From an uncultured Alistipes sp. (GTDB lineage: Bacteria; Bacteroidota; Bacteroidia; Bacteroidales; Rikenellaceae): DNA of 64,000 bases. Position 1 is the first letter of the stretch. The number at the start of each line of letters is the position of its first letter. Below are positions 1 through 64,000 of the stretch, piece after piece. The stretch covers positions 124,001 to 188,000 of the forward strand of contig CALUIK010000003.1 of NCBI GenBank assembly GCA_944320685.1. The letters run 5' to 3'. The notes beneath the pieces are model-generated. The model saw only the letters and a list, made by a program, of their open reading frames with translations, was not told where the DNA came from and did no database searches. Position numbers and translations under genes: made by a program.

Positions 1-96
1 ATAATCGACAAGGCCGATGGATTAATGAGATGGAAATTGAAAATTAACAGTCCGGAGAAAATTGCGGAAGTCGGAAGATGGCCGACCCAGTTTTAA
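1..96 (+). CDS. C-terminal tail of an unidentified protein cut by the window edge
   Basis: The first reading frame is open from the first base to a TAA at 94-96 and encodes 31 residues with a plausible, mixed composition rich in Lys, Ile and Trp. I do not recognise the family. It could be the end of a real gene entering from the left or chance coding in an AT-richer, decayed region. The frames that follow to about 410 are open only in pieces and look like remnants rather than a gene. Confidence 0.3.
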   Translation: MIDKADGLMRWKLKINSPEKIAEVGRWPTQF

Positions 97-623
97 GGCG
101 GGTTGCGACAGGATGGCGGTTTCATGCCATTACCCGTTGCAAGCGGAACATCGCAAAGGAGCTTCGGGGCAAAGTGAACGAACCGGCGCCAGATCCAACG
201 AGTATGTGGACAAGATGCGGTGGTACTCCCTTCATGAACATAAGCTGCCGCCATTGACCGGCTTTAGCCTGAACGCATTGGACTTTTCTGAAAGGGTAAT
301 CCAAAAGTTGCGCAAGTTGAAGAAAGTAAGGTTGAAAGGCTATTCCTGTTCTCTCGAGTTTGACTGGAAGTTCAGCGACAAGAGTGCGGCTTTCCAGTTT
401 ATAGGATAAGGCAAGGACATTACCGCTATGCGTGAATCGTAAATGATATACCGCTTGTGCAATGGCTCAGGCGGAAAGCGAATGAATAACCGGTTTGGGG
501 ATTGCATCTGCAAAGCAGGATAAAGGGCTGAAAATAATATAGTGTGTAGTCTAAAATCCACTTTAAAAGCAAATAAAAACACTATAAATTAAATATTATA
601 TAGGAGATCACCGAGAAAATCCC

Positions 624-631
624 TATATTTG
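624..631 (+). promoter_or_regulatory. Candidate -7 box (TATATTTG)
   Basis: The box matches the Bacteroidota TAnnTTTG consensus. No TTG-type -33 element is seen at the usual spacing, so this is weaker than most boxes in the window. If active, its transcript would carry the long hairpin element and then the broken lipoprotein gene. Confidence 0.4.
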
Positions 632-696
632 TAATCGGATTGAGGCGACTCTTTCCAAGACATGCGATAAAAAGAAGAAGCGTTATGCGCATCAGG

Positions 697-814
697 TATT
701 TGGAAACGTAGGAAATTTTCAAATTGCATACCCGGATGGCATAGTGGTTCTCACGCTATAGCGTGGGCTGCTATAACTACATCTGTATGCAAGGTTTCCT
801 ACGACCTCCAAATA
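697..814 (+). repeat. 118-nt imperfect inverted-repeat element (long hairpin)
   Basis: The left arm (697-731) and right arm (785-814) pair through TATTTGGA, CGTAGGAAA and GCATAC blocks separated by small internal loops. The centre carries the self-complementary CACGCTATAGCGTG (752-765), so the whole element folds into one long interrupted stem. A second, truncated copy of the central block (TGGCATAGT...CTCACG) lies just downstream at 821-838. No transposase is next to it. It could be a non-autonomous mobile palindrome (REP/MITE-like) or a structured RNA. The function is unknown to me. Confidence 0.6.
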
Positions 815-895
815 AAGACGTGGCATAGTTGGCTCACGTTTTCAATATAATAACATCTTGTTGATAGGGGCAATCGAAAATATAATAACTACAAT

Positions 896-1434
896 ATGAA
901 TAAACTTATCGTTTCATTTCTGCTCTCAGCTGCTTTTCTGGCATCGGCTTGCAGCGATGATGGGCCTAAAGATTCAGTCAAAGAGATTAGAATGCAGGTC
1001 TCAGCAGAAACAGGCGTAATGTATGTATGGGGCGACGACAAGAAGGAGAATCCCATCGAGTGTATGCTTGTCATGTCGGAAGATAATCCCGGAGTATGGG
1101 AATATATTACGGCGATGGCTCATCGCTGCCGTCATACGACAACGCCCGTATTTGGTTGGAAGATGTCCTTGACAAAGGAGACCCCAATTGGGTGAAATTC
1201 GAGTCCGTGCCTTACATGGCAATGTATTCGTTTGTTCTGTCTCCGTTCACCGATGACATTCGATTGGTAAGCAACGGTTCACATGGTCCGATGTTCAAAA
1301 GCGTCATTCCCGAAGATGAGTTTACCCGTATTCAATCCATGCAGTCCGGTGAAGAAGTCCGTTACGCACTCATCCTTGCCAATGTTTATAAAAAGGGACT
1401 TCAAAAGTTGGAATTTACCGTTAAAAAGCGATAA
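896..1434 (+). pseudogene. Small lipoprotein gene interrupted by a single frameshift
   Basis: The first frame begins with a lipoprotein signal peptide (Lys-Leu charged start, hydrophobic core, lipobox ending in Ala-Cys at residue 19). It reads sensibly for about 66 codons to roughly base 1095. From about 1096 the sense reading continues in the -1 frame for 112 codons to a TAA at 1432-1434. Joined, they make one ordinary secreted lipoprotein of about 178 residues of unknown family. The switch falls near GGGAATATATT, and loss of one base explains it. A sequencing error or programmed slippage cannot be excluded, but the next gene downstream is also broken, which favours real decay. Confidence 0.6.
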
Positions 1435-1970
1435 CTCTATAGACTTCAACTGGAGATCAGGCCAATTTCCCGATCAAGCCATGTTTCATAACGAGGATGA
1501 GATAACAGTTTGACGCTGTTCACTGCCAAGAATATGACAAGGGTATAAAGAGATTTTGTGGTAGAAAAACAAAAAGTTTGAGAATATAGTTTCAGCCGAA
1601 GGCTTGCAGCATAGAGGTAAGTCCATTGCCCAACGGCAAAAACATATATCTGGTTGGCTGTTGTTCGGCATATCTACATTCATGGACGTTCCCATTATTA
1701 TGGGGCAGTGAAGCCTGCTGCCTTTGTCAATTATATGGGTATATAATAATGGGTATATATAGGACATCTGCAGACCCCATTGACTTGGGCCGTTGCAGTT
1801 TTAGCTTCAATCTGCTTATATTTATACCGCACGCATGATCCCGTTGCACGTCATAATCTGTTTAACTTTACCTGTCGGTTCAAATTAATCTGTGTTTATG
1901 CGGCTTTCCCAAGTGGGATAATGACGGGCTTGTCTTCCGTAAAATGCAGATGGGCGGGCTTGATATGTGC
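1435..1970. other. Non-coding or decayed stretch between two broken genes
   Basis: All frames are interrupted. A short hydrophobic run (around 1778-1835, reading like a membrane helix) may be the N-terminal remnant of the membrane protease whose C-terminal half is recognisable just downstream. The tandem-like ATATGGGTATATA pieces at 1731-1760 are simple AT-rich repeats. I see no RNA gene or promoter here. Confidence 0.4.
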
Positions 1971-1972
1971 GG

Positions 1973-2245
1973 GCTGAACGCGTTGGTTTACAAATAGCTG
2001 TTTGGGCCATTGCTTTCGGGATTCTTCATTTTTCATGGTCGCTGTTTGGCGAAGCCTAAAAAACGGAATATGCCCGGCAGTGTCAACCATTGGTTTAGGT
2101 CTTTTCCTTGGCTTCATTATATGTCGTAGCAGGACGCAATGTCTTATCCGCAACCGTAGCCCATGTGGCTATAAATCTGCTTGTCGAGCCATGGCTGATA
2201 TTGAATGCGGCCAGCTCTACTGATGTCGGGGCGGCCATAGGTAAA
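1973..2245 (+). pseudogene. Remnant of a CPBP-family intramembrane protease (Abi/Rce1-like)
   Basis: Three pieces in two frames line up in the order of the CPBP C-terminal half. The first is a segment reading AERVGLQIAVWAIAFGILHF followed by SWSLFGEA, which carries the family's FxxxH motif and then meets a TAA at 2057. A piece in the other frame reads STIGLGLFLG. The original frame then resumes with a stretch containing YVVAGRN and AHVAINLL, which carries the family's last conserved His/Asn motif. A stop plus two compensating frameshifts (one at an A6 run near 2058) show that it is dead. CPBP proteins are membrane metalloproteases involved in prenyl-protein-type processing or bacteriocin self-immunity. 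The assignment rests on motif order only. Confidence 0.55.
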
Positions 2246-2443
2246 CGTAGCGCAGTAAAAAACAGTGACGTACGGGCAAGACGATGCAGTCTGCGGCAAT
2301 CGGGACGGTTGCAGGGCCATTGCCCCCGAAACGGGGCGTTTCGTCTGCGGCCGTGCGGCTGTGAGATTTACCTTATTTGTTCGTGAAATTGTCCGGAAAG
2401 GCATTTTTCCCCGTACACAACGGAATATTACGGTCTAAATGCG

Positions 2444-2451
2444 TATATTTG
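2444..2451 (+). promoter_or_regulatory. -7 box of the steroid/bile-acid reductase operon
   Basis: TATATTTG, a perfect Bacteroidota -7 element, lies about 80 bases before the first gene of the three-gene operon. No comparable box occurs between those genes, so they are probably one transcript. The -33 region is poor. Confidence 0.65.
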
Positions 2452-2530
2452 CCATATTGCATTCCTTCGCCGCCGACATGCCGCATTGAGCGTCAGTTGC
2501 GGCGAGGCATTGCGGTACAAGCGGCGGGCC

Positions 2531-3304
2531 ATGATGGAAAATTATAATACTGCGTATAACATATTCTTGGCGGTGATGGCCGTCATCGCGCTGGGCGTCT
2601 TCGTGGCGCTGCACTTTTTCGAGGCCGGCTACGGCTACCTGTTCGACCGACGTTACGGTCCTCCTGTGCCAAACAAGGCGGGATGGGTGCTTATGGAGTC
2701 GCCCGTCTTCATCTTGATGTGGGTGCTGTGGGCTTGTTCCGACCGTATGTGGGATGCCGTGCCGCTTGCATTGCTGGCAATGTTCCAGCTGCACTATTTC
2801 CAACGGTCGTTCGTCTTCCCGCTTCTGATGCGCGGGAAATCGAAGATGCCGCTCGGTATAGTGCTTATGGGCATGGTGTTCAATACGCTCAATGCCCTGA
2901 TGCAGGGCGGGTGGATATTCTATTTCTCGCCCGAGGGCTATTACGACGGATGGTTGGGCAAGCCGTTCATATATGTGGGCACCGTACTGTTCTTTGCCGG
3001 CATGTTCATAAACCTGCAGTCGGACTATATCATACGCCATCTGCGCAAGGAGGGCGACACGCGCCACTACATTCCCCGCGGGGGCATGTTCCGTTATGTC
3101 TCGTCGGCCAACTATTTCGGCGAATTGCTCGAGTGGACGGGTTTTGCCATAGCGTCGTGGTCGTGGGCGGGTGCCGTGTTCGTGTGGTGGACCTTCGCCA
3201 ATCTGGCGCCGCGTTCGGCCTCGCTCTACAAACGCTACGAGCGGGAGTTTGGCGAGGAGTTCACCTCGCTCGGCCGCAAACGCATCATCCCGTTCATCTA
3301 TTGA
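2531..3304 (+). CDS. Steroid 5-alpha-reductase family membrane enzyme (DUF1295/3-oxo-5-alpha-steroid 4-dehydrogenase)
   Basis: A 257-residue polytopic membrane protein with about six hydrophobic segments. The C-terminal third carries the family signature: a GDTRHYIPRGG segment followed by YVSSANYFGELLEW, an NLAPRSASLYKRYEREFGEEF stretch, and a basic-hydrophobic end. The family reduces the delta-4 double bond of 3-oxo-steroids with NAD(P)H to the 5-alpha (planar) product. The open frame reaches further upstream but has no ATG there. ATG-ATG at 2531/2534 is the sensible start. It is first in a tight operon with an old-yellow-enzyme-type reductase and an SDR. That set is the enzyme combination reported for conversion of 3-oxo-delta-4 bile acids to allo/isoallo acids in gut Bacteroidota. 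Substrate is inferred from context, and related DUF1295 proteins can have other lipid substrates. Confidence 0.85.
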   Translation: MMENYNTAYNIFLAVMAVIALGVFVALHFFEAGYGYLFDRRYGPPVPNKAGWVLMESPVFILMWVLWACSDRMWDAVPLALLAMFQLHYFQRSFVFPLLMRGKSKMPLGIVLMGMVFNTLNALMQGGWIFYFSPEGYYDGWLGKPFIYVGTVLFFAGMFINLQSDYIIRHLRKEGDTRHYIPRGGMFRYVSSANYFGELLEWTGFAIASWSWAGAVFVWWTFANLAPRSASLYKRYEREFGEEFTSLGRKRIIPFIY

Positions 3305-3310
3305 CTGTAA

Positions 3311-4567
3311 ATGGAGAATACTATGGATAAGGATCTGAAGGATTCGAAACTTTTTACCCCCTACAAACTGGGGCCCGTGACGTTGCGAAACCGCACGATA
3401 CGATCGGCGGCATTCGAGTCCATGGGCAAGGATTTCGGCCCGACGCAAAAATTGAAGGATTATCATGTGAGTGTCGCGCGCGGGGGCATTGGCATGACCA
3501 CGCTGGCCTACGCTTCGATCAACCGCAGCGGCGTGTCATTCAACAGCCAGCTGTGGTTCCGCCCCGAGATCGTGCCGGCGCTGCGTGACATAACGGACGC
3601 CATACATGCCGAGGGCGCAGCCGCAGGCATACAGATCGGACATTGCGGCAACATGACCCATTGGTCGACTGCGGGATGTTTTCCCGTCTCGGCCTCGAAC
3701 GGCTTCAATCTCTATTCTCCGACATTCCACCGCCGCCTGCGCCGCGACGAGATTACGGAGATGGCGCGCGACTTCGGCCGCGCCGTCGGGACAGCGCACG
3801 AGGCGGGATTCGACAGCGTGGAGGTGCATGCAGGCCACGGATACCTTATCTCACAGTTCCTTTCACCCTATACCAACCGCCGCCGTGACGAGTTCGGCGG
3901 CTCGCTTGCCAACCGCATGCGTTTCATGGAAATGTGTCTCGAGGAGGTGATGGAGGCGGCTGCGCGCTGCCGTATGGCCGTGTTGGTGAAACACAATATG
4001 GAGGATGGCTTCCGCGGCGGCATTGAGGTGCCCGAGTCGATAGAGATAGCCAAGCGCATAGAGTCGTTCGGGGTCGATGGCATCGTGCTCTCGTCGGGAT
4101 TTGTGTCGCGTGCGCCTATGGCCGTCATGCGCGGGCGCATACCCACCAAGACGATGGGATACTACATGCCGTGGAAGATGTGGCCGCAGAAGATCGTCGT
4201 GTCATTGTTCGGGCAGTGGATGATAAAGCAATACGATTTCGAGGAGTGTTTTTTCCTTGAGAATGCCAAGCGTTTCCGCCGCGAGCTGAAATGCCCGCTG
4301 GTATATGTGGGCGGCCTTGTGTCGCGTCGCGGCGTCGAGCGTGTGCTGGACGAAGGTTTCGAGATGGTGCAGATGGCACGTGCACTGGTGAACGATCCTG
4401 CGTTCGTGAACCGCATGCGCGACGGCGACATTGATACCCGTTCAGGATGCGACCATAAGGATTACTGTATAGCACGCATGTATTCGATCGACATGCAGTG
4501 CTGCCATAACTGCCCCGACCTGCCGGACAAGATATGTCGGGAGCTCGGATTACCCCGCAGACGATGA
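3311..4567 (+). CDS. NADH:flavin oxidoreductase, old-yellow-enzyme family (BaiCD/5-beta-reductase-like)
   Basis: A TIM-barrel FMN enzyme of about 418 residues, which reduces activated C=C bonds. Visible landmarks are the N-terminal LFTPYKLGPVTLRNR strand, the GIQIGHCGN substrate/FMN segment, the HAGHGYLISQFLSPYTNRR catalytic motif and the GGLVSRRG phosphate-binding end. It lacks the second NAD/FAD domain of full-length enoate reductases such as BaiCD (over 600 residues). It ends in a cysteine-rich tail (Cys380, 386, 397, 398, 401, 409) that could hold an Fe-S cluster or zinc. It starts 6 bases after the upstream reductase. GGAG before the second ATG (3323) makes that a possible alternative start. 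With its neighbours it probably reduces 3-oxo-delta-4 steroids or bile acids, perhaps to the 5-beta form. Confidence 0.82.
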   Translation: MENTMDKDLKDSKLFTPYKLGPVTLRNRTIRSAAFESMGKDFGPTQKLKDYHVSVARGGIGMTTLAYASINRSGVSFNSQLWFRPEIVPALRDITDAIHAEGAAAGIQIGHCGNMTHWSTAGCFPVSASNGFNLYSPTFHRRLRRDEITEMARDFGRAVGTAHEAGFDSVEVHAGHGYLISQFLSPYTNRRRDEFGGSLANRMRFMEMCLEEVMEAAARCRMAVLVKHNMEDGFRGGIEVPESIEIAKRIESFGVDGIVLSSGFVSRAPMAVMRGRIPTKTMGYYMPWKMWPQKIVVSLFGQWMIKQYDFEECFFLENAKRFRRELKCPLVYVGGLVSRRGVERVLDEGFEMVQMARALVNDPAFVNRMRDGDIDTRSGCDHKDYCIARMYSIDMQCCHNCPDLPDKICRELGLPRRR

Positions 4568-5376
4568 GCAGGAAGGATCGTTTTGCCGCAGGTACGCGTA
4601 CGGCGCTGGTTACGGGTGCGTCGAAGGGCATAGGCCGCTGTTATGCCCTGCAGTTGGCGCGCGAGGGATACAATGTGGTGATGGTTGCCGTGGACGAGGA
4701 CGAACTTGTACGTACGGCCAGTGAGGTGCGTGCGGCAAATCCGCAGGTGCAGGTGCGGTGGCTGTCGAAAGACCTTGCTACGCCCACGGCGGGGGAGGAG
4801 CTTTTTGCATGGGTAAAGGCCGAGGGCATCGAGACCGACGTGCTGATAAACAATGCCGGAATATTCTCTTTCTGCGACATATTGAATACCCCCATCGAGC
4901 GTATCAGCCGCATCATCATGCTGCATGACCTTACGGCTACGGTGACGTGCCGTCTGTTTGCGGCCGACATGGCTGCGCGCGGCTGGGGGCGCATACTGAA
5001 CATGTCGTCGTATTCGATATGGATGCCCTACCCGGGGTTGTCGCTATACAGCGCCAGCAAAGCCTACCTGAAGAGTTTTTCGGTGGCATTCTCGAAGGAG
5101 GTGCGCGAACTGGGGGTGACGGTGACAGCGGTATGTCCAGCAGGTATCGCCACCGATCTGTACGGCCTTGCGCCGCGATGGCAGAAGATCGGGCTGCGCC
5201 TCGGTGTACTCATGTCGCCCGAGAGTTGTGCGCGCCGCTCGCTGCGTGCCATGTGGCGGGGGCGGCGCTGTATCGTCCCCGATTGGTGGTTCCGTCTTTT
5301 GATCCCGTTTTGCAGGATGGTGTCGGGCCCCGTGATGAGGTGGCTGCGTAACTTTACTATGCCTTTCCAGAAGTAG
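4564..5376 (+). CDS. Short-chain dehydrogenase/reductase, probable 3-beta-hydroxysteroid dehydrogenase
   Basis: A 270-residue classical SDR. It has the cofactor loop TGASKGIG (residues 17-24), NNAG (96-99), catalytic Ser148/149, Tyr162 and Lys166 in YSASK, and a PAG turn after strand six. The C-terminal 40 residues are aromatic and hydrophobic, as in membrane-associated 17-beta-HSD12-like enzymes. ATG overlaps the preceding stop (ATGA), so translation is coupled to the flavin reductase. Operon context suggests oxidation/reduction of the steroid 3-hydroxyl, feeding or following delta-4 reduction. The stereochemistry (3-alpha or 3-beta) cannot be read from sequence. Confidence 0.85.
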   Translation: MSRKDRFAAGTRTALVTGASKGIGRCYALQLAREGYNVVMVAVDEDELVRTASEVRAANPQVQVRWLSKDLATPTAGEELFAWVKAEGIETDVLINNAGIFSFCDILNTPIERISRIIMLHDLTATVTCRLFAADMAARGWGRILNMSSYSIWMPYPGLSLYSASKAYLKSFSVAFSKEVRELGVTVTAVCPAGIATDLYGLAPRWQKIGLRLGVLMSPESCARRSLRAMWRGRRCIVPDWWFRLLIPFCRMVSGPVMRWLRNFTMPFQK

Positions 5377-5407
5377 CAGTGCTGCGACTGCGGCAGGCGG
5401 AACGGAA

Positions 5408-5439
5408 GACGGAGCGCCCGTCGTGGGGGACGCTCCGTC
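5408..5439. terminator. Inverted repeat between convergent genes
   Basis: GACGGAGCG (5408-5416) pairs with CGCTCCGTC (5431-5439) across a 14-nt loop. It has no long T-run on either side. It sits between the steroid operon and the convergent cold-shock gene, so it probably ends both transcripts. Confidence 0.6.
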
Positions 5440-5483
5440 TCAACATTCGGCCATAAGCCGTGCCCGATGGCGTTTTGCGGCAG

Positions 5484-5696
5484 TTACTGCTGTCTCTTAT
5501 GCATTACGGTGACATTTACGGCCTGTTCGCCCTTGTCGTTCTTCTCGATTTCGAACTCAACGTTCTGACCTTCCGCAAGCGCCTTGAATCCGTCGGCTAC
5601 GATACCCGTGTAGTGTACGAATATTTCGCGGCCCTCTTCATTAAGGATGAATCCGTATCCTTTCTTGCTGTCGAACCATTTTACTTTGCCAATCAT
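5484..5696 (-). CDS. Cold-shock domain protein
   Basis: A 70-residue single CSD (OB-fold) protein that binds single-stranded RNA/DNA and melts RNA structure in the cytoplasm. It contains both nucleic-acid motifs: KGYGFI (RNP1) and IFVHYTGI (RNP2). The usual family length is 65-75 residues. It is monocistronic, has its own promoter about 40 bases upstream with an overlapping dyad, and converges on the SDR gene. Confidence 0.95.
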   Translation of the reverse strand: MIGKVKWFDSKKGYGFILNEEGREIFVHYTGIVADGFKALAEGQNVEFEIEKNDKGEQAVNVTVMHKRQQ

Positions 5697-5734
5697 AATA
5701 GTACTTCTTTCGTGAAACGTTGTTGTGTATAGAT

Positions 5735-5758
5735 CAAAGATAGCGATATTTATCGCTA
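5735..5758 (-). promoter_or_regulatory. Cold-shock gene promoter with overlapping palindromic operator-like site
   Basis: Read on the minus strand, TATCTTTG (5735-5742) is a perfect -7 box. Directly upstream and overlapping it by two bases is the dyad TAGCGATA-TT-TATCGCTA (5741-5758), 8-bp arms around a 2-bp spacer. The position fits a repressor or activator site. No cognate regulator is identifiable next to it. Confidence 0.65.
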
Positions 5759-5922
5759 TTGCAAAAGATTTGGGCTATTTTTTGCTCTTTCTGCTCTCGG
5801 TGTCAGCATATTCGGACCCATGGGGCAAGCCGATATGCCGGAACCGAACGTGTCGAACGGTAACGCGGGATGATGCCGTGCCGGCCGATGCAGCAGGTGC
5901 CGGACGGCGCTGTACGGAGATG

Positions 5923-6024
5923 AAAAAAGGGTAAGCTACTTATATCGCACCGCTACAACCGCATACCCTTGCTTGCTTCCGCACCTGGGGGATTCTGCAG
6001 GAGCTGGTCGTATAAGACTTACCC
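5923..6024 (-). ncRNA. ffs: Signal recognition particle RNA (4.5S-type small SRP RNA)
   Basis: On the minus strand the 5' end GGGTAAG pairs with CTTACCC at the 3' end, closing one long hairpin of about 100 nt. The apical part contains the conserved SRP helix-8 core, CAGGTGCGGAAGCAAGCAAG, with the GGAA tetraloop and the asymmetric internal-loop bases bound by the Ffh M domain. A six-T run (5923-5928 on the plus strand as A6) directly follows the closing stem and gives the terminator. TACCTTTG (6030-6037) is the -7 box. Its protein partner Ffh is encoded at 22755-24083. Confidence 0.9.
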
Positions 6025-6029
6025 GAGCG

Positions 6030-6037
6030 CAAAGGTA
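6030..6037 (-). promoter_or_regulatory. -7 box of the SRP RNA gene
   Basis: TACCTTTG on the minus strand ends about six bases before the first paired base of the SRP RNA. A TTG lies about 19 bases further upstream, the expected -33 spacing. Confidence 0.75.
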
Positions 6038-6190
6038 GAAATTTTTTTGCAACGAGCAAGCGATGCGGTGAATTTTGTTCTTCGGATGCCCCCCCCCTCT
6101 CGTTTTGGCCGTAGTGGTTGCTTGTGTGCAAATCGGGTCCGGAGTTACGTCTCCGCATGCATTTGTACTCGGAGCTTTCGGCAATGGATA

Positions 6191-6302
6191 GTAAATATTG
6201 TCTCTGCACCCGGTTTTGCGTATATATATGATGCGTCTCGGCAAAGACAAATCTGAAAACTGCATTTTCATTTGTCTCTGCGCTCGGCTTTGCGTATATT
6301 TG
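6191..6302 (+). repeat. Two tandem copies of a promoter-bearing repeat (copies A and B)
   Basis: Copy A (6191-6230) and copy B (6247-6302) share the string TTGTCTCTGCnCnCGG followed by TTTGCGTATAT. Copy B is preceded by a small dyad (GACAAAT...GAAAA / TTTTC...ATTTGTC) and ends in a perfect -7 box TATATTTG (6295-6302) that serves the phosphodiesterase gene. In copy A the box is degraded to TATATATG. A third copy (C) lies at 8751-8808 before another gene. The rest of the gap upstream (6038-6190) shows no gene. Confidence 0.6.
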
Positions 6303-6358
6303 TTCCGAAAAGACAATCATATGGAGTACCGTATGGATAGAAAGTAAAGGAGTGTATT

Positions 6359-7582
6359 ATGAAAAGAGTGTTGTTTCTTGCTTTCGCCCTGCTTGTCATG
6401 ACGCAGGCATACGCCAAGACGCGCAAGGTCGTGTATGTGGTTTTCGACGGCATCCCTGCCGACTATATCGAGCGGGTGCATCCCGAGACCGTTTTTGATG
6501 TTGCGAAGCGGGGCGGTTACGCCCGCGCATATACCGGCGGCGAGATCGGCGGCTATTCGCAGACCCCGACGATTTCGGCCGTGGGGTACATGAATATCCT
6601 GACGGGGACGTGGCTGAACAAACACAATGTACCCGGCAATTCGAACCTCGAACCCAACTATAACTATTGGTCGCTTTTCAGAATAGCCAAGGAACAGAAG
6701 AAGAACTTTACTACGGCGCTCTTTTCGAGCTGGACCGACAACCGTACGGTGCTGATCGGTGCCGGCAAGCCCGAAACCGGCAATCTGCAGATAGATATCG
6801 TGCGCGACGGTTATGAGCTTGACGGTTCCGATCTGAAAATGGCCGACGGGCGCCCCGACATCTTCGCCATCGACTCGGTCGTATGCCGTGAGGCGGCGGA
6901 GTGTATCCGCCGCGACGCACCCGACTTGAGCTGGGTGTATCTGTGGTATACCGACGACGCTTTCCATGCATACGGCGACGGTGCGTATGCCGATAAATAT
7001 GTCAGAAAGACCGATGAACAAGTGGCACGCATTTGGGAGGCGGTAAAATACAGGGAGCAGAATTTCGATGAGGAGTGGATGGTCATCCTTACCACGGATC
7101 ACGGCCGCAACGAGAGCGGTCACGGTCACGGCGGGCAGTCGGCGCGCGAGCGCAGCGTGTGGATATCGACGAACGTCGGCCGTCTGAACGGACATTTCGG
7201 CTCCCCGACGCTTTCGCTGGTAGATATTCTTCCGACGATATGCCGCTTCATGGGATTCGACATGCCGCGCGATGTGGCTTTCGAGAAGGACGGCATATCG
7301 TTCTACGGCGAGGAGGACATCTCCGACTTGACTGCGCACCCCTACGACAGCGAGGTGCAGCTGCGCTGGAAATGCGGGCGGTCGAAGGACGATGCCGTAG
7401 TATACATGGCTACGACGAACAATTACAAGAGCGGCGGCCGGGACGAATGGATCGAGGTTGGCCGCGTGAAAGCGAGCGAATGCGCGATAACGGTGGATTT
7501 GGACCGTTATCCGAAGTCGAAGTTCTATAAATTTGTTGTGGCGACACCGAATACCGTGCTGAACAGATGGCTGCTAAAATAA
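6359..7582 (+). CDS. Secreted type I phosphodiesterase/nucleotide pyrophosphatase (alkaline phosphatase superfamily)
   Basis: A 407-residue protein with a cleavable signal peptide (ending around AYA at residue 19), so probably periplasmic. Superfamily metal and nucleophile positions are visible: VFDG near residue 30, TPTISAVGYMNILTGTW (nucleophile Thr region), YTDDAFHAYG near 200, and TTDHGRNESGHGHGG near 245. These bind two zinc ions. The family hydrolyses phosphodiesters or pyrophosphates of nucleotides and related substrates. The exact substrate is unknown. It is transcribed from the copy-B repeat promoter, and mltG follows 44 bases downstream. Confidence 0.85.
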   Translation: MKRVLFLAFALLVMTQAYAKTRKVVYVVFDGIPADYIERVHPETVFDVAKRGGYARAYTGGEIGGYSQTPTISAVGYMNILTGTWLNKHNVPGNSNLEPNYNYWSLFRIAKEQKKNFTTALFSSWTDNRTVLIGAGKPETGNLQIDIVRDGYELDGSDLKMADGRPDIFAIDSVVCREAAECIRRDAPDLSWVYLWYTDDAFHAYGDGAYADKYVRKTDEQVARIWEAVKYREQNFDEEWMVILTTDHGRNESGHGHGGQSARERSVWISTNVGRLNGHFGSPTLSLVDILPTICRFMGFDMPRDVAFEKDGISFYGEEDISDLTAHPYDSEVQLRWKCGRSKDDAVVYMATTNNYKSGGRDEWIEVGRVKASECAITVDLDRYPKSKFYKFVVATPNTVLNRWLLK

Positions 7583-7626
7583 CCGTCGACGTGGGGCGCG
7601 GCGCCCGCAGGTAAGATATTGCGTAT

Positions 7627-8640
7627 ATGAAAAAAACAGCAGTTTGGATAATTGCGGCGGTTGCCGCGGTGGCTGCCGTCGCGGCATGGTGGCTTTACGA
7701 ATCGTTTTATGGGGGATGCGTCCGCGAGGAGCGCAGCCTTTACATATACCGCGACTACGCATATGCGCAGGTCGCCGACTCGGTGGCAGCTGACATAAGG
7801 CACAAGTGGGCGTTCGATATGTATGCCCGCAGGCTCGACCTTGCGGATACGTTCAAGGCCGGCCATTATGTGCTCGAGACCGGAATGAGCGTCGTCGATG
7901 TGGTGCGTATGCTCAAGTTGGGGCTGCAGACCCCCGTTATGGTGACGATGAACAATGTCAAGACCCCCGCCCAGCTCGCGGGCAAACTCTCGCGGCAGAT
8001 CGAGGCTGACTCGGCTGCGCTGGCCGAGGCTTTTATGGACGGCGCGACGGCCGAACGGTTGGGGTTCTCGTCTCCGCTGACCATGTTCTCGATATTCCTG
8101 CCCGATACGTACGAGTTCTATTGGACGGTGTCACCCGACGAATTCATAGAGCGTATGTATAGGGAATACAGGCGTTTCTGGTCTGGTACGCGCGACGAGA
8201 AGCGCAAGCGCAGCGGTCTGAACCGCGTGGAGGTGTCGACGCTGGCCTCGATCGTATACGAGGAGACGCGCAAGACGGACGAGATGCCTCGCATAGCGGG
8301 TGTCTATATGAACCGCCTGCGCAAGGGTATCCCGTTGCAGGCCGACCCGACGATAAAGTATGCGATGCAGGACTTCGGGCTGCGGCGAATCCTATACCGC
8401 CATCTGAAATACGAGTCGCCGTACAATACGTATCTTCACCGCGGCCTGCCTCCCTCGCCCATATGCATGCCGAGCATCGCGGCCATAGACGCCGTACTCG
8501 ATTACGAGGACCACGACTACATATTCTTCTGTGCCCGTCCCACGTTCGACGGCTACCACAATTTCGCACGCACTCTGTCGGAGCACAATGCAAATGCACG
8601 TGCTTACCAACGTGAGCTGAACAAGCGCAAGATAAAATGA
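7627..8640 (+). CDS. mltG: Endolytic peptidoglycan transglycosylase MltG
   Basis: A 337-residue YceG-like protein with one N-terminal membrane anchor (residues 5-24) and a periplasmic catalytic domain. MltG cleaves nascent glycan strands and sets their length at the inner membrane. The signature segments are LASIVYEE with the catalytic glutamate around residue 218, VYMNRLRKGIPLQADPTIKYA, and the SPYNTYLHRGLPPSPICMP stretch. Length is normal for the family. A short ATCCGC/GCGGAT hairpin follows the stop. Confidence 0.93.
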   Translation: MKKTAVWIIAAVAAVAAVAAWWLYESFYGGCVREERSLYIYRDYAYAQVADSVAADIRHKWAFDMYARRLDLADTFKAGHYVLETGMSVVDVVRMLKLGLQTPVMVTMNNVKTPAQLAGKLSRQIEADSAALAEAFMDGATAERLGFSSPLTMFSIFLPDTYEFYWTVSPDEFIERMYREYRRFWSGTRDEKRKRSGLNRVEVSTLASIVYEETRKTDEMPRIAGVYMNRLRKGIPLQADPTIKYAMQDFGLRRILYRHLKYESPYNTYLHRGLPPSPICMPSIAAIDAVLDYEDHDYIFFCARPTFDGYHNFARTLSEHNANARAYQRELNKRKIK

Positions 8641-8921
8641 TATCCGCCGCTGCGGATCTGTGCGGTACGGCGGCTGTTGCGGGAAAGTTTTGTCTTGAGG
8701 CGCAATGTGCAGCATATTTGAATATGGTAACAGTATGTGTCCCTGCATAGCCAAATCCGAAAACCTGCGTTTTCGATTTGTCTCTGCGCCCGACTTTTCG
8801 TATATTTGCAGACCGTTCCGTGCGGCGATTGCGGCGGCGGGTGACGGCGTGGAGCAAGACCCCGGCCTCCTATGGCGCGGGTGATTAACAGTAAGGAGTA
8901 AAAGGAAAATATCTGAAATAT
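8641..8921. promoter_or_regulatory. Intergenic region with repeat copy C, a palindrome and a promoter
   Basis: It contains a CATATT-TG-AATATG palindrome (8713-8726), then the third copy (C) of the repeat seen at 6191-6302. Copy C comprises a dyad (AAATC...GAAAAC / GTTTTC...GATTT), TTGTCTCTGCGCCCG, and TATATTTG (8801-8808). The stem bases differ from copy B but still pair. The box is the likely promoter of the DUF4199-glycosyltransferase-DUF4293 operon, giving a leader of about 110 bases. Confidence 0.6.
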
Positions 8922-9518
8922 ATGTCTAAAAACAGTTTTTGGAACGACGCTTCGCGGTGCGGAGCGATAGTTGGGGCGGTTCACGCCGCTTTCGCATGTC
9001 TGGGCATGTGCTTCACATCTATGGCACTGCTGATCTCGTTGGTGGCGCTGGTGGCGCAGATATGGCTGCTGGCGCGGTATGCGAGCCGACGTTCGGCGCT
9101 CTTCGTGAAGGAGGGGTTCTCCTATTCGCAGAGCCTCGGTTTCATCGTTTCGATGGGCCTTTTCGCCGGTGTCGTGAGCGGCGCATACGAGATCGTTGCG
9201 AGCAATTTCCTCTTTACCGAGACCTACGAGTCGAATCTGAACAATATACTGGCCGTATATTCGCAGCTCGGCACATTCGATAACGCCGCTTTGGACAGCA
9301 TGTCGAAACTCTACCGTTCGATGCTCTTCTCGCCAGTGCCGGTACTGCTTACGCAGGTATTCTCGCTGGTGTTGAGCTACGGTTTCTATGGTCTCTTCAT
9401 CTCGATAGGCACCAAGCGCGAGCCCGCCTTGTTCGATCCGGAGAGTTACACAGTGTCGGAGGATGAACATGACGACCGTCATGATGACGGGCAGACGTCG
9501 GAGACAGATCGCAGGTAA
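8922..9518 (+). CDS. DUF4199 family membrane protein
   Basis: A 198-residue protein with three to four hydrophobic helices (about residues 15-50, 68-92 and 134-160) and a charged, Asp/Glu-rich C-terminal tail. It matches the Bacteroidota-restricted DUF4199 family, whose function is unknown. It is the first gene of an operon with a membrane-anchored dolichol-phosphate-mannose-synthase-like glycosyltransferase and a DUF4293 protein. That order recurs in this phylum and suggests a shared envelope role. Confidence 0.8.
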   Translation: MSKNSFWNDASRCGAIVGAVHAAFACLGMCFTSMALLISLVALVAQIWLLARYASRRSALFVKEGFSYSQSLGFIVSMGLFAGVVSGAYEIVASNFLFTETYESNLNNILAVYSQLGTFDNAALDSMSKLYRSMLFSPVPVLLTQVFSLVLSYGFYGLFISIGTKREPALFDPESYTVSEDEHDDRHDDGQTSETDRR

Positions 9519-9531
9519 ATTGGCCGAATCG

Positions 9532-10521
9532 ATGGGAAAAGGGCTGGACATATCGGTCGTGGTGCCCCTGTACAACGAGCGTGAGTCGTTGCCGGAACTT
9601 GTGGCATGGATCGACCGCGTGGCGTGCGAAAACCACCTATCGTATGAGATAATAATGGTCGACGACGGCTCGCGTGACGGCTCATGGGAGGAGATCGTGC
9701 GTCTTGTGTCACAATATCCCGCCATAAAGGCCATACGTTTTGCTCGCAATTACGGCAAGTCGGCAGCTCTTTACTGCGGTTTCGAGGCGGCCCGTGGCGA
9801 GGTGGTCTTCACGATGGATGCCGACCTTCAGGATTCGCCCGACGAGATACCCGAAATGCGGCGTATGATCCTCGAGGACGGATACGATCTGGTGTCGGGA
9901 TGGAAGAGGAAACGTTACGATCCTGCAGGCAAGCGGCTGCCGAGCAAATTCTTCAACATGACGGCGCGTATAGTCTCGGGCATCAGGCTGCACGACTTCA
10001 ATTGCGGCCTGAAGGCCTACCGCAAGAATGTAGTCAAGTCGATCGAGGTGTACGGCGAGATGCACCGTTATATCCCCATCCTCGCCAAACATGCGGGATT
10101 CAAGCGTATAGGCGAGAAGGTGGTGCACCACCGCGAGCGCAAGTACGGCGTCTCGAAATTCGGCATGGAGCGTATGGTAAAGGGTTATCTCGATCTTGTC
10201 ACCGTGTCGTTCATGTCGCATTTCGGCCGTTCGCCCATGTATTTCTTCGGCAGTCTGGGCACGGTGATGTTCCTCGTGGGAGGTTTTACTACGGTATGGG
10301 TCATTGCCGCCAAGCTGTACAAGCAGGCACACGGACTTCCGTTGCGAGCCGTTACCGACCAGCCGTTATTCTTTGTGGCGATTCTGTCGGTGATCCTCGG
10401 CGTGCAGCTGTTTCTGGCGGGATTCCTCGGAGAACTGATCAACCGCAACTCGCCCGACCGTAACGCATACCTTATTGACCGCAGACTGAATTTTGACGAC
10501 AAAACAAACGATCGTATATGA
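9532..10521 (+). CDS. Membrane-anchored family 2 glycosyltransferase (DPM1/GtrB-like)
   Basis: A GT-A catalytic domain with DISVVVPLYNERESLPEL at the N-terminus, VDDGSRDGS, and DADLQDSPDEIPEM (metal-binding DxD region). Two C-terminal membrane helices follow (about residues 235-260 and 275-300). Such enzymes move a sugar from a nucleotide donor to undecaprenyl phosphate. Open frame extends upstream into the DUF4199 gene (ATG at 9463), but alignment to the domain start favours ATG 9532, 13 bases after the upstream stop. The sugar is unknown. Confidence 0.88.
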   Translation: MGKGLDISVVVPLYNERESLPELVAWIDRVACENHLSYEIIMVDDGSRDGSWEEIVRLVSQYPAIKAIRFARNYGKSAALYCGFEAARGEVVFTMDADLQDSPDEIPEMRRMILEDGYDLVSGWKRKRYDPAGKRLPSKFFNMTARIVSGIRLHDFNCGLKAYRKNVVKSIEVYGEMHRYIPILAKHAGFKRIGEKVVHHRERKYGVSKFGMERMVKGYLDLVTVSFMSHFGRSPMYFFGSLGTVMFLVGGFTTVWVIAAKLYKQAHGLPLRAVTDQPLFFVAILSVILGVQLFLAGFLGELINRNSPDRNAYLIDRRLNFDDKTNDRI

Positions 10522-10976
10522 TACAACGCATTCAAACACTTTACTTGCTGGCCGTCGCAGCGCTGATGATCACTGCGCTCTTCGTGCCTTTAGCCTATTT
10601 TGCCGATGGCACGGCCGAATATACGCTGCGTGCGTTCACCTTGAGCGGTGACGGCATGTCGCAACCGACCGTATACATGGGCATAGTGATGGTTCTGGCG
10701 GCTGCCGTACCTTTGGTCAACATATTCCTATTCAAACGGCGCATGCTGCAGATCCGCCTTTGTGCAGTCGAAATGGTCCTGCTGCTGGGTACGGTGGCTT
10801 TTATCGGCATATATTATTACTTGAGCAGCCGCATGATGTCGCAGGCGGAGATACATGTGCATGGGTTCCGCATAGCCGCGGTCTTCCCGCTGGTATCTCT
10901 TGTGCTGGACTATCTGGCCATGCGCGCCATATTCCGGGATGAAATTCTGGTGAAGTCGCTCGACCGTATCAGGTAG
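10518..10976 (+). CDS. DUF4293 family membrane protein
   Basis: A 152-residue protein with four predicted membrane helices. It begins MIQRIQTLYLL, the characteristic start of the Bacteroidota DUF4293 family (function unknown). Its ATG overlaps the glycosyltransferase stop as ATGA, so the two are translationally coupled. It is the last gene of the operon, followed by a strong hairpin. Confidence 0.85.
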   Translation: MIQRIQTLYLLAVAALMITALFVPLAYFADGTAEYTLRAFTLSGDGMSQPTVYMGIVMVLAAAVPLVNIFLFKRRMLQIRLCAVEMVLLLGTVAFIGIYYYLSSRMMSQAEIHVHGFRIAAVFPLVSLVLDYLAMRAIFRDEILVKSLDRIR

Positions 10977-11000
10977 GCATGCCGCGACGGACGGGATGCG

Positions 11001-11030
11001 GAAGGCCGGAGTTCGAAAGCTCCGGCCTTC
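11001..11030 (+). terminator. Strong hairpin after the DUF4293 gene
   Basis: An 11-bp perfect stem (GAAGGCCGGAG / CTCCGGCCTTC) around an 8-nt loop, 24 bases after the stop. No T-run follows. Confidence 0.65.
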
Positions 11031-11073
11031 GCGGTTAATACGTTCCAGTGTTTTGTGCTGACGGAAATTTTAT

Positions 11074-11081
11074 TAAATTTG
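11074..11081 (+). promoter_or_regulatory. -7 box of the BACON lipoprotein/nuclease operon
   Basis: TAAATTTG with TTTG about 18 bases upstream (11052-11055). The transcript would have a leader of about 68 bases. Confidence 0.6.
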
Positions 11082-11154
11082 TATGTATGCGGTCTTTATC
11101 GGAGATATATCCGATGCCGCACGGTAAGAAATTAACCCGTTTGAACGATTCCTT

Positions 11155-14064
11155 ATGAAAAATCTGTTGTCATGTCAGATCTTAGCGGCGGTTGCCGTTA
11201 TGGGCCTTTGCGGCATGTCGTGCTCCTCGCGCGAGGAGTTCCATCCTCAACTCGACGTGCTGTCGGGCGACGGGAGTACGTTGTCGGGGCGGAGCATCAA
11301 TTATGGTGAGGCGGGAGGCTCGACGGAGGTTTCGGTGCGCTCTAATGCCGAATGGAGTATCGTGAGCGACGCTTCATGGTTGGAAATATCGCCCTCATGC
11401 GGTACGGGCGACGGCAGTGTCGTGATCTCGGCCGGTGCATCGGATGCCTCCCGCAGCGGAGTTGTGGAGATCGCCTTGACGGCGTCACCGCAGGTGCGCA
11501 TGTCATTCGATGTGGTGCAGTATGTCGAACCCGAGGAGGATCCGCAGTATGAGATCATATACCGTGACTGTTTCGACGGTGCAGCTGCAAGTCCCGAATA
11601 CGGCGACACGGGCGACGGATGGCCTGCGGTCGGGGAGTTCGGGGAGTTTGCGGCTGCGGAGGGCTGCGGTGCCGACTTGGTGGCGTATACGGCTGAAGAC
11701 GTTACCGTACGCAGCGATATGTGGCCTGCGGAGAGCGATTATGCGGGGGCCTCGGGCCGCAACAATCTCTTTCTGGCGGAGTATTCCATGCTGGAGGTGT
11801 CGGGGATATCGTTGAGGCGGACGGATTCCGACTTGTGCCTGTCGTTCGGACGATGGGTCTCTGCGGAGTGCGGCGACGGGGATCAGCGGCCTGCGGTGTG
11901 GATCAGCGGCGACGGCAAACGTTGGAGCCGTATACTATACGATTCGGAGGCGCCGGCAGGTGAGTGGCATAAGGTCGAGTGCTGTTTTTCGCTTGCGGCG
12001 GTACCTTCGTCGTTGCAGCTGGCCTTTGTCGGGTCGCCGAACGGTGCGGTGCGTATCGACGATGTGTCGTTGTGCACTGGTGCAGGCGGAGCCTCTATAG
12101 ACCTCGATAAGGGCGGGGAGATCGAACGGGAGGAGCCGCCCGCAGCGCCGCCTGCGGAGCGTAATGTGACCGTTGCCGATATTGTGGCCATGATGCCTGA
12201 GGCCGATGGACGGACTGTCGCCGACAAGTCGGGCGATCTGCTCTTCGACGCCGTTGTGCAGAACGATTTTGCCGGCGGTAACTGTACGGCCTCGATGCTG
12301 GTGCTGGCCGATGAGGGAGCCGTGGAGGCCGGCTGCGGCGTGGCTCTCTGCGGAGATGGTGTCGATGCCGCCTCGGCGGGACTTGCATGCGGCGAGCGGG
12401 TGCATGTGCGCCTGAAACGCGGGGCGGCGATACTGTGCAACGTCAACGGCGCCATGTATGTAACGGGAGAGGACGGTACGGCATGGTTCGAACTCGAGCC
12501 GTCGGGATCGGCGGCAGAGGTGACGGTTGCGTCGATAGATGTGCGGCGTATGGCCGAGTATCAGAATATGACAGTCGAGGTGGCTGATGTCGAGTCGGGA
12601 AGCGGTGGCGTATGGTGCGATGCTGGCGACGGGGAACACGTGTTCTCGGCCGCAGGCGAGGCCGTCCGTCTCTTCGTTCGGGGAGGTGCGGCGGCTTTCG
12701 CGAATAAAAGATTCGGGGCGGCGCATGGCTGTATCAGGGGCATTGTCGTCATGCGCGGCGGTGAGGCATGGCTCTGCCCGCGCAACGGCGGCGACGTCGA
12801 GGCATTCGACGTTGAGGAGCCGTTGCCGCCGATGGCGGTGACCATTCCCGAAATTATCGCCTCCCTGAGGGCCGATGGCACTCCGGTCGTTATTGACGGT
12901 GCACGGGACAGGGTATTGACAGCGGTGGTCATGAACGATACGCCGAACGGTAACTGCAACCCGTCGCATCTGATACTTGCGGCGGAAGGCGCCTCGGGCG
13001 CAGGGAACGGTATTACGCTGTACGGTTCGTGTGTGACGCCTGCGGCGCTGGGAGTGAAACGCGGCGACATGGTGGCCGTGACGTTGAAGGCGTCGGAGGC
13101 TGTCGCCGTCATGTATAACGGCATGTATGAGATTACGGGCGACGAGGCGTCCGAGTGGGCGGAGGTGGAGATTTTGTCGTCGGGACACGAACCGGCAGTG
13201 ACGGATATTGCTGCATCGCAGTTGTCTGATTATCAGGGTATGGCTGTGAGAATAAAGGGCGCCGTGCCCGAAAGCGGCGGCTTGTGGTACGATGCCGCAT
13301 GCGGCGGCGAAATAGGCTTTACGGCGGACGGCGGGCCGTTTACGGTGCGTGTATTGCCGAGTGCCGTTTTTGCGGACGACACCTATGTCGCCGTCGAAGG
13401 CGACATTGTCGGTCTGGCGGCTGTCACGGACGGCAAGGCCGTGCTTATGCCGCGCGACGGGAGCGATGTGTCTGCATATGCATATACCGGAGATACGGGT
13501 TATCCTGATGATCCGGGGGATGATTCGGGAGAGGATCCCTCACCCGGAACTCCGGACGACCCTATTCCCGCGCCCGACGATGACGGCAAATATGTCATGG
13601 TGAATTCTCTGTCCGACTTGAAGGCTGGGGCATACCATATCGGTGGATACCGGAACGGCCGCTTGTATCTGGCCTGTGGCGGCCTTACGCCGGTAAACCA
13701 TTGCAACACGGCGGAGTTCTTCTTCGACGGAGAATCGCTCAAGTCCGCTACGGCTGCTGCGGCTGTCGTGACGCTCGAGGCGGCCGGCGTCGAGAACGGC
13801 TATTACATCCGTTTCGACGGCGACGGTTACCTGTCGGCTGCGGGGAGCGGTGCCGGCATGTTGCGTTTCACGCAGTCGCGGGCCGAGTATTGGATCTTCT
13901 CGGAGAATGCGTCAGGCGGATTCGACCTTTTGCTCTCGGGCGACAAGTTTGTCCGTCTGGTGGTGTCGAAGACTGCGACCGAGGCGTTGCTGCGGTCCGT
14001 CGCGGCCGACGAGGAGGGTAATGCCGTCGTGCTGATACGCATCGGTACGGAGACCGGCCGATAG
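11155..14064 (+). CDS. Large BACON/OB-fold (DUF5689-like) surface lipoprotein
   Basis: A 969-residue lipoprotein with lipid-attachment Cys23. A BACON domain (about residues 45-123) is followed by a jelly-roll-like segment (about 130-310). Two clearly duplicated modules follow (about 337-555 and 565-775), each containing AVVxND...GNC and AxYQxM motifs that resemble the OB-fold region of DUF5689 proteins. A Pro/Asp/Glu-rich linker and a C-terminal beta domain complete it. It is followed 10 bases later by a secreted EEP nuclease. Extracellular nucleases in other bacteria combine OB-fold and EEP domains in one chain. Here they may act as partners that bind and cut DNA or another phosphoester at the surface (inference). 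Confidence 0.72.
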   Translation: MKNLLSCQILAAVAVMGLCGMSCSSREEFHPQLDVLSGDGSTLSGRSINYGEAGGSTEVSVRSNAEWSIVSDASWLEISPSCGTGDGSVVISAGASDASRSGVVEIALTASPQVRMSFDVVQYVEPEEDPQYEIIYRDCFDGAAASPEYGDTGDGWPAVGEFGEFAAAEGCGADLVAYTAEDVTVRSDMWPAESDYAGASGRNNLFLAEYSMLEVSGISLRRTDSDLCLSFGRWVSAECGDGDQRPAVWISGDGKRWSRILYDSEAPAGEWHKVECCFSLAAVPSSLQLAFVGSPNGAVRIDDVSLCTGAGGASIDLDKGGEIEREEPPAAPPAERNVTVADIVAMMPEADGRTVADKSGDLLFDAVVQNDFAGGNCTASMLVLADEGAVEAGCGVALCGDGVDAASAGLACGERVHVRLKRGAAILCNVNGAMYVTGEDGTAWFELEPSGSAAEVTVASIDVRRMAEYQNMTVEVADVESGSGGVWCDAGDGEHVFSAAGEAVRLFVRGGAAAFANKRFGAAHGCIRGIVVMRGGEAWLCPRNGGDVEAFDVEEPLPPMAVTIPEIIASLRADGTPVVIDGARDRVLTAVVMNDTPNGNCNPSHLILAAEGASGAGNGITLYGSCVTPAALGVKRGDMVAVTLKASEAVAVMYNGMYEITGDEASEWAEVEILSSGHEPAVTDIAASQLSDYQGMAVRIKGAVPESGGLWYDAACGGEIGFTADGGPFTVRVLPSAVFADDTYVAVEGDIVGLAAVTDGKAVLMPRDGSDVSAYAYTGDTGYPDDPGDDSGEDPSPGTPDDPIPAPDDDGKYVMVNSLSDLKAGAYHIGGYRNGRLYLACGGLTPVNHCNTAEFFFDGESLKSATAAAAVVTLEAAGVENGYYIRFDGDGYLSAAGSGAGMLRFTQSRAEYWIFSENASGGFDLLLSGDKFVRLVVSKTATEALLRSVAADEEGNAVVLIRIGTETGR

Positions 14065-14074
14065 ATGGAACCGT

Positions 14075-15127
14075 ATGGGAGGTATGACACATGTGCGGTA
14101 TGTCGTGTTGATTGTGGCGTCAATGCTGCTGTCGCATGCAGTGGCGGCGCAGGAGGCGGCCGGAGTGGGCACGGCGCAGCTTCGGTATACGGTCGCGTTC
14201 TATAATGTCGAGGATCTGTTCGACACGTCCGATGACCCTAATACGGCGGATGAGGATATGCTTCCTCTGTCGGATCGCGGCTGGAACGAGGAGCGTTACC
14301 GAGCGAAACTGCGTTCGCTTGCGCGCGTGATAGCCGATATGGGCGGGGAGAATGGGTTTCCTGTCCTGATAGGGGTCGCCGAGGTGGAGAACCGTGCGGT
14401 GCTGGAGGCGTTGGCTGCGGAGCCTGCGATAGCCTCGGCGGGATATGCAGTGTGCCATGCCGATTCGCCCGATGTGCGCGGTATAGATGTTGCGTTCCTG
14501 TATCGTGCGGGACTGTTCCGCCTCGAGGGGTTCCGCTCGGTGAAGGCCGAGTGCGGGTACCCGCCTACGCGCGACTTCGCCGTCGTCGAGGGACGTATCG
14601 GGGACGACCGGTTCTGTGTGGTGGCGGTGCATTGGCCGTCCCGCCGTGGCGGCGGGCGGAGTGAGGCGCAACGGTGCGCCTGCGCCGGCCAAGTGCGGCG
14701 TATGGCCGATTCGGTGCGTCGGGCCGATCCTTCGGTTAAGGTGATTGTCATGGGAGACATGAATGACGGACCGCGGGACCGCAGTGTTGCACGCGATCTC
14801 GGGGCACGGCGCAGGGTCGGTGGCGACACGACGGGCTTTTACAATCCTTTTGCATCGAAACGCCGTGCCGGACGCGGGTCATACCGTTACGACGGCCGCT
14901 GGAACATGCTCGATCAGATCGTCGTATCTCCCAATCTTGTGCGGAGCGGGGACGCCTGCGGCGGGCTTTGCCTCTGTCGTATCGGCGACGGCCGTGCATT
15001 GGGCGAAGTGTTCCGGCGGGATTGGATGCTGCGCCGCGGCAGCCCGTTCGCAACATACCGCGGATCGGACTATGAAGGCGGCGTGAGCGATCATCTGCCC
15101 GTGTATGTGGTTCTCGGCAGGTGGTGA
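14075..15127 (+). CDS. Secreted endonuclease/exonuclease/phosphatase-family enzyme
   Basis: A 350-residue protein with an N-terminal signal peptide ending near AVAAQ. The EEP fold motifs are in order: AFYNVEDLFD (metal Asn/Glu region), GVAEVEN (catalytic Glu), VHWPSR (His), GDMND (Asp/Asn), and SDHLPV (Asp-His). It hydrolyses phosphodiester or phosphomonoester bonds outside the cytoplasm. Most relatives in this phylum are annotated as endonucleases. An alternative ATG lies three codons in (14084). It is the second gene of the operon with the BACON/OB-fold lipoprotein. Confidence 0.85.
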   Translation: MGGMTHVRYVVLIVASMLLSHAVAAQEAAGVGTAQLRYTVAFYNVEDLFDTSDDPNTADEDMLPLSDRGWNEERYRAKLRSLARVIADMGGENGFPVLIGVAEVENRAVLEALAAEPAIASAGYAVCHADSPDVRGIDVAFLYRAGLFRLEGFRSVKAECGYPPTRDFAVVEGRIGDDRFCVVAVHWPSRRGGGRSEAQRCACAGQVRRMADSVRRADPSVKVIVMGDMNDGPRDRSVARDLGARRRVGGDTTGFYNPFASKRRAGRGSYRYDGRWNMLDQIVVSPNLVRSGDACGGLCLCRIGDGRALGEVFRRDWMLRRGSPFATYRGSDYEGGVSDHLPVYVVLGRW

Positions 15128-15170
15128 TGGCGCATGGGATACGGGAGTTGTTATTGAAACAAAAAAAATT

Positions 15171-15178
15171 TATATTTG
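15171..15178 (+). promoter_or_regulatory. -7 box of the acyl-ACP thioesterase gene
   Basis: TATATTTG with TTG 19 bases upstream (15149-15151), one of the best-spaced promoters here. The leader is only about 13 bases, which fixes ATG 15198 as the start. Confidence 0.75.
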
Positions 15179-15197
15179 CCATATAAAAAATATTGCT

Positions 15198-15929
15198 ATG
15201 GCTGAAAAAAGCGTATTCCGTTACAAGGTGGATCCCCGATACGTCGATTTTACGCAGCGGGTGTCGGTGTCATCGTTGTGCGACATGATACTCAATGCTG
15301 CGGGGGAGGATGCATATAATCTTGGATTCGGCATAGATGTGTTGGGAGAAAGGAATCTGGCGTGGGTCCTGTCGCGTATGTGTGTCGAGGCCGATGCGTT
15401 GCCCGCAGAGTACGACGAGTTTACGCTGCATACGTGGATCAGCGATTTCAACCGGCTGGCGTCGACGCGAAACTTTACGCTGACCGACGGCGGCGGCCGC
15501 ATCTTCTGCCGTGCCGTGTCGCAGTGGTGCATGATAGACTTCACGGCCCGCACTCCGGCCGATATGAACACGATAGCGGGTATGCACGAAGGTGTTATAG
15601 TCGACGCTCCGTCGCCGTGCGAGCGGCCGCGGCGCATACGTCCCGTCAACGGGGCGGTGGCGGCCGAACACCGGGTGGCATACAGCGACATAGACTTCAA
15701 CCGCCACATGAACACCATGCGTTACATAGATCTCATGTGCGATGCCATGCCCATCGAGGCGCTGGAGCGTATGCAGGCAATGAGGCTCGATCTAAATTTC
15801 ATGCGTGAGGCGCGTTACGGCGATGTGCTGACGCTCTGTATGGAGGGTGACGGCGCGGGTCGTATGTTCGAGTACCGCAATGCTGCGGGCGAGGCCCTGT
15901 GCCGTTGCGCGTTCGAGATCCGCGGGTAG
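15198..15929 (+). CDS. Acyl-ACP thioesterase (FatA/FatB-like, double hotdog)
   Basis: A 243-residue cytoplasmic enzyme that releases fatty acids from acyl-carrier protein. It has two hotdog halves: residues 1-120 with a WVLSRM segment, and 145-240 with the SDIDFNRHMNTMRYIDLMCD motif, where Asn/His lie at the active site. The length matches bacterial members of the family. The upstream frame is open but a promoter lies immediately before this ATG. Confidence 0.85.
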   Translation: MAEKSVFRYKVDPRYVDFTQRVSVSSLCDMILNAAGEDAYNLGFGIDVLGERNLAWVLSRMCVEADALPAEYDEFTLHTWISDFNRLASTRNFTLTDGGGRIFCRAVSQWCMIDFTARTPADMNTIAGMHEGVIVDAPSPCERPRRIRPVNGAVAAEHRVAYSDIDFNRHMNTMRYIDLMCDAMPIEALERMQAMRLDLNFMREARYGDVLTLCMEGDGAGRMFEYRNAAGEALCRCAFEIRG

Positions 15930-15951
15930 CGGTCTTGTGCAAACAGCCTTG

Positions 15952-15991
15952 TTTGGAACGCATTTTGCGACGGTGCGTTCCAAATTTTTTT
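15952..15991 (+). terminator. Rho-independent terminator abutting the ferritin start codon
   Basis: Perfect 11-bp stem TTTGGAACGCA / TGCGTTCCAAA (15952-15962 and 15974-15984) followed by seven T (15985-15991). It ends the thioesterase transcript. The T-tract finishes four bases before the ATG of the ferritin-like gene, leaving no room for a conventional leader. Confidence 0.85.
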
Positions 15992-15995
15992 GTCT

Positions 15996-16499
15996 ATGGA
16001 TCAACCGGAAAACAAGTATGCCGCGAGTGTCGCGCTGTTGAACGACGCCCTGCGCAAGGAGATTGCAACGTCGTTGCAATACATGTATTTTCATGTACGT
16101 CTGGAGGATGCCGGATATCAGTATCTGGCGCAATCCATGTTCCGTATTTCGATTGCCGAGATGCATCATGCAGAGCATATTGCCGGGCGCATCCTCTTTC
16201 TCGGCGGCGACGCCGACATGAATCCGTACGAACCTGCGCGGCAGATCACCGACGTGGAGGAGATGCTGAAATTCGCCTCTGCGGTCGAGGCATCCACCGT
16301 CGACAGCTACAATGCCGCAGCACGTGCGGCGGCGGAGGCGGGGGACAGCGTGACCTCACGCATGTTTCAGGATATGGCGGCCGATGAGGAACGCCATCTC
16401 GACGACTTCCGTACCGAGGAGAAGAACCTGCATGAGTACGGTGATCTGTACCTTACGATGCAGGCTGTTGGCCGCAGCAGGGAACGGTCGGAAGGGTAG
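15996..16499 (+). CDS. Ferritin-like/bacterioferritin-family diiron protein
   Basis: A 167-residue four-helix-bundle protein with diiron ligand motifs in each helix pair: KEIATSLQYMYFH (Glu), EMHHAEH (Glu...His), VEASTVDSY (Glu) and DEERHLDDF (Glu...His). It probably stores or oxidises iron in the cytoplasm. It lacks an obvious haem Met. ATG 15996 is chosen because the family's N-terminus fits and a T-tract lies directly before it. No promoter of the standard type is visible, so expression may use an unusual leaderless start or read-through. Confidence 0.85.
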   Translation: MDQPENKYAASVALLNDALRKEIATSLQYMYFHVRLEDAGYQYLAQSMFRISIAEMHHAEHIAGRILFLGGDADMNPYEPARQITDVEEMLKFASAVEASTVDSYNAAARAAAEAGDSVTSRMFQDMAADEERHLDDFRTEEKNLHEYGDLYLTMQAVGRSRERSEG

Positions 16500-16641
16500 T
16501 GGGCGACATTTGTGCCGTCCCTGCCGGCAGGACGGCACATGCCGGAACGGGGAACGGATGTCTCCGCCTTCGGCCGTTGTTTATGTCGGGAGCGGCAGGC
16601 GGCATGTTGCCGCTTCCCTTGTTTTGCAGCCGGTGTTTGCG

Positions 16642-16649
16642 TATCTTTG
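16642..16649 (+). promoter_or_regulatory. -7 box of the glycosyltransferase gene
   Basis: TATCTTTG with TTG about 20 bases upstream (16619-16621). The leader is about 17 bases. Confidence 0.7.
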
Positions 16650-16672
16650 CCGATGATCAAAAATCGAGATGG

Positions 16673-17800
16673 ATGAAAATACGCCTTTTGGGTCCCGCGC
16701 ACCCGTATCGCGGCGGTATAGCGATGATCATGGAGATCATGGCGCGAGAGTTCTCGCGTCGCGGCCATGATGTGGGCATCCTTACCTTTACCGTGCAGTA
16801 CCCCGGGTTTCTCTTCCCGGGAAAGAGCCAGTATGTCTCTGCGCCCGCACCTGCCGATGTGGCTATAGAACGTGCGGTGAGCACGGTCGACCCGCTGAAT
16901 TGGATAAGGGTCGGGCGGCGTCTTCGCCGCGAGCGGCCGGACATGGTCCTGATGAAATATTGGACGCCGTTCATGGCGCCGTGTTTCGGGTCGATAGCAC
17001 GCATGGCCCGCGGCAACGGAATGACGAAGGTGATATGCCAGATCGACAACGTAGAGCCCCATGAGCATCATATGACCGATCGGATTTTCAACCGTTGGTA
17101 TTTGCGCGCGGTGGACGGCTTTGTCTATATGTCGGAGCAGGTGCACGGCGAACTTGCGGCATATACATCGGCACCGATGCTCTATTCGCCGCATCCCATG
17201 TTCGAGAACTTCGGCAGCCGTGTCGACCGCACCGAGGCCTGCCGCCGTATCGGGGTAGACCCGACGTTCGAATATACCCTCTTTTTTGGTCTCATACGCG
17301 ACTACAAGGGGCTCGATATGCTGCTTAGGGCGTGGAGCCGCTGGCGTCCCGCAAGACGCAAACTGATCGTAGCGGGCGAATTCTACGCTTCGCGCGACAA
17401 GTATCTCGACATCATCTCGCGCGAGGGCCTTGCATCGGATGTGGTGCTGCGCGACAGGTTCATTCCCGACGACGAGGTGCGTTACTATTTTTCTGCGGCC
17501 GACGCCCTTGTGCTGCCATACCGTACGGCGACGCAGAGCGGTGTGACACAGATAGCATACAACTTCTCGGTGCCTATGATCGTGACCGATGTCGGCGGGC
17601 TTCCCGAGATCGTGCGCGACGGCCGTGCGGGAGTGGTGTGCCCGCCGACCGAAGATGGGATAGGGGAGGCGTTGCGCCGCATGTACGAGCAGGGTATGTT
17701 GGCGGTGGTACGTCAGAACATCACGGCCGAGCGGGAACGGTTCTCGTGGAGCGCCATGTGCGACAGGATCGAGCAGGTATATGCCATGACGGAACGGTAA
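16673..17800 (+). CDS. Family 4-type (GT-B) glycosyltransferase
   Basis: A 375-residue two-domain enzyme. The N-terminal GPAHPYRGGIA loop binds the acceptor side. The C-terminal Rossmann domain shows FFGLIRDYKGLDMLLRA, FIPDDEVRYYFSAADALVLPYRTATQSGV (nucleotide-sugar-binding loop) and GGLPEIVRDG. Such enzymes add sugars to envelope polysaccharides. Donor and acceptor are unknown. It is monocistronic and converges with the MFS transporter gene. Frame is open upstream, but the promoter and domain start favour this ATG. Confidence 0.86.
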   Translation: MKIRLLGPAHPYRGGIAMIMEIMAREFSRRGHDVGILTFTVQYPGFLFPGKSQYVSAPAPADVAIERAVSTVDPLNWIRVGRRLRRERPDMVLMKYWTPFMAPCFGSIARMARGNGMTKVICQIDNVEPHEHHMTDRIFNRWYLRAVDGFVYMSEQVHGELAAYTSAPMLYSPHPMFENFGSRVDRTEACRRIGVDPTFEYTLFFGLIRDYKGLDMLLRAWSRWRPARRKLIVAGEFYASRDKYLDIISREGLASDVVLRDRFIPDDEVRYYFSAADALVLPYRTATQSGVTQIAYNFSVPMIVTDVGGLPEIVRDGRAGVVCPPTEDGIGEALRRMYEQGMLAVVRQNITAERERFSWSAMCDRIEQVYAMTER

Positions 17801-17815
17801 CCGCTTGAAACGAGA

Positions 17816-17854
17816 CGCGGAGGCAGCAGTACGTAAAAGACTGCTGCCTCCGCG
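17816..17854. terminator. Bidirectional terminator between glycosyltransferase and MFS genes
   Basis: Perfect 15-bp stem (CGCGGAGGCAGCAGT and its complement) around a 9-nt loop, centred between two convergent genes. Confidence 0.8.
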
Positions 17855-17871
17855 CTTTGGAAAGCCGTGCG

Positions 17872-19224
17872 CTATTTGCGGATGTTAGGCTCCTCGAGCC
17901 GGTAGCCGTATTTGCGGTCTGCGGCCTTGAGCAGGAACGCCACGATGAGTGAGAGCGTTGCGATGAGCGTGAATGTTATCTCCGGCAAGGTGTAGTCGTA
18001 GGTATTGGCCGTACCGGCGGTACCTGTGACGCAGAATGTGTCGAGTATCCATCCGATAAGGTTGGGAATTCCCCACAGGCCGATGTTCTGTATGAAGAAT
18101 ATCAGGGCGTAGGCCGTTCCGAGCTGGTGCTGCGGGAAGATTTTGGCTACGGCGGGCCACATTGCCGACGGCACGAGCGAGAAGGCTATGCCGAGGATCA
18201 CCATGAGGATTATGGCCACGAACGGCGCGTTGATGAACGGCAGGGCGTACATCGCATGTACGAATATCAGCATCGCGGCACCGAGGGCCATGATCGAGGC
18301 GCTGCGGCCGCGCTTGTCGATGTAACCGCCGAATATGGGTGTGAGGAATAGCGCCCCGATGGCTGGCATGCCGGCGATGGTACCCGTAAGCTGCTCGTTG
18401 ATGCCGTACTTGCTCATGAGAAACTCCGAGGCGAACTTCTGGAAGGGGAAGACGCATGAGTAGAAGAGTACGCAGAGCAGGGCTATGAGCCAGAAGCCGC
18501 GGTTGGTGAATATGCTGCCTACGTCCTTGAACGAGAATTTCTCGTCGTCACTGTCGTCGGCATGCTCAATCTGGCTGTCTAGTTTGCGGTCCATGACCGA
18601 GAATACGAAGAATGCCACCAGACCTCCCAGAAGCAGGCATAGACCCAGCAGTACTGGAGCCGTGAGGCCGAACGAACGGGCGAGGGGTATGGCCACCGAG
18701 TATGCCGCCTGCGACCCGATGCGCGCAAGGGCGACCTGTACGCCCATCGCCGTTGCGACCTCCTTGCCGCGGAACCATTTGGCGATAATTTTGGTTACTG
18801 TGATGCCGGCCACCTCGGCGCCCACGCCGAAGATGGCATATCCGGCCGAGGCGACCATCACGCCAGACTTGTAGCCGAGTATCGTGCCCGTATTCGAGGC
18901 CATGGCCGTCATGGCGTAATATTCGAGGGCGGTACCTGCCACCATGAGTATTGCTGCGAGTTTACCCGTAAAGCGGGCACCGAAGCGGTCGAGGATGAAT
19001 CCTCCCCATATGAGCATCAGCAGGAATACGTTGAGGAAGCTGTATGCTCCCGTGAAGAAGCCGAATTCTCGGCTTGTCCAGCCTAAGTCGCTCTCGAGTA
19101 TGCTCTTCAATGGCGCTACGACGTCGTTTACGAAGTAGGCGGCCATCATCGTGAATGCCACGACACCGAGCGCCGTCCATCGCATGGCGGCCGAGTCGTT
19201 GAGTCTCTTGTAGGTTTGTGTCAT
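17872..19224 (-). CDS. Major facilitator superfamily transporter
   Basis: A 450-residue inner-membrane permease with twelve predicted helices and a charged central loop (about residues 210-235, DSDDEK). The conserved MFS loop after helix 2 reads GGFILDRFGARFTGK. It resembles the organic-anion/nitrate-nitrite-type MFS group, but the substrate cannot be read from sequence. It lies last in a minus-strand run with era and a TPR protein (gap of 69 bases, no separate promoter seen), so it is probably co-transcribed. Confidence 0.85.
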   Translation of the reverse strand: MTQTYKRLNDSAAMRWTALGVVAFTMMAAYFVNDVVAPLKSILESDLGWTSREFGFFTGAYSFLNVFLLMLIWGGFILDRFGARFTGKLAAILMVAGTALEYYAMTAMASNTGTILGYKSGVMVASAGYAIFGVGAEVAGITVTKIIAKWFRGKEVATAMGVQVALARIGSQAAYSVAIPLARSFGLTAPVLLGLCLLLGGLVAFFVFSVMDRKLDSQIEHADDSDDEKFSFKDVGSIFTNRGFWLIALLCVLFYSCVFPFQKFASEFLMSKYGINEQLTGTIAGMPAIGALFLTPIFGGYIDKRGRSASIMALGAAMLIFVHAMYALPFINAPFVAIILMVILGIAFSLVPSAMWPAVAKIFPQHQLGTAYALIFFIQNIGLWGIPNLIGWILDTFCVTGTAGTANTYDYTLPEITFTLIATLSLIVAFLLKAADRKYGYRLEEPNIRK

Positions 19225-19293
19225 TATCGTTTGTGCTTGCAGTTTGTCCGTCCGGTATCTTCATTTCCGCCATTCGGCGGCATGCGTGTCCCG

Positions 19294-21300
19294 CTATTGG
19301 TCTATCGTGTCCGCGGTGTAGTATTTGAGGGCCTCGTAGGCGTTCTCAATGCCCAGTTCTCCCGCCTTCGACAGGTCGAGGCACCCCTTGCGCGTATCTT
19401 TCATGAATATCTGCACCAGACCGCGGTTGTAGTACGCCTCGCCGAAGTCGGGGTTGAGCTCTATTGCCTTCGTATAGTCGTCATAGGCGTCGGGCAGGCG
19501 GCCCGACAGGGCGTGCAGGTTGGCACGGTTGTAATAGCTGTATGCGAAGTTGGGATAAAGCTTTATGGCTTTGTTTATATCCTCCATGGCGTCGTTGTAG
19601 TCGTAGGTGCGCGAGCCCGAGTTACGCAGGCGGTTTGCCGGATCGGAGTCGATCGAGATGCGTTGGTAGGAGTTGTCGATCGACGAGATGAAATCAATCA
19701 TTTCGGCGCGCGTGGTCGAACGGTTTATGTATAGGAACGGGTTGGACGGGTTGGCGGCAATGGCCGACGAGAGTGTGTTGACGGCATTCGTGTACTGCTT
19801 TATGAGCGATTGCGTGACGCCGCGCTGGAAGAGCAGTACCCACGACGGGTCGGTCGTACGCATGCTGTCAAGCAGTGCGCGGTCCATCATTACGAGCGAG
19901 TCGGCTGCGATGTCGCTGTCGTCGCGCGAGATGACCAGCAGCTGATTGCCCACCTCTTGCTTGAAGTCCTCGGCCCGCTGTGCATAGTACAGCCTGTCAC
20001 GCGCGGTGATGGCCGAGTCGGGATACATGAGCGTGAACTTGAATAGCTGTATGAGTTTCGGGCCGGCATCTGTATTGTTCATGGCCGTGGCCTCGAACGA
20101 GTTGTCTCCCGCCATTTTGGCGTCGAACGAGAGCAGCTTGTCGAACTTCTGCGTGGTGTCGGCATAGATCGAATAGGTAGAATCGCTCAGGCGCGAGCGG
20201 TATTCCGCTATCTTGCGCTCGGCGATGTCGCGGTCGCTGCGCGCACCTGCGGGGTCGTTCAGCAGGAATTTCAGGTAGCTGCGGTTGAGATAGGCGTTGG
20301 CAAAATCGGGATATAGCGATATGGCCTTGGTGTAGTCCTCGACGGCGGCGTTGATCTCTCCCACATGCGTATACAGGTTGGCGCGGTTGAAATATACCAG
20401 CACGTTGTTTGGTGAGTACTCCGCCACGCGGTCGTAATCCTGCAGTGCGTTGTTGTAGTCGCCGATCTGCGAGCGTATGATGGCACGGTTGAAATAAGCC
20501 ATCGAGTTGGTAGAATCAAGAGCGATGACGCTGTTCAGGTCGTTCAGCGCCAGCATGGGACGCTGTGTGTCGGAGTAGACAACGGCGCGGTTGAACAGCG
20601 CCGGTATGTATGCCGAATCGCACTTTATGGCCGTGTCGAAGTCCTGCTCGGCCTCGGCGTAACGTTTCTGCTGCATGTAGAGCGTACCGCGGCGGTTGTA
20701 ACCGTTGGGGTCCTCGCGGTTGGTGCGGATGCCCGCCTCGAAGTCCTCGTAGGCCTTCAGGGTATCCTTCAGATAGAGGTAGCACATGCCGCGGTTGATG
20801 TATGCGTCGGCGACCTTCTTCTCTTGGCGTATGAACATATCGAAGTCGGAGATTGCCTCCTCGAACTGTTGGTTGAGCAGACGTGTCACGCCGCGGCTGT
20901 AATAGGGTCCGGGCAGGTCGGGGCGCAGCTCGATGGCTTCGTGGAAGTCCTGCAGGGCATCGTCGTAGTTGCCCAGACGCGAGCGTGTGATGGCTCGGTA
21001 GGTATAGGCGTTGGTGAAGACGGGGTTCTTCTCTATGGCTATCGAGAAGTCGGCGTCGGCTCCAAGCAGGTCGTCGAGGTTGTATTTCGCAATGCCGCGC
21101 AGAAAGTAGCCTTCATAGGCATCCTCGTCGAAACGCAATAGCACGTTGAGAGTGTTTATCGCGTCCTGATAGTTGTCCTCCATCATGAAACGGCGTCCCA
21201 TGTAGAAGAAATACTCCTTGTTGTATTGCGTGCTGGCGCTCCATGCCGCGAACAGCACTGCGATGGTTATGACGGTTTTTCTTATCGCGCGTAATCGCAT
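19294..21300 (-). CDS. Tetratricopeptide-repeat protein with N-terminal signal/anchor
   Basis: A 668-residue protein starting with a hydrophobic signal or anchor (residues 8-22). More than ten TPR units follow in two blocks (about residues 30-370 and 480-655), each with the A-Y-x-N-R / A-x-x-D-F/Y-x-x-A-I pattern. A less regular linker lies at about 370-480. It is likely a periplasmic scaffold for protein assembly. The partner is unknown. It lies between era (84 bases upstream) and an MFS gene in one probable operon. Confidence 0.85.
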   Translation of the reverse strand: MRLRAIRKTVITIAVLFAAWSASTQYNKEYFFYMGRRFMMEDNYQDAINTLNVLLRFDEDAYEGYFLRGIAKYNLDDLLGADADFSIAIEKNPVFTNAYTYRAITRSRLGNYDDALQDFHEAIELRPDLPGPYYSRGVTRLLNQQFEEAISDFDMFIRQEKKVADAYINRGMCYLYLKDTLKAYEDFEAGIRTNREDPNGYNRRGTLYMQQKRYAEAEQDFDTAIKCDSAYIPALFNRAVVYSDTQRPMLALNDLNSVIALDSTNSMAYFNRAIIRSQIGDYNNALQDYDRVAEYSPNNVLVYFNRANLYTHVGEINAAVEDYTKAISLYPDFANAYLNRSYLKFLLNDPAGARSDRDIAERKIAEYRSRLSDSTYSIYADTTQKFDKLLSFDAKMAGDNSFEATAMNNTDAGPKLIQLFKFTLMYPDSAITARDRLYYAQRAEDFKQEVGNQLLVISRDDSDIAADSLVMMDRALLDSMRTTDPSWVLLFQRGVTQSLIKQYTNAVNTLSSAIAANPSNPFLYINRSTTRAEMIDFISSIDNSYQRISIDSDPANRLRNSGSRTYDYNDAMEDINKAIKLYPNFAYSYYNRANLHALSGRLPDAYDDYTKAIELNPDFGEAYYNRGLVQIFMKDTRKGCLDLSKAGELGIENAYEALKYYTADTIDQ

Positions 21301-21384
21301 CTCAAGTTTGGCTCTCTGTTATTTTCCCAGTCTGTTATAAAACGTAGCGGCGGGTTACATTATTTTGTCGTTTGCCGGCATGGA

Positions 21385-22266
21385 TTATTGCGGGTCGTAT
21401 CCGAAGCGTTGGAGTTGCCGTTCGTTGTCGCGCCATCCCTCCTGCACCTTCACGAAGAGCTGCAGGAAGACCTTTTTCCCGAGGAAACGCTCCAGATCCT
21501 CGCGTGCGGCCCGCCCCACGCGCTTGAGCTTTTCGCCCTTGTGCCCTATGACAATGCCTTTCTGGGAGTTGCGGGCGACGTATATCGTGGCCGAGATGCG
21601 GTCGATGGCGGGTTCCTCCTTGTATGTGTCGATCTCGATCTGGCAACAGTAGGGTATCTCCTTGTCATAGTTGAGCATGATCTTCTCGCGTATGATCTCC
21701 GAGGCGAAGAACCGCATGGGGCGGTCGGTGAGCGTATCTTTCGGATAGAAGGGCTCGCCTTCGGGCAGGCGCCGCAATACGGCTTCGAGCAACCCCTTCA
21801 TGTTGAACCGCTCCTTGGCCGACACGGGGACGATTTCGGCGTCGGGCATCTTCGCATGCCAGCGGTCGACGATAGCCTCCAGAGCCTCCGGCGTCGTGAG
21901 GTCGATTTTGTTTATCACCACCACGGCGGGTATTCCGCTGCGGACGATGCGCCCGACGATTTCATCCGAGCGGTCGCTCTGCTCGACGGTGTCGGTGACG
22001 TAGAGTATTACGTCGGCGTCGTCGACGGCACCGCGCACGAAACTCATCATCGTTTCTTGTAGCTTGTATGCCGGCTTGAGTATTCCGGGCGTATCGGAAT
22101 ATACTATCTGGAAATCATCGCCGTCGACAATGCCCATAATGCGGTGGCGGGTGGTCTGAGCCTTCGAGGTGATGATCGAGAGGCGTTCGCCCACGAGGGC
22201 GTTCATGAGTGTCGACTTGCCGACATTGGGATTGCCTATGATGTTTACGAATCCTGAACGGTGCAT
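21385..22266 (-). CDS. era: GTPase Era
   Basis: A 293-residue protein with a GTPase domain (GNPNVGKSTLMNAL G1, DTPGIL G3, NKID G4) and a C-terminal KH RNA-binding domain (GHKGEKLKRVG around residue 245). Era binds the 3' end of 16S rRNA and is needed for 30S ribosome maturation. It has its own promoter about 27 bases upstream and leads the era-TPR-MFS run. Confidence 0.96.
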   Translation of the reverse strand: MHRSGFVNIIGNPNVGKSTLMNALVGERLSIITSKAQTTRHRIMGIVDGDDFQIVYSDTPGILKPAYKLQETMMSFVRGAVDDADVILYVTDTVEQSDRSDEIVGRIVRSGIPAVVVINKIDLTTPEALEAIVDRWHAKMPDAEIVPVSAKERFNMKGLLEAVLRRLPEGEPFYPKDTLTDRPMRFFASEIIREKIMLNYDKEIPYCCQIEIDTYKEEPAIDRISATIYVARNSQKGIVIGHKGEKLKRVGRAAREDLERFLGKKVFLQLFVKVQEGWRDNERQLQRFGYDPQ

Positions 22267-22292
22267 CCTTTCTCCGGATTATATAATTCCCG

Positions 22293-22332
22293 CAAATGTA
22301 CTTATAAAAAATAACCCTTGCAAACGCAAGGG
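22293..22332 (-). promoter_or_regulatory. era promoter with an upstream hairpin/T-tract
   Basis: On the minus strand TACATTTG (22293-22300) is the -7 box. Directly upstream, CCCTTGC-GTTT-GCAAGGG (22315-22332) followed by TTATTTTTT has the form of an intrinsic terminator and occupies the -33 region. It may insulate era from upstream transcription. Confidence 0.6.
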
Positions 22333-22676
22333 CCATATATTATGGCGTTCCCCATATTTGCGGACATTTGTTTCGCACCCGCATGCGGTTCGTATGGCAA
22401 AGAGGCCTCCGGCAGCCTGCCGTACGACGAAAGGAGTGTCGCGATGCATGCGGCGCCGGAGATTGCGGCGGCAAGGACAATGGTTTCATAACAACGGAAA
22501 TTAGGCATGCTTTGCCTGCTCCTAACATCTGCGTGATAGATTCATTGCTGTTGGCTATGATACTTGTTCGTTTGCGATGCAAGTTTTCCCTTGTGCCGTA
22601 TAAGATGTGTTTTGTTTGGAAAGTGGCGGAGGCTTGTTTTGCCCTGCACGATGTTTCTGCGGCGTATATTTGATGA
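22333..22676. other. Gene-free stretch with a hairpin and an orphan promoter
   Basis: No coding frame is convincing. The stretch holds an imperfect hairpin (22388-22428: GTTCGTATGGCA against TGCCGTACGAC), a shorter TTAGGCA...CCTAA dyad near 22503, and a plus-strand TATATTTG (22665-22672) that points straight into the ffh terminator hairpin. It is not recognisable as RNase P RNA, tmRNA or 6S RNA. A small RNA is possible but unproven. Confidence 0.35.
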
Positions 22677-22706
22677 AAAACCGCCTTCCCGATTAGGAAA
22701 GGCGGT
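22677..22706 (-). terminator. Rho-independent terminator of ffh
   Basis: On the minus strand ACCGCCTTTCC pairs with GGGAAGGCGGT and is followed by five T. It lies about 50 bases after the ffh stop. Confidence 0.8.
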
Positions 22707-22754
22707 GATATTTTGGCTGGGGATATTGAAAAATGCCGTTGGCGGGAATGTCTC

Positions 22755-24083
22755 TTAGCGGCGGAATCCGCGCGGCATCTTGGGCATCTTCATGTTGCCG
22801 CCGGCCACCATCTTCATCATCTTGCGCGTCTCCTCGAACTGCTTCATCAGGCGGTTGACGTCGGCCAGCGTGGTGCCGCTACCCTTGGCTATGCGTTCGC
22901 GGCGGCGGGCATTGATGATCTCGGGCTTCTCGCGCTCCTCGGGTGTCATCGACGAGATGATGGCCTCGGTCTGCTTGAAGGCGTCGTCGGGTATGTCGAC
23001 GTTCTTGAGCATCTTGCCCATACCAGGGATCATCGAGGCTATATCCTTCAGGTTGCCCATCTTCTTGATCTGGTTGATCTGGTCGATGAAGTCGTTGAAG
23101 TTGAACTGGTTTTTGACAATCTTCTTCTTAAGGCGCCGTGCCGCCTCCTCGTCGTACTGCTCCTGTGCGCGCTCCACGAGTGATACAACGTCTCCCATGC
23201 CGAGGATGCGGTCGGCCATACGCTCGGGGTGGAACACCTGCAAGGCATCCATCTTCTCGCCGCTCGAGATGAACTTCAGCGGCTTGTCCACGACCGAGCG
23301 TATCGAGATGGCGGCACCGCCGCGCGTATCACCGTCGAGTTTGGTGAGCACTACGCCGTCGAAATCGAGGCGGTCGTTGAACTCCTTGGCCGTGTTGACC
23401 GCATCTTGGCCCGTCATGGCATCGACCACGAAGAGAGTCTCGCTCGGCTTGACGGCACCCTTGATGGCGGTGATCTCCTGCATCATGGCCTCGTCGACGG
23501 CAAGTCGTCCCGCCGTATCGACTATCACGACGTTGTACGACTTGTCGCGGGCGTAACGTATGGCGTTCTGGGCTATCTGCACGGGGTTGGTGTTGCCATC
23601 CTCGGTATATACCTCCACACCGATCTGCTGTCCCAGCACCTTCAACTGGTCGATGGCGGCGGGGCGGTAGACGTCGCCCGCAACGAGCAGCACGTGACGG
23701 CCGCGCTTGTTCTTGAGCATCGATGCCAACTTGCCCGAGAAAGTGGTCTTACCCGAACCCTGAAGGCCGGCGATGAGAATAACGGCGGGCGTGCCCTCGA
23801 GTTTGATGTCCGTGGCCGTTCCTCCCATGAGCAGGGCCAGCTCGTCGCGCACGATCTTGGTCATCATCTGCCCGGGCTTGACGGCTGTCAGCACGTTCTG
23901 ACCCAAAGCCTTCTGCTTCACCTCGTCGGTGAAGGTCTTGGCAACCTTGTAGTTGACGTCGGCGTCGATCAGCGCGCGACGTATCTCCTTGAGCGTCTCG
24001 GCTATGTTGATCTCGGTAATGCGGCCCTCGCCCTTGAGGATCTTGAAGGAACGCTCTAATTTGTCGGTTAAGTTCTCGAACAT
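22755..24083 (-). CDS. ffh: Signal recognition particle protein Ffh
   Basis: A 442-residue GTPase that binds signal peptides of nascent membrane proteins together with the 4.5S RNA encoded at 5923-6024. It has an N-domain bundle (1-85) and a G-domain with GLQGSGKTTFSGKLA, DTAGRLAVDEAMMQE and TKLDGDTRGGAA. The Met-rich M-domain (about 325-442) ends in MKMPKMPRGFRR. The length is typical. It has a separate promoter about 170 bases upstream and a strong terminator. Confidence 0.97.
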   Translation of the reverse strand: MFENLTDKLERSFKILKGEGRITEINIAETLKEIRRALIDADVNYKVAKTFTDEVKQKALGQNVLTAVKPGQMMTKIVRDELALLMGGTATDIKLEGTPAVILIAGLQGSGKTTFSGKLASMLKNKRGRHVLLVAGDVYRPAAIDQLKVLGQQIGVEVYTEDGNTNPVQIAQNAIRYARDKSYNVVIVDTAGRLAVDEAMMQEITAIKGAVKPSETLFVVDAMTGQDAVNTAKEFNDRLDFDGVVLTKLDGDTRGGAAISIRSVVDKPLKFISSGEKMDALQVFHPERMADRILGMGDVVSLVERAQEQYDEEAARRLKKKIVKNQFNFNDFIDQINQIKKMGNLKDIASMIPGMGKMLKNVDIPDDAFKQTEAIISSMTPEEREKPEIINARRRERIAKGSGTTLADVNRLMKQFEETRKMMKMVAGGNMKMPKMPRGFRR

Positions 24084-24253
24084 CGTTGTTTCTTCGTGTA
24101 AATAACGTGTAAATCAATTCTCGGCGCGAACCCCATCAAGGCGTTGCACACTGTCGGTGACCGGCGGCCTTGCAAGGCTTGGTGTGCATTTGGCAATGCG
24201 CCTCTGTCACCTCTCTGCCACCTATCCGTAGCCCCTCGGCCGAAGATCGGATG

Positions 24254-24302
24254 CAAAGATACAAAAACTTCCGGATTAATCGGCGATAATGTGTTATCTT
24301 TG
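24254..24302. promoter_or_regulatory. Divergent promoters of ffh and the DUF4491 gene
   Basis: Minus-strand TATCTTTG (24254-24261) drives ffh with a leader of roughly 165 bases. Plus-strand TATCTTTG (24295-24302) drives the DUF4491 gene with a leader of about 68 bases. The ffh leader contains no gene. Its first part vaguely resembles a tRNA-Ser D-arm but does not fold as a tRNA. Confidence 0.65.
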
Positions 24303-24376
24303 TCGGGCTTGCGACACCGTGCGGCCGCCGCAGCCGCCGACGCATGTCGGGGCATCCATTTTGCAACGGAGAGAGT

Positions 24377-24712
24377 ATGTACTTTACGGGACTTGTAATC
24401 GGCATTGCGACATTCCTTATCATAGGAATTTTCCACCCTCTGGTAATCAAGGGTGAATACTATTTCGGCGTACGCATATGGTGGGTCTTCGCCCTCTCGG
24501 GGGTGGCTGCCGTCGCGGCATCGCTGCTTACGGAGAATATCCTCATATCGACGCTGTTGGCAGTGTGGGGTGCCTCGTCGTTCTGGAGCATAGGCGAACT
24601 TTTCGAGCAGCGCAAGCGCGTTGCCAAGGGGTGGTTCCCCAAACGCGAAACGAAGATCGGCAGCCGAGAAGAGGGTGCCCGCGTCGATGATGACGGCAGC
24701 GGCAGAAAATAA
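24377..24712 (+). CDS. DUF4491 family membrane protein
   Basis: A 111-residue protein with three membrane helices. It shows the conserved family pattern: MYFTGLVIG, FHPLVIKGEYYFGVRIWW, and the ending FWSIGELFEQRKRVAKGWFPK. The function is unknown and the family is widespread in gut anaerobes. The frame is open further upstream, but the conserved N-terminus begins at this ATG. Confidence 0.85.
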   Translation: MYFTGLVIGIATFLIIGIFHPLVIKGEYYFGVRIWWVFALSGVAAVAASLLTENILISTLLAVWGASSFWSIGELFEQRKRVAKGWFPKRETKIGSREEGARVDDDGSGRK

Positions 24713-24742
24713 TATCAGCGGAGAGGATCCTCTCCGCTGATA
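24713..24742. terminator. Perfect 30-bp palindrome between convergent genes
   Basis: TATCAGCGGAGAGGA (24713-24727) is followed immediately by its exact complement (24728-24742), centred on GGATCC. It lies at the junction of the DUF4491 gene and the convergent glycerophosphodiesterase gene, so a shared terminator is the simplest role. Confidence 0.7.
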
Positions 24743-24784
24743 AGTCTGTTGCTGAGACCGCGCGGGTGCGTGGTACTTTTGCGG

Positions 24785-25585
24785 CTATTTTCCGGCCTTG
24801 GCGGCATATTTATCGAAGAGCTTTTCGGGCTCGTCGGTGGTGATGTAGTCGAAACCGCGCTCTATGAACCAATCCATGCGCTCTTCGTCATTGACGACCC
24901 ATGCGTTGAGATGCACTCCCTGCCTACGCAGGGCATCGACCCATTCGGGGTGAGCCAGATAGTGGCGGTCTTCGTAATCTATGTACTTTATGCCGCGGCG
25001 TTTGACCGTGTCGGGATTCATCTCGGGGACCTCATCGCGCCAGCGTCCGAGGTATGCCACGGGCAGATCGGTGACACGGCGCAGTGCTTCGATTGCAGGC
25101 AGGTATCCGGCCAGATACTCCACCCATTCGTCTGCTCCCATCTGTTTTACAAGTTTGTCGGTGGCAAGTGCAATGTCGGTGGCTCGCGCGGCATTGCGCG
25201 GAGTCTTTATGTCGATGATGAGTTTTGTGCCGTGCTGTTTCATGGCGCGTGCTAAGTATTGACGCAGCGTGGGTATGGTCTCGCCGTTCTTGAGCGGCAC
25301 CTTGGCCAGCTCGGCATATGGCGTTGTCTCGATGAGCATACCGCCGTGCTTCAGATCGTGGCATACGACCAGCGAGTCGTCGGAGGTGAGGTGTACGTCG
25401 CACTCCGAGCCGTGACATCCCATCTCGGCCGCCGCGCGGAACGAGGCGAGCGAGTTCTGTGGGTGACCCGTATTCTTCCATGCGCCGCGGTGAGCTATGA
25501 TACGGTTGTCGTTGAATCCGGTGGTCTGTGCCGTTGCCGCCGTGAAGAGAAGCAGGGCGGCCAAAAGTGTAGATATCCTTTTCAT
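24785..25585 (-). CDS. Secreted glycerophosphodiester phosphodiesterase
   Basis: A 266-residue protein with a cleavable signal peptide (to about residue 19) and a TIM-barrel GDPD domain. It hydrolyses glycerophosphodiesters from lipids to glycerol-3-phosphate and an alcohol in the periplasm. Signature segments are IIAHRGAWKN (His/Arg active site), SECDVHLTSDDSLVVCHD (metal Glu/Asp and His), LIIDIKTP (Glu replaced by Asp in this strand), and YITTDEP at the end. It lies 34 bases downstream of a MazG-like gene and is probably in the same operon. Confidence 0.9.
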   Translation of the reverse strand: MKRISTLLAALLLFTAATAQTTGFNDNRIIAHRGAWKNTGHPQNSLASFRAAAEMGCHGSECDVHLTSDDSLVVCHDLKHGGMLIETTPYAELAKVPLKNGETIPTLRQYLARAMKQHGTKLIIDIKTPRNAARATDIALATDKLVKQMGADEWVEYLAGYLPAIEALRRVTDLPVAYLGRWRDEVPEMNPDTVKRRGIKYIDYEDRHYLAHPEWVDALRRQGVHLNAWVVNDEERMDWFIERGFDYITTDEPEKLFDKYAAKAGK

Positions 25586-25619
25586 CTTTTCGGTTAATGT
25601 AGTTTCATGTGATAAGGGG

Positions 25620-25961
25620 TCATTTTACCTCGTGCAGTTTCGGATTTTGCAAGTGTCGCTTGCCGTCGCGCGAGGTCTTCTTGGCAAATGATGCCTCGAT
25701 GGCCGCGGTGAGGTCGACGCCCGTCTGATTGGCCAGACACGTGACAACCCAAATTATGTCGGCCATCTCCTCGGCCATATGCTCTGGCGAGCACTCCTCG
25801 CCGCTCTTGGCCGATTGGTCGCCGTAACGGCGTGCCATGATGCGGGCCAGTTCGCCCACCTCCTCGGTAAGGACGGCCATGTTGGTCAGTTCGCTGAAAT
25901 ACCGCACTCCATAACTGTGGATCCATTCGTCGATGTGCCGTTGCAATTCGCTTATCTCCAT
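25620..25961 (-). CDS. MazG-like nucleotide pyrophosphohydrolase
   Basis: A 113-residue all-alpha NTP pyrophosphatase. The EEVGELARIMARRYG and EEMADIIWVVTCLANQTGVDL segments carry the EExxE...ExxD metal-binding pattern of the MazG/dUTPase-type superfamily. Such enzymes hydrolyse (d)NTPs to monophosphates, often clearing non-canonical nucleotides. Frame is open upstream, but the promoter (26017-26024) and the domain start point to ATG 25961. Confidence 0.88.
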   Translation of the reverse strand: MEISELQRHIDEWIHSYGVRYFSELTNMAVLTEEVGELARIMARRYGDQSAKSGEECSPEHMAEEMADIIWVVTCLANQTGVDLTAAIEASFAKKTSRDGKRHLQNPKLHEVK

Positions 25962-26016
25962 CGTGTTGTTTGTATTTTGTCGTTGCGCCGCAGACGCTCG
26001 GCGTAAAATCTTTGTG

Positions 26017-26024
26017 CAAAGATA
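26017..26024 (-). promoter_or_regulatory. -7 box of the MazG-like/GDPD operon
   Basis: TATCTTTG on the minus strand, about 55 bases before the MazG-like start codon. Confidence 0.65.
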
Positions 26025-26127
26025 ATCTTTTTTGTAAGGAAACTGCCGCGCATGCGGGCGTTTGGCGGATATGTGCTCCGCCATGTATCATATTGCCGCA
26101 AAAAGGCCGGAATATCGCAAAAATTAG

Positions 26128-26135
26128 TATATTTG
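26128..26135 (+). promoter_or_regulatory. -7 box of the TonB-type receptor gene
   Basis: TATATTTG, about 50 bases before the start at 26185, divergent from the MazG-like promoter. Confidence 0.65.
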
Positions 26136-26184
26136 AATAGCGGAGCCGCAAGTGCAGCCGGTGTGTGCGGCCCGCCGCCCGAAC

Positions 26185-28623
26185 ATGAGGAAAACCTTAA
26201 TGCTGCTTCTGCTGACGTTGTCCTGTGGCGCTGTAACCGCACAGGAGGAGGCCGATGACTTCTATCTCTACAAGCTCGAGGGACAGGAGGCGTCGGCGCA
26301 ACGGCGCATTGAGACCGATACGATGCTCTTCTACCGTGCCATGCAGAGCGGCGGCGACCTTTTCGGCCGCATAACCGAATATTCGTTTTTCCATGTCGAC
26401 TATGCCCGCCGCGGCATATATTACGCAGACCGTCCCGCTTTGATCGACGGCATAGAGATGCGCCGAGCCAATATCTCCGTCATACGTCGTTTGGGAGTGT
26501 CCGAGTACGGATATGCAGGGCTGGCGGGCGGCGCGGTAATGGGAGGAATGGCGGGCGCGGACGAGTTCTCGACTGCGGACGGCGTACCTTTGGGCGGCGG
26601 GAATGTGGGAGCCTTCTTTTCGGGACGCGGTTATTTGGGCGGCGGCCGTGCGGCATTGTCGGCGCTCATGCGCCGCGGGTGGAGCATGTCGCTCTATGTG
26701 GCGGGTCGGGGCGGCGACGATCTTTATGTCGATGGAGTCTATACGTCGGCCGTAGACGCGGGGCTGCGTTTGACCAAGGAGACCGAGTCGGGCGGGTCGT
26801 TCGCCATAGTGGCGGCTGCGACAGTATCGGAGCGCGGGCTGCGTTCGGGTTCGACGGATGAGGCTTTCACGCTCACGGGGGACCGCCTGTATAACCCGTC
26901 GTGGGGGCGGCAGCAGGGGCGTGAGCGCAGCGGCCGGGTGCGGCGCGAGGCGGTGCCATTCGTTATGGCGTCGTACTCATCGTCGCCGTGGCATAATACG
27001 CGCATTAGAGTATCGGCGGGCGGAGACTGGGGCCAGCGCCGCTATGGGGCTTTGGGGTGGTACGATGCCGCTACGCCCATGCCCGGCAACTATCGCAACC
27101 TGCCGAGCTATTTCTCCTCTGCGGAGGCTGCGGAAGCCGTAGCTGAGGCGTGGCGCCGCGGCGACGAGCGGTATACGCAGATAGACTGGGCGGATCTTTA
27201 TTCCCAAAACCGCATGTCGCCGCGCGGGGCCGTGTATGCCGTCGACGACCGTGTGGAACGTATTGCGCGCGGTGAGGTGGCGGTGCTTCTGGAACATGAC
27301 GCGGGACGCGGCCTGACGGTAAGCTGCGGCTTGCGCGGCCGCTACGACAACACGAGGCGATACAAGCGCATGCGCGATCTGCTCGGGGCGGCTTACCTCG
27401 AGGATATCGACTATTTCCTTACCGACGACGATACTTATTCCAACATGTTGCAGAACGATCTGCGCAATCCTTCGCGACGCGTGGCCGAGGGCGACCGTTT
27501 CGCATACGACTACGCCCTGACGGAGAGGCTGGCGGCGCTGCAGGCGCGGTTGGAGTACCGCAGTGACCGCTGGTATGCGGAGTGCGGCCTCGAGGCGGCG
27601 GGCGCGCAGATATTCCGCCGCGGGTACTACGAGAAGGAACTTTTCGCCGGCAGCGGTTCCTATGGGCGCTCTGCTGTAAAGACATTTACGCCCTACACGG
27701 CGAAGGTGGCGGCCGGATATTCCGTTTCGGCGCGGCATTACCTGTCGCTGGGGCTGATGGCGGCGGCAGTGATGCCCGATGCCGACGACATGTTCCTCAA
27801 TGCGCAGTACAACAACCGCATGGTGGACGACCCCGTGCTTGAGAAACGTTATGCGGCGGAAGCCGGATACCGCTTCAGGTCTGCTTCGGCGGATGTGTCG
27901 CTGACGCTGTTCGCCGCACAGACACTCGATTCGCGGCGTACGATACGGGCCTATGACGACTTGTCTTACCTGTACTGCGATGTCGACGTGGCTGGTATAA
28001 ATATCGTGCGCTATGGTGTCGAGGCTGCGGCGGAGGTGCGTTTTACCGAGCGCCTACACGGGGCGTTCGGTCTGTCGGCAGGACGTTACCGTTACGGCAG
28101 CAATCCGTTGGTGTCGCACTATTCGGACCGTGACAATGCCGAGGTGAGCATGCGTTCGGAGAGTTACATGAACGGATGTTCGGTAGGCGGGGCGCCGCAG
28201 TTGTGCGCCACGGCGGAACTTACATATCTCGATTACCGCGGCTGGGCTTTCTCGTGCGGCGCGCATGCGGCTGCGGCACGGTATGTCGACCCATCATATG
28301 TGCGGCGTACCGAGCGGGTGGCGCGGCAGGCTTCCGTGTCGGAGGAGATATACGCCGAGTTCATGTCGCAGCAGCGGCTGAACGATGCCGTCACGGTCGA
28401 TGCTTCGGCCTCGCGGTGGTTCTATACGCGGCGCGGGCGGATTGTGGTCACGCTCTCGGTGCGTAATTTGCTGGGTACGCGCGATACGGTATACGGAGGG
28501 TACGAATCTTCGCGCATACGGCGTTACACGGCGGGGGCGCAGACCGTGTACAGGCCGCTGGCCAATATAATAACTTATTCTTATCCGAGAACGTATTATT
28601 GTGTCGTATCATGGAAATTCTAA
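26185..28623 (+). CDS. TonB-dependent-receptor-like outer-membrane beta-barrel
   Basis: An 812-residue protein with a signal peptide (MRKTLMLLLLTLSCGAVTAQ). A short plug-like region (about 25-150, with a Gly-rich GGAVMGGMAGADEFSTADG loop) precedes a long barrel of alternating aromatic beta strands ending in a terminal Phe (WKF), as expected for outer-membrane insertion. It lacks the N-terminal carboxypeptidase-like domain of SusC proteins, and no SusD partner is adjacent, so it is not a standard polysaccharide-utilisation receptor. Substrate unknown. The start is set by the signal peptide. An upstream in-frame CTG-type codon (26152) is not plausible. Confidence 0.78.
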   Translation: MRKTLMLLLLTLSCGAVTAQEEADDFYLYKLEGQEASAQRRIETDTMLFYRAMQSGGDLFGRITEYSFFHVDYARRGIYYADRPALIDGIEMRRANISVIRRLGVSEYGYAGLAGGAVMGGMAGADEFSTADGVPLGGGNVGAFFSGRGYLGGGRAALSALMRRGWSMSLYVAGRGGDDLYVDGVYTSAVDAGLRLTKETESGGSFAIVAAATVSERGLRSGSTDEAFTLTGDRLYNPSWGRQQGRERSGRVRREAVPFVMASYSSSPWHNTRIRVSAGGDWGQRRYGALGWYDAATPMPGNYRNLPSYFSSAEAAEAVAEAWRRGDERYTQIDWADLYSQNRMSPRGAVYAVDDRVERIARGEVAVLLEHDAGRGLTVSCGLRGRYDNTRRYKRMRDLLGAAYLEDIDYFLTDDDTYSNMLQNDLRNPSRRVAEGDRFAYDYALTERLAALQARLEYRSDRWYAECGLEAAGAQIFRRGYYEKELFAGSGSYGRSAVKTFTPYTAKVAAGYSVSARHYLSLGLMAAAVMPDADDMFLNAQYNNRMVDDPVLEKRYAAEAGYRFRSASADVSLTLFAAQTLDSRRTIRAYDDLSYLYCDVDVAGINIVRYGVEAAAEVRFTERLHGAFGLSAGRYRYGSNPLVSHYSDRDNAEVSMRSESYMNGCSVGGAPQLCATAELTYLDYRGWAFSCGAHAAAARYVDPSYVRRTERVARQASVSEEIYAEFMSQQRLNDAVTVDASASRWFYTRRGRIVVTLSVRNLLGTRDTVYGGYESSRIRRYTAGAQTVYRPLANIITYSYPRTYYCVVSWKF

Positions 28624-28677
28624 ATGCGGGTATTTAAAAAAACGCCCGTAGTGTTTTGTGCTTGTTGAAATAATGTG

Positions 28678-28685
28678 TATATTTG
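28678..28685 (+). promoter_or_regulatory. -7 box of the alanine dehydrogenase gene
   Basis: TATATTTG with TTTG 19 bases upstream (28655-28658), ideal spacing. The leader is about 25 bases. Confidence 0.75.
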
Positions 28686-28716
28686 TGTTGAATGGCGAAT
28701 TAATTTAATAAACAAT

Positions 28717-29823
28717 ATGGTCATAGGCGTTCCCAAGGAGATAAAGAATAACGAGAACAGAGTCGCTCTGACACCTTCCGGTGCGCATGAGTTGGCCATG
28801 CACGGCCATAAGGTATGTGTACAGACCTCCGCGGGTACGAACAGCGGCTTTGCGGATGAGGATTATATCGCGGCGGGAGCGGAGATACTTCCTTCTATCG
28901 AGGATGTGTATGCCGCGGCCGAGATGGTGATGAAGGTCAAGGAGCCCATAGAGCCGGAGTACGCTCTCGTGCGGCGGGGACAGTTGGTCTTCACGTATTT
29001 CCATTTCGCCAGCAGCGAGGCGCTGACCCGCGCCATGATCACTTCGGGCGCCGTTTGCTGCGCCTACGAGACCGTGGAGCGCGGGGACGGTACGCTGCCG
29101 TTGCTGATTCCCATGTCGGAGATTGCGGGGCGTATGGCGGCACAGGAGGGGGCATATTATCTGGAGCGGCCCCGCGGCGGCCGCGGCATCCTGATGGGGG
29201 GCGTTCCGGGAGTAAGGCCTGCGAAGGTGGTGGTTATAGGCGGAGGCGTTGTCGGTACGGCCGCGGCGCGCGTGGCAGCCGGTATGGGCGCCGACGTGAC
29301 GATATGCGATATATCGCTGCGGAGGCTGTCGTATCTGGCAGACGTCATGCCGGCCAATGTACGGACTCTTATGTCCAACGCCTTCAACCTGCGGGAGGAG
29401 GTACGTAGGGCCGATCTTGTCATAGGTTCGGTGCTCATACCCGGGGCTTCGGCCCCGAAGCTGGTCACGGCGGAGATGGTACGCGGGATGAAACGCGGCG
29501 CCGTTATCGTCGATGTGGCCATAGACCAAGGCGGATGCTGCGAGACGTCGCACCCTACGACGCACGAGAATCCCACATATTACGTCGACGGCGTGCTGCA
29601 TTACGCCGTGGCGAACATACCGGGTGCCGTGCCGTGTACGTCTACGGCCGCACTTACGAATGCCACGTTGCCGTATGCCGTGCAGCTGGCGGACAAAGGA
29701 TGGAAGAGAGCATGCCGTGAGAGCATGGAACTATATCGTGGTTTGAATGTGGTCGAAGGCAAGGTTACATATCAGGGCGTTGCCGAAGCGTGGAACCTGC
29801 CGTACGACCCGCTCGGGCTGTGA
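28717..29823 (+). CDS. ald: Alanine dehydrogenase
   Basis: A 368-residue enzyme interconverting L-alanine and pyruvate plus ammonium with NAD(H). The N-terminal domain has [24 protein letters not shown] (substrate Lys) and FTYFHFAS (catalytic His). The Rossmann domain has [27 protein letters not shown]. The end NLPY-PL is typical. The start is fixed by the promoter and the family N-terminus. A perfect terminator follows. Confidence 0.93.
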
Positions 29824-29842
29824 TATGTTTTTTGTATTTGGT

Positions 29843-29879
29843 TACTTTTGCAACGGAGCGCGTGTCGCTCCGTTTTTTT
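29843..29879 (+). terminator. Rho-independent terminator of ald, preceded by a promoter-like box
   Basis: ACGGAGCG-CGTGT-CGCTCCGT (29853-29873) followed by seven T. Directly upstream is TACTTTTG (29843-29850), which fits the -7 consensus. If used, it would make only a 20-25 nt RNA, so it is probably coincidental. Confidence 0.85.
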
Positions 29880-29920
29880 GCGCAAGGACTCCGTAATTTG
29901 GACGTTTGGAGTGAAGACAT

Positions 29921-29928
29921 TATCTTTG
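29921..29928 (+). promoter_or_regulatory. -7 box of obg
   Basis: TATCTTTG with TTTG 20 bases upstream (29897-29900). The leader is about 50 bases. Confidence 0.7.
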
Positions 29929-29984
29929 TGGTCCGATCGTTGCGGTTGGGCGCTGCGGTCGAAATCCTACTAAAACAGCATATT

Positions 29985-30998
29985 ATGGCAGGATCGAACT
30001 TTGTCGATTATGTGAAGATATTTGCCCGTTCGGGTCACGGCGGCGCCGGTTCGTGCCACTTCCGGCGCGAGAAGTTCGTCGCTTTCGGCGGCCCCGACGG
30101 CGGCGACGGCGGCAAGGGTGGCAGCATAGTGCTCCAGGGCGACCGCCAGTATTGGACGCTCATACACCTCAAATACCAGCGCCACCAGTTCGCCGAGGAC
30201 GGCGAGTGCGGCCACGGAGCACGTTCGACGGGTAAGGATGCCCGCGACATCGTGATTCCCGTACCGCTGGGTACCGTCGCGCGGCGCGTGGTGGAGCATG
30301 AGGACGGGACGGTTACCAACGAATACGTGGGCGAGGTTACGGAGGACGGCGAGCGTCTTGTCCTGCTCAGGGGCGGCCGCGGAGGTTTGGGCAACTGGCA
30401 CTTCAAGAGCGCGACGAATCAGGCGCCGCGGTATGCACAGCCCGGCGAGGAGGGTGACGAAGGGGCCTTCATACTTGAGTTGAAGGTGCTGGCGGACGTG
30501 GGTCTCGTAGGCTTCCCGAATGCCGGCAAGAGCACGCTGCTGTCGGTGGTGTCGGCCGCCAAGCCCAAGATTGCGGATTATGCCTTCACCACGCTCGAGC
30601 CCAATCTGGGGATAGTCGAGGTGCGCGACCACAAATCGTTCGTTATGGCCGATATTCCGGGCATTATCGAAGGGGCGCACGAAGGGCGCGGCCTCGGTAC
30701 CCGTTTCCTGCGCCATATAGAGCGCAACTCGGTGCTGTTGTTCATGGTACCGGCCGACAGCGACGACGTGGCGCGCGACTACGGGGTGTTGCTTGGAGAG
30801 CTCACGCAATACAATCCGGAACTGTTGGACAAGCAGCGCCTGCTGGCTGTCACCAAGTGCGACATGCTGGACGAGGAACTGATGAATCAGATGCAGCCGC
30901 ACCTGCCCGAGGGTATTCCTGCGGTATTCATCTCATCGGTTACGGGACTAAACATCACCCGTCTTAAGGACATGCTTTGGGAGGCGTTGCAGAAATGA
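29985..30998 (+). CDS. obgE: Ribosome-assembly GTPase Obg/CgtA
   Basis: A 337-residue GTPase acting in 50S assembly and stringent control. It has the glycine-rich Obg fold (1-158: [28 protein letters not shown]). The G domain has [27 protein letters not shown] and TKCDMLD. It lacks a long C-terminal extension. Frame is open upstream, but the Obg domain begins at this ATG. Its stop is only five bases from the convergent DUF5689 gene's end, with no terminator between. Confidence 0.96.
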
Positions 30999-31003
30999 AG
31001 CGA

Positions 31004-31816
31004 TTAGTGCTGCGTTATGCCGCCTGACGGAAAGAGTATCTGATGATTGGTTATGCGCAGCGAATACTCTCCGTTGAAATATTCCACTATACCCCGCAGG
31101 GATCCGTACCCTGCGGGGATTTTTTCGGTGCGGTACTCGCATTCCGCTATGGTGCGCACGGATAGAGTGCGGCCCGAGCGGTCGGTTATGGTGCGAGCGG
31201 TGTCGACATGGCCGCCAGAGGCGGGATCGGTATCACACCACGCGAGGCCGGCCTCGGGCCCGAATGTAACGTCGTCGATCTGTACTTGGGATCCGACCAA
31301 GGCGGGTGATATGCCGGCGATGGATACCACGACCGTTTTTACGGCCTGCGGTGCGGAGGTGTCTATGCGGAAATAGCGGGCGAAGTCGCTTTCGGCTATG
31401 CGGTCGACCGTATAGCCGCCCGAAGGCAGGGCTCCGAGCATGACGCGGCCGCCGTAGTCGCCCAGTGCGAGCGATGTGCAGTGTACGGTTACGCGGGCCG
31501 CGATTGGGAACGTCTCGGCCGTGCGGCGTGAATCCACCGCTATCTCGATGCCGCCCGAGGCGTCGCAAAGGACTATCGTGCGTGAATATTCCCCGTATAG
31601 GTCGTTTGCCGCGACGTACCCTTCGATGGCAATGTCGCCGGTGATGACGACCGATTCGGCCGTGCATAAGGCCTTGAGATGTGCGATGGAGACCCTGCCG
31701 CGCGGAGTGTCGTCATAGTCGGGTGCGGATTCGGAGCATGCGGCGGCGCAGCATGCCAGCACTATGGCCGCCGCGGTGGCGGCAATGTCAATCGTAAGGC
31801 GTGCAATCGGTTTCAT
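31004..31816 (-). CDS. DUF5689-family lipoprotein (second gene of a pair)
   Basis: A 270-residue lipoprotein with lipobox Cys near residue 27 (CAAACSES). An OB-fold-like domain follows (IAIEGYVAANDLYGEYSRTIVLCDASGGIEIAVD), the hallmark of Bacteroidota DUF5689 proteins, then a second beta domain. Function unknown. It resembles the modules of the 11155-14064 lipoprotein. Its start overlaps the end of the upstream paralogue by 29 bases, so the pair is co-expressed and translationally coupled. Confidence 0.8.
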   Translation of the reverse strand: MKPIARLTIDIAATAAAIVLACCAAACSESAPDYDDTPRGRVSIAHLKALCTAESVVITGDIAIEGYVAANDLYGEYSRTIVLCDASGGIEIAVDSRRTAETFPIAARVTVHCTSLALGDYGGRVMLGALPSGGYTVDRIAESDFARYFRIDTSAPQAVKTVVVSIAGISPALVGSQVQIDDVTFGPEAGLAWCDTDPASGGHVDTARTITDRSGRTLSVRTIAECEYRTEKIPAGYGSLRGIVEYFNGEYSLRITNHQILFPSGGITQH

Positions 31817-32609
31817 CGCGCATCTTTATCATGTAGAACTCCTCGCCGCCGACCTTGCCGCTTTGCAGTATCCCTGTCAGTGAGACGTTGCCCTCGGGTA
31901 CGGTGTGCGTGGCGTAGTCGGAGTATGTGGATGTGTATACGGCCACTACAGCACCGGCCGCCGTGGCGAAGAAGTTGTATCCGCCCCATGAGCCGTCGGT
32001 ATTGGCCTCCCATATGTCGGGGTATCTCTCGGATGTGACGCATTGCAGCCCTCCGACGGTTACGAGCCTTCCGCACATGTCGGGATCCATCTCCGCGACG
32101 GCGACGGGCATGGGAGCCACGGCGTGACGTTCGTCATGGCATGTGACATGACGGTCGATGACGGCGCGGGCGGAGAAGTATTCCGTAGGGTAGTAGTCGT
32201 AGGACGCGGATGCGAGGCCGATCTGCATGACGCCGTAATGTTCGGCTGCGGCGCAGCCCTGCAAGGATACCGTGACGTAATAGCCTTCGGGGTAGATGTT
32301 GTGCAGGCCCGTTATGCCGGCCATGATCTCGGCGCCTCCCGAAGCGTCCTCGATAGTGAATGTCTTGTAGAAGTTCGAGGCCGCATCGTTTGAGGTGACA
32401 TATCCGCCGATGGTGATTGCGCCGTCTATTTCGACCGTGCGGTCGCGGCATAAGTCGTGCAGGTCCGCAATGGCCATGTCGGGTATGGCGGGGGCGGCCG
32501 GTCGGGGTGCTGGTTCGTCGAATCGACGGCATCCGACTAAAAAGGCGGCAGCCGCCGCAGCGAGGAACATGGCAAGCGATTTGATCCTATATGTGAATGA
32601 AAGCCGCAT
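31788..32609 (-). CDS. DUF5689-family lipoprotein (first gene of a pair)
   Basis: A 273-residue lipoprotein (lipobox around FLVGC, Cys27) with the DUF5689 OB-fold signature ITIGGYVTSNDAASNFYKTF followed by TIEDASGGAEIM. The frame is open 63 codons upstream, but the signal peptide starts here. The -7 box TATCTTTG ends at 32615, only about six bases before the ATG, so the mRNA would be leaderless or nearly so. It is divergent from the MscS gene. Confidence 0.8.
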   Translation of the reverse strand: MRLSFTYRIKSLAMFLAAAAAAFLVGCRRFDEPAPRPAAPAIPDMAIADLHDLCRDRTVEIDGAITIGGYVTSNDAASNFYKTFTIEDASGGAEIMAGITGLHNIYPEGYYVTVSLQGCAAAEHYGVMQIGLASASYDYYPTEYFSARAVIDRHVTCHDERHAVAPMPVAVAEMDPDMCGRLVTVGGLQCVTSERYPDIWEANTDGSWGGYNFFATAAGAVVAVYTSTYSDYATHTVPEGNVSLTGILQSGKVGGEEFYMIKMRDETDCTPYD

Positions 32610-32614
32610 ATAAA

Positions 32615-32652
32615 CAAAGATAGCGGTTTTTCGGGAAAAATGTGTATTTTTG
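32615..32652. promoter_or_regulatory. Divergent promoters of the DUF5689 pair and mscS
   Basis: Minus-strand TATCTTTG (32615-32622) lies almost on the DUF5689 start codon. Plus-strand TATTTTTG (32645-32652) gives the MscS gene a leader of about 20 bases. Confidence 0.6.
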
Positions 32653-32675
32653 TATTTGATATTGTCAGAGCGGCC

Positions 32676-33602
32676 ATGTTGAAATTTTTGATACAATCGG
32701 AGAACGGTGAGGCCATCGAGCAGCTGATCGTTCCGGACAGCGTGCAGAAGGCGCGTTTCGTTGAGGTGATTAAGAATCTGGCGGATCTCGATGCGCATTC
32801 TATTTTACATGACATTGTGTCGTGGCTGGTGTGGACCGGCATCAAGGTGTGCATAGCCCTGGCCATATATTATGTAGGCCGCTGGCTGTTGAATCGCCTG
32901 CTGCGTATGGTCGACCGCATAATGACGCGCCGCGGTACAGAGGTCTCGTTGCATACGTTCCTGTTGACGCTCATACGCACTTGCGGTTATATCGTTCTGG
33001 TCGTGGTGATAGTATCGGTGCTGGGGGTGGATTCCGCCTCGTTCGTGGCGATTCTGGCATCTATGGGTTTGGCCATAGGTATGGCCTTGAGCGGCACGCT
33101 GCAGAACTTCGCCGGCGGAGTGATGATTCTGGTGTTGCGCCCCTACAAGGTGGGCGACTACATCGAGGCGCAGGGCGTGAAGGGTACCGTGCAGGCGATA
33201 CGCCTCTTTACGACCACGATAACGACTACCGACAAGCAGACGATATACATCCCCAACAATTCGATTTCCACGTCGATTATAAACAACTATTCGACCTCGG
33301 AGACGCGGCGTTGCAGTTGGAAGGTTTCGGTCGCCTATGGCGACGACTACGACAATATACGTGACGCCATGTTGAATATCCTGCGCCGCGACAAGCGAGT
33401 GCTGGACGATCCGGCTATGTATGTGCGTATAGACGCTCTGGCCGACAGCGCCGTGGTTCTCGAAGCGCGTGCGTGGGTGCTTAACGCCGACTATTGGGAT
33501 GTGTTGGACAGCGTGATGGAGGCGTTTTATAAGGAGCTGCCGGACCACGGGGCGCACTTCCCATTCCCCCAGCTCGATGTGCATCTGTCGAAGGAGGATT
33601 GA
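32676..33602 (+). CDS. Mechanosensitive ion channel of the MscS family
   Basis: A 308-residue inner-membrane channel that opens on hypo-osmotic shock. It has three membrane segments (about 50-70, 95-118 and 124-150). The pore helix ILASMGLAIGMALSGTLQNFAGGVMI shows the Gly/Ala packing pattern. It is followed by the beta domain (RPYKVGDYIEAQGVKGTVQAIRLFTTTI...IPNNSI) and the C-terminal alpha/beta domain. Length is typical of small MscS proteins. Confidence 0.93.
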   Translation: MLKFLIQSENGEAIEQLIVPDSVQKARFVEVIKNLADLDAHSILHDIVSWLVWTGIKVCIALAIYYVGRWLLNRLLRMVDRIMTRRGTEVSLHTFLLTLIRTCGYIVLVVVIVSVLGVDSASFVAILASMGLAIGMALSGTLQNFAGGVMILVLRPYKVGDYIEAQGVKGTVQAIRLFTTTITTTDKQTIYIPNNSISTSIINNYSTSETRRCSWKVSVAYGDDYDNIRDAMLNILRRDKRVLDDPAMYVRIDALADSAVVLEARAWVLNADYWDVLDSVMEAFYKELPDHGAHFPFPQLDVHLSKED

Positions 33603-33648
33603 TTTTGAATGTTATGTTTTAATATAAACCATCAACAAATTTAAGATT

Positions 33649-34083
33649 ATGGAGTTCAAGGATATTCTGGCTATTTCGGGCATGCCCGGCCTCTACAGGT
33701 ATGTAGCGCAGTCGACGCGCGGCATCATCGTCGAGTCGCTTGTTGACGGCAAGCGCATGAATGCCGCAGGCACGTCGCGCGTGAGCGCGCTGTCGGAGAT
33801 CTCGATGTTCACCGAGGGCGAGGACATAGCTTTGGCAGAGGTGTTCACCCGCATGTATACCCATACGGGCGGCAAGGAGGGCCTTTCGCACAAGGAGTCT
33901 CCAGAGCGTATCAAGGCATATTTTGCCGAGGTGTTGCCCGAATATGACCGCGACCGCGTGCATGTGTCGGATATGAAGAAGGCGCTGTCGTGGTTCAATA
34001 TTCTGGTAAATGCGGGCTGCACTGAGTTCAAACTGCCCGACGAGGCGGAGGAGGCGGCCGGAAAGAGTGAAAATGCGGAATAA
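33649..34083 (+). CDS. DUF5606 family protein
   Basis: A 144-residue cytoplasmic protein beginning MEFKDILAISGMPGLYRYVAQ and continuing with GIIVESL, the conserved start of the Bacteroidota DUF5606 family. It has a small SH3-like N-terminal part and a helical C-terminus with an acidic tail. Function unknown. It lies 46 bases after mscS and may share its transcript, since no perfect -7 box is seen. A strong terminator follows. Confidence 0.85.
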   Translation: MEFKDILAISGMPGLYRYVAQSTRGIIVESLVDGKRMNAAGTSRVSALSEISMFTEGEDIALAEVFTRMYTHTGGKEGLSHKESPERIKAYFAEVLPEYDRDRVHVSDMKKALSWFNILVNAGCTEFKLPDEAEEAAGKSENAE

Positions 34084-34110
34084 CGCGTTTCCCATGCCAT
34101 ACGGATGCTC

Positions 34111-34147
34111 GACGCCCGTCTCGCAAGAGGCGGGCGTCTGTTTTGTA
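34111..34147 (+). terminator. Terminator after the DUF5606 gene
   Basis: A 12-bp stem (GACGCCCGTCTC against GAGGCGGGCGTC, one G-T wobble) closed by a GCAA tetraloop and followed by TGTTTTGT. Confidence 0.75.
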
Positions 34148-34212
34148 CCGCAGGGACTGCGGACCGTTTGGGGAGGTCAGCACCGGCCGCCTACAGGCAG
34201 GTGCGGAAGATG

Positions 34213-34240
34213 AAAAAACGAGGCCGAATCATGATTCGGC
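34213..34240 (-). terminator. Terminator of the GH43 gene
   Basis: The perfect palindrome GCCGAATCATGATTCGGC (34223-34240) is followed on the minus strand by CTCG and a six-T run. Confidence 0.75.
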
Positions 34241-34264
34241 TCCGTTGAATTTTATGCTGTAGAG

Positions 34265-35278
34265 TTATTTCTGTTCTTTTATGACAGGGAGCTGCATTTT
34301 GTCAGACGGTTTGCCGTTCGTGCCGATCTGCGGCCATCCGTCTTCCCAATTTACCCTGTCGAGGAAGAGCTTGCGGCCGCCGCTGCCGCCGTCAGAGGTC
34401 GTATAACCGTGGTAGAATATCCAGTCCTGTCCGGCATCGTCGGTTATGATTTGCGAGTCATGCCCCGGGCCTACGACATCGCTGCTGTTTTCGAGCAGCA
34501 CGACGTGGTTGTTGTTGAGCATCTGTCTGCCATCCTTGTCGACATATGGCCCGAAAAGAGATTTACTGCGTCCGACTACCGTTTTGTATGTGCTGTTAAG
34601 GCCGTTACAGCAGGCGCCTATCGATGCGAAGAGATAGTAGTATCCGTCGCGCTTGTGTATATACGTTCCCTCGTATGCCGTGCCTGCGATCTGTATGAGG
34701 TCGGTCGGGTCGGCCAAAGACAAGCCGTCTTCCGATAGTTCGGCGATATATATTCCGTGGAAACTGCCCCATGCGAGATATTTGCGGCCTTCCTCCACGA
34801 AGAGCACCGGATCTATCGAGTTCTGTACACCGATCTCTTTGGAGATGAACATCTTTCCATGGTCGGTGAATGGCCCGGCAGGAGTATCCGACGTGGCGCA
34901 TCCTATGCCGCAATCCCATTCTCCGCCCCATACCGACATCGAGTAGTAGAGGATGTATTTGCCGTCGACATAGTTTATGTCGGGAGCCCACAGGCCGCCG
35001 CCCGACACGAAATCGGGACGTCCCCCTTCGGGATATATGCCTCCGAGATATTCCCACGTAACCAAATCGCTTGATTCGTAAACGGGGGTGTTGCCGTCGC
35101 GTTCGGTCGAGTATACGTAGAATTTACCGTTCTGGGCGCGGATGACCGTCGGATCGGGTGCGTCATGGTTGAGAACGGGGTTGCTGTAGGTTTGGTGGGT
35201 GGCCGGTTCTTTTTTACCGTTCGATTTGCATGCCAGCAGTAAGCACGGTAAAGCAAGCAACAGTATCAGTTTTTTCAT
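34265..35278 (-). CDS. Glycoside hydrolase family 43 lipoprotein (arabinanase-like)
   Basis: A 337-residue lipoprotein (lipobox LLAC, Cys17) with the five-bladed propeller of GH43. Catalytic residues are visible: Asp in APDPTVIR (general base), Asp in NSIDPVLF (pKa modulator) and Glu in AYEGTYI (general acid). The SGGGLWAPDINYVDGKYILYYS segment is typical of endo-1,5-alpha-L-arabinanases and related arabinosidases/xylosidases. It probably trims arabinan or similar side chains at the cell surface. It stands alone, without SusC/D genes. Frame is open upstream, but the signal peptide and promoter define the start. Confidence 0.86.
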   Translation of the reverse strand: MKKLILLLALPCLLLACKSNGKKEPATHQTYSNPVLNHDAPDPTVIRAQNGKFYVYSTERDGNTPVYESSDLVTWEYLGGIYPEGGRPDFVSGGGLWAPDINYVDGKYILYYSMSVWGGEWDCGIGCATSDTPAGPFTDHGKMFISKEIGVQNSIDPVLFVEEGRKYLAWGSFHGIYIAELSEDGLSLADPTDLIQIAGTAYEGTYIHKRDGYYYLFASIGACCNGLNSTYKTVVGRSKSLFGPYVDKDGRQMLNNNHVVLLENSSDVVGPGHDSQIITDDAGQDWIFYHGYTTSDGGSGGRKLFLDRVNWEDGWPQIGTNGKPSDKMQLPVIKEQK

Positions 35279-35362
35279 TTGTGTGTATATTAGTCGTTTC
35301 GAAATATTATATCGTACCCTGCGCTGATGTTTTACCGGGCACAAGCTCCGCGCGGCATATGG

Positions 35363-35370
35363 CAAAAGTA
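35363..35370 (-). promoter_or_regulatory. -7 box of the GH43 gene
   Basis: TACTTTTG on the minus strand. The leader is about 80 bases. Confidence 0.6.
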
Positions 35371-35406
35371 CGCTAAAGTATTTGTTTTCAGTTTGATTCC
35401 GGCGTG

Positions 35407-37185
35407 TTACATCCTTTGCGGGACCTCTATTCCCAGATGGCTCATGGCGCGGCGTATTATGCGTGCCACTTCGGCGGCAAGCATCAGGCGCATGCGGCGT
35501 TTCTGCTCGTTCTCCTCGCGCAGGATCGAATGGTCGTGATAGTATCCGTTGAAAGTCTTGGCCAGATCGTAGGCATAGGCGGCTATTAGCGAGGGGGCGA
35601 AGTTCTCGCCTGCGGCGGCCACGACATTGGGGAAGTCTGCCAGCGACTTTATAAGGGACGTCTCTTCGGGCAGCAGCTCGGTGCATGTGTGCGACTTGTA
35701 ATCGATGCCGGCTTCGTCGGCCTTGCGCAGGATCGAGCATATGCGGGCGTGGGTGTACTGTATGAACGGGCCCGTATTGCCGTTGAAGTCGATCGACTCG
35801 CGCGGATCGAACAACATGGTCTTCTTGGGGTCAACCTTGAGGATGAAGTACTTGAGCGCACCCAGCCCCACCATGCGGCAGATATCGTCGGCCTCTTCCT
35901 TGGTGCAGCCGTCGAGTTTGCCCAACTCGTTCGACATCTCGCGTGCCGTCTCAACCATGTCGGCGATCAGGTCGTCGGCATCGACCACGGTGCCCTCGCG
36001 CGATTTCATCTTGCCTTCGGGCAACTCCACCATGCCGTACGAGAGGTGGTATATCTCATCGCTCCATGCATATCCCAGTTTCTTGAGTACGAGTTTGAGC
36101 ACTTGGAAGTGGTAGTTCTGCTCGTTGCCCACTACGTATATCATTTCGTCGAGCCTGTTCTCCTCGAAGCGGCGGAGCGCCGTACCGAGGTCCTGAGTCA
36201 TGTATACCGAGGTGCCGTCGCCGCGCAGCAGCAGTTTCTGGTCGAGCCCGTCAGCCGTGAGGTCGATCCACACCGAGTTGTCCTCCTTGCGGAAGAAGAC
36301 GCCCTTGTCGAGGCCGTCCTGCACGAGGCTCTTGCCCAGCAGATAGGTCTGCGACTCGTAATATACCTTGTCGAAGTCGACGCCGAGGGCCTTGTACGTA
36401 ATATCAAAACCGTCGTATACCCATCCGTTCATCGTCTGCCAAAGACGGTATACCTCGGGATCCTTGGCTTCCCAGCGGCGGAGCATCTCCTGTGCCTGCT
36501 GCATGATGGGGGCCTTCTTCTTGGCTTCGTCCTCGCTCATGCCCTGTGCGGCGAGCTCCCTGACCTGTTCCTTGTAGTGCTTGTCGAACTCGACATAGTA
36601 TTTGCCGACGAGATGGTCACCCTTCATGCCCGACGATGCGGGCGTCTCGCCGCCGCCGTAGAGCTGCCATGCGAGCATCGACTTGCAGATGTGTATGCCG
36701 CGGTCGTTTACAAGGTTGACCTTGATGACGTTGTGTCCGTTGGCCTTGAGTATCTGCGCCACCGAGTACCCGAGCAGGTTGTTGCGTATGTGCCCGAGGT
36801 GCAGAGGCTTGTTGGTGTTGGGCGAAGAGTATTCGATCATTATGGTGCGTCCCGTGGGTGCGGCGTTGCCGAATGATGCGTCGGCGGCGATCTCGGCGAA
36901 GCGGCCGATCCAGAATGCAGGGGCGAGACTCAGGTTGAGGAAGCCCTTGATGACGTTGTATGAGCTGATCTGCGGGTTCTCGGCCACGATGCGTGCGCCG
37001 ATCTCCTCGGCCGTGGCTTCGGGGGCCTTGCGGCTCATCTTGAGCAACGGGAACGTTACGAGCGTGTAATCTCCCTGAAACTCCTTGCGTGTCTTCTGTA
37101 TCTGCAGAGCCGAGGCATCGACCGGGCCGTAGAGCCCCTCGACGGCCTGACGTGCGATCTGCAAAATGAGGTTTTCGATGTTCAT
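35407..37185 (-). CDS. argS: Arginyl-tRNA synthetase
   Basis: A 592-residue class I synthetase. It has the N-terminal Arg-specific domain (1-110), the HIGH motif as PLHLGHIRNN, the degenerate KMSKS motif as GKMKSREGTVV, and a C-terminal DALR anticodon-binding domain (about 470-592). It charges tRNA-Arg in the cytoplasm. Frame continues upstream, but the promoter at 37212-37219 leaves this ATG as the start. Confidence 0.97.
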   Translation of the reverse strand: MNIENLILQIARQAVEGLYGPVDASALQIQKTRKEFQGDYTLVTFPLLKMSRKAPEATAEEIGARIVAENPQISSYNVIKGFLNLSLAPAFWIGRFAEIAADASFGNAAPTGRTIMIEYSSPNTNKPLHLGHIRNNLLGYSVAQILKANGHNVIKVNLVNDRGIHICKSMLAWQLYGGGETPASSGMKGDHLVGKYYVEFDKHYKEQVRELAAQGMSEDEAKKKAPIMQQAQEMLRRWEAKDPEVYRLWQTMNGWVYDGFDITYKALGVDFDKVYYESQTYLLGKSLVQDGLDKGVFFRKEDNSVWIDLTADGLDQKLLLRGDGTSVYMTQDLGTALRRFEENRLDEMIYVVGNEQNYHFQVLKLVLKKLGYAWSDEIYHLSYGMVELPEGKMKSREGTVVDADDLIADMVETAREMSNELGKLDGCTKEEADDICRMVGLGALKYFILKVDPKKTMLFDPRESIDFNGNTGPFIQYTHARICSILRKADEAGIDYKSHTCTELLPEETSLIKSLADFPNVVAAAGENFAPSLIAAYAYDLAKTFNGYYHDHSILREENEQKRRMRLMLAAEVARIIRRAMSHLGIEVPQRM

Positions 37186-37211
37186 GATACTCTGATATCT
37201 GTTTTTGACCG

Positions 37212-37219
37212 CAAATTTA
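37212..37219 (-). promoter_or_regulatory. -7 box of argS
   Basis: TAAATTTG on the minus strand, about 27 bases before the start codon. Confidence 0.7.
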
Positions 37220-37384
37220 ATGTTTTTCGCCGAATAAGCCGCTTTGCCTCGCCATATTTCGGTCATTGCACTCGCTGTCGGGCGTGATTATGCGGTTTTG
37301 CCGCCATCTGTGCCGCAGCATACGCGACATATGGCCGGACAACCTAAAATTTGTCATGTTCCGTTACTTTATATTTCTTTTTAT

Positions 37385-37392
37385 TATCTTTG
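37385..37392 (+). promoter_or_regulatory. -7 box of the CNNM/CBS protein gene
   Basis: TATCTTTG with a leader of about 11 bases, which fixes the start at ATG 37409. Confidence 0.7.
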
Positions 37393-37408
37393 CACATTAT
37401 TCTTTGCG

Positions 37409-38695
37409 ATGGAAATATTCATAATTGTAATTCTGATTATTCTCAACGGTCTGTTCGCCATGTCGGAGGTGGCCCTAATCTCGGCGCGCAAATCGAGTCT
37501 CAAGACGCAGGCGGCGCAGGGCAGCCGCTCGGCCAAACTGGCACTGAAACTGGCAGAGGATCCCGACCGTTTCCTTTCGACCGTGCAGATCGGCATCACG
37601 CTCATCGGCATTCTTACGGGTATCTACTCAGGTGCGACGCTTGCCGACCGCTTCGGTGTGGTGTTGGCGCGGTTCGGACTGCCTATTGCTACGGCTACGG
37701 CGGTAGCGCAGGCGGCGATAGTGGTCATCGTGACATACCTTACGATTGTCTTCGGCGAACTCGTGCCCAAACGTATAGGAATGAATGCGTCGGAGGGCGT
37801 AGCCAAGATCGTGGCGCGTCCGATGCATGCCCTGTCGGTTGTGGCGTCGCCGTTCGTGTGGCTGCTGTCGCGCAGTATCGAGCTGGTGTCGCGCATATTC
37901 CACCTGCATGAGGCCGATTCGAAGGTTACCGAAGCCGAGATCAAGTCGATAATACAGGAAGGAACCGAGCACGGCGAGGTGAAAGAGGTCGAGCAGCGTA
38001 TCGTGGGCCGAGTCTTCTCGCTGGGCGACCGCACGGTCGAGTCGATCATGACACACCGCAACGACCTCGTGTGGCTCGACGTCGATATGACTCGCGACGG
38101 GATACGCGAGCGCGTGAACGCCACTCCGCACTCCATATATCCGTTGGCACAGAGGAATCCAGACGTGCTGCTGGGCGTGGTCTATCTGAAGGATCTGTTT
38201 GCGCATCTTGACGACGAGTCGTTTGATGTACGTTCCTATGCGCAGCCTGTTAAGTTTTTCCATGAGCAGACGGAAGTGTACAATGCGCTGGACCAGTTGC
38301 GCAACGAACACGTGGGTTACGGCATCGTATGCGACGAGTTCGGTGTCACGCAAGGCATATTCACGCTGCGGGATATTCTCGAGGCGCTGGTTGGCACCAT
38401 GCCCGAGGAGCGCGAGGAGCCCGATATCGTCGAGCGCGGGGATGGCAGCTGTCTGGTGGACGGCCAGTGCCCGTTCTACGACTTTCTGGCCCATTTCGGC
38501 GTGGAAGATGTGTTCCCGTACACCGAGTACAATACCGTCAGTGGCCTGATTCTCGACGAATTGGAGCATATCCCCGCGACGGGCGAGACACTCAAGTGGA
38601 ACGGATTCATGTTCGAGATAGTCGATATGGACGGGGCGCGTATCGACAAGATACTGGTTACGCCCGACGCTTCGTGGAAGGATGAGAATGGCTGA
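37409..38695 (+). CDS. CNNM/CorC-type membrane protein with CBS domains (HlyC/CorC family)
   Basis: A 428-residue inner-membrane protein. A DUF21/CNNM domain (1-190, four hydrophobic segments, FGELVPKRIGMN) is followed by a CBS pair (about 205-335, SIMTHRNDLVWLD...GIVCDEFGVTQGIFTLRDILEALVG). The C-terminal CorC/HlyC domain covers about 350-425. The family is linked to magnesium or sodium transport and was once called hemolysin. It overlaps the downstream dus gene, so the two are translationally coupled. Confidence 0.93.
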   Translation: MEIFIIVILIILNGLFAMSEVALISARKSSLKTQAAQGSRSAKLALKLAEDPDRFLSTVQIGITLIGILTGIYSGATLADRFGVVLARFGLPIATATAVAQAAIVVIVTYLTIVFGELVPKRIGMNASEGVAKIVARPMHALSVVASPFVWLLSRSIELVSRIFHLHEADSKVTEAEIKSIIQEGTEHGEVKEVEQRIVGRVFSLGDRTVESIMTHRNDLVWLDVDMTRDGIRERVNATPHSIYPLAQRNPDVLLGVVYLKDLFAHLDDESFDVRSYAQPVKFFHEQTEVYNALDQLRNEHVGYGIVCDEFGVTQGIFTLRDILEALVGTMPEEREEPDIVERGDGSCLVDGQCPFYDFLAHFGVEDVFPYTEYNTVSGLILDELEHIPATGETLKWNGFMFEIVDMDGARIDKILVTPDASWKDENG

Positions 38696-39704
38696 TATAG
38701 ATCTGGGGCCGCAGCCGTTGTTTCTGGCGCCGATGGAGGATGTGACCGACCCGTCGTTCCGATACATGTGCAAGCGTTTCGGGGCCGACGTGGTCACCAC
38801 GGAGTTCATATCGAGCGACGGGCTGATACGCGATGCGTGGAAGTCGCGCGCCAAGTTGCGCATAGATGAGGCCGAGCGCCCCGTGGGCATACAGATATAC
38901 GGCCATCTGATCGAGCCTATGGTCGAGGCGGCGCGCATTGCGGAGACTGCGTCGCCCGATTTTATCGACATCAATTTCGGCTGCCCCGTAAGGAAGATCG
39001 CCGGCCGCGGTGCCGGTTCGGGCATGATGCGCGATGTGCCCACGATGGTGGAGATGACGCGCCGCATAGTAGAGGCCGTGCATACGCCCGTTACGGTTAA
39101 GACCCGTCTGGGGTGGGACGAGGATTCGAAGAATATCGTCGACATAGCGCTTCGGTTGCAGGACGTGGGCATTGCCGCCATCACCATCCACGGCCGTACG
39201 CGCGCGCAGATGTACCGCGGCGAGGCGGACTGGACCCTGATTGGCGAGGTCAAGCGTCATCCCGACATGGAAATCCCCGTCGTTGGCAACGGCGATGTCG
39301 ATTCGGGCCCCAAGGCCAAGGAGATGTTCGACCGCTATGGTGTCGACGGCGTGATGATAGGCCGTGCGACATACGGCCGCCCGTGGATTTTCCGCGAGGT
39401 GAAACACTTTATGGCTACGGGCGAGGTGATGCCCCAGCCGTCGGTGGAGGAGCGTGTGGCCATAGCGAAGGAGCATCTTGTAAAATCTATCGAGATCAAG
39501 GGTGAGCGTGTCGGCGTGCTGGAGATGCGCCGCCATCTGTCCAACTACTTCAAGGGCCTGCCCGATTTCAAGTCTACGCGTCTGAAGCTGGTGACGGTGA
39601 ACGACCCCGCGGAACTTATGGATGTGATCGACTCGATCGTCGGCCGATGGGGCGGGTTCGATATGGGCGCAGCCGTGCCGCCGCCGCTGGCGCACGACAT
39701 CTGA
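38688..39704 (+). CDS. tRNA-dihydrouridine synthase (DusB-like)
   Basis: A 338-residue FMN-dependent TIM-barrel enzyme that reduces uridine to dihydrouridine in tRNA D-loops. Motifs are LAPMEDVTDPSFR at the start, INFGCPVRKIAGRGAGSGMM (catalytic Cys in GCP), TIHGRTRAQMYRGEADW and GNGDVDSGPKA. An alternative ATG lies two codons upstream (38682). Both overlap the end of the CNNM gene. Which tRNA position it modifies cannot be told. Confidence 0.92.
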   Translation: MADIDLGPQPLFLAPMEDVTDPSFRYMCKRFGADVVTTEFISSDGLIRDAWKSRAKLRIDEAERPVGIQIYGHLIEPMVEAARIAETASPDFIDINFGCPVRKIAGRGAGSGMMRDVPTMVEMTRRIVEAVHTPVTVKTRLGWDEDSKNIVDIALRLQDVGIAAITIHGRTRAQMYRGEADWTLIGEVKRHPDMEIPVVGNGDVDSGPKAKEMFDRYGVDGVMIGRATYGRPWIFREVKHFMATGEVMPQPSVEERVAIAKEHLVKSIEIKGERVGVLEMRRHLSNYFKGLPDFKSTRLKLVTVNDPAELMDVIDSIVGRWGGFDMGAAVPPPLAHDI

Positions 39705-39788
39705 CGTCCGTGATCCAATATGCGGCCTTGCCGGATCTTTGCTGGAAACAACCTGTTTATCACATGAATATGCGCGCAGCGGCGCGAA

Positions 39789-40385
39789 ATGCAAATGCCC
39801 GATTTCGAAATATTCAATGAGACGAGCGATTCCGACCTGAAGGAGTTGAAACGCATGATTCTCGAGTGCGGCGAACGTACCGTGATAGCCAAAGGGGATT
39901 ATTTTGCTGAAACGGGAAAGTATTGCGGGCGGATTGCGTATATATGTCACGGCAGTTTCAAGTGTGTGCGTACCGACAGCCGCGGCAGGGAGCGTATACT
40001 TTCGTTCATGTTCGAGAACGAATTTATCGCCGACTACATACCTGCCCGCAACGGCAGCCCTTCGATGTTGGATATTATGGCGATGGAGGATTCCGTGGCG
40101 TATATGATAGATATTGAACGCTACCGCGGGTTTTTCGAACTGGAGACGGATGGCCGTACATATGTACGCCGTTTCATAGAGGTCCTGGCATTCGGCTATA
40201 TGTGGAAGACGCTGTCGCTGGCGTGCGAGACGCCCGAAGAGCGTTATTTCGGCCTGCAGAAACGGGTGCCGGACATCTTTTCGCGTGTCAACCTGAAGGA
40301 TATAGCATCCTATATCGGTGTTACGCCCGAAACGCTGAGCCGTATGCGCACGGCGTACCTCCGCCGCAGCGATGGAAAATATTGA
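39789..40385 (+). CDS. Crp/Fnr-family transcriptional regulator
   Basis: A 198-residue protein with an N-terminal cyclic-nucleotide-binding-like beta roll (about 20-110: GDYFAETGKYCGRIAYICHGSFKCV). A dimerisation helix follows, then a short winged-helix end (NLKDIASYIGVTPETLSRMRTAYLRR) that contains the recognition helix. The arginines needed for cAMP binding are not evident, and the FNR iron-sulfur cysteines are absent. The effector is therefore unknown, as for many Bacteroidota members. It is monocistronic. Targets are unknown. Confidence 0.88.
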   Translation: MQMPDFEIFNETSDSDLKELKRMILECGERTVIAKGDYFAETGKYCGRIAYICHGSFKCVRTDSRGRERILSFMFENEFIADYIPARNGSPSMLDIMAMEDSVAYMIDIERYRGFFELETDGRTYVRRFIEVLAFGYMWKTLSLACETPEERYFGLQKRVPDIFSRVNLKDIASYIGVTPETLSRMRTAYLRRSDGKY

Positions 40386-40446
40386 TTCATATCAAGAGTT
40401 TTTGCATTTTTCGGGCGAATGGGGCCGCTACATACATATCATTCGA

Positions 40447-40454
40447 TAAATTTG
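40447..40454 (+). promoter_or_regulatory. -7 box of the lipocalin-like lipoprotein gene
   Basis: TAAATTTG, about 75 bases before the start codon. Confidence 0.6.
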
Positions 40455-40528
40455 TCATACCGATGTTAGCCGTAGTGCGGATGCCGCATACGGCTGCATT
40501 GTCCGGAAAACAAAAATTTTTACGTACA

Positions 40529-40888
40529 ATGTCTATGAAAACTTCTAAAATTCTGGGTGGTGTGGTTGCTGTCGCTGCCTTGTCGCTTGCAGCGTGCGGC
40601 GGTGCCGCTATCGAGGGTACGTGGCTGGAGCCGATTCCCGGGATGGCCGGCGAGCAGGGTTTCACGCTCGAGCAGGGCGGACGGGCCAAGTCTGTCAATA
40701 TGGCTACGCTTAAATACGAGACATGGAGCCGCAAAGGCGACCGCCTGATTTTGACGGGGCAGAGCTTAGGCAACGGCCAGACGCTACAGTTCTCCGATAC
40801 GCTGCGTATCGAGAAACTCGACGAGCAGACGCTTATGGTCGAGCGCAGTGGAGGGGGCAAGTTCACATATCGTCGTGCGGCCGAGTGA
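40529..40888 (+). CDS. Lipocalin-like lipoprotein
   Basis: A 119-residue lipoprotein (lipobox SLAAC, Cys23) followed by a single small beta domain. Its pattern (IEGTWLEPIPGMAGEQGFTLEQGGRA then RKGDRLILTGQS) matches the Bacteroidota lipocalin-like family. It probably binds a small hydrophobic ligand at the envelope. A second ATG two codons in (40535) is an equally good start. Confidence 0.75.
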   Translation: MSMKTSKILGGVVAVAALSLAACGGAAIEGTWLEPIPGMAGEQGFTLEQGGRAKSVNMATLKYETWSRKGDRLILTGQSLGNGQTLQFSDTLRIEKLDEQTLMVERSGGGKFTYRRAAE

Positions 40889-40933
40889 TCGTGCCGTATA
40901 CGTATATGCATGGTTGGAAAACCGAGTTTGGGT

Positions 40934-40978
40934 GGCGTGTCGTGAGACTGTATATGTGTCCTCACGGCACGCCTTTTT
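40934..40978 (+). terminator. Terminator of the lipocalin-like gene
   Basis: A 13-bp stem (GGCGTGTCGTGAG against CTCACGGCACGCC, one G-T wobble) with a 14-nt loop, followed by five T. Confidence 0.8.
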
Positions 40979-41044
40979 ACAATTTGCGGTTTGGGACGCA
41001 TACGGATTGAGGCCGCAAGTGCGTTTTTAGATAAAAAGGGTGAC

Positions 41045-41905
41045 ATGAAACTGATGCATTTACTTATGCTGCTGCCGTTGTGCCTGAGCGCTTGCGGCGG
41101 CACGGGCAATACGCAGCGGGCGCCGTACGAAGGGTTCGAATGGGGCGAGATCACAGGCGCGGGCCTTGCGTTGGAGGCGCAGCACAATGAAAATATACGG
41201 CTTTTGGCCGATCCCGGACTGCCGGGAGTAGTCATGGTGCGTAACGGTGATGCGTGCCCGCGTATGTTGATGCGCGTGTTCGATATTGAAAACGGTGATA
41301 TAGAGGGCGTCGCCGGCATATTGCGCGCCGAGGAGGGTTGGGACGGCAACATGACGTGCCGTTTCGAGCAGGTGAAGTCGCCGCGTCGCGATGTACGCCG
41401 TTATGTGATGGTGCCGGACGGCGATTACGCACGTCGTATTGACGAGATGATGAAGACCGAGCCCGTGCCCTCGACATGTAACGGTTGGGGTGTCGGCAAC
41501 AGCGGTATGCGCTGGTTCGAGATACATGACGACACGCCCGACAAGGCGCTGTTCATGGAGATAGGGCAGGAAGCCCCGCTATTTGACGAGAACAGCGTGG
41601 AATTCATGCCGGAGAAGAAAGACGCGGAGATGTCGGAAGATATATTGTATACGATGAATGGCACTTTGACCATAGGCCATGAAGTGCGGTCGTTCAGACC
41701 CGACGGCGGCGGGGAATTCTGGTTTGTCGACAAGACGGGGCGTCTGGAGCAGATGTACGACAACGTGACGGGCGGCGAGAAAAACGGCGAGCCGTGCCGT
41801 GCCGCACTCAAGGTCGAATACAACGGCCGATGGGACGACGGCTTTGCCGCCGATTACGACGGGGTATATTTTGTGCGTGAGGTGGTAGGCCTGTCAAGAA
41901 TGTAG
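41045..41905 (+). CDS. Hypothetical lipoprotein
   Basis: A 286-residue lipoprotein (MKLMHLLMLLPLCLSACGG, Cys17) of no family I recognise. The mature part is rich in charged residues and short beta-like stretches. It contains about four cysteines that could form disulfides, and a C-terminal YNGRWDDGFAADYDGVYFVREV segment. The start is set by the signal peptide. No standard -7 box is visible in the 65 bases before it. It is followed by a strong terminator. Confidence 0.7.
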   Translation: MKLMHLLMLLPLCLSACGGTGNTQRAPYEGFEWGEITGAGLALEAQHNENIRLLADPGLPGVVMVRNGDACPRMLMRVFDIENGDIEGVAGILRAEEGWDGNMTCRFEQVKSPRRDVRRYVMVPDGDYARRIDEMMKTEPVPSTCNGWGVGNSGMRWFEIHDDTPDKALFMEIGQEAPLFDENSVEFMPEKKDAEMSEDILYTMNGTLTIGHEVRSFRPDGGGEFWFVDKTGRLEQMYDNVTGGEKNGEPCRAALKVEYNGRWDDGFAADYDGVYFVREVVGLSRM

Positions 41906-41937
41906 CAGGTGCAGGCAGGGTATGTCGCATAAAATAC

Positions 41938-41976
41938 AACGGTGTGCCAGATATCTGACACACCGTTTGTTTTTTG
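41938..41976. terminator. Terminator between the hypothetical lipoprotein and SGNH hydrolase genes
   Basis: AACGGTGTG pairs with CACACCGTT, and the internal CAGATATCTG extends the stem after one mismatch. TTTGTTTTTT follows on the plus strand. Confidence 0.8.
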
Positions 41977-42000
41977 CCGGCGACCTGCGCCGCAGGGCGT

Positions 42001-42714
42001 CTATTGTTCGGGGGCGGGGGCCACGAACATCGCGGCACGCTTCTTCTTGAGCACCTTGGCTACGGCATCGCACACCATAGGCTCCATTACCGTGCGGTAA
42101 CATAGAAGGTTGGGGTGGCAGGTGTCGCCGCTCCACTTGGGTGGAAGGCCGCCCTTCTCGTCGGTCAGGGCAGGGTAGTAGTTGAGGAAGTGTATCTTGT
42201 TGGCCTTGGCATACGCCTCGATCATCTTGTTCAGGTCGCGTATTTTCTGTGCCGGCTCGATTTCGGGGCGCCATCCGAACTTCGACGTGGGGGTGACGGA
42301 GCACAATATCACCTTGATGCCGTTGGCCTTGGCCAGTTCGCACATGGATATGATATTGCCCAGCGTATTCTCGGGCGAGATGTAACCGTTGTTCTGCGCC
42401 ACGTCGTTCGTACCCGAGAGTATGACTACGGCCTCGGGTTTGAGGTCTATCACGTCGCGGCGGAACCGTACGAGCATTTCCGAGGAAGTCTGACCGCTGA
42501 TGCCGCGTCCTATGAAATTGTTTTTCTCGAAGAACTCGGGGTCCATGCTGGCCCAGTTATCAGTGATGGAGTTGCCCATGAATACCACGTCGGGCGCCTC
42601 CGTGACAGCGGCGTTGGCCTCGGCATAGCGGCCGAAGTTTGCCCAATCCTTTTGTTGGGCCGCAGCGCATGCGGCCGTGGCGATCAATAGTGCTGAAAGG
42701 AAAATACGTTTCAT
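42001..42714 (-). CDS. Secreted SGNH/GDSL hydrolase
   Basis: A 237-residue protein with a signal peptide (to about residue 19). The SGNH blocks are in order: FMGNSITD (nucleophile Ser), GRGISGQTSSEM (Gly), LSGTNDV (Asn), and GDTCHPN (Asp-His). It is probably a periplasmic esterase that removes acyl or acetyl groups from glycans or lipids. It has its own promoter and stands alone. Confidence 0.9.
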   Translation of the reverse strand: MKRIFLSALLIATAACAAAQQKDWANFGRYAEANAAVTEAPDVVFMGNSITDNWASMDPEFFEKNNFIGRGISGQTSSEMLVRFRRDVIDLKPEAVVILSGTNDVAQNNGYISPENTLGNIISMCELAKANGIKVILCSVTPTSKFGWRPEIEPAQKIRDLNKMIEAYAKANKIHFLNYYPALTDEKGGLPPKWSGDTCHPNLLCYRTVMEPMVCDAVAKVLKKKRAAMFVAPAPEQ

Positions 42715-42753
42715 ATGTCGTGTTTATTGATGTCGTCCTCCGTAGAGACATTA

Positions 42754-42812
42754 CAAATGTACAAAAATCTAAACTAATGTGTGGCATATTTATCCCGAAA
42801 TAGCTAAATTTG
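42754..42812. promoter_or_regulatory. Divergent promoters of the SGNH hydrolase and cysteate synthase genes
   Basis: Minus-strand TACATTTG (42754-42761) serves the hydrolase with a leader of about 35 bases. Plus-strand TAAATTTG (42805-42812) serves cysteate synthase with a leader of about 30 bases. Confidence 0.65.
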
Positions 42813-42847
42813 CACTCCGGAAATAAATTCATCGCAGTAAATACCAA

Positions 42848-44140
42848 ATGGAGAACTTCACACCTACCGGTTATACGCTCAAGTGTGTGGCTACGGGCCA
42901 CGAATTCGAGGATGCGGGCTGGACTCTCGAGTACAAGCCGTGCACCGAGCCTTCGCTCATACGAACCATATACGCCAAGAAACAGCTCGGAGTCAAGGAT
43001 GACTGCTACGGTCTCTACAAATTCTGCGACTGGCTCCCCGTCAACCGCATGCTGAAGGGTTCGGCTGCACCCGTCACATATAAGAGCGACGGTCTGGCGC
43101 GCCATCTGGGGCTTGACAACCTCTATATTACGCTCAACGGCTACTGCCCCGAGCGCGGAGCGGCCATGACCACTTGCTCGTTCAAGGAGACCGAGGCATA
43201 CAGCGTATGCGGCAGGGCCAAGGCCGACGAAGACCGTATTCTGGTTGTGGCATCGGCTGGAAATACGGCCCGTGCCTTTGCCAAGGTGTGTTCGGAGAAC
43301 AATATAAGACTGCTGTTGTCAGTCCCTGCCGACAACCTCTCGGCCATGTGGTTCGACAAGCCGCTTTCGCCATGCGTCAAACTCATCGCATGCGACAGGG
43401 GCGGCGATTATTTCGATGCCATACGTTTGGGCGACATGCTTGTCAAGTCGCCGCGATTCTACGCCGAGGGCGGCGCCAAGAACGTGGCTCGCCGCGACGG
43501 TATGGGGACAACGGTGCTCTCGGCCGTCACGACCATAGGACGTATCCCCGACTACTATTTTCAGGCCGTAGGCAGCGGCACGGGTGCCATAGCTGCGTGG
43601 GAGGCCAACATGCGTCTCATCGAGGACGGGCGTTTCGGCAGCAATACGATGCGGCTCATGGTGTCGCAGAACGCTCCTTTCGTCCCCATGTATGATGCAT
43701 GGCGGGCCGACTCGCGCGAGTTGTTCCCATATGCGGCGGATAAGGCGCGCCGTGACGTAGCCATCATCGATGCCAAGGTGCTGTCGAACCGTAAGCCGCC
43801 TTACGGATTGTGCGGCGGCCTGTACGACGCGTTGAAAGCGACCGACGGCGATGTGCTTACGGCGACGAACGCCCAAGTGCGCAAGGCATCCAAACTGTTC
43901 GAGGATCTGGAAGGTGTGGACATACACCCTGCTGCGGCAGTGGCGCTGGCATCGCTCATAAAGCAGGTCGGCGACGGCAAGATCGCCAGCGACGCATACG
44001 TAATGCTCAATATTACAGGCGCCGGCGAGAAACGTTTTCGCGAGGAGCACGATCCGGTATACCTCGAACCTTCGTATGTATTCCCGCTCGATGCCGGTGC
44101 CGACAAGGTCGTGGCTGCGGTGGAGGCTCTGTTCGATTAA
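42848..44140 (+). CDS. Cysteate synthase
   Basis: A 430-residue PLP enzyme of the threonine-synthase fold. It has the features I associate with cysteate synthase, which makes L-cysteate from O-phospho-L-serine and sulfite. These are an N-terminal YTLKCVATGHEF zinc-ribbon-like remnant, YDWLPV-like FCDWLPVNRML, NGYCPERGAAMTTCSFKETEA with the PLP lysine, SAGNTARAF, EGGAKNVARRDGMGT, and QAVGSGTGAIAAWEA. In Bacteroidota cysteate feeds capnine/sulfobacin sulfonolipids of the outer membrane, whereas in methanogens it feeds coenzyme M. A plain threonine synthase is the main alternative but fits these motifs less well. manA follows 17 bases later. Confidence 0.85.
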   Translation: MENFTPTGYTLKCVATGHEFEDAGWTLEYKPCTEPSLIRTIYAKKQLGVKDDCYGLYKFCDWLPVNRMLKGSAAPVTYKSDGLARHLGLDNLYITLNGYCPERGAAMTTCSFKETEAYSVCGRAKADEDRILVVASAGNTARAFAKVCSENNIRLLLSVPADNLSAMWFDKPLSPCVKLIACDRGGDYFDAIRLGDMLVKSPRFYAEGGAKNVARRDGMGTTVLSAVTTIGRIPDYYFQAVGSGTGAIAAWEANMRLIEDGRFGSNTMRLMVSQNAPFVPMYDAWRADSRELFPYAADKARRDVAIIDAKVLSNRKPPYGLCGGLYDALKATDGDVLTATNAQVRKASKLFEDLEGVDIHPAAAVALASLIKQVGDGKIASDAYVMLNITGAGEKRFREEHDPVYLEPSYVFPLDAGADKVVAAVEALFD

Positions 44141-44157
44141 GCAAAGGAGTTTGAGTG

Positions 44158-45144
44158 ATGTTATATCCAGTAAGATTCATACCCCGCTTGAAGGAGCGGT
44201 TGTGGGGCGGGCACGAGTTGCTAGCCAAAGCCAAGGCCGGCAAGGCGCAGCATGTGGACCCTTCGAAAGCCTACGGCGAGAGTTGGGAGTTGTCGGCCGT
44301 TGCGGGCGATGTTTCGGTCGTGGCCAACGGCTTCCTGAAGCGCAACAATCTCGAGGAGATAATCGAGGTGTATATGGGCAATCTCATCGGTGACAAGATA
44401 TACGACCGTTACGGATTGACTTTCCCTCTGCTGATAAAGAGCCTCGACTGCCACGATGTGTTGTCCGTTCAGGTGCATCCCGACGACGAACTGGCTGCCG
44501 AACGCCATAACTCCTACGGCAAGACGGAGATGTGGTATGTGGTAAACCGCACGCCCGGAGCGGCGCTCTATGTGGGTTTCAAGGATACGTCGATCACGCG
44601 GGAGGAGTATCTCGCCGCCGTCAACGAAGACCGCCTGCCTGAATTGCTCAACCGCGTGGAGGTGGAACCAGGCGATGTGTTCTTCATTCCTGCGGGCACG
44701 GTGCATGCGCTGGGCAAGGGTATAGAGGTGGTGGAGATACAGCAGACATCCGATATTACATACCGTATATACGATTGGAACCGTGTCGATGCGGATGGCC
44801 GTTCGCGCGAACTGCATACGGCTCTGGCCGTCGATGCCATCGATTTCGCGCGCGACGGGGCTTCATGCCACATGCTCTACCATGCCGAGAAAAACCGCCC
44901 CGTAACGCTGGTCGACTGCCAGTATTTCACCACGAACCTCATCGAACTGGACGGCAGTGCGGAACGTGATTTCGCCTCGCTCGACTCTTTCGTACTCTAC
45001 ATCTGCGCCGAGGGCGAGGGTGAGGTGAAGATGGGGGATAGCACCGAGCGCCTTTCGCCGCTCGATCTGGTGATGATCCCCGCTGAGGCCGACAGCGTGG
45101 AGATCGGCGGCCGCGGCAAATTGCTGGAGGTGTATATAAAATAG
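44158..45144 (+). CDS. manA: Mannose-6-phosphate isomerase, class I
   Basis: A 328-residue zinc cupin enzyme that interconverts fructose-6-phosphate and mannose-6-phosphate, supplying GDP-mannose/fucose precursors. Metal ligands lie in QVHPDD, KTEMWYV and AGTVHALG. The first motif is the family's FIPRLKERLWGG. AGGAG (44145-44149) precedes GTG-ATG. I choose the ATG, as it is nine bases from this unusually clear ribosome-binding site. It sits in an operon with cysteate synthase, with no obvious metabolic link. Confidence 0.93.
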   Translation: MLYPVRFIPRLKERLWGGHELLAKAKAGKAQHVDPSKAYGESWELSAVAGDVSVVANGFLKRNNLEEIIEVYMGNLIGDKIYDRYGLTFPLLIKSLDCHDVLSVQVHPDDELAAERHNSYGKTEMWYVVNRTPGAALYVGFKDTSITREEYLAAVNEDRLPELLNRVEVEPGDVFFIPAGTVHALGKGIEVVEIQQTSDITYRIYDWNRVDADGRSRELHTALAVDAIDFARDGASCHMLYHAEKNRPVTLVDCQYFTTNLIELDGSAERDFASLDSFVLYICAEGEGEVKMGDSTERLSPLDLVMIPAEADSVEIGGRGKLLEVYIK

Positions 45145-45170
45145 AAGGATCAAAGGTACGATATATGCGC

Positions 45171-45200
45171 AGGGATGGTTCGACCAGCCGAACCATCCCT
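45171..45200. terminator. Bidirectional terminator between manA and the DUF4838 gene
   Basis: A 12-bp perfect stem AGGGATGGTTCG / CGAACCATCCCT with a 6-nt loop between convergent genes. Confidence 0.75.
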
Positions 45201-45238
45201 CCACTTTGTGTTTTGACATCACAGCTATTCCCTGAAAT

Positions 45239-46294
45239 TCAATTGCTCTCTGCGGCCCTGTATTCATAAAGGGCCTTGCCGTAGTCGTAGACGAAAGAGA
45301 CATCGCCATAGGTCTCAACATAGTCGCCGTCGAGATATACCGCATAGGCCGTGATGCTGCGTATGCCCAGACGCGCATAGGTGTCTATGTCGGAACGGAA
45401 AACGTCGCCATGCCATGTGAGCCGTTTGGCCGGCTTCTTCCAGTCGCTTACGAGCGATATGTCCATCCAGTATTCGAGCACCTGCGCCGTGGCGGCGGGA
45501 AAGACCTTCAGGTTGGCTTCCAGCGCGTCGATATATTCGCCGTGCGTGATCTGCATACCCTCGCGCCGTGCGTCACGTTCGCACAGCGGGCGGTCCCATG
45601 TGCGGAAGAACGGGGCGAACTCGAGAAAGACCCCTTCGGCGGGCTTCACCGTCGAGGGCGGCTCCAGCGTATTCTGGTATGACAGATGTGCCAGCATAGC
45701 CTTGTCATCCACCTCGCGCAGGGCCGCCATAATGCGGTTCTCTATAAGGAGGGCCTGATCGCTATCGTTGAGGTTGCGGCACTTGTCGCAAAAACACCTC
45801 TTGCCGCCGTCGTCGAGCCAGAAGTAGTATTTATGGTTTGTCGGCGGGTATCTCTCCGCACGCGCCTTGGCATTGGCGGCTATGATCTCCAGCGCCTCGG
45901 CTGACGACGGACAGCAGTTGTAGTCATTCACACGGTTGCCCTGTTCGTCCATGCGGAAATACTCGGGATGCCCGTCGTAGAGGGCTCGCGGCAGAAGCTC
46001 GGCCATGGCATGCTCCTGATACTCGACATATATGCCGTTTCGGGCGCAGCGGTCGAGGAAGTCCCGGTATTCGGGCGTCTGTTTCGTCGCCTCGCCGCAA
46101 TATATACTCAATGTATTGACATTGGCGCTGTCGGCCATTGCTACCCAGTCGATGCGGGCGGGATCCTTTACGTCGTCCCATGAAAGAACTATACCTCGGG
46201 TTGTAAAATAGGGTTGGCTGCCGCGATTGCCGCAACAACCTGCGGCTGCCAAGGCGGCGAGGACGATGGCACCGGTTCGCAAGATGTTTTTCAT
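45239..46294 (-). CDS. DUF4838-containing lipoprotein
   Basis: A 351-residue lipoprotein (lipobox around AAAGC, Cys20). A TIM-barrel-like glycosidase-related region carries the DUF4838 pattern: CPSSAEALEIIAANAKARAERYP, then YYFWLDDGGKRCFCDKCRNLNDSDQALLIENRIM and HLSYQNTLEPP. The family occurs with glycan-degrading genes in Bacteroidota, but its reaction is not known to me. The Cys-x-Cys-x2-Cys cluster could bind a metal. It has its own promoter and converges with manA. Confidence 0.78.
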   Translation of the reverse strand: MKNILRTGAIVLAALAAAGCCGNRGSQPYFTTRGIVLSWDDVKDPARIDWVAMADSANVNTLSIYCGEATKQTPEYRDFLDRCARNGIYVEYQEHAMAELLPRALYDGHPEYFRMDEQGNRVNDYNCCPSSAEALEIIAANAKARAERYPPTNHKYYFWLDDGGKRCFCDKCRNLNDSDQALLIENRIMAALREVDDKAMLAHLSYQNTLEPPSTVKPAEGVFLEFAPFFRTWDRPLCERDARREGMQITHGEYIDALEANLKVFPAATAQVLEYWMDISLVSDWKKPAKRLTWHGDVFRSDIDTYARLGIRSITAYAVYLDGDYVETYGDVSFVYDYGKALYEYRAAESN

Positions 46295-46318
46295 ATGGGC
46301 TTTCAGGGTTGGTCAGAA

Positions 46319-46326
46319 CAAAATTA
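46319..46326 (-). promoter_or_regulatory. -7 box of the DUF4838 gene
   Basis: TAATTTTG on the minus strand, with a leader of about 20 bases. Confidence 0.6.
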
Positions 46327-46389
46327 CGGATTTTTTTGCTCACGTCAAATTCTGAATAGGTCCTTATGCAATCATATCGGATGCCTTAC

Positions 46390-46432
46390 AAGAAAAACCG
46401 GCGGGAGCATCCGTCATGGACGCTCCCGCCGG
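46390..46432 (-). terminator. Rho-independent terminator of prs
   Basis: An 11-bp perfect stem CCGGCGGGAGC / GCTCCCGCCGG followed on the minus strand by five T. Confidence 0.88.
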
Positions 46433-46448
46433 AACATGTCTGCATATG

Positions 46449-47390
46449 CTATTTGTAGAATATCGAGCTTATCTCCTTGTAGTTGTGTACGCGCTCTATC
46501 ACGTTGGCGAAGATGTCCGCCACCGACAGCACCGTGAACTTGTGCAGATCCTTTTCGTGGTTCAGCGGAATGGTATCGGTAACGATGACCTCCTGAAGCT
46601 GGCTGTCGTTTATGCGCTCGTATGCGGCACCCGACAGCACGGGGTGGGTGATTACGGCGCGGACGCTCTTGGCTCCCTTCTCCATGAGCATATTGGCTGC
46701 CATGCATATCGTGCCTGCCGTGTCGATCATGTCGTCGACAATGATTATGTTGCGGCCCTCGACTTCACCGATGGCGGTCATGCTGCCTACGACATTGGCT
46801 TTGGCGCGCTCCTTGTGCGAGATGATTATGGGGGTATGCAGGTGCTTGGCGTAGGCATTGGCACGCTTGGCGCCGCCCATGTCGGGTGCGGCGATCGAGA
46901 GATCCTCGATGTTGAGGCTCTGGATGTAGGGTACGAAGATGCCGCTGGCATAAAGCGCATCGACGGGGACGTCGAAGAACCCTTGTATCTGGTCGGCATG
47001 CAGGTCCATCGTCATGATCCGGTCGACGCCTGCCGCAACGAGCAGGTTGGCCACGAGTTTGGCGCCTATGGGCACACGGGGACGATCCTTGCGATCCTGA
47101 CGTGCCCAGCCGAAGTAGGGCATTACGGCAATCACCTTGTATGCCGATGCGCGCCGTGCCGCATCGATCATCATGAGCAGCTCCATCAGGTTGTCCGACG
47201 AGGGAAACGTCGACTGTATGATGAACACCGTGCATCCGCGAATCGACTCGTTGTAGTAGGGTTGGAACTCGCCGTCGCTGAACTGAAGGACCTCGGAATC
47301 GCCGAGCGTCGTGCCGTAGCTTGCGACTATCTTATCGGCAAGATATCGCGAACTGCGTCCCGAGAAGAATTTGATTTTATGAATCGCCAT
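46449..47390 (-). CDS. prs: Ribose-phosphate pyrophosphokinase
   Basis: A 313-residue cytoplasmic enzyme making PRPP from ribose-5-phosphate and ATP for nucleotide, His and Trp synthesis. Motifs are SDGEFQPYYNESIRG, PYFGWARQDRKDRPRVPIGAKL (ATP/flexible loop), MDLHADQIQGFF and the PRPP loop IIIVDDMIDTAGTI. It has its own promoter 15-20 bases upstream of the start and a strong terminator. Confidence 0.97.
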   Translation of the reverse strand: MAIHKIKFFSGRSSRYLADKIVASYGTTLGDSEVLQFSDGEFQPYYNESIRGCTVFIIQSTFPSSDNLMELLMMIDAARRASAYKVIAVMPYFGWARQDRKDRPRVPIGAKLVANLLVAAGVDRIMTMDLHADQIQGFFDVPVDALYASGIFVPYIQSLNIEDLSIAAPDMGGAKRANAYAKHLHTPIIISHKERAKANVVGSMTAIGEVEGRNIIIVDDMIDTAGTICMAANMLMEKGAKSVRAVITHPVLSGAAYERINDSQLQEVIVTDTIPLNHEKDLHKFTVLSVADIFANVIERVHNYKEISSIFYK

Positions 47391-47409
47391 GATCGTTAAA
47401 AATATGTTA

Positions 47410-47417
47410 CAAATATA
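47410..47417 (-). promoter_or_regulatory. -7 box of prs
   Basis: TATATTTG on the minus strand, with a leader of about 15 bases. Confidence 0.7.
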
Positions 47418-47468
47418 ATAATAGTTGCGATGCAGCCGGTATATACGGCGGCCGGAATTGTCAACTTT

Positions 47469-48056
47469 TTATAAACAATCGCCTATGTATGCGAGTATTT
47501 CCTCGCGGCCTGCGCCCGTCGCGCTCGACGACAGGAACATCGGCGGCAGCTCCTCCCACTGTTCCGCCAGTATGCGACAATATGTGTCGACGTTGCGGCG
47601 CGTCTGTGCGGCCGACAGCTTGTCGCACTTGGTAAATATGATGCCGAAGGGAATGCCGTTCTCGCCCAGCATCCCGATGAAGCGCAGGTCTATCTTCTGC
47701 GGTTCGAGACGGCTGTCGACCAGTACGAAGAGGTAGTGCATGCGTTCGCACCGCAGCACATAGTCGAGTATTATCTGTGCGAATCCGCTCCGCTGCGCCT
47801 TCGAGACCCGTGCGTAGCCGTAACCCGGCAGGTCGACGAGATACCATGAACCGTTTATCAGAAAATGGTTTATCAGCCGTGTCTTTCCCGGTGTCGCCGA
47901 TACCTTGGCCAGTCCCTTGACACCAGTAAGCATGTTTATGAGCGATGATTTTCCCACGTTGCTTCGGCCGATGAAGGCTATGTCGCGCATGGCGTCGCGC
48001 GGGACCTGCGACACCTTTTCGGAACTGCATACGAATTGGGCTCTGTTGATCAGCAT
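47469..48056 (-). CDS. engB: GTPase EngB/YsxC
   Basis: A 195-residue GTPase needed for 50S ribosome assembly and linked to division. It has GRSNVGKSSLINML (G1), DLPGYGYA (G3) and TKCDKLS (G4). The length is normal. A -7 box (48094-48101) lies about 38 bases upstream. Confidence 0.95.
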   Translation of the reverse strand: MLINRAQFVCSSEKVSQVPRDAMRDIAFIGRSNVGKSSLINMLTGVKGLAKVSATPGKTRLINHFLINGSWYLVDLPGYGYARVSKAQRSGFAQIILDYVLRCERMHYLFVLVDSRLEPQKIDLRFIGMLGENGIPFGIIFTKCDKLSAAQTRRNVDTYCRILAEQWEELPPMFLSSSATGAGREEILAYIGDCL

Positions 48057-48093
48057 CTGTTGGGAATATGGCCTTTAGGCGGCTTACACGGCG

Positions 48094-48101
48094 CAAAAAT
48101 A
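48094..48101 (-). promoter_or_regulatory. -7 box of engB
   Basis: TATTTTTG on the minus strand. It is divergent from the ftsE promoter. Confidence 0.6.
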
Positions 48102-48218
48102 GTAAAAAATCGCAATTACAAAAAAACAACCTCCCTCAAGAGCCTGTACTGCACCCGTAAAGTCAGTTGCGATGGAGATTTTTTTTGCCTTGCGGCATTG
48201 ACTTGTTCCGAAAAACGT

Positions 48219-48414
48219 TATATTTGTAGGTTAAACGATTGTCGCAGCTGCGGGCCGTATCTGCAGGGTGTACCGTACATTTATGCGGCATGTCCCATGT
48301 CGGGTCTTCGCTGCGTCATACGGTGCGGGACTTCTCGGCAGTCCGCCGTATGACGCGAGGCCGGACGGTTTGGCGTTAACGTGCGAATCAACAATATCGG
48401 AAGATTATCGGATT
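48219..48414 (+). promoter_or_regulatory. ftsE promoter and long structured leader
   Basis: TATATTTG (48219-48226) with TTG 18 bases upstream starts a leader of about 180 bases without a gene. The leader contains a strong hairpin: CGTCATACGG (48314-48323) pairs with CCGTATGACG (48346-48355), and inner bases extend the stem with small bulges. No T-run follows it, so it is not an obvious terminator. It may regulate ftsE translation. I do not recognise it as a known riboswitch. Confidence 0.5.
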
Positions 48415-49167
48415 ATGGATAGAGGCAACAACGTGGTCGAACTTCGCAACGTGGCCATATACCACAGCGACGACTCGTCGCGCGGCGGAGTGGGTGCCGA
48501 GGGAGAGCTGGTTCTCTCGGACGTCAACCTGTCGGTGGCAGCCGGCGAAACCGTATATTTCATCGGCCGTGTCGGCAGCGGCAAGAGCACTCTGCTCAAA
48601 ACCATGTACGCCGAGATCCCCCTGCACGAGGGCGAAGGCCGGGTGGTGGGCATGGACCTGCGGCGGCTTCGGCGCAGCGCCATTCCGTACCTGCGTCGCC
48701 GTATGGGTATCGTGTTCCAAGATTATCAGCTGCTCGACGACCGCAACGTTTTTTTCAATCTCTACGACGTGATGAAGGCTACGGGGTGGAGGCGCGAGGC
48801 CGACATACGCCGCCGTATAGACGAGGTGCTGACGCTTGTGGGGCTTGACAACAAGACCTACAAGATGCCGCATGAGCTCTCGGGCGGCGAACAGCAGCGC
48901 CTGACCATAGCCCGCGCTCTGATCAACGCGCCGCGGCTGCTGTTGGCCGACGAGCCCACGGGCAACCTCGACCCTGTCACGGCAGACGGTATCATGCGTC
49001 TTTTCCGCGAGATCGCTGCATCGGGTTGCGCCGTGATAATGTCGACGCACAACACGGCTCTTATAGAGCAGTATCCGGCACGTACCATACTCTTCTCGAA
49101 GGGGCGCATCTCCGAAATAGACATCGAAAGGAGCCTCGATGCGGATCATTCGGATATGGGAAGATAA
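48415..49167 (+). CDS. ftsE: Cell-division ABC transporter ATPase FtsE
   Basis: A 250-residue ATPase that with FtsX couples septal peptidoglycan hydrolysis to ATP. It has [12 protein letters not shown] (Walker A), [15 protein letters not shown] (Q-loop and the FtsE-type segment), [15 protein letters not shown] (signature), [13 protein letters not shown] (Walker B) and STHN (H-loop). No ftsX follows. Frame is open upstream, but family alignment begins near this ATG. gyrB follows with its own promoter. Confidence 0.9.
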
Positions 49168-49203
49168 AGGTGTCGCAGGTTTGGAAAAACCGATAAAAAA
49201 CCC

Positions 49204-49211
49204 TATTTTTG
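49204..49211 (+). promoter_or_regulatory. -7 box of gyrB
   Basis: TATTTTTG, ending 13 bases before the first ATG. The leader would be only about 8 bases. Confidence 0.6.
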
Positions 49212-49221
49212 TACGTTTTAA

Positions 49222-51210
<1,989 letters not shown>

Positions 51211-51225
51211 GCGTATTGGATACTG

Positions 51226-51268
51226 GGGACCGCATGCCCGGCGAGGCGGTGCGGTCCCTTTGTTTTTG
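51226..51268 (+). terminator. Terminator of gyrB
   Basis: GGGACCGC pairs with GCGGTCCC across an 17-nt loop, followed by TTTGTTTTT. It lies directly before the udk gene. Confidence 0.75.
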
Positions 51269-51288
51269 GAGTTAAAACCTTTGATGAC

Positions 51289-51912
51289 ATGAAAGTTACG
51301 GTAATAGGTGTGGCTGGCGGTACGGGTTCCGGCAAAAGCACTCTGGTCAAACGCCTGCAGGAGGCTTTCGGTGAGGATGATGTGGCGACGTTGTGCCATG
51401 ACTACTATTACAAGGCTCATCCGGAACTTACGTACGAGGAGCGTACGAAGCTCAACTACGACCATCCGCAGGCTTTCGACACCGACATGATGGTGGCGCA
51501 CATACGCGCGTTGAAGGACAATGTTCCCATCGAGCATCCCGTCTACTCGTTCGTCGAGCACGACCGCCTGCCGCAGCGCGTGGCCGTGAAGCCGTCGAAA
51601 GTGATTATCGTGGACGGCATCCTTATCTTCGAGAACAAGGAGTTGCGTGACATGATGGACATCAAGGTCTTTGTCGATACCGATGCCGACATACGCCTTG
51701 CACGCCGCATCCTGCGCGACGTGTGCGACCGCGGCCGTACAATGCAATCGGTCATCGACCAGTACGTCGAGACCGTAAAACCCATGCACGAGGAGTTCGT
51801 CGAGCCGTCGAAGAAGTATGCCGACGTGATAATCCCCGAAGGCGGATTCAACTCCGTGGCCGTATCGATGCTCATACAGAGCATACGCTCGCTTATCGAC
51901 GAAAATAAATAA
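51289..51912 (+). CDS. udk: Uridine kinase
   Basis: A 207-residue P-loop kinase that phosphorylates uridine and cytidine in pyrimidine salvage. It has GVAGGTGSGKSTLVKRL (Walker A), LCHDYYYKAH and NYDHPQAFDTDMM (substrate), and VDTDADIRLARRILRD with DRGRT (lid). AACCTTTG just before the ATG is a one-mismatch -7 box, which would make the message nearly leaderless. Confidence 0.95.
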   Translation: MKVTVIGVAGGTGSGKSTLVKRLQEAFGEDDVATLCHDYYYKAHPELTYEERTKLNYDHPQAFDTDMMVAHIRALKDNVPIEHPVYSFVEHDRLPQRVAVKPSKVIIVDGILIFENKELRDMMDIKVFVDTDADIRLARRILRDVCDRGRTMQSVIDQYVETVKPMHEEFVEPSKKYADVIIPEGGFNSVAVSMLIQSIRSLIDENK

Positions 51913-51934
51913 CGTGTTGCGCTTCGCATCCGAA

Positions 51935-51975
51935 CAAAATAGAGGCCTTACTTGATGCAAAGCCTCTATTGTTTT
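51935..51975. terminator. Terminator between udk and the DUF5694 gene
   Basis: AATAGAGGC (51938-51946) pairs with GCCTCTATT (51962-51970), followed by GTTTTTAT. It is convergent and probably shared. Confidence 0.8.
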
Positions 51976-51988
51976 TATGATATGTTAA

Positions 51989-52852
51989 CTACTTGGAATC
52001 CTCTGTCGTTAAATATTGTCCGATATCTTCAAGCCTGTATTCCGGGGAACATTCTAACAGATAGTTCAGAATATTCATGTGTCCCGCTCCGAAGATAACT
52101 ATAATACGGTCTTCCTTGCGGGTCTTTATCCGTTGTATATTACGAAATATCCTCAGGTTACGGTTAAACCAGCGTCCGGTTTCATAATCGGTACCGATAT
52201 AGTCGTGAGGTTCTGATTCATATTTGAAGTGCCCGATCAGATAGTTCCCCAAACTACGCCGAATATTTTCCGGTTTATTGAGTGATATAAGTTCGGCTAT
52301 TATTCCGTGGTCTTGAAAAACGGATTCAGGGTGGAACTCCTTTATTGAGTCGGGATGGCTATAAAAGCTATTTTCGAAATCGATATATTCTCGACTGTCG
52401 TGCTTGTTCAGCAACTCGTTTATGTTTTCGTAATGCTTTCCCCATTCATCGACACAATATATATGGTTTATCCCTAACTTTTTTGCCAGACGGAACCCTA
52501 TTTGTTCATACTCGCCCCGCCCGAGCTCATATTTCCCCGCTTGATATAATCTTAACAAAGAGTCTATCTTCCATTGCATCTCTGCAGGGCGTTCTATCGC
52601 TATGATCGTTGGAGAAAACTCGGCCAACGCATCGACTAACGTTTCGATTTCATTCTGGTAGGTGAATTCTAAAATGTCGATCTTTTCGTTTTCATCATAT
52701 TGCACCTTGTCCAGATTGGGAAAGTCGAAATGGAAAGTCCCCAATGTCAAGATTGGAATGGCATCTTGAGCAGATATAGGGGTCGCCGCTACCAACCACA
52801 ATAGCAAAAACAGATACCATTTTATATCGGCAGCTCTTTTCACTTTGATCAT
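51989..52852 (-). CDS. DUF5694 family secreted protein, AT-rich, coupled to mutS
   Basis: A 287-residue protein with a hydrophobic signal (residues 11-28 ending ISAQ). [13 protein letters not shown] near the N-terminus, IIAIERPAE, and [12 protein letters not shown] near the C-terminus match the DUF5694 pattern, related to TraB/GumN-like folds with paired Glu/His residues. The function is unknown. Base composition is about 40% GC by eye, against about 58% around it, and codon use differs, so recent transfer is likely. Its ATG overlaps the mutS stop as ATGA, which makes expression depend on mutS translation. Confidence 0.8.
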
Positions 52853-55536
52853 AATCCCGTAATCTTCTTTATCTCATTGAGTTTGTTCAATGCCTCGATC
52901 GGGGTCAGCGAATTGATGTCGAGGCCCTTGATCTGGTCGCGTATCTGTATGAGCACGGGATCCTCCAGCTGGAACATCGAGAGCTGCATGTTCCCCTGCT
53001 GCGCTACATCCGCCACCTTCTTGGCCGAAGGCTGGCGTCGGCGTCGGAGGATCCGCGTATCGGTTTCGGGAGCGGGGGCCGCCTCGGACGAGGCCTCGGC
53101 CACGTCGCCGCTGTATACGGTCTCGAGGTTTGCAAGTATTTCAGAGGCCCGCTTGACGATGCTCTGCGGCATGCCTGCCATGCGCGCTACGTGGATACCG
53201 AACGAGTGCTCGGTGCCTCCGCGTACAAGCTTGCGCAGGAAAACTATGGTGTTGTCCACCTCGCGGACGCTGACGTGGTAGTTTTTAACACGCTGGAAGA
53301 TGCTCTCCATCTCGTTCAGTTCGTGGTAGTGGGTAGCGAAGAGCGTCTTGGCATGTGCCGTGGGGTAGTTGTGTATGTACTCTACCATTGCCCATGCGAT
53401 GGATATGCCGTCATAGGTACTCGTGCCGCGGCCTATCTCGTCGAGAAGGATGAGGCTGCGGTCCGACAGGTTGTTCAGGATGCTGGCCGACTCCAGCATC
53501 TCGACCATGAATGTCGATTCCCCCTGCGATATGTTGTCCGAGGCCCCGACGCGGGTGAAGATCTTGTCGACGACGCCTATGTGCGCCGACTTGGCGGGAA
53601 CGAACGATCCTATCTGCGCCATGAGTATTATGAGGGCCGTTTGCCGCAGCAGGGCCGACTTACCCGACATGTTGGGACCCGTTATCATCATTATCTGCTG
53701 GTCCTCGTCGTTGAGCAGCACGTCGTTGGGGATATACTCCTCGCCCACGGGCATCAGTTTCTCGATGACAGGGTGGCGCCCCTCGCGTATGTCTATGACC
53801 TTGCCTTCGTCGAGTTGCGGACGCACGTAATGGCACTCGTCCGCCATCGTGGCGAAGGACTGCAGGCAGTCGACGCGTGCTACGGCGGCGGCATCGCGCA
53901 GGATGACGCGCAGGTGCTGCGTGACGAAACGTACCAGTTCGTCGTATATCTGCTGTTCGAGCTGCAGGATACGGTCCTGAGCTCCGAGGATCTTGTCTTC
54001 GTACTCCTTGAGTTCTTCGGTGATGTACCGTTCGGCGTTGGTGAGCGTCTGCTTGCGAACCCATGTCGCGGGTACTTTGTCCTTATGCGTGTTGCGGACT
54101 TCGATATAGTAGCCGAAGACGTTGTTGTAGTTTATCTTGAGCGGTATTCCCGTGGCCTCGCTCTCGCGCTGTTGTATCTGTTGCAGCACGTCCTTTCCAT
54201 GCAGCGCTATGCGGCGCAGGTCGTCCAGTTCGGCCGAGACGCCGTCGGCGATGATGCCGCCTTTCTGTATCTGGTTGTTCTGCGGATCGGGGTATATCTC
54301 GCGCGCAAGCCTGTCGCGCACCTCCGTCGCGGGATCTATCTCGGTGGCTATGGCGTGCAGGCCGTCGTCCGCAGTCGATTCGAGCAGCGCCTTGAGTGTC
54401 TCCACCGCCGAGAGCGACGATTTGAGCTGTACCAGCTCGCGCGGCGTGACGCGCCCCGCGGCCACACGAGACGAGATGCGCTCCAGATCGCCTATCTCGG
54501 AGATGTGCCCGCGCAGATCGTGTGCCAATTCCTTGTCATTCAATAAACTCTCGACGATATTCTGACGTCGGCGTATACGTTCGACATCCACCAGCGGCAT
54601 GGCTATCCACCGTTTGAGCAGACGTCCTCCCATCGATGTGAGCGTGCGGTCCATCACGTCGGCGAAACTGTGCTTGTCGATAGAGCCGTTTGACGAGAAG
54701 AGTTCCAGATTGCGTATCGAGAATTTGTCGAGCCATACGTAGTCATTCTGGTCGATCCGCGAGATGGCCGTTATGTGCGAGATCTCCTTGTGCTCGGTGA
54801 ATTCCAGATAGTAGAGTATGGCTCCGGCGGCCGCGATGCCTTCCTTCAGCGGCTCCACGCCGAAGCCCTTTAGGGATTTGGTGCCGAACTGCTTGCAGAG
54901 CTTGTCGTAGTTGAGATCCGACGAGAAGACCCACTCGTCCAGACGGTAGGTATAGTATCGGTTGCCGAAGGCCTTGTCGAAGCGTTCGTCCCGTCCCCGC
55001 TGGTATATGACCTCCTTGGGCGAGAGGCTCGACATAAGCTTGTCGACGTAACGGTCGTCACCCTGAGCCATATAGAATTCGCCTGTCGAGATGTCGAGGA
55101 ACGCCACTCCCGTAGCCTTGTCGCCGAAGTAGACCGATGCCAGAAAGCTGTTCTCTTTGTTGGGCAGGATGTTGTCCCCGAGCACGACGCCGGGTGTGAC
55201 GAGTTCTATGACACCGCGTTTGACCAGACCTTTAACGGTCTTTGGATCCTCCAGCTGCTCGCATATGGCCACGCGTTTGCCGGCTCGTACCAGTTTGGGA
55301 AGGTATACGTCTATGGCATGGTAAGGAAAACCGGCCAGCTCGACGTACGATGCCGCGCCGTTGGCGCGCCGCGTGAGCGTGATGCCCAGAATCGAGCTCG
55401 AGGTTATGGCATCCTCGCCGAAGGTTTCGTAGAAATCGCCTACGCGGAAGAGCAATATGGCATCGGGATGCACCGCCTTGATCTTGTAGTATTGGTTCAT
55501 CAGCGGTGTCTCGACATATTTTTTTTCAGCAGCCAT
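52849..55536 (-). CDS. mutS: DNA mismatch-repair protein MutS
   Basis: An 895-residue mismatch sensor. The N-terminal mismatch-binding domain has the Phe-x-Glu motif in [14 protein letters not shown]. Connector, lever and clamp domains follow. The ATPase has [13 protein letters not shown] (Walker A), [16 protein letters not shown] (Walker B) and [10 protein letters not shown]. The C-terminal linker is proline/alanine-rich. The -7 box (55555-55562) rules out the upstream TTG-like starts and selects ATG 55536. Confidence 0.97.
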
Positions 55537-55554
55537 CTCTAATTCGTTATCCTG

Positions 55555-55562
55555 CAAAGATA
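55555..55562 (-). promoter_or_regulatory. -7 box of mutS
   Basis: TATCTTTG on the minus strand, about 19 bases before the start codon. It lies 16 bases from the end of the helicase gene upstream. Confidence 0.65.
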
Positions 55563-55577
55563 ACTCATTTTCGACGA

Positions 55578-56993
55578 CTATTCAAAAAATCGCTCGTCGA
55601 AATTGACCAGATAGAGTTTCTCCGTGGCGCGTGTGAATGCCGTGTAGAGCCATCGCAGCATGTCGTGCGTCATGGGTTCGTCGCCGAAGAGACAGCGGTC
55701 GACAAAGACGGCGCGCCACTGTCCGCCTTGGGCCTTGTGACACGTTACGGCGTAGGAGAATTTGACCTGCAGGGCGTTGTAGTGCGGGTTCTCGCGTATT
55801 TGGCGGAACCGTTTCAGGCGGCTTTTGATGTCGGTGTAGTCCTTCTCCACCTCGTCAAATAGCTGGCGGCTCTGCTCGCGTGTCAGCGATGGTGACTCCG
55901 AGGAGAGGGTATCGAGCAGAATCTTGCACTCGATCTCCGTATCGCCGTAGTCGCCGAACGAGAGCACGGCGTCGGCAAAGTGGAATCCGTAGAAATCCTC
56001 GAAACGGCGGATACGTTTCAGAAGTGCTGTGTCGCCGTTGGCGATGAAACTCATGGGCGCCTTTTCCATGCGCTCGGTGAAATAGTAGTTGTTCTTGACC
56101 ACCATCAGGCGGTCTCCGCTTTCGATCTGCTCCTCGGCCGAGAGGACATATCGGCGTATGCCCTCGTTGAAGCGGTTGGCCCGTTTGTTCGAGCGGGTGA
56201 TGACGATAGTTTCGTCGCGGCCGTAGCGGCAGTATGCATCCTCGAGGCATTCGAGGAATTCGCCGCCGCCGACGGCTTCGATGTCGGGGAAGTGCAGGTC
56301 GAGGTGCGGTACGGCGCACTCGCCGCGTTCGAGCATCTGCCGCAGCATTGTGGCGTTGCGGAGTATTCCCGAGGCGGCGTCCTGACGCACCACGTCGGTC
56401 ATCGACGAATAGACCACCTCGCCGTATGCGCGCATGGCTGCGACATCGAGGGCAGGAGAGCGGTCGGCCCCCACGGGCGGCAGCTGGGCATCGTCGCCGA
56501 CAAGGATCAGGCGGCACTGCCGTCCGCTGCGCACATACAATATAAGGTCTTCGAGCAGCGAGCCGCTGCCGAAGATCTGCCCCTCGGAGGTCGTGTCGGA
56601 GAGCATCGAGGTCTCGTCGACTATGAAGACGCACCCCGACTCGCGGTTTATGTCGAGCGAGAATTTCGATTCGTAGTCGGCGTTAGTCCGTTCCCTGTAG
56701 ATGCGTTTGTGTATGGTATGGGCTTCGGTTCCCGAATATCGCGCAAGCACTTTCGCCGCACGTCCCGTCGGGGCGAGCAGCACGCACGGCACCCCCATGC
56801 CGCGCAGCACCTGCACCAAGGCGGCGATAAGAGTTGTCTTTCCCGTTCCGGCGTAACCGTTGAGAATGAAAATAGAGGAGTAATCGTGTGAAGAGAGATA
56901 CTCCGATAAATTTTCTACAACTTTTTTCTGGCTAACTGTTGCGTCAAAAGAGATTTTTGCGTAAATTTGGCCTGCAATATACGTGTTAAGCAT
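55578..56993 (-). CDS. RecD/Pif1-like ATP-dependent DNA helicase
   Basis: A 471-residue superfamily 1 helicase (5'-3' type). It has [17 protein letters not shown] (Walker A), TGRAAKVL (Ia), FIVDETSML (II), [12 protein letters not shown] (III), a RecD-like [11 protein letters not shown] (V) and [18 protein letters not shown] (VI). It lacks the N-terminal domain of RecD2 and is the short stand-alone form common in Bacteroidota. It probably acts in replication or repair. It has its own promoter (57029-57036) and lies directly upstream of mutS. Confidence 0.88.
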
Positions 56994-57015
56994 CGGTCTT
57001 GAATATTATTGAGCC

Positions 57016-57036
57016 GCTAAATTTGATACAAACTTA
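57016..57036. promoter_or_regulatory. Overlapping divergent promoters of the helicase and a membrane-protein gene
   Basis: Plus-strand TAAATTTG (57016-57023) and minus-strand TAAGTTTG (57029-57036) face apart with only five bases between them. The two start sites fall within each other's boxes, so use of one may hinder the other. Confidence 0.6.
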
Positions 57037-57054
57037 ATAACAAATACAAAAAAA

Positions 57055-57693
57055 ATGAAAAAGGGAATACAAATCGTACTTGCATTAGTGATCCTCGGTT
57101 TGATTTACGTGATCGCCATGGAGATCTACACTCCTCAGGCCTTCAACAAGGAGCTCAAACACAGGAATGCCGCAGTCATCGAGCGCCTCGAGGATATACG
57201 TACCGCCGAGCGCGCCTTCAAGAAGAAGTATCAGTATTTCACCGGCAGTTTCGACACGCTTATCAACTTCGTCCTTAACGACACGCTTGAGATGGAGCGC
57301 AAGTTCGTCGATGAGGATGACTCGGTTGCAATGGCACAGCTGAAGAGGGCCGGCAAGAAGAATATCGAGAAGTTCAATATCGCAGTCATAGACACCATAT
57401 TCTCGCCTCGCAAGCTCTCGCGCGAGGATATCGAGAATCTGCGTTACATACCTTTCACCAACAACCAGACGCAGTTCCTGCTTGAAGCGGCGCGTATCGT
57501 AACTGAGTCGAAGGTGGAGATTCCTGTAGTAGAGTGCCGCGCACCTTATAAGATGTACCTTGACACGGTCAAGTACCGTCAGGAAGTGATCAACCTCATC
57601 GACGATCAGGTCTACAACTTCAACCAGTATGCAGGCCTGAAGTTCGGTTCGCTTGAGGGTGGTAATAACGAGGCCGGTAACTGGGGCGAGTAG
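57055..57693 (+). CDS. Conserved-looking hypothetical single-pass membrane protein
   Basis: A 212-residue protein with one N-terminal membrane helix (residues 5-24), a charged helical stretch (30-65, likely coiled coil) and a soluble periplasmic or cytoplasmic domain without recognisable motif. It ends in an Asn/Gly/Glu-rich tail. Its codon use matches the surrounding core genes. I do not recognise the family. It is monocistronic with a clean terminator. Resembles pseudopilin-like anchored proteins only in outline. Confidence 0.75.
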   Translation: MKKGIQIVLALVILGLIYVIAMEIYTPQAFNKELKHRNAAVIERLEDIRTAERAFKKKYQYFTGSFDTLINFVLNDTLEMERKFVDEDDSVAMAQLKRAGKKNIEKFNIAVIDTIFSPRKLSREDIENLRYIPFTNNQTQFLLEAARIVTESKVEIPVVECRAPYKMYLDTVKYRQEVINLIDDQVYNFNQYAGLKFGSLEGGNNEAGNWGE

Positions 57694-57718
57694 TCACTCC
57701 GGTCTGGGAATGCGAAAC

Positions 57719-57753
57719 GATGTCCGCTCCGTTTGTGGGCGGACATCATTTTG
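57719..57753 (+). terminator. Terminator of the hypothetical membrane-protein gene
   Basis: GATGTCCGC pairs with GCGGACATC, followed by ATTTTGTT. Confidence 0.78.
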
Positions 57754-57832
57754 TTCATGCGTAGGGGGGCAGACACGTATGGTTCGTACGCATACTGTGC
57801 GGACTCCCGCTCCGATAATGTAAAAGGAGTAT

Positions 57833-58363
57833 ATGAGAATAATAAGCGGCACATGCGGCGGACGTGTGATCGTCCCGCCCAAAAACCTGAGGGCCCGTCC
57901 TACGACAGATTTCGCCAAGGAAAATCTGTTCAACGTCTTGGGCAATATGCTTGATTTCGAGGGATTGGATGTCCTCGACCTCTTTGCGGGCACCGGCTCC
58001 ATAAGCTACGAGTTCGCCTCGCGCGGCGCCGCCTCGGTCACATCTGTAGAGATAAACGCCGTACATTACGACTTCATACGTTCGACGGCGCGTAAATACG
58101 GCCTCGATGCCGTGCATGCGGTGAAGGCAAATGTTTTCCTGTATCTGAAAAATTGTCCGAAACGTTATGATGTGATCTTCTCGGACGCCCCGTACGACCT
58201 GGAGGGCAGCGGGCAGGTGGTGGATATGGTTCTGGAGCGCAATATGTTGAATGATGGCGGCATATTCGTTTTCGAGCACTCTAAGGACAAGAGTTTCGAT
58301 GGCCATCCCCGCCTGTATGATACGCGAAATTACGGAAGCGTACATTTTTCAATATTCAGATGA
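57833..58363 (+). CDS. rsmD: 16S rRNA guanine-966 N2-methyltransferase RsmD
   Basis: A 176-residue Rossmann-fold SAM methyltransferase. It starts with the family's RIISGTCGGRVIVPPKNLRARPTTDFAKENLFN, then has DLFAGTGSISYEFASRGA (SAM loop) and SDAPYD. The catalytic motif is usually DPPY, and here the first Pro is Ala, seen in some relatives. It modifies 16S rRNA during 30S assembly. No standard promoter is seen directly upstream. Confidence 0.9.
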   Translation: MRIISGTCGGRVIVPPKNLRARPTTDFAKENLFNVLGNMLDFEGLDVLDLFAGTGSISYEFASRGAASVTSVEINAVHYDFIRSTARKYGLDAVHAVKANVFLYLKNCPKRYDVIFSDAPYDLEGSGQVVDMVLERNMLNDGGIFVFEHSKDKSFDGHPRLYDTRNYGSVHFSIFR

Positions 58364-58405
58364 CGTTTTTTTTGAAAAAGTTATTGCTGTTTTACGAATT
58401 TATAC

Positions 58406-58413
58406 TATATTTG
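58406..58413 (+). promoter_or_regulatory. -7 box of the tRNA-Asp gene
   Basis: TATATTTG with TTG 19 bases upstream (58384-58386). Transcription would begin about 13 bases before the mature tRNA. Confidence 0.75.
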
Positions 58414-58431
58414 CACTCGCAAACCGAAAGA

Positions 58432-58508
58432 GGTGCGTTAGTTCAGCCGGTTAGAATACGTGCCTGTCACGCACGGGGTCAGGGGTTCGAGTCCCCTACG
58501 CACCGCCA
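58432..58508 (+). tRNA. tRNA-Asp (anticodon GTC)
   Basis: A full cloverleaf. Acceptor GGTGCGT pairs with ACGCACC. The D-arm has GTTCAGCCGGTTAGAAT. The anticodon arm CGTGC-CTGTCAC-GCACG has GTC at 58466-58468. The T-arm has AGGGGTTCGAGTCCCCT. The discriminator is G, and CCA is encoded (58506-58508). Confidence 0.97.
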
Positions 58509-58510
58509 AC

Positions 58511-58573
58511 GGGCTCTTGAAAGAGGGCCGATAGGATTGAGAGCCTTGTAAACGAGAAGTTTACAAGGCTCTC
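58511..58573 (+). terminator. Tandem hairpins after tRNA-Asp
   Basis: A small GGGCTCTT-GAA-AGAGGGCC hairpin is followed by a 15-bp perfect stem GAGAGCCTTGTAAAC / GTTTACAAGGCTCTC (58539-58573) with a T-rich tail. The second may also stop the convergent uxaA operon. The next 130 bases up to uxaA hold nothing recognisable. Confidence 0.75.
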
Positions 58574-58711
58574 TTCATATTTATTCGTCTGCGTCGCGGG
58601 CGCCGATATCTGACGTCGTCTCGGGCTGGATGGCATGGAGCCCATCTAACTTGCGGGCGACAACGGGGCTGCAGCGGAACTTACGGTAAGTTATGAATGC
58701 GGAGTATTGCG

Positions 58712-60202
58712 TTATAGCGTAACGCCGCTCTTGAATATGGCGAACCCTGCATCGTCGCGCCGTTCGTTGCATGTATGCTCTCCTTCGGCAACACGGTATA
58801 TGAGTTGCATGAACTTGTCGCACAGGTTGTCCATGTCGTCGTCCTCGACCAGAGTGCCGGCATTGAAATCCATCCATTGCGGTTTGCGGCGGTAGAGGTC
58901 GCTGTTGGAGGCTACCTTGAGCGTGGGGACGAAGGTTCCGAACGGTGTGCCGCGGCCTGTAGTGAAGAGTACCATCTGGCATCCCGCCGCTGCGAGGGCC
59001 GTCGCGGCCACGAGGTCGTTGCCCGGGGCCGAGAGCAGGTTGAGCCCTGCTCGGGAGAGTCTCTCGCCGTATTCCAGCACGTCGCGTATGGGCGACTTTC
59101 CGGCCTTTTGTGTGCATCCGAGTGATTTCTCCTCAAGGGTGGATATGCCGCCGGCCTTGTTTCCGGGCGAGGGGTTCTCGTATACCGGCTGCCCCTGAGC
59201 GATGAAGTATCCCTTAAAGCCGTTTATCATGGCTACCGTCTTATCGAAGAGTTCTTTCGTGGCGCACCGGTCCATGAGGATGGTCTCCGCGCCGAACATC
59301 TCCGGCACTTCCGTCAATACCGTTGTTCCGCCCATTGCTGTCAGACGGTCGGAGAAGAGCCCGAGCAGCGGGTTGGCCGTAATGCCCGACAGACCGTCGG
59401 ATCCTCCGCATTTGAGTCCTACGCGTAGCGCTGATAGTGGTACGGACGTGCGTTTGTCCTCCATCGCTATGGCGTACATTTCGCGCAGGAGTGCCATGCC
59501 GGAGGCGATTTCGTCGTCCGCCTGCTGGCACACCATCATGCGTATGCGCGAGGTGTCGTATTCCCCCAGCATTTCGCGGAACGCCTCGGGCCTGTTGTTC
59601 TCGCAACCCAGCCCGACGATAAGGACCGCGCCGGCATTTGGGTGCAGGACCATGTTCCTCAATATCCTGCGAGTGTTCTCGTGGTCGTCGCCCAACTGTG
59701 AGCAGCCATAGTTGTGCGTAAAGGCTCTGATAGCATCGACTCCTTCGCAACGGGTCTCGGCGCGCAGCATATCGGCCAATTTCTCGGCTATGCCGTTGAC
59801 GCAGCCGACGGTGGGGATGATCCATATCTCGTTTCTTATACCGACATCCCCGTTCGGGCGGCGGTATCCCATGAACGCATGTTGCATCTCGGGCTGCTTC
59901 AGTGGTACGGCGGGTACGGGATTGTACGTATAATCCTGTATACCTTCGAGGCAGGTATGTATATTGTTTTCGTTGACCCAGCCGCCTTGCGGTATGTCGC
60001 ACGATGCGGCTCCGATGCAACTGCCGTATTTTATCACGCTGCGCCCTGCCGTCAGCGCGTCCAAGGCGAATTTGTGCCCTGGCGGTATCTCCTCCTTCAT
60101 GGTGAAACGCCTTCCGCCGATGTCGACGGCAACCCCTGCGGGCAGTCGTGTAAGTGCTACGGCCACGTTGTCGGCAGGGTTGATCTGAATATACTCTTTC
60201 AT
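58712..60202 (-). CDS. uxaA: Altronate dehydratase
   Basis: A 496-residue iron-dependent lyase converting D-altronate to 2-keto-3-deoxygluconate. It has an N-terminal SAF domain (about 1-90), then the UxaA core with RPNGDVGIRNEIWIIPTVGCVNGIA, FTHNYGCSQLGDDHENTRRILRN, GLGCENN and LKCGGSDGLSGITANP. It is the last gene of a minus-strand operon with tagaturonate reductase (18 bases upstream), a zinc dehydrogenase and a sugar permease. Together these form the lower galacturonate/L-galactonate route. Confidence 0.95.
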   Translation of the reverse strand: MKEYIQINPADNVAVALTRLPAGVAVDIGGRRFTMKEEIPPGHKFALDALTAGRSVIKYGSCIGAASCDIPQGGWVNENNIHTCLEGIQDYTYNPVPAVPLKQPEMQHAFMGYRRPNGDVGIRNEIWIIPTVGCVNGIAEKLADMLRAETRCEGVDAIRAFTHNYGCSQLGDDHENTRRILRNMVLHPNAGAVLIVGLGCENNRPEAFREMLGEYDTSRIRMMVCQQADDEIASGMALLREMYAIAMEDKRTSVPLSALRVGLKCGGSDGLSGITANPLLGLFSDRLTAMGGTTVLTEVPEMFGAETILMDRCATKELFDKTVAMINGFKGYFIAQGQPVYENPSPGNKAGGISTLEEKSLGCTQKAGKSPIRDVLEYGERLSRAGLNLLSAPGNDLVAATALAAAGCQMVLFTTGRGTPFGTFVPTLKVASNSDLYRRKPQWMDFNAGTLVEDDDMDNLCDKFMQLIYRVAEGEHTCNERRDDAGFAIFKSGVTL

Positions 60203-60220
60203 GGACGTTTGCGTTTGGTG

Positions 60221-61672
60221 TTACTCTGCCTTGCCGATATATTGCGATACGGCTGCAAGCATGCCTTCCTTGTCTATAACCGACAGATACTCTTCGAGCT
60301 TGTCCGTCAGCCCCGTTATGTTGTTGATGTCCTCTCCCCATATGCCGTCGGCAGCCAAGACTCCTTCGGCGACATGCCGCATGTCGGGCTGTTGCCACAG
60401 GTGCGTGAGAAGCCTTATGACCTCGGGTGCGTCATTGGGTTGTATGGGTGCGCCGTCGGAGCGTGTGCCGCCTCTGTAATATGTTATTATGGCTGCCAAA
60501 CCGAGTACGAGCCCTTCTGGCAGTCGCCCGAACCGCTTGAGATATGTTTTCAACCCGGGCAGGTCGCGCGTGGCGTATTTCGAGAAGGCATTGAGCATGA
60601 TGGAGGTCACCTGATGGTCGACGAAGGGATTTGTGAAACGCTCGATTACATCGTCTGCAAAACGCCGAAGTTCTGTTTCGGGCAGGTCGAGTGTAGGCAT
60701 AAGTTCGTCGTACATGACCCTGTGTATGAACTTGCCCACGACGGGATGCCGGCAAGCGTCCCGTACGATATTGATGCCTGACAGCCATGCCACTGGGGCC
60801 AGCACGGTATGCGGACCGTTGAGCAAGGTCACCTTTCGTGCATGGTATGGTTCCTCGGACGGGACGAAGAGCACGTTCAGTCCGGCCTTGTCCGCGGGGA
60901 ATTCCTGTGCTATGCTTTGCGGCGCCTCGATTACCCACAGGTGGAAAACCTCTCCCTGCACCACGAGGTTGTCGTCGTATTTCAGCTGCTCCTTGATTCG
61001 GTCTATATCCTTGTGCGGGAATCCTGGCACTATACGGTCCACGAGTGTGGCGTATACGCCGCAGGCATTATCAAACCAGTTCTTGAAGTCGTCTCCCAAT
61101 TGCCACAGTTGGATGTACTGCCAGATCACCTCCTTGAGTTTGTGGCCGTTGAGGAATATCAACTCGCATGGGAATATTATCAGGCCCTTCCGCATGTCGC
61201 CTCCGAAATGACGGAAGCGGCGGAAGAGGAACTGCGTCAGTTTTGCGGGATATGCGGCGGCGGGCCTGTCGTCCGGTTTGCAGGAGGGGTCGAAGGCGAT
61301 GCCGGCCTCCGTGGTATTCGATATTACGAATCTTATTTCGGGCTGTTCGGCCAAGGCCATGAAGGCGTCGAAATCCGTATAAGGGTTCATTGCGCGGCTG
61401 ATGACGTCGATCAGACGGAACGAGTTTACCGCCTCTCCGTTTTCCAGCCCTTGGAGGTTGACATGGTACAGCCCGTCCTGACTGTTGAGGCGGTCGACCA
61501 TGCCGTTACCGATGGGTTGTACGACGACGACACTGCCGTTGAAATCGGTCTTCTCGTCCATATTGGATATTATCCAATCGACAAAGGCCCGCAGGAAATT
61601 TCCCTCGCCGAACTGCACCACACGTTCCGGACGAAGCACCTTTTGCGCCGTTTGCTTATTTAATGCTCTCAT
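60221..61672 (-). CDS. uxaB: Tagaturonate reductase (altronate oxidoreductase)
   Basis: A 483-residue NAD-dependent polyol/mannonate-type dehydrogenase that reduces D-tagaturonate to D-altronate. The N-terminal cofactor region VVQFGEGNFLRAFVDWIISNM and the C-terminal helical domain with LNGPHTVLAPVAWLSGI and an RFTNPFVDHQVTSIMLNAFSK segment carry the catalytic Lys/His pattern of the family. It lies 13 bases after the zinc dehydrogenase gene and feeds uxaA. Confidence 0.94.
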   Translation of the reverse strand: MRALNKQTAQKVLRPERVVQFGEGNFLRAFVDWIISNMDEKTDFNGSVVVVQPIGNGMVDRLNSQDGLYHVNLQGLENGEAVNSFRLIDVISRAMNPYTDFDAFMALAEQPEIRFVISNTTEAGIAFDPSCKPDDRPAAAYPAKLTQFLFRRFRHFGGDMRKGLIIFPCELIFLNGHKLKEVIWQYIQLWQLGDDFKNWFDNACGVYATLVDRIVPGFPHKDIDRIKEQLKYDDNLVVQGEVFHLWVIEAPQSIAQEFPADKAGLNVLFVPSEEPYHARKVTLLNGPHTVLAPVAWLSGINIVRDACRHPVVGKFIHRVMYDELMPTLDLPETELRRFADDVIERFTNPFVDHQVTSIMLNAFSKYATRDLPGLKTYLKRFGRLPEGLVLGLAAIITYYRGGTRSDGAPIQPNDAPEVIRLLTHLWQQPDMRHVAEGVLAADGIWGEDINNITGLTDKLEEYLSVIDKEGMLAAVSQYIGKAE

Positions 61673-61685
61673 GATCTGTCCTGAT

Positions 61686-62702
61686 TTAAAATTCCACCAA
61701 TATACGGAATACCCGTCCCGGATTTTCCGACCATCTCAACAGTGCCGTTCCGGCCTCATCCGGAGTGACGACATACGATATGAGGCTGTCGACGGGGCAC
61801 ACTCCGCGGCGAAGATACTTTATTACGGCATTGAAATCCGCCGTCAGGGCGTTACGCGAACCCCTTATGTCCAGCTCTTTTTGTACGAAGTATTTGGTCT
61901 GGAACGATACCTCGCTTTTTGCATATCCTATACATACCACGCGCCCTGTAAACGCCGCTTCGTCGACGGCCATGACGTATGTGGCGGGACTGCCGACGGC
62001 CTCTATGACCACGTCGGGGCCCATGCCTCCCGTAAGCGCCTGCAGGCGGGCATGCACATCCTCGTTTTTCGAGTTGACGGTATGTGCGGCGCCGATATTC
62101 CGCGCCAGTTTGAGTTTGTCGTCGTCGAGGTCTACGGCGATAACTGTGGCCCCGCGCAGCGATGCGCGCACGACGGCGCCCAATCCTATCATTCCGCAAC
62201 CGATCACCATCACCGTGTCGTTGTCGGTGATGCATCCGCGCGATACGGCATGGAATCCTACACTCATAGGCTCGATAAGGGCGCATTCTCGTGTGGAAAG
62301 GCCGTCGGCCGCGATTACTTTCTGCCACGGTACGGCGATGTAGTCGGTCATTGCGCCGTTGCGCTGCACACCCAATGTCTCATTGTCGCGGCAGGCGTTT
62401 ACGCGGCCGTTGCGGCATGAGGAGCACTTGCCGCAGCTCGTGTATGGATTTACCGTCACCGGCATACCCTTTACGAATGTCTCGGGGACGCCGCGGCCTG
62501 TCTCTTCGATTACGGCGCCTATCTCGTGGCCGGGTATGACCGGCATCCTGACCATGGGATTGCGTCCGAGAAAGGTGTTCAGATCCGAACCGCAAAAGCC
62601 GACATGCTTTATGCGCAGCAATATCTCACCGTCTTTGACGGCGGGTTTCTCAATGTCGGTCACCATAACGGTTTGCGGTTCCGTTATTTTCACTGCTTTC
62701 AT
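61686..62702 (-). CDS. Zinc-dependent alcohol dehydrogenase, probable L-galactonate (sugar-acid) 5-dehydrogenase
   Basis: A 338-residue medium-chain dehydrogenase. It has the catalytic zinc Cys in GFCGSDLNTF and His-Glu in PGHEIGAVI. The structural zinc cluster is CGKCSSCRNGRVNAC. The NAD-binding stretch is VIGCGMIGLGAVV followed by VDLDDDKLK (Asp for NAD preference). In the operon with uxaB and uxaA the expected reaction is oxidation of L-galactonate to D-tagaturonate, as done by LgoD. Other polyols or threonine cannot be excluded from sequence. Confidence 0.82.
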   Translation of the reverse strand: MKAVKITEPQTVMVTDIEKPAVKDGEILLRIKHVGFCGSDLNTFLGRNPMVRMPVIPGHEIGAVIEETGRGVPETFVKGMPVTVNPYTSCGKCSSCRNGRVNACRDNETLGVQRNGAMTDYIAVPWQKVIAADGLSTRECALIEPMSVGFHAVSRGCITDNDTVMVIGCGMIGLGAVVRASLRGATVIAVDLDDDKLKLARNIGAAHTVNSKNEDVHARLQALTGGMGPDVVIEAVGSPATYVMAVDEAAFTGRVVCIGYAKSEVSFQTKYFVQKELDIRGSRNALTADFNAVIKYLRRGVCPVDSLISYVVTPDEAGTALLRWSENPGRVFRILVEF

Positions 62703-62750
62703 AGTTTCATTATTGCTTTTATTTGACCAAGTCGATCCGTTGTGTTACAT

Positions 62751-63998
62751 TCAATTCACGACACGGTAGCCTCTCCATCCGTAATATGCGCAAAATACGA
62801 AGCATATCAGTGGTATCAAGTAGGCCGTGGCGTATGCCTCGGGGTTATGGTTCATGAAGTATGCCGTCAGCTGCGGCAGGCATGCGTTGCCTATGATGGC
62901 CATCACGAGGAAAGCCGATCCGCTCTTGGTATCGTCGCCCAGATCGGTTATGGCGAGGGCGAATTGCGTCGGGTACATGATCGACATGAAGAACGAGACC
63001 CCGATCATGGCGTAGAGTCCCACCATTCCGCCGTAACACATGATCACGCCGCACAAGGCTATGTTTACGATGGCATATGCCATGAGCATTCTTTGCGGTT
63101 GGAAGCGGGACATCAGGCCTGTACCGATCCAGCGCCCCAGCAGGAACGCGAGCATGTATAGGCCGAAAAATGTCGTGGCCTGCGACTCGGGAATACCCGC
63201 ATACGTACAGCAATAGACCAGAAAAAGGCTGTTTATAGCCGTCTGGCCGCCGTTGTAGAAGAATTGGCAGATGACACCCCAACGCAGGTGGCGCCTTTTC
63301 AGTACCCCGAAATTGATGAGCGGGCCCTTGCTGTCCTTATGTTCCTCCTCCGGAATCGACGGCAGCCGATAGAAGAATATGATTACGGCAATGAGTATGA
63401 GCAGACCGGCCAAAAACAGGTAGGGTATTTTCATGGCGTCGGTTTCGAACTGTATATATGCGTCCCATCCTCCCGGGTAGTCCTGCGGCAGCGATTCGCG
63501 GGTATAGTGTTGGCCGCTGAGTACCAGCTTGCTGAGGAACATGGCCGAGACGAAGGCGCCCAGCCCGTTGAACGACTGGGCCAGATTCAGCCGCCTCGAT
63601 GCCGTGTCGGGCGCACCAAGTACGGTGACATAGGGGTTGGCCGCCGTTTCGAGGAAGCACATGCCGGTAGCTATGACAAAGAATATGCCCAGATATGCCC
63701 AATACGACTTGATTATTGCGGCGGGGAAAAACAGCAGTCCGCCCATAGCAGCCAGCAGCAGGCCGAAGATAATGCCCGATTTGTAGCTGAACCGTTTCAT
63801 GTACATAGCTATCGGGATCGGGAATATGAAATAGGCCAGCCAATAGGCGGTCTCGGTGAAAGAGGCTTCGAACGTGTTGAGCTCGCAGGTCTTCATCAGC
63901 TGCCGGATCATCGTCGGCAGCAGGTTGCTGCTGATTGCCCATAGGAAGAATAGGCTGAAAATAAGCAACAGAGGCACGAAATATCGGTTCTTCTTCAT
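62751..63998 (-). CDS. FucP-like sugar:proton symporter (MFS)
   Basis: A 415-residue permease of twelve helices, closest in pattern to the L-fucose:H+ symporter. It starts FVPLLLIFSLFFLWAISSNLLPTMIRQLM and has CFLETAANPYVTVLG with the proton-linked Glu, and NLAQSFNGLGAFVS. In this operon it probably imports L-galactonate, galacturonate or a related sugar. The start codon is two bases from the right edge, so an upstream extension and the operon promoter lie outside the window. Confidence 0.88.
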   Translation of the reverse strand: MKKNRYFVPLLLIFSLFFLWAISSNLLPTMIRQLMKTCELNTFEASFTETAYWLAYFIFPIPIAMYMKRFSYKSGIIFGLLLAAMGGLLFFPAAIIKSYWAYLGIFFVIATGMCFLETAANPYVTVLGAPDTASRRLNLAQSFNGLGAFVSAMFLSKLVLSGQHYTRESLPQDYPGGWDAYIQFETDAMKIPYLFLAGLLILIAVIIFFYRLPSIPEEEHKDSKGPLINFGVLKRRHLRWGVICQFFYNGGQTAINSLFLVYCCTYAGIPESQATTFFGLYMLAFLLGRWIGTGLMSRFQPQRMLMAYAIVNIALCGVIMCYGGMVGLYAMIGVSFFMSIMYPTQFALAITDLGDDTKSGSAFLVMAIIGNACLPQLTAYFMNHNPEAYATAYLIPLICFVFCAYYGWRGYRVVN

Positions 63999-64000
63999 TC

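Follow-up and report, generated by a model that had tools for sequence, protein, structure and literature searches.

A 118-nt hairpin in an Alistipes genome is the central rod of a conserved structured RNA, a probable 5′ leader of mobile cargo genes in Bacteroidota

A 118-nt hairpin found in a 64,000-nt stretch of an uncultured Alistipes sp. genome (contig CALUIK010000003.1, positions 124,001–188,000 of the forward strand; this whole stretch is called the window, and positions refer to it) forms the central rod of a conserved RNA that is larger than the hairpin. This RNA occupies approximately positions 624–842 and extends to position 877 when its last hairpin, P5, is included. Comparison of its copies makes it probable that the rod belongs to a structured RNA of about 205 nt, which serves as the 5′ leader of the following gene and controls this cargo gene. 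The leader, found before many unrelated genes of mobile DNA in gut Bacteroidota, probably governs their expression. The features of the window copy are listed in Table 1.

Table 1. Features of the RNA copy in the window and of its neighbouring genes.
Feature	Position	Strand	Basis
Mob relaxase gene, decayed C-terminal remnant, pieces in different frames	134–536	+	tblastn, Mob profile
Promoter −7 box TATATTTG	624–631	+	TAnnTTTG conserved in copies
5′ hairpin H1, GGATTGAGG..CTCTTTCC	637–656	+	putative transcript start about here
Conserved box GAAGCGTTATGC	677–688	+	column conservation of about 0.9–1.0 in 68 copies
Possible 8-codon leader ORF, function doubtful	685–711	+	early stops in frame
Rod, 118-nt hairpin	697–814	+	fold; RNAalifold, pair counts, mutual information (111 copies)
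Tail GTGGCATAGTTGGCTCACG and short T-run	820–842	+	conserved in 68-copy alignment
Hairpin P5, between tail and cargo start	861–877	+	loop–tail pairing
Frameshifted cargo gene, DUF4377 lipoprotein relative	896–1434	+	ORFs 896–1195 and 1096–1434

The hairpin itself was correctly delimited in the initial annotation: its arms pair over exactly 118 nt and are centred on CACGCTATAGCGTG (752–765). Folding of the region 690–845 gave a minimum free energy of −60.4 kcal/mol against −35.3 (sd 3.5) in 200 dinucleotide-preserving shuffles (z = −7.1), none of which was as good. The trailing partial repeat was also recovered, since the left-arm block GGCATAGTGGTTCTCACG occurs again in the tail as GGCATAGTTGGCTCACG, ending at position 838. 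An alignment of 68 copies with their flanks revealed that the conserved unit (approximately 611–842) is larger than the hairpin. A TAnnTTTG box is followed in turn by a small hairpin, the box GAAGCGTTATGC, the rod and a tail of the form GTGG..CACG with a short T-run.

The box TATATTTG, previously described as promoter-like, has the TAnnTTTG form, which is given as the Bacteroides −7 consensus in the available text of PMC7366714. It was found at the fixed place in 137/151 unique full-length copies (146/151 in a relaxed form; 1.2% in shuffles) and in 102 of the 111 non-redundant copies (1–2% in shuffles); when the place was not fixed and duplicates were included, 163 of 168 copies contained it. 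Transcription would start near position 637, just 3′ of this box. A −33 promoter element was not visible upstream of the RNA copies, which is a point against the leader reading.

The pairing was analyzed in 111 copies that were less than 90% identical to each other. Double changes were found in 25 of the 37 tested pairs, and the number of double-changed cells was 461, compared with 156 (sd 12) when partners were shuffled and 23–92 when they were slid. In the 5′ hairpin H1, double changes occurred in 6/6 tested pairs, with 83–89% of the cells paired. Mutual information calculated without a given structure ranked the same helices at the top (z up to 33), and RNAalifold supported the rod in the same copies. 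Since G–U cells in the rod greatly outnumber A–C cells (481 versus 55), it is the + strand that folds. Judging by these pair counts, the rod structure is genuine and the + strand forms it. In addition, covariation with local partners was found for the 5′ strand of the rod (62 double-changed cells versus 18.6 in shuffles). As both the local and the long-range partners covary, two mutually exclusive folds have each left a trace.

The BLASTN search and the stem covariance test proposed in the initial annotation both gave positive results. The lack of any second copy and of compensatory changes had been set there against its own reading, and both copies in other genomes and compensatory changes between them were found. 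In the window's genome, the BLASTN search revealed one full copy and no second. Matches were present in 38 of 151 genomes of the genus (E ≤ 0.01; the weakest are 22-nt matches), in 34/393 genomes of the order (E ≤ 1e-4), in 7 plasmid records and in one record of a phage. Scanning the named genomes for the pattern gave at least 119 stretches, labelled as Bacteroidales except for four metagenome bins named as other bacteria (L096, L126, L137 and L151). The combined set comprised at least 189 copies in 187 loci, with 172 unique sequences, some of them partial.

The covariance model (R1) recognized the RNA in 53 of 198 Bacteroidales genomes and in 24 of 395 genomes sampled from the whole phylum, of which 21 lie outside the order and contain one or two divergent copies (41–78 bits). 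The highest copy number was at least 11 per genome, copy numbers being lower bounds because up to 11 (Bacteroidales) or 5 (phylum) candidates were scored in each genome. The window leader scored 220 bits, and a divergent second copy was found by the model in the same genome (G000:C4:95812–96026; 54.6 bits, E 2.7e-9). This second copy (loci L221 and L243) has a strong T-run, a small ORF starting MKKSTVTRAYVAPVVDVESINVEKGF about 70 nt further on and then a lipoprotein-like ORF. A doubtful match on the minus strand just before the window start (G000:C3:123786–123983; 26.7 bits, E 0.006) could be a decayed second copy or chance.

The same anatomy was found in distant Bacteroidota copies. Inspection by eye showed that the hairpins are retained in the divergent copies L193, L194, L195, L197 and L202, as is P5 with its match to the tail. 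Relatives of a second kind (e.g., L198, L203, L207–L210 and L213) have a T-run of 6–9 and no gene within approximately 200 nt, and divergent HTH genes adjoin several of these (by eye). The relatives in loci L224–L236, from genomes outside the order, precede TonB-receptor/SusD genes, often beside a divergent HTH gene; of two HTH genes tested, that of L234 matched HTH_3 over the cut-off and that of L228 just below it. A cluster of large co-oriented proteins is encoded downstream in 11 of 12 such distant loci (on the other strand in L240), at 228–318 nt in seven loci and further away in the remainder. The one downstream gene tested, that of L224, encodes a TonB-dependent receptor and is followed by a SusD protein gene.

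The position of the RNA relative to its neighbours was determined in 163 unique copies. The next ORF was co-oriented with the RNA in 152 copies, opposite in 4, and missing or at the edge in 7, while the upstream ORF was co-oriented in 92, opposite in 63, and missing or at the edge in 8. With next ORFs starting with ATG (161 copies), the counts were 151 co-oriented, 5 opposite and 5 missing; the window copy, whose gene is dead, was for this reason scored as one of the five opposite. The median distance from the RNA to the ATG was 47 nt. Between the RNA and an ATG located 10–120 nt away, a TAnnTTTG box was found in 2 of 96 copies, with about 3% expected by shuffling. Constant orientation, close spacing and a conserved structure with compensatory changes are the characteristics of a cis-regulatory leader. 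The promoter box, the pairing, the co-orientation and the absence of a second promoter box together led us to consider the RNA as the 5′ leader of the next gene, and the predicted action in cis is well supported.

Hairpin P5 could be called in 110 of 111 copies within the 48 nt that follow the tail. Its contact with the tail was evaluated from a fixed anchor, using the loop of the best hairpin in these 48 nt, a stretch that can overrun the ATG. The tail–loop pairing score was 6.10, compared with 3.36 when loops were swapped between copies with different tails and 2.61 after shuffling (110 copies). The matching pairs include CAGTTCC with GGAACTG, GGCTC with GAGCC, AGTCCG with CGGACT and GTGCCA with TGGCAC; the window copy, with a score of 4.7, is a weak match. 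In an earlier analysis of tail-to-gap pairing, in which the anchor was misplaced in some copies, 34 of 111 copies exceeded the 95% null level versus 11% in swaps. No covariation of the tail with the inner arm of the rod was found in 111 mobile-type copies (7.19 versus 7.16 swapped, a comparison of little power), which also speaks against the leader reading. In 25 distant copies the corresponding scores were 10.9 and 9.33 (p 0.0005), although five rows (L197, L199, L205, L210 and L216) were misplaced and remained in the comparison.

In the proposed mechanism, RNA polymerase would start behind the TAnnTTTG box and transcribe first the 5′ hairpin, next the long rod and the tail, in most copies also P5 just ahead of the start codon, and finally the cargo gene. 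Refolding of the RNA would control cargo expression. The putative switch elements are the 5′ strand of the rod, with its two covarying partners, and the tail, which would pair either with itself or with the P5 loop. Such control would most likely act on the mRNA near the cargo start codon, since P5 sits there and the T-run is weak in mobile-type copies. As regards intrinsic termination, the longest T-run is 2–4 in 99 of the 111 non-redundant mobile-type copies and 6–9 in several distant relatives. The leader would thereby provide mobilizable elements with a portable unit of control over any cargo that they carry. Against this reading, it should be noted that the start, the read-through and the effect on expression are deduced from sequence comparison, that the downstream genes have no common pathway, and that the second-kind relatives would fit a free RNA or an attenuator equally well.

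The 151 first downstream genes formed 77 clusters, and 20 of the 77 cluster heads or special cases were analyzed by profile scan. The cargo includes Erm(F) and the MUN beta-lactamase (blaMUN), both over the profile cut-offs, and a relative of lincosamide nucleotidyltransferase, below its cut-off. A DarT-domain protein and BspA-type repeat, trypsin-like and esterase-domain proteins were also found. By a crude N-terminal rule, 95 of 151 cargo proteins look exported, versus 210 of 721 other ORFs (119 named loci among the matches listed); the p value of about 1e-14 ignores relatedness. Downstream genes of one pathway, as expected for a riboswitch, were not found in the 77 clusters, which contain unrelated domains, and no ligand can be suggested since no pathway is shared. 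In locus L016 (1–1500), erm(F) begins 60 nt after the leader and a Mob-like gene lies 33 nt before it; the leaders of L017 and L057 are similar. The leader upstream of erm(F) in L016 may set the expression of this gene.

In annotated plasmids and many other loci, the RNA is located inside mobilizable elements in the order mob–RNA–cargo. The Bacteroides uniformis plasmid pBUN1 contains, in succession, genes for an integrase, a hypothetical protein, a DUF5906 primase, a toprim protein and MobV, then the RNA and blaMUN-1; its record has no feature over the RNA, although RNA genes are absent from its gene table as a whole. An iterated profile search revealed a Mob-like ORF just upstream in no fewer than 38 of 163 copies, one of them that of the window, and this number is a lower bound because contig ends and decay hide others. 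In Bacteroides finegoldii plasmid 55 (L035), the RNA and its cargo are head-on to the mob-like gene, as if the cargo block were inverted.

In the window, the region 134–536 was matched in three pieces by the upstream ORFs of L143, L078, L109 and L131 (tblastn). Those of L078 and L109 match Mob_Pre over the cut-off and that of L143 weakly (E 3.3e-4, below the cut-off); the stop-to-stop piece of the window itself belongs to the set of Mob profile hits. On the other side, the lipoprotein gene is frameshifted, as had been described, and consists of two ORFs in two frames. Neither piece matched a Pfam family. Relatives of this cargo follow the same leader in L102 (276 aa, matching DUF4377), L169 (273 aa), L010 (268 aa) and L107 (140 aa), and the DNA of the window matches L169 over 616–1102 and L010 over 597–1101. 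No transposase was seen beside the hairpin, in agreement with the earlier description, as the five flanking ORFs scanned between positions 62 and 2223 matched no Pfam family. Relatives of the integrase, primase and toprim genes were not found in the 20 kb upstream of the window copy with the queries used. The Mob gene in pieces and the frameshifted cargo gene indicate that the window holds a dead mobilizable element with a still recognizable leader. Since both neighbouring genes, the mob gene on one side and the lipoprotein gene on the other, are dead, the window copy is probably a relic. The 118 nt that looked like junk in a decayed zone can be read as the marker of a dead mobilizable element.

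A related case is L220 (G408:C55:76059–76187), which lacks everything between the direct repeats GGCATAGT..CTCACG and precedes a gene for a related lipoprotein of 269 aa. Its appearance, judged by eye, is that of a deletion that arose naturally via recombination between the left arm and the tail.

Several other explanations were considered. The best of them is a leader-peptide attenuator, in which a ribosome on the ORF at 685–711 would pick the fold and the cargo would answer slowed translation, like the tetQ leader of CTnDOT. In the available text of PMC5418344, the latter is likewise a long structured 5′ leader that is located on a Bacteroides mobile element and controls a cargo gene. A start and a stop within 8 codons are present in 150 of 152 mobile-type copies, the rod stop triplet is in frame in 49 of 53 copies without an early stop versus 22 of 99 with one, and Erm(F) and the lincosamide-transferase relative are among the cargo. 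However, stops within 8 codons also occur in the other two frames (124/152 and 45/152), the frame pattern is explicable by shared descent and pairing, and distant relatives inspected by eye lack the ATG. Moreover, the model gave no match at E ≤ 5 in the single locus whose tet(Q) gene exceeds the cut-off or in nine loci of weaker relatives; homology to the tetQ leader is not supported. A leader peptide is thus considered unlikely, though it deserves attention.

Less likely still is a free-standing, trans-acting sRNA that would end at the tail hairpin and T-run, the cargo being merely adjacent. Its own promoter box, the many copies in some genomes and the strong T-run of one distant kind (L198, L203, L207–L210 and L213) are consistent with such an RNA. 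An sRNA of this type would be independent of the orientation of the next gene, but the orientation is constant (152 to 4), and for this reason the trans-acting sRNA was rejected as the main reading. In addition, the cargo has no other promoter box in 94 of 96 copies, and P5 covaries with the tail although it lies beyond the T-run. The reading as an autonomous RNA that ends at a terminator of its own was dropped because the downstream genes are co-oriented and because of this covariation of P5.

It is very improbable that the element acts at the DNA level, as an origin of transfer or a single-strand origin in folded single-stranded DNA. The RNA stands directly behind Mob-like genes in 38 of 163 copies and one strand tolerates G–U/G–T pairs, as would suit such a function, but the promoter box is present in 137 of 151 copies and the position ahead of a gene is constant. 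The distant relatives, moreover, keep the structure beside SusC/SusD and HTH genes, with no Mob among the three sorts of neighbour tested.

Of the two possibilities named in the initial annotation, the structured RNA is borne out by the compensatory changes, the one-strand wobble in the rod, the conserved promoter box and the constant orientation to the next gene; the other, a non-autonomous mobile palindrome (MITE or REP), to which the inverted-repeat shape and the scatter over many genomes would correspond, is not supported and is considered extremely improbable, since the window's genome has no second near copy (and not the many near-identical copies of a MITE or REP), the orientation to the next gene is constant, the unit of the annotated plasmids and of many other loci lies inside mobilizable elements (mob–RNA–cargo) and divergent copies have evolved by compensatory pairing.

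To evaluate the novelty of the leader, it was compared with known RNAs. Rfam 15 gave no family match in window positions 1–3000 at E ≤ 1. In 12 further loci at E ≤ 1, three matches to microRNA models were found, all below the cut-offs and none on the RNA; in 10 loci at the gathering cut-off, there were two tRNAs and nothing on the RNA. P4 CI-RNA and the c4 antisense RNA were considered as analogies. No account of this leader was found in the titles and abstract openings of open-licence literature among the matches listed. Structured leader RNAs are a known kind; one leader before many unrelated mobile cargo genes is unusual.

One published candidate is HMP2_4078 (Fremin and Bhatt 2021, PMC8040213), a palindromic RNA of 109 nt from Bacteroidetes that is located near D5_N and phage-integrase domains. 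HMP2_4078 may be the rod of the present RNA, the two being compared by description; the available part of that description contains no promoter, leader role, P5 or link to cargo. FopS/GibS of B. thetaiotaomicron is also a multi-copy RNA family of Bacteroidota. According to the accessible text of PMC11697453, however, FopS has a single-stranded 5′ stretch and a terminator hairpin and acts in trans on SusC-type mRNAs; it is in Rfam, and no Rfam match of FopS to the present RNA was found. Another structured RNA of the mobilization region of a mobilizable element is sgm-sRNA of Salmonella genomic island 1, reported in the excerpted text of PMC9299015 as needed for transfer of the island, whereas most copies of the present RNA have no detected adjoining Mob gene. 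The Transposase-resistance motif (Weinberg 2010, PMC2864571) is described, in the part of the paper available, as a candidate cis-regulatory RNA whose name ties transposases to resistance genes; this motif is listed there as ambiguous, in several phyla and with no Rfam number, and was compared by description.

If the leader represents an undescribed family, about a quarter of the sampled Bacteroidales genomes have it by the model, and it precedes surface and drug-resistance genes that are exchanged among gut bacteria. Should it control the cargo, it would show how one ready-made switch allows a mobile element to carry cargo of any kind, and there would be a testable reason why such Bacteroides genes could be silent or inducible. 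A broader reading, which we regard as speculative and put forward tentatively, is that the leader could be a universal control cartridge throughout the phylum. Unrelated cargo, mostly exported proteins but with resistance genes such as erm(F) and blaMUN among them, would be placed under one host signal by a bistable RNA whose kissing interaction lies at the start codon, and the chromosomal relatives would stand before SusC/SusD operons beside a Cro/C1-type regulator.

In addition, three consecutive genes were found 3′ of the relic (2486–5376), which encode a steroid 5-alpha-reductase-like protein (PF02544), an old-yellow-enzyme-like flavin oxidoreductase (PF00724) and a short-chain dehydrogenase (PF00106). 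This trio presumably resembles the bile-acid or steroid reduction clusters of gut Bacteroidales.
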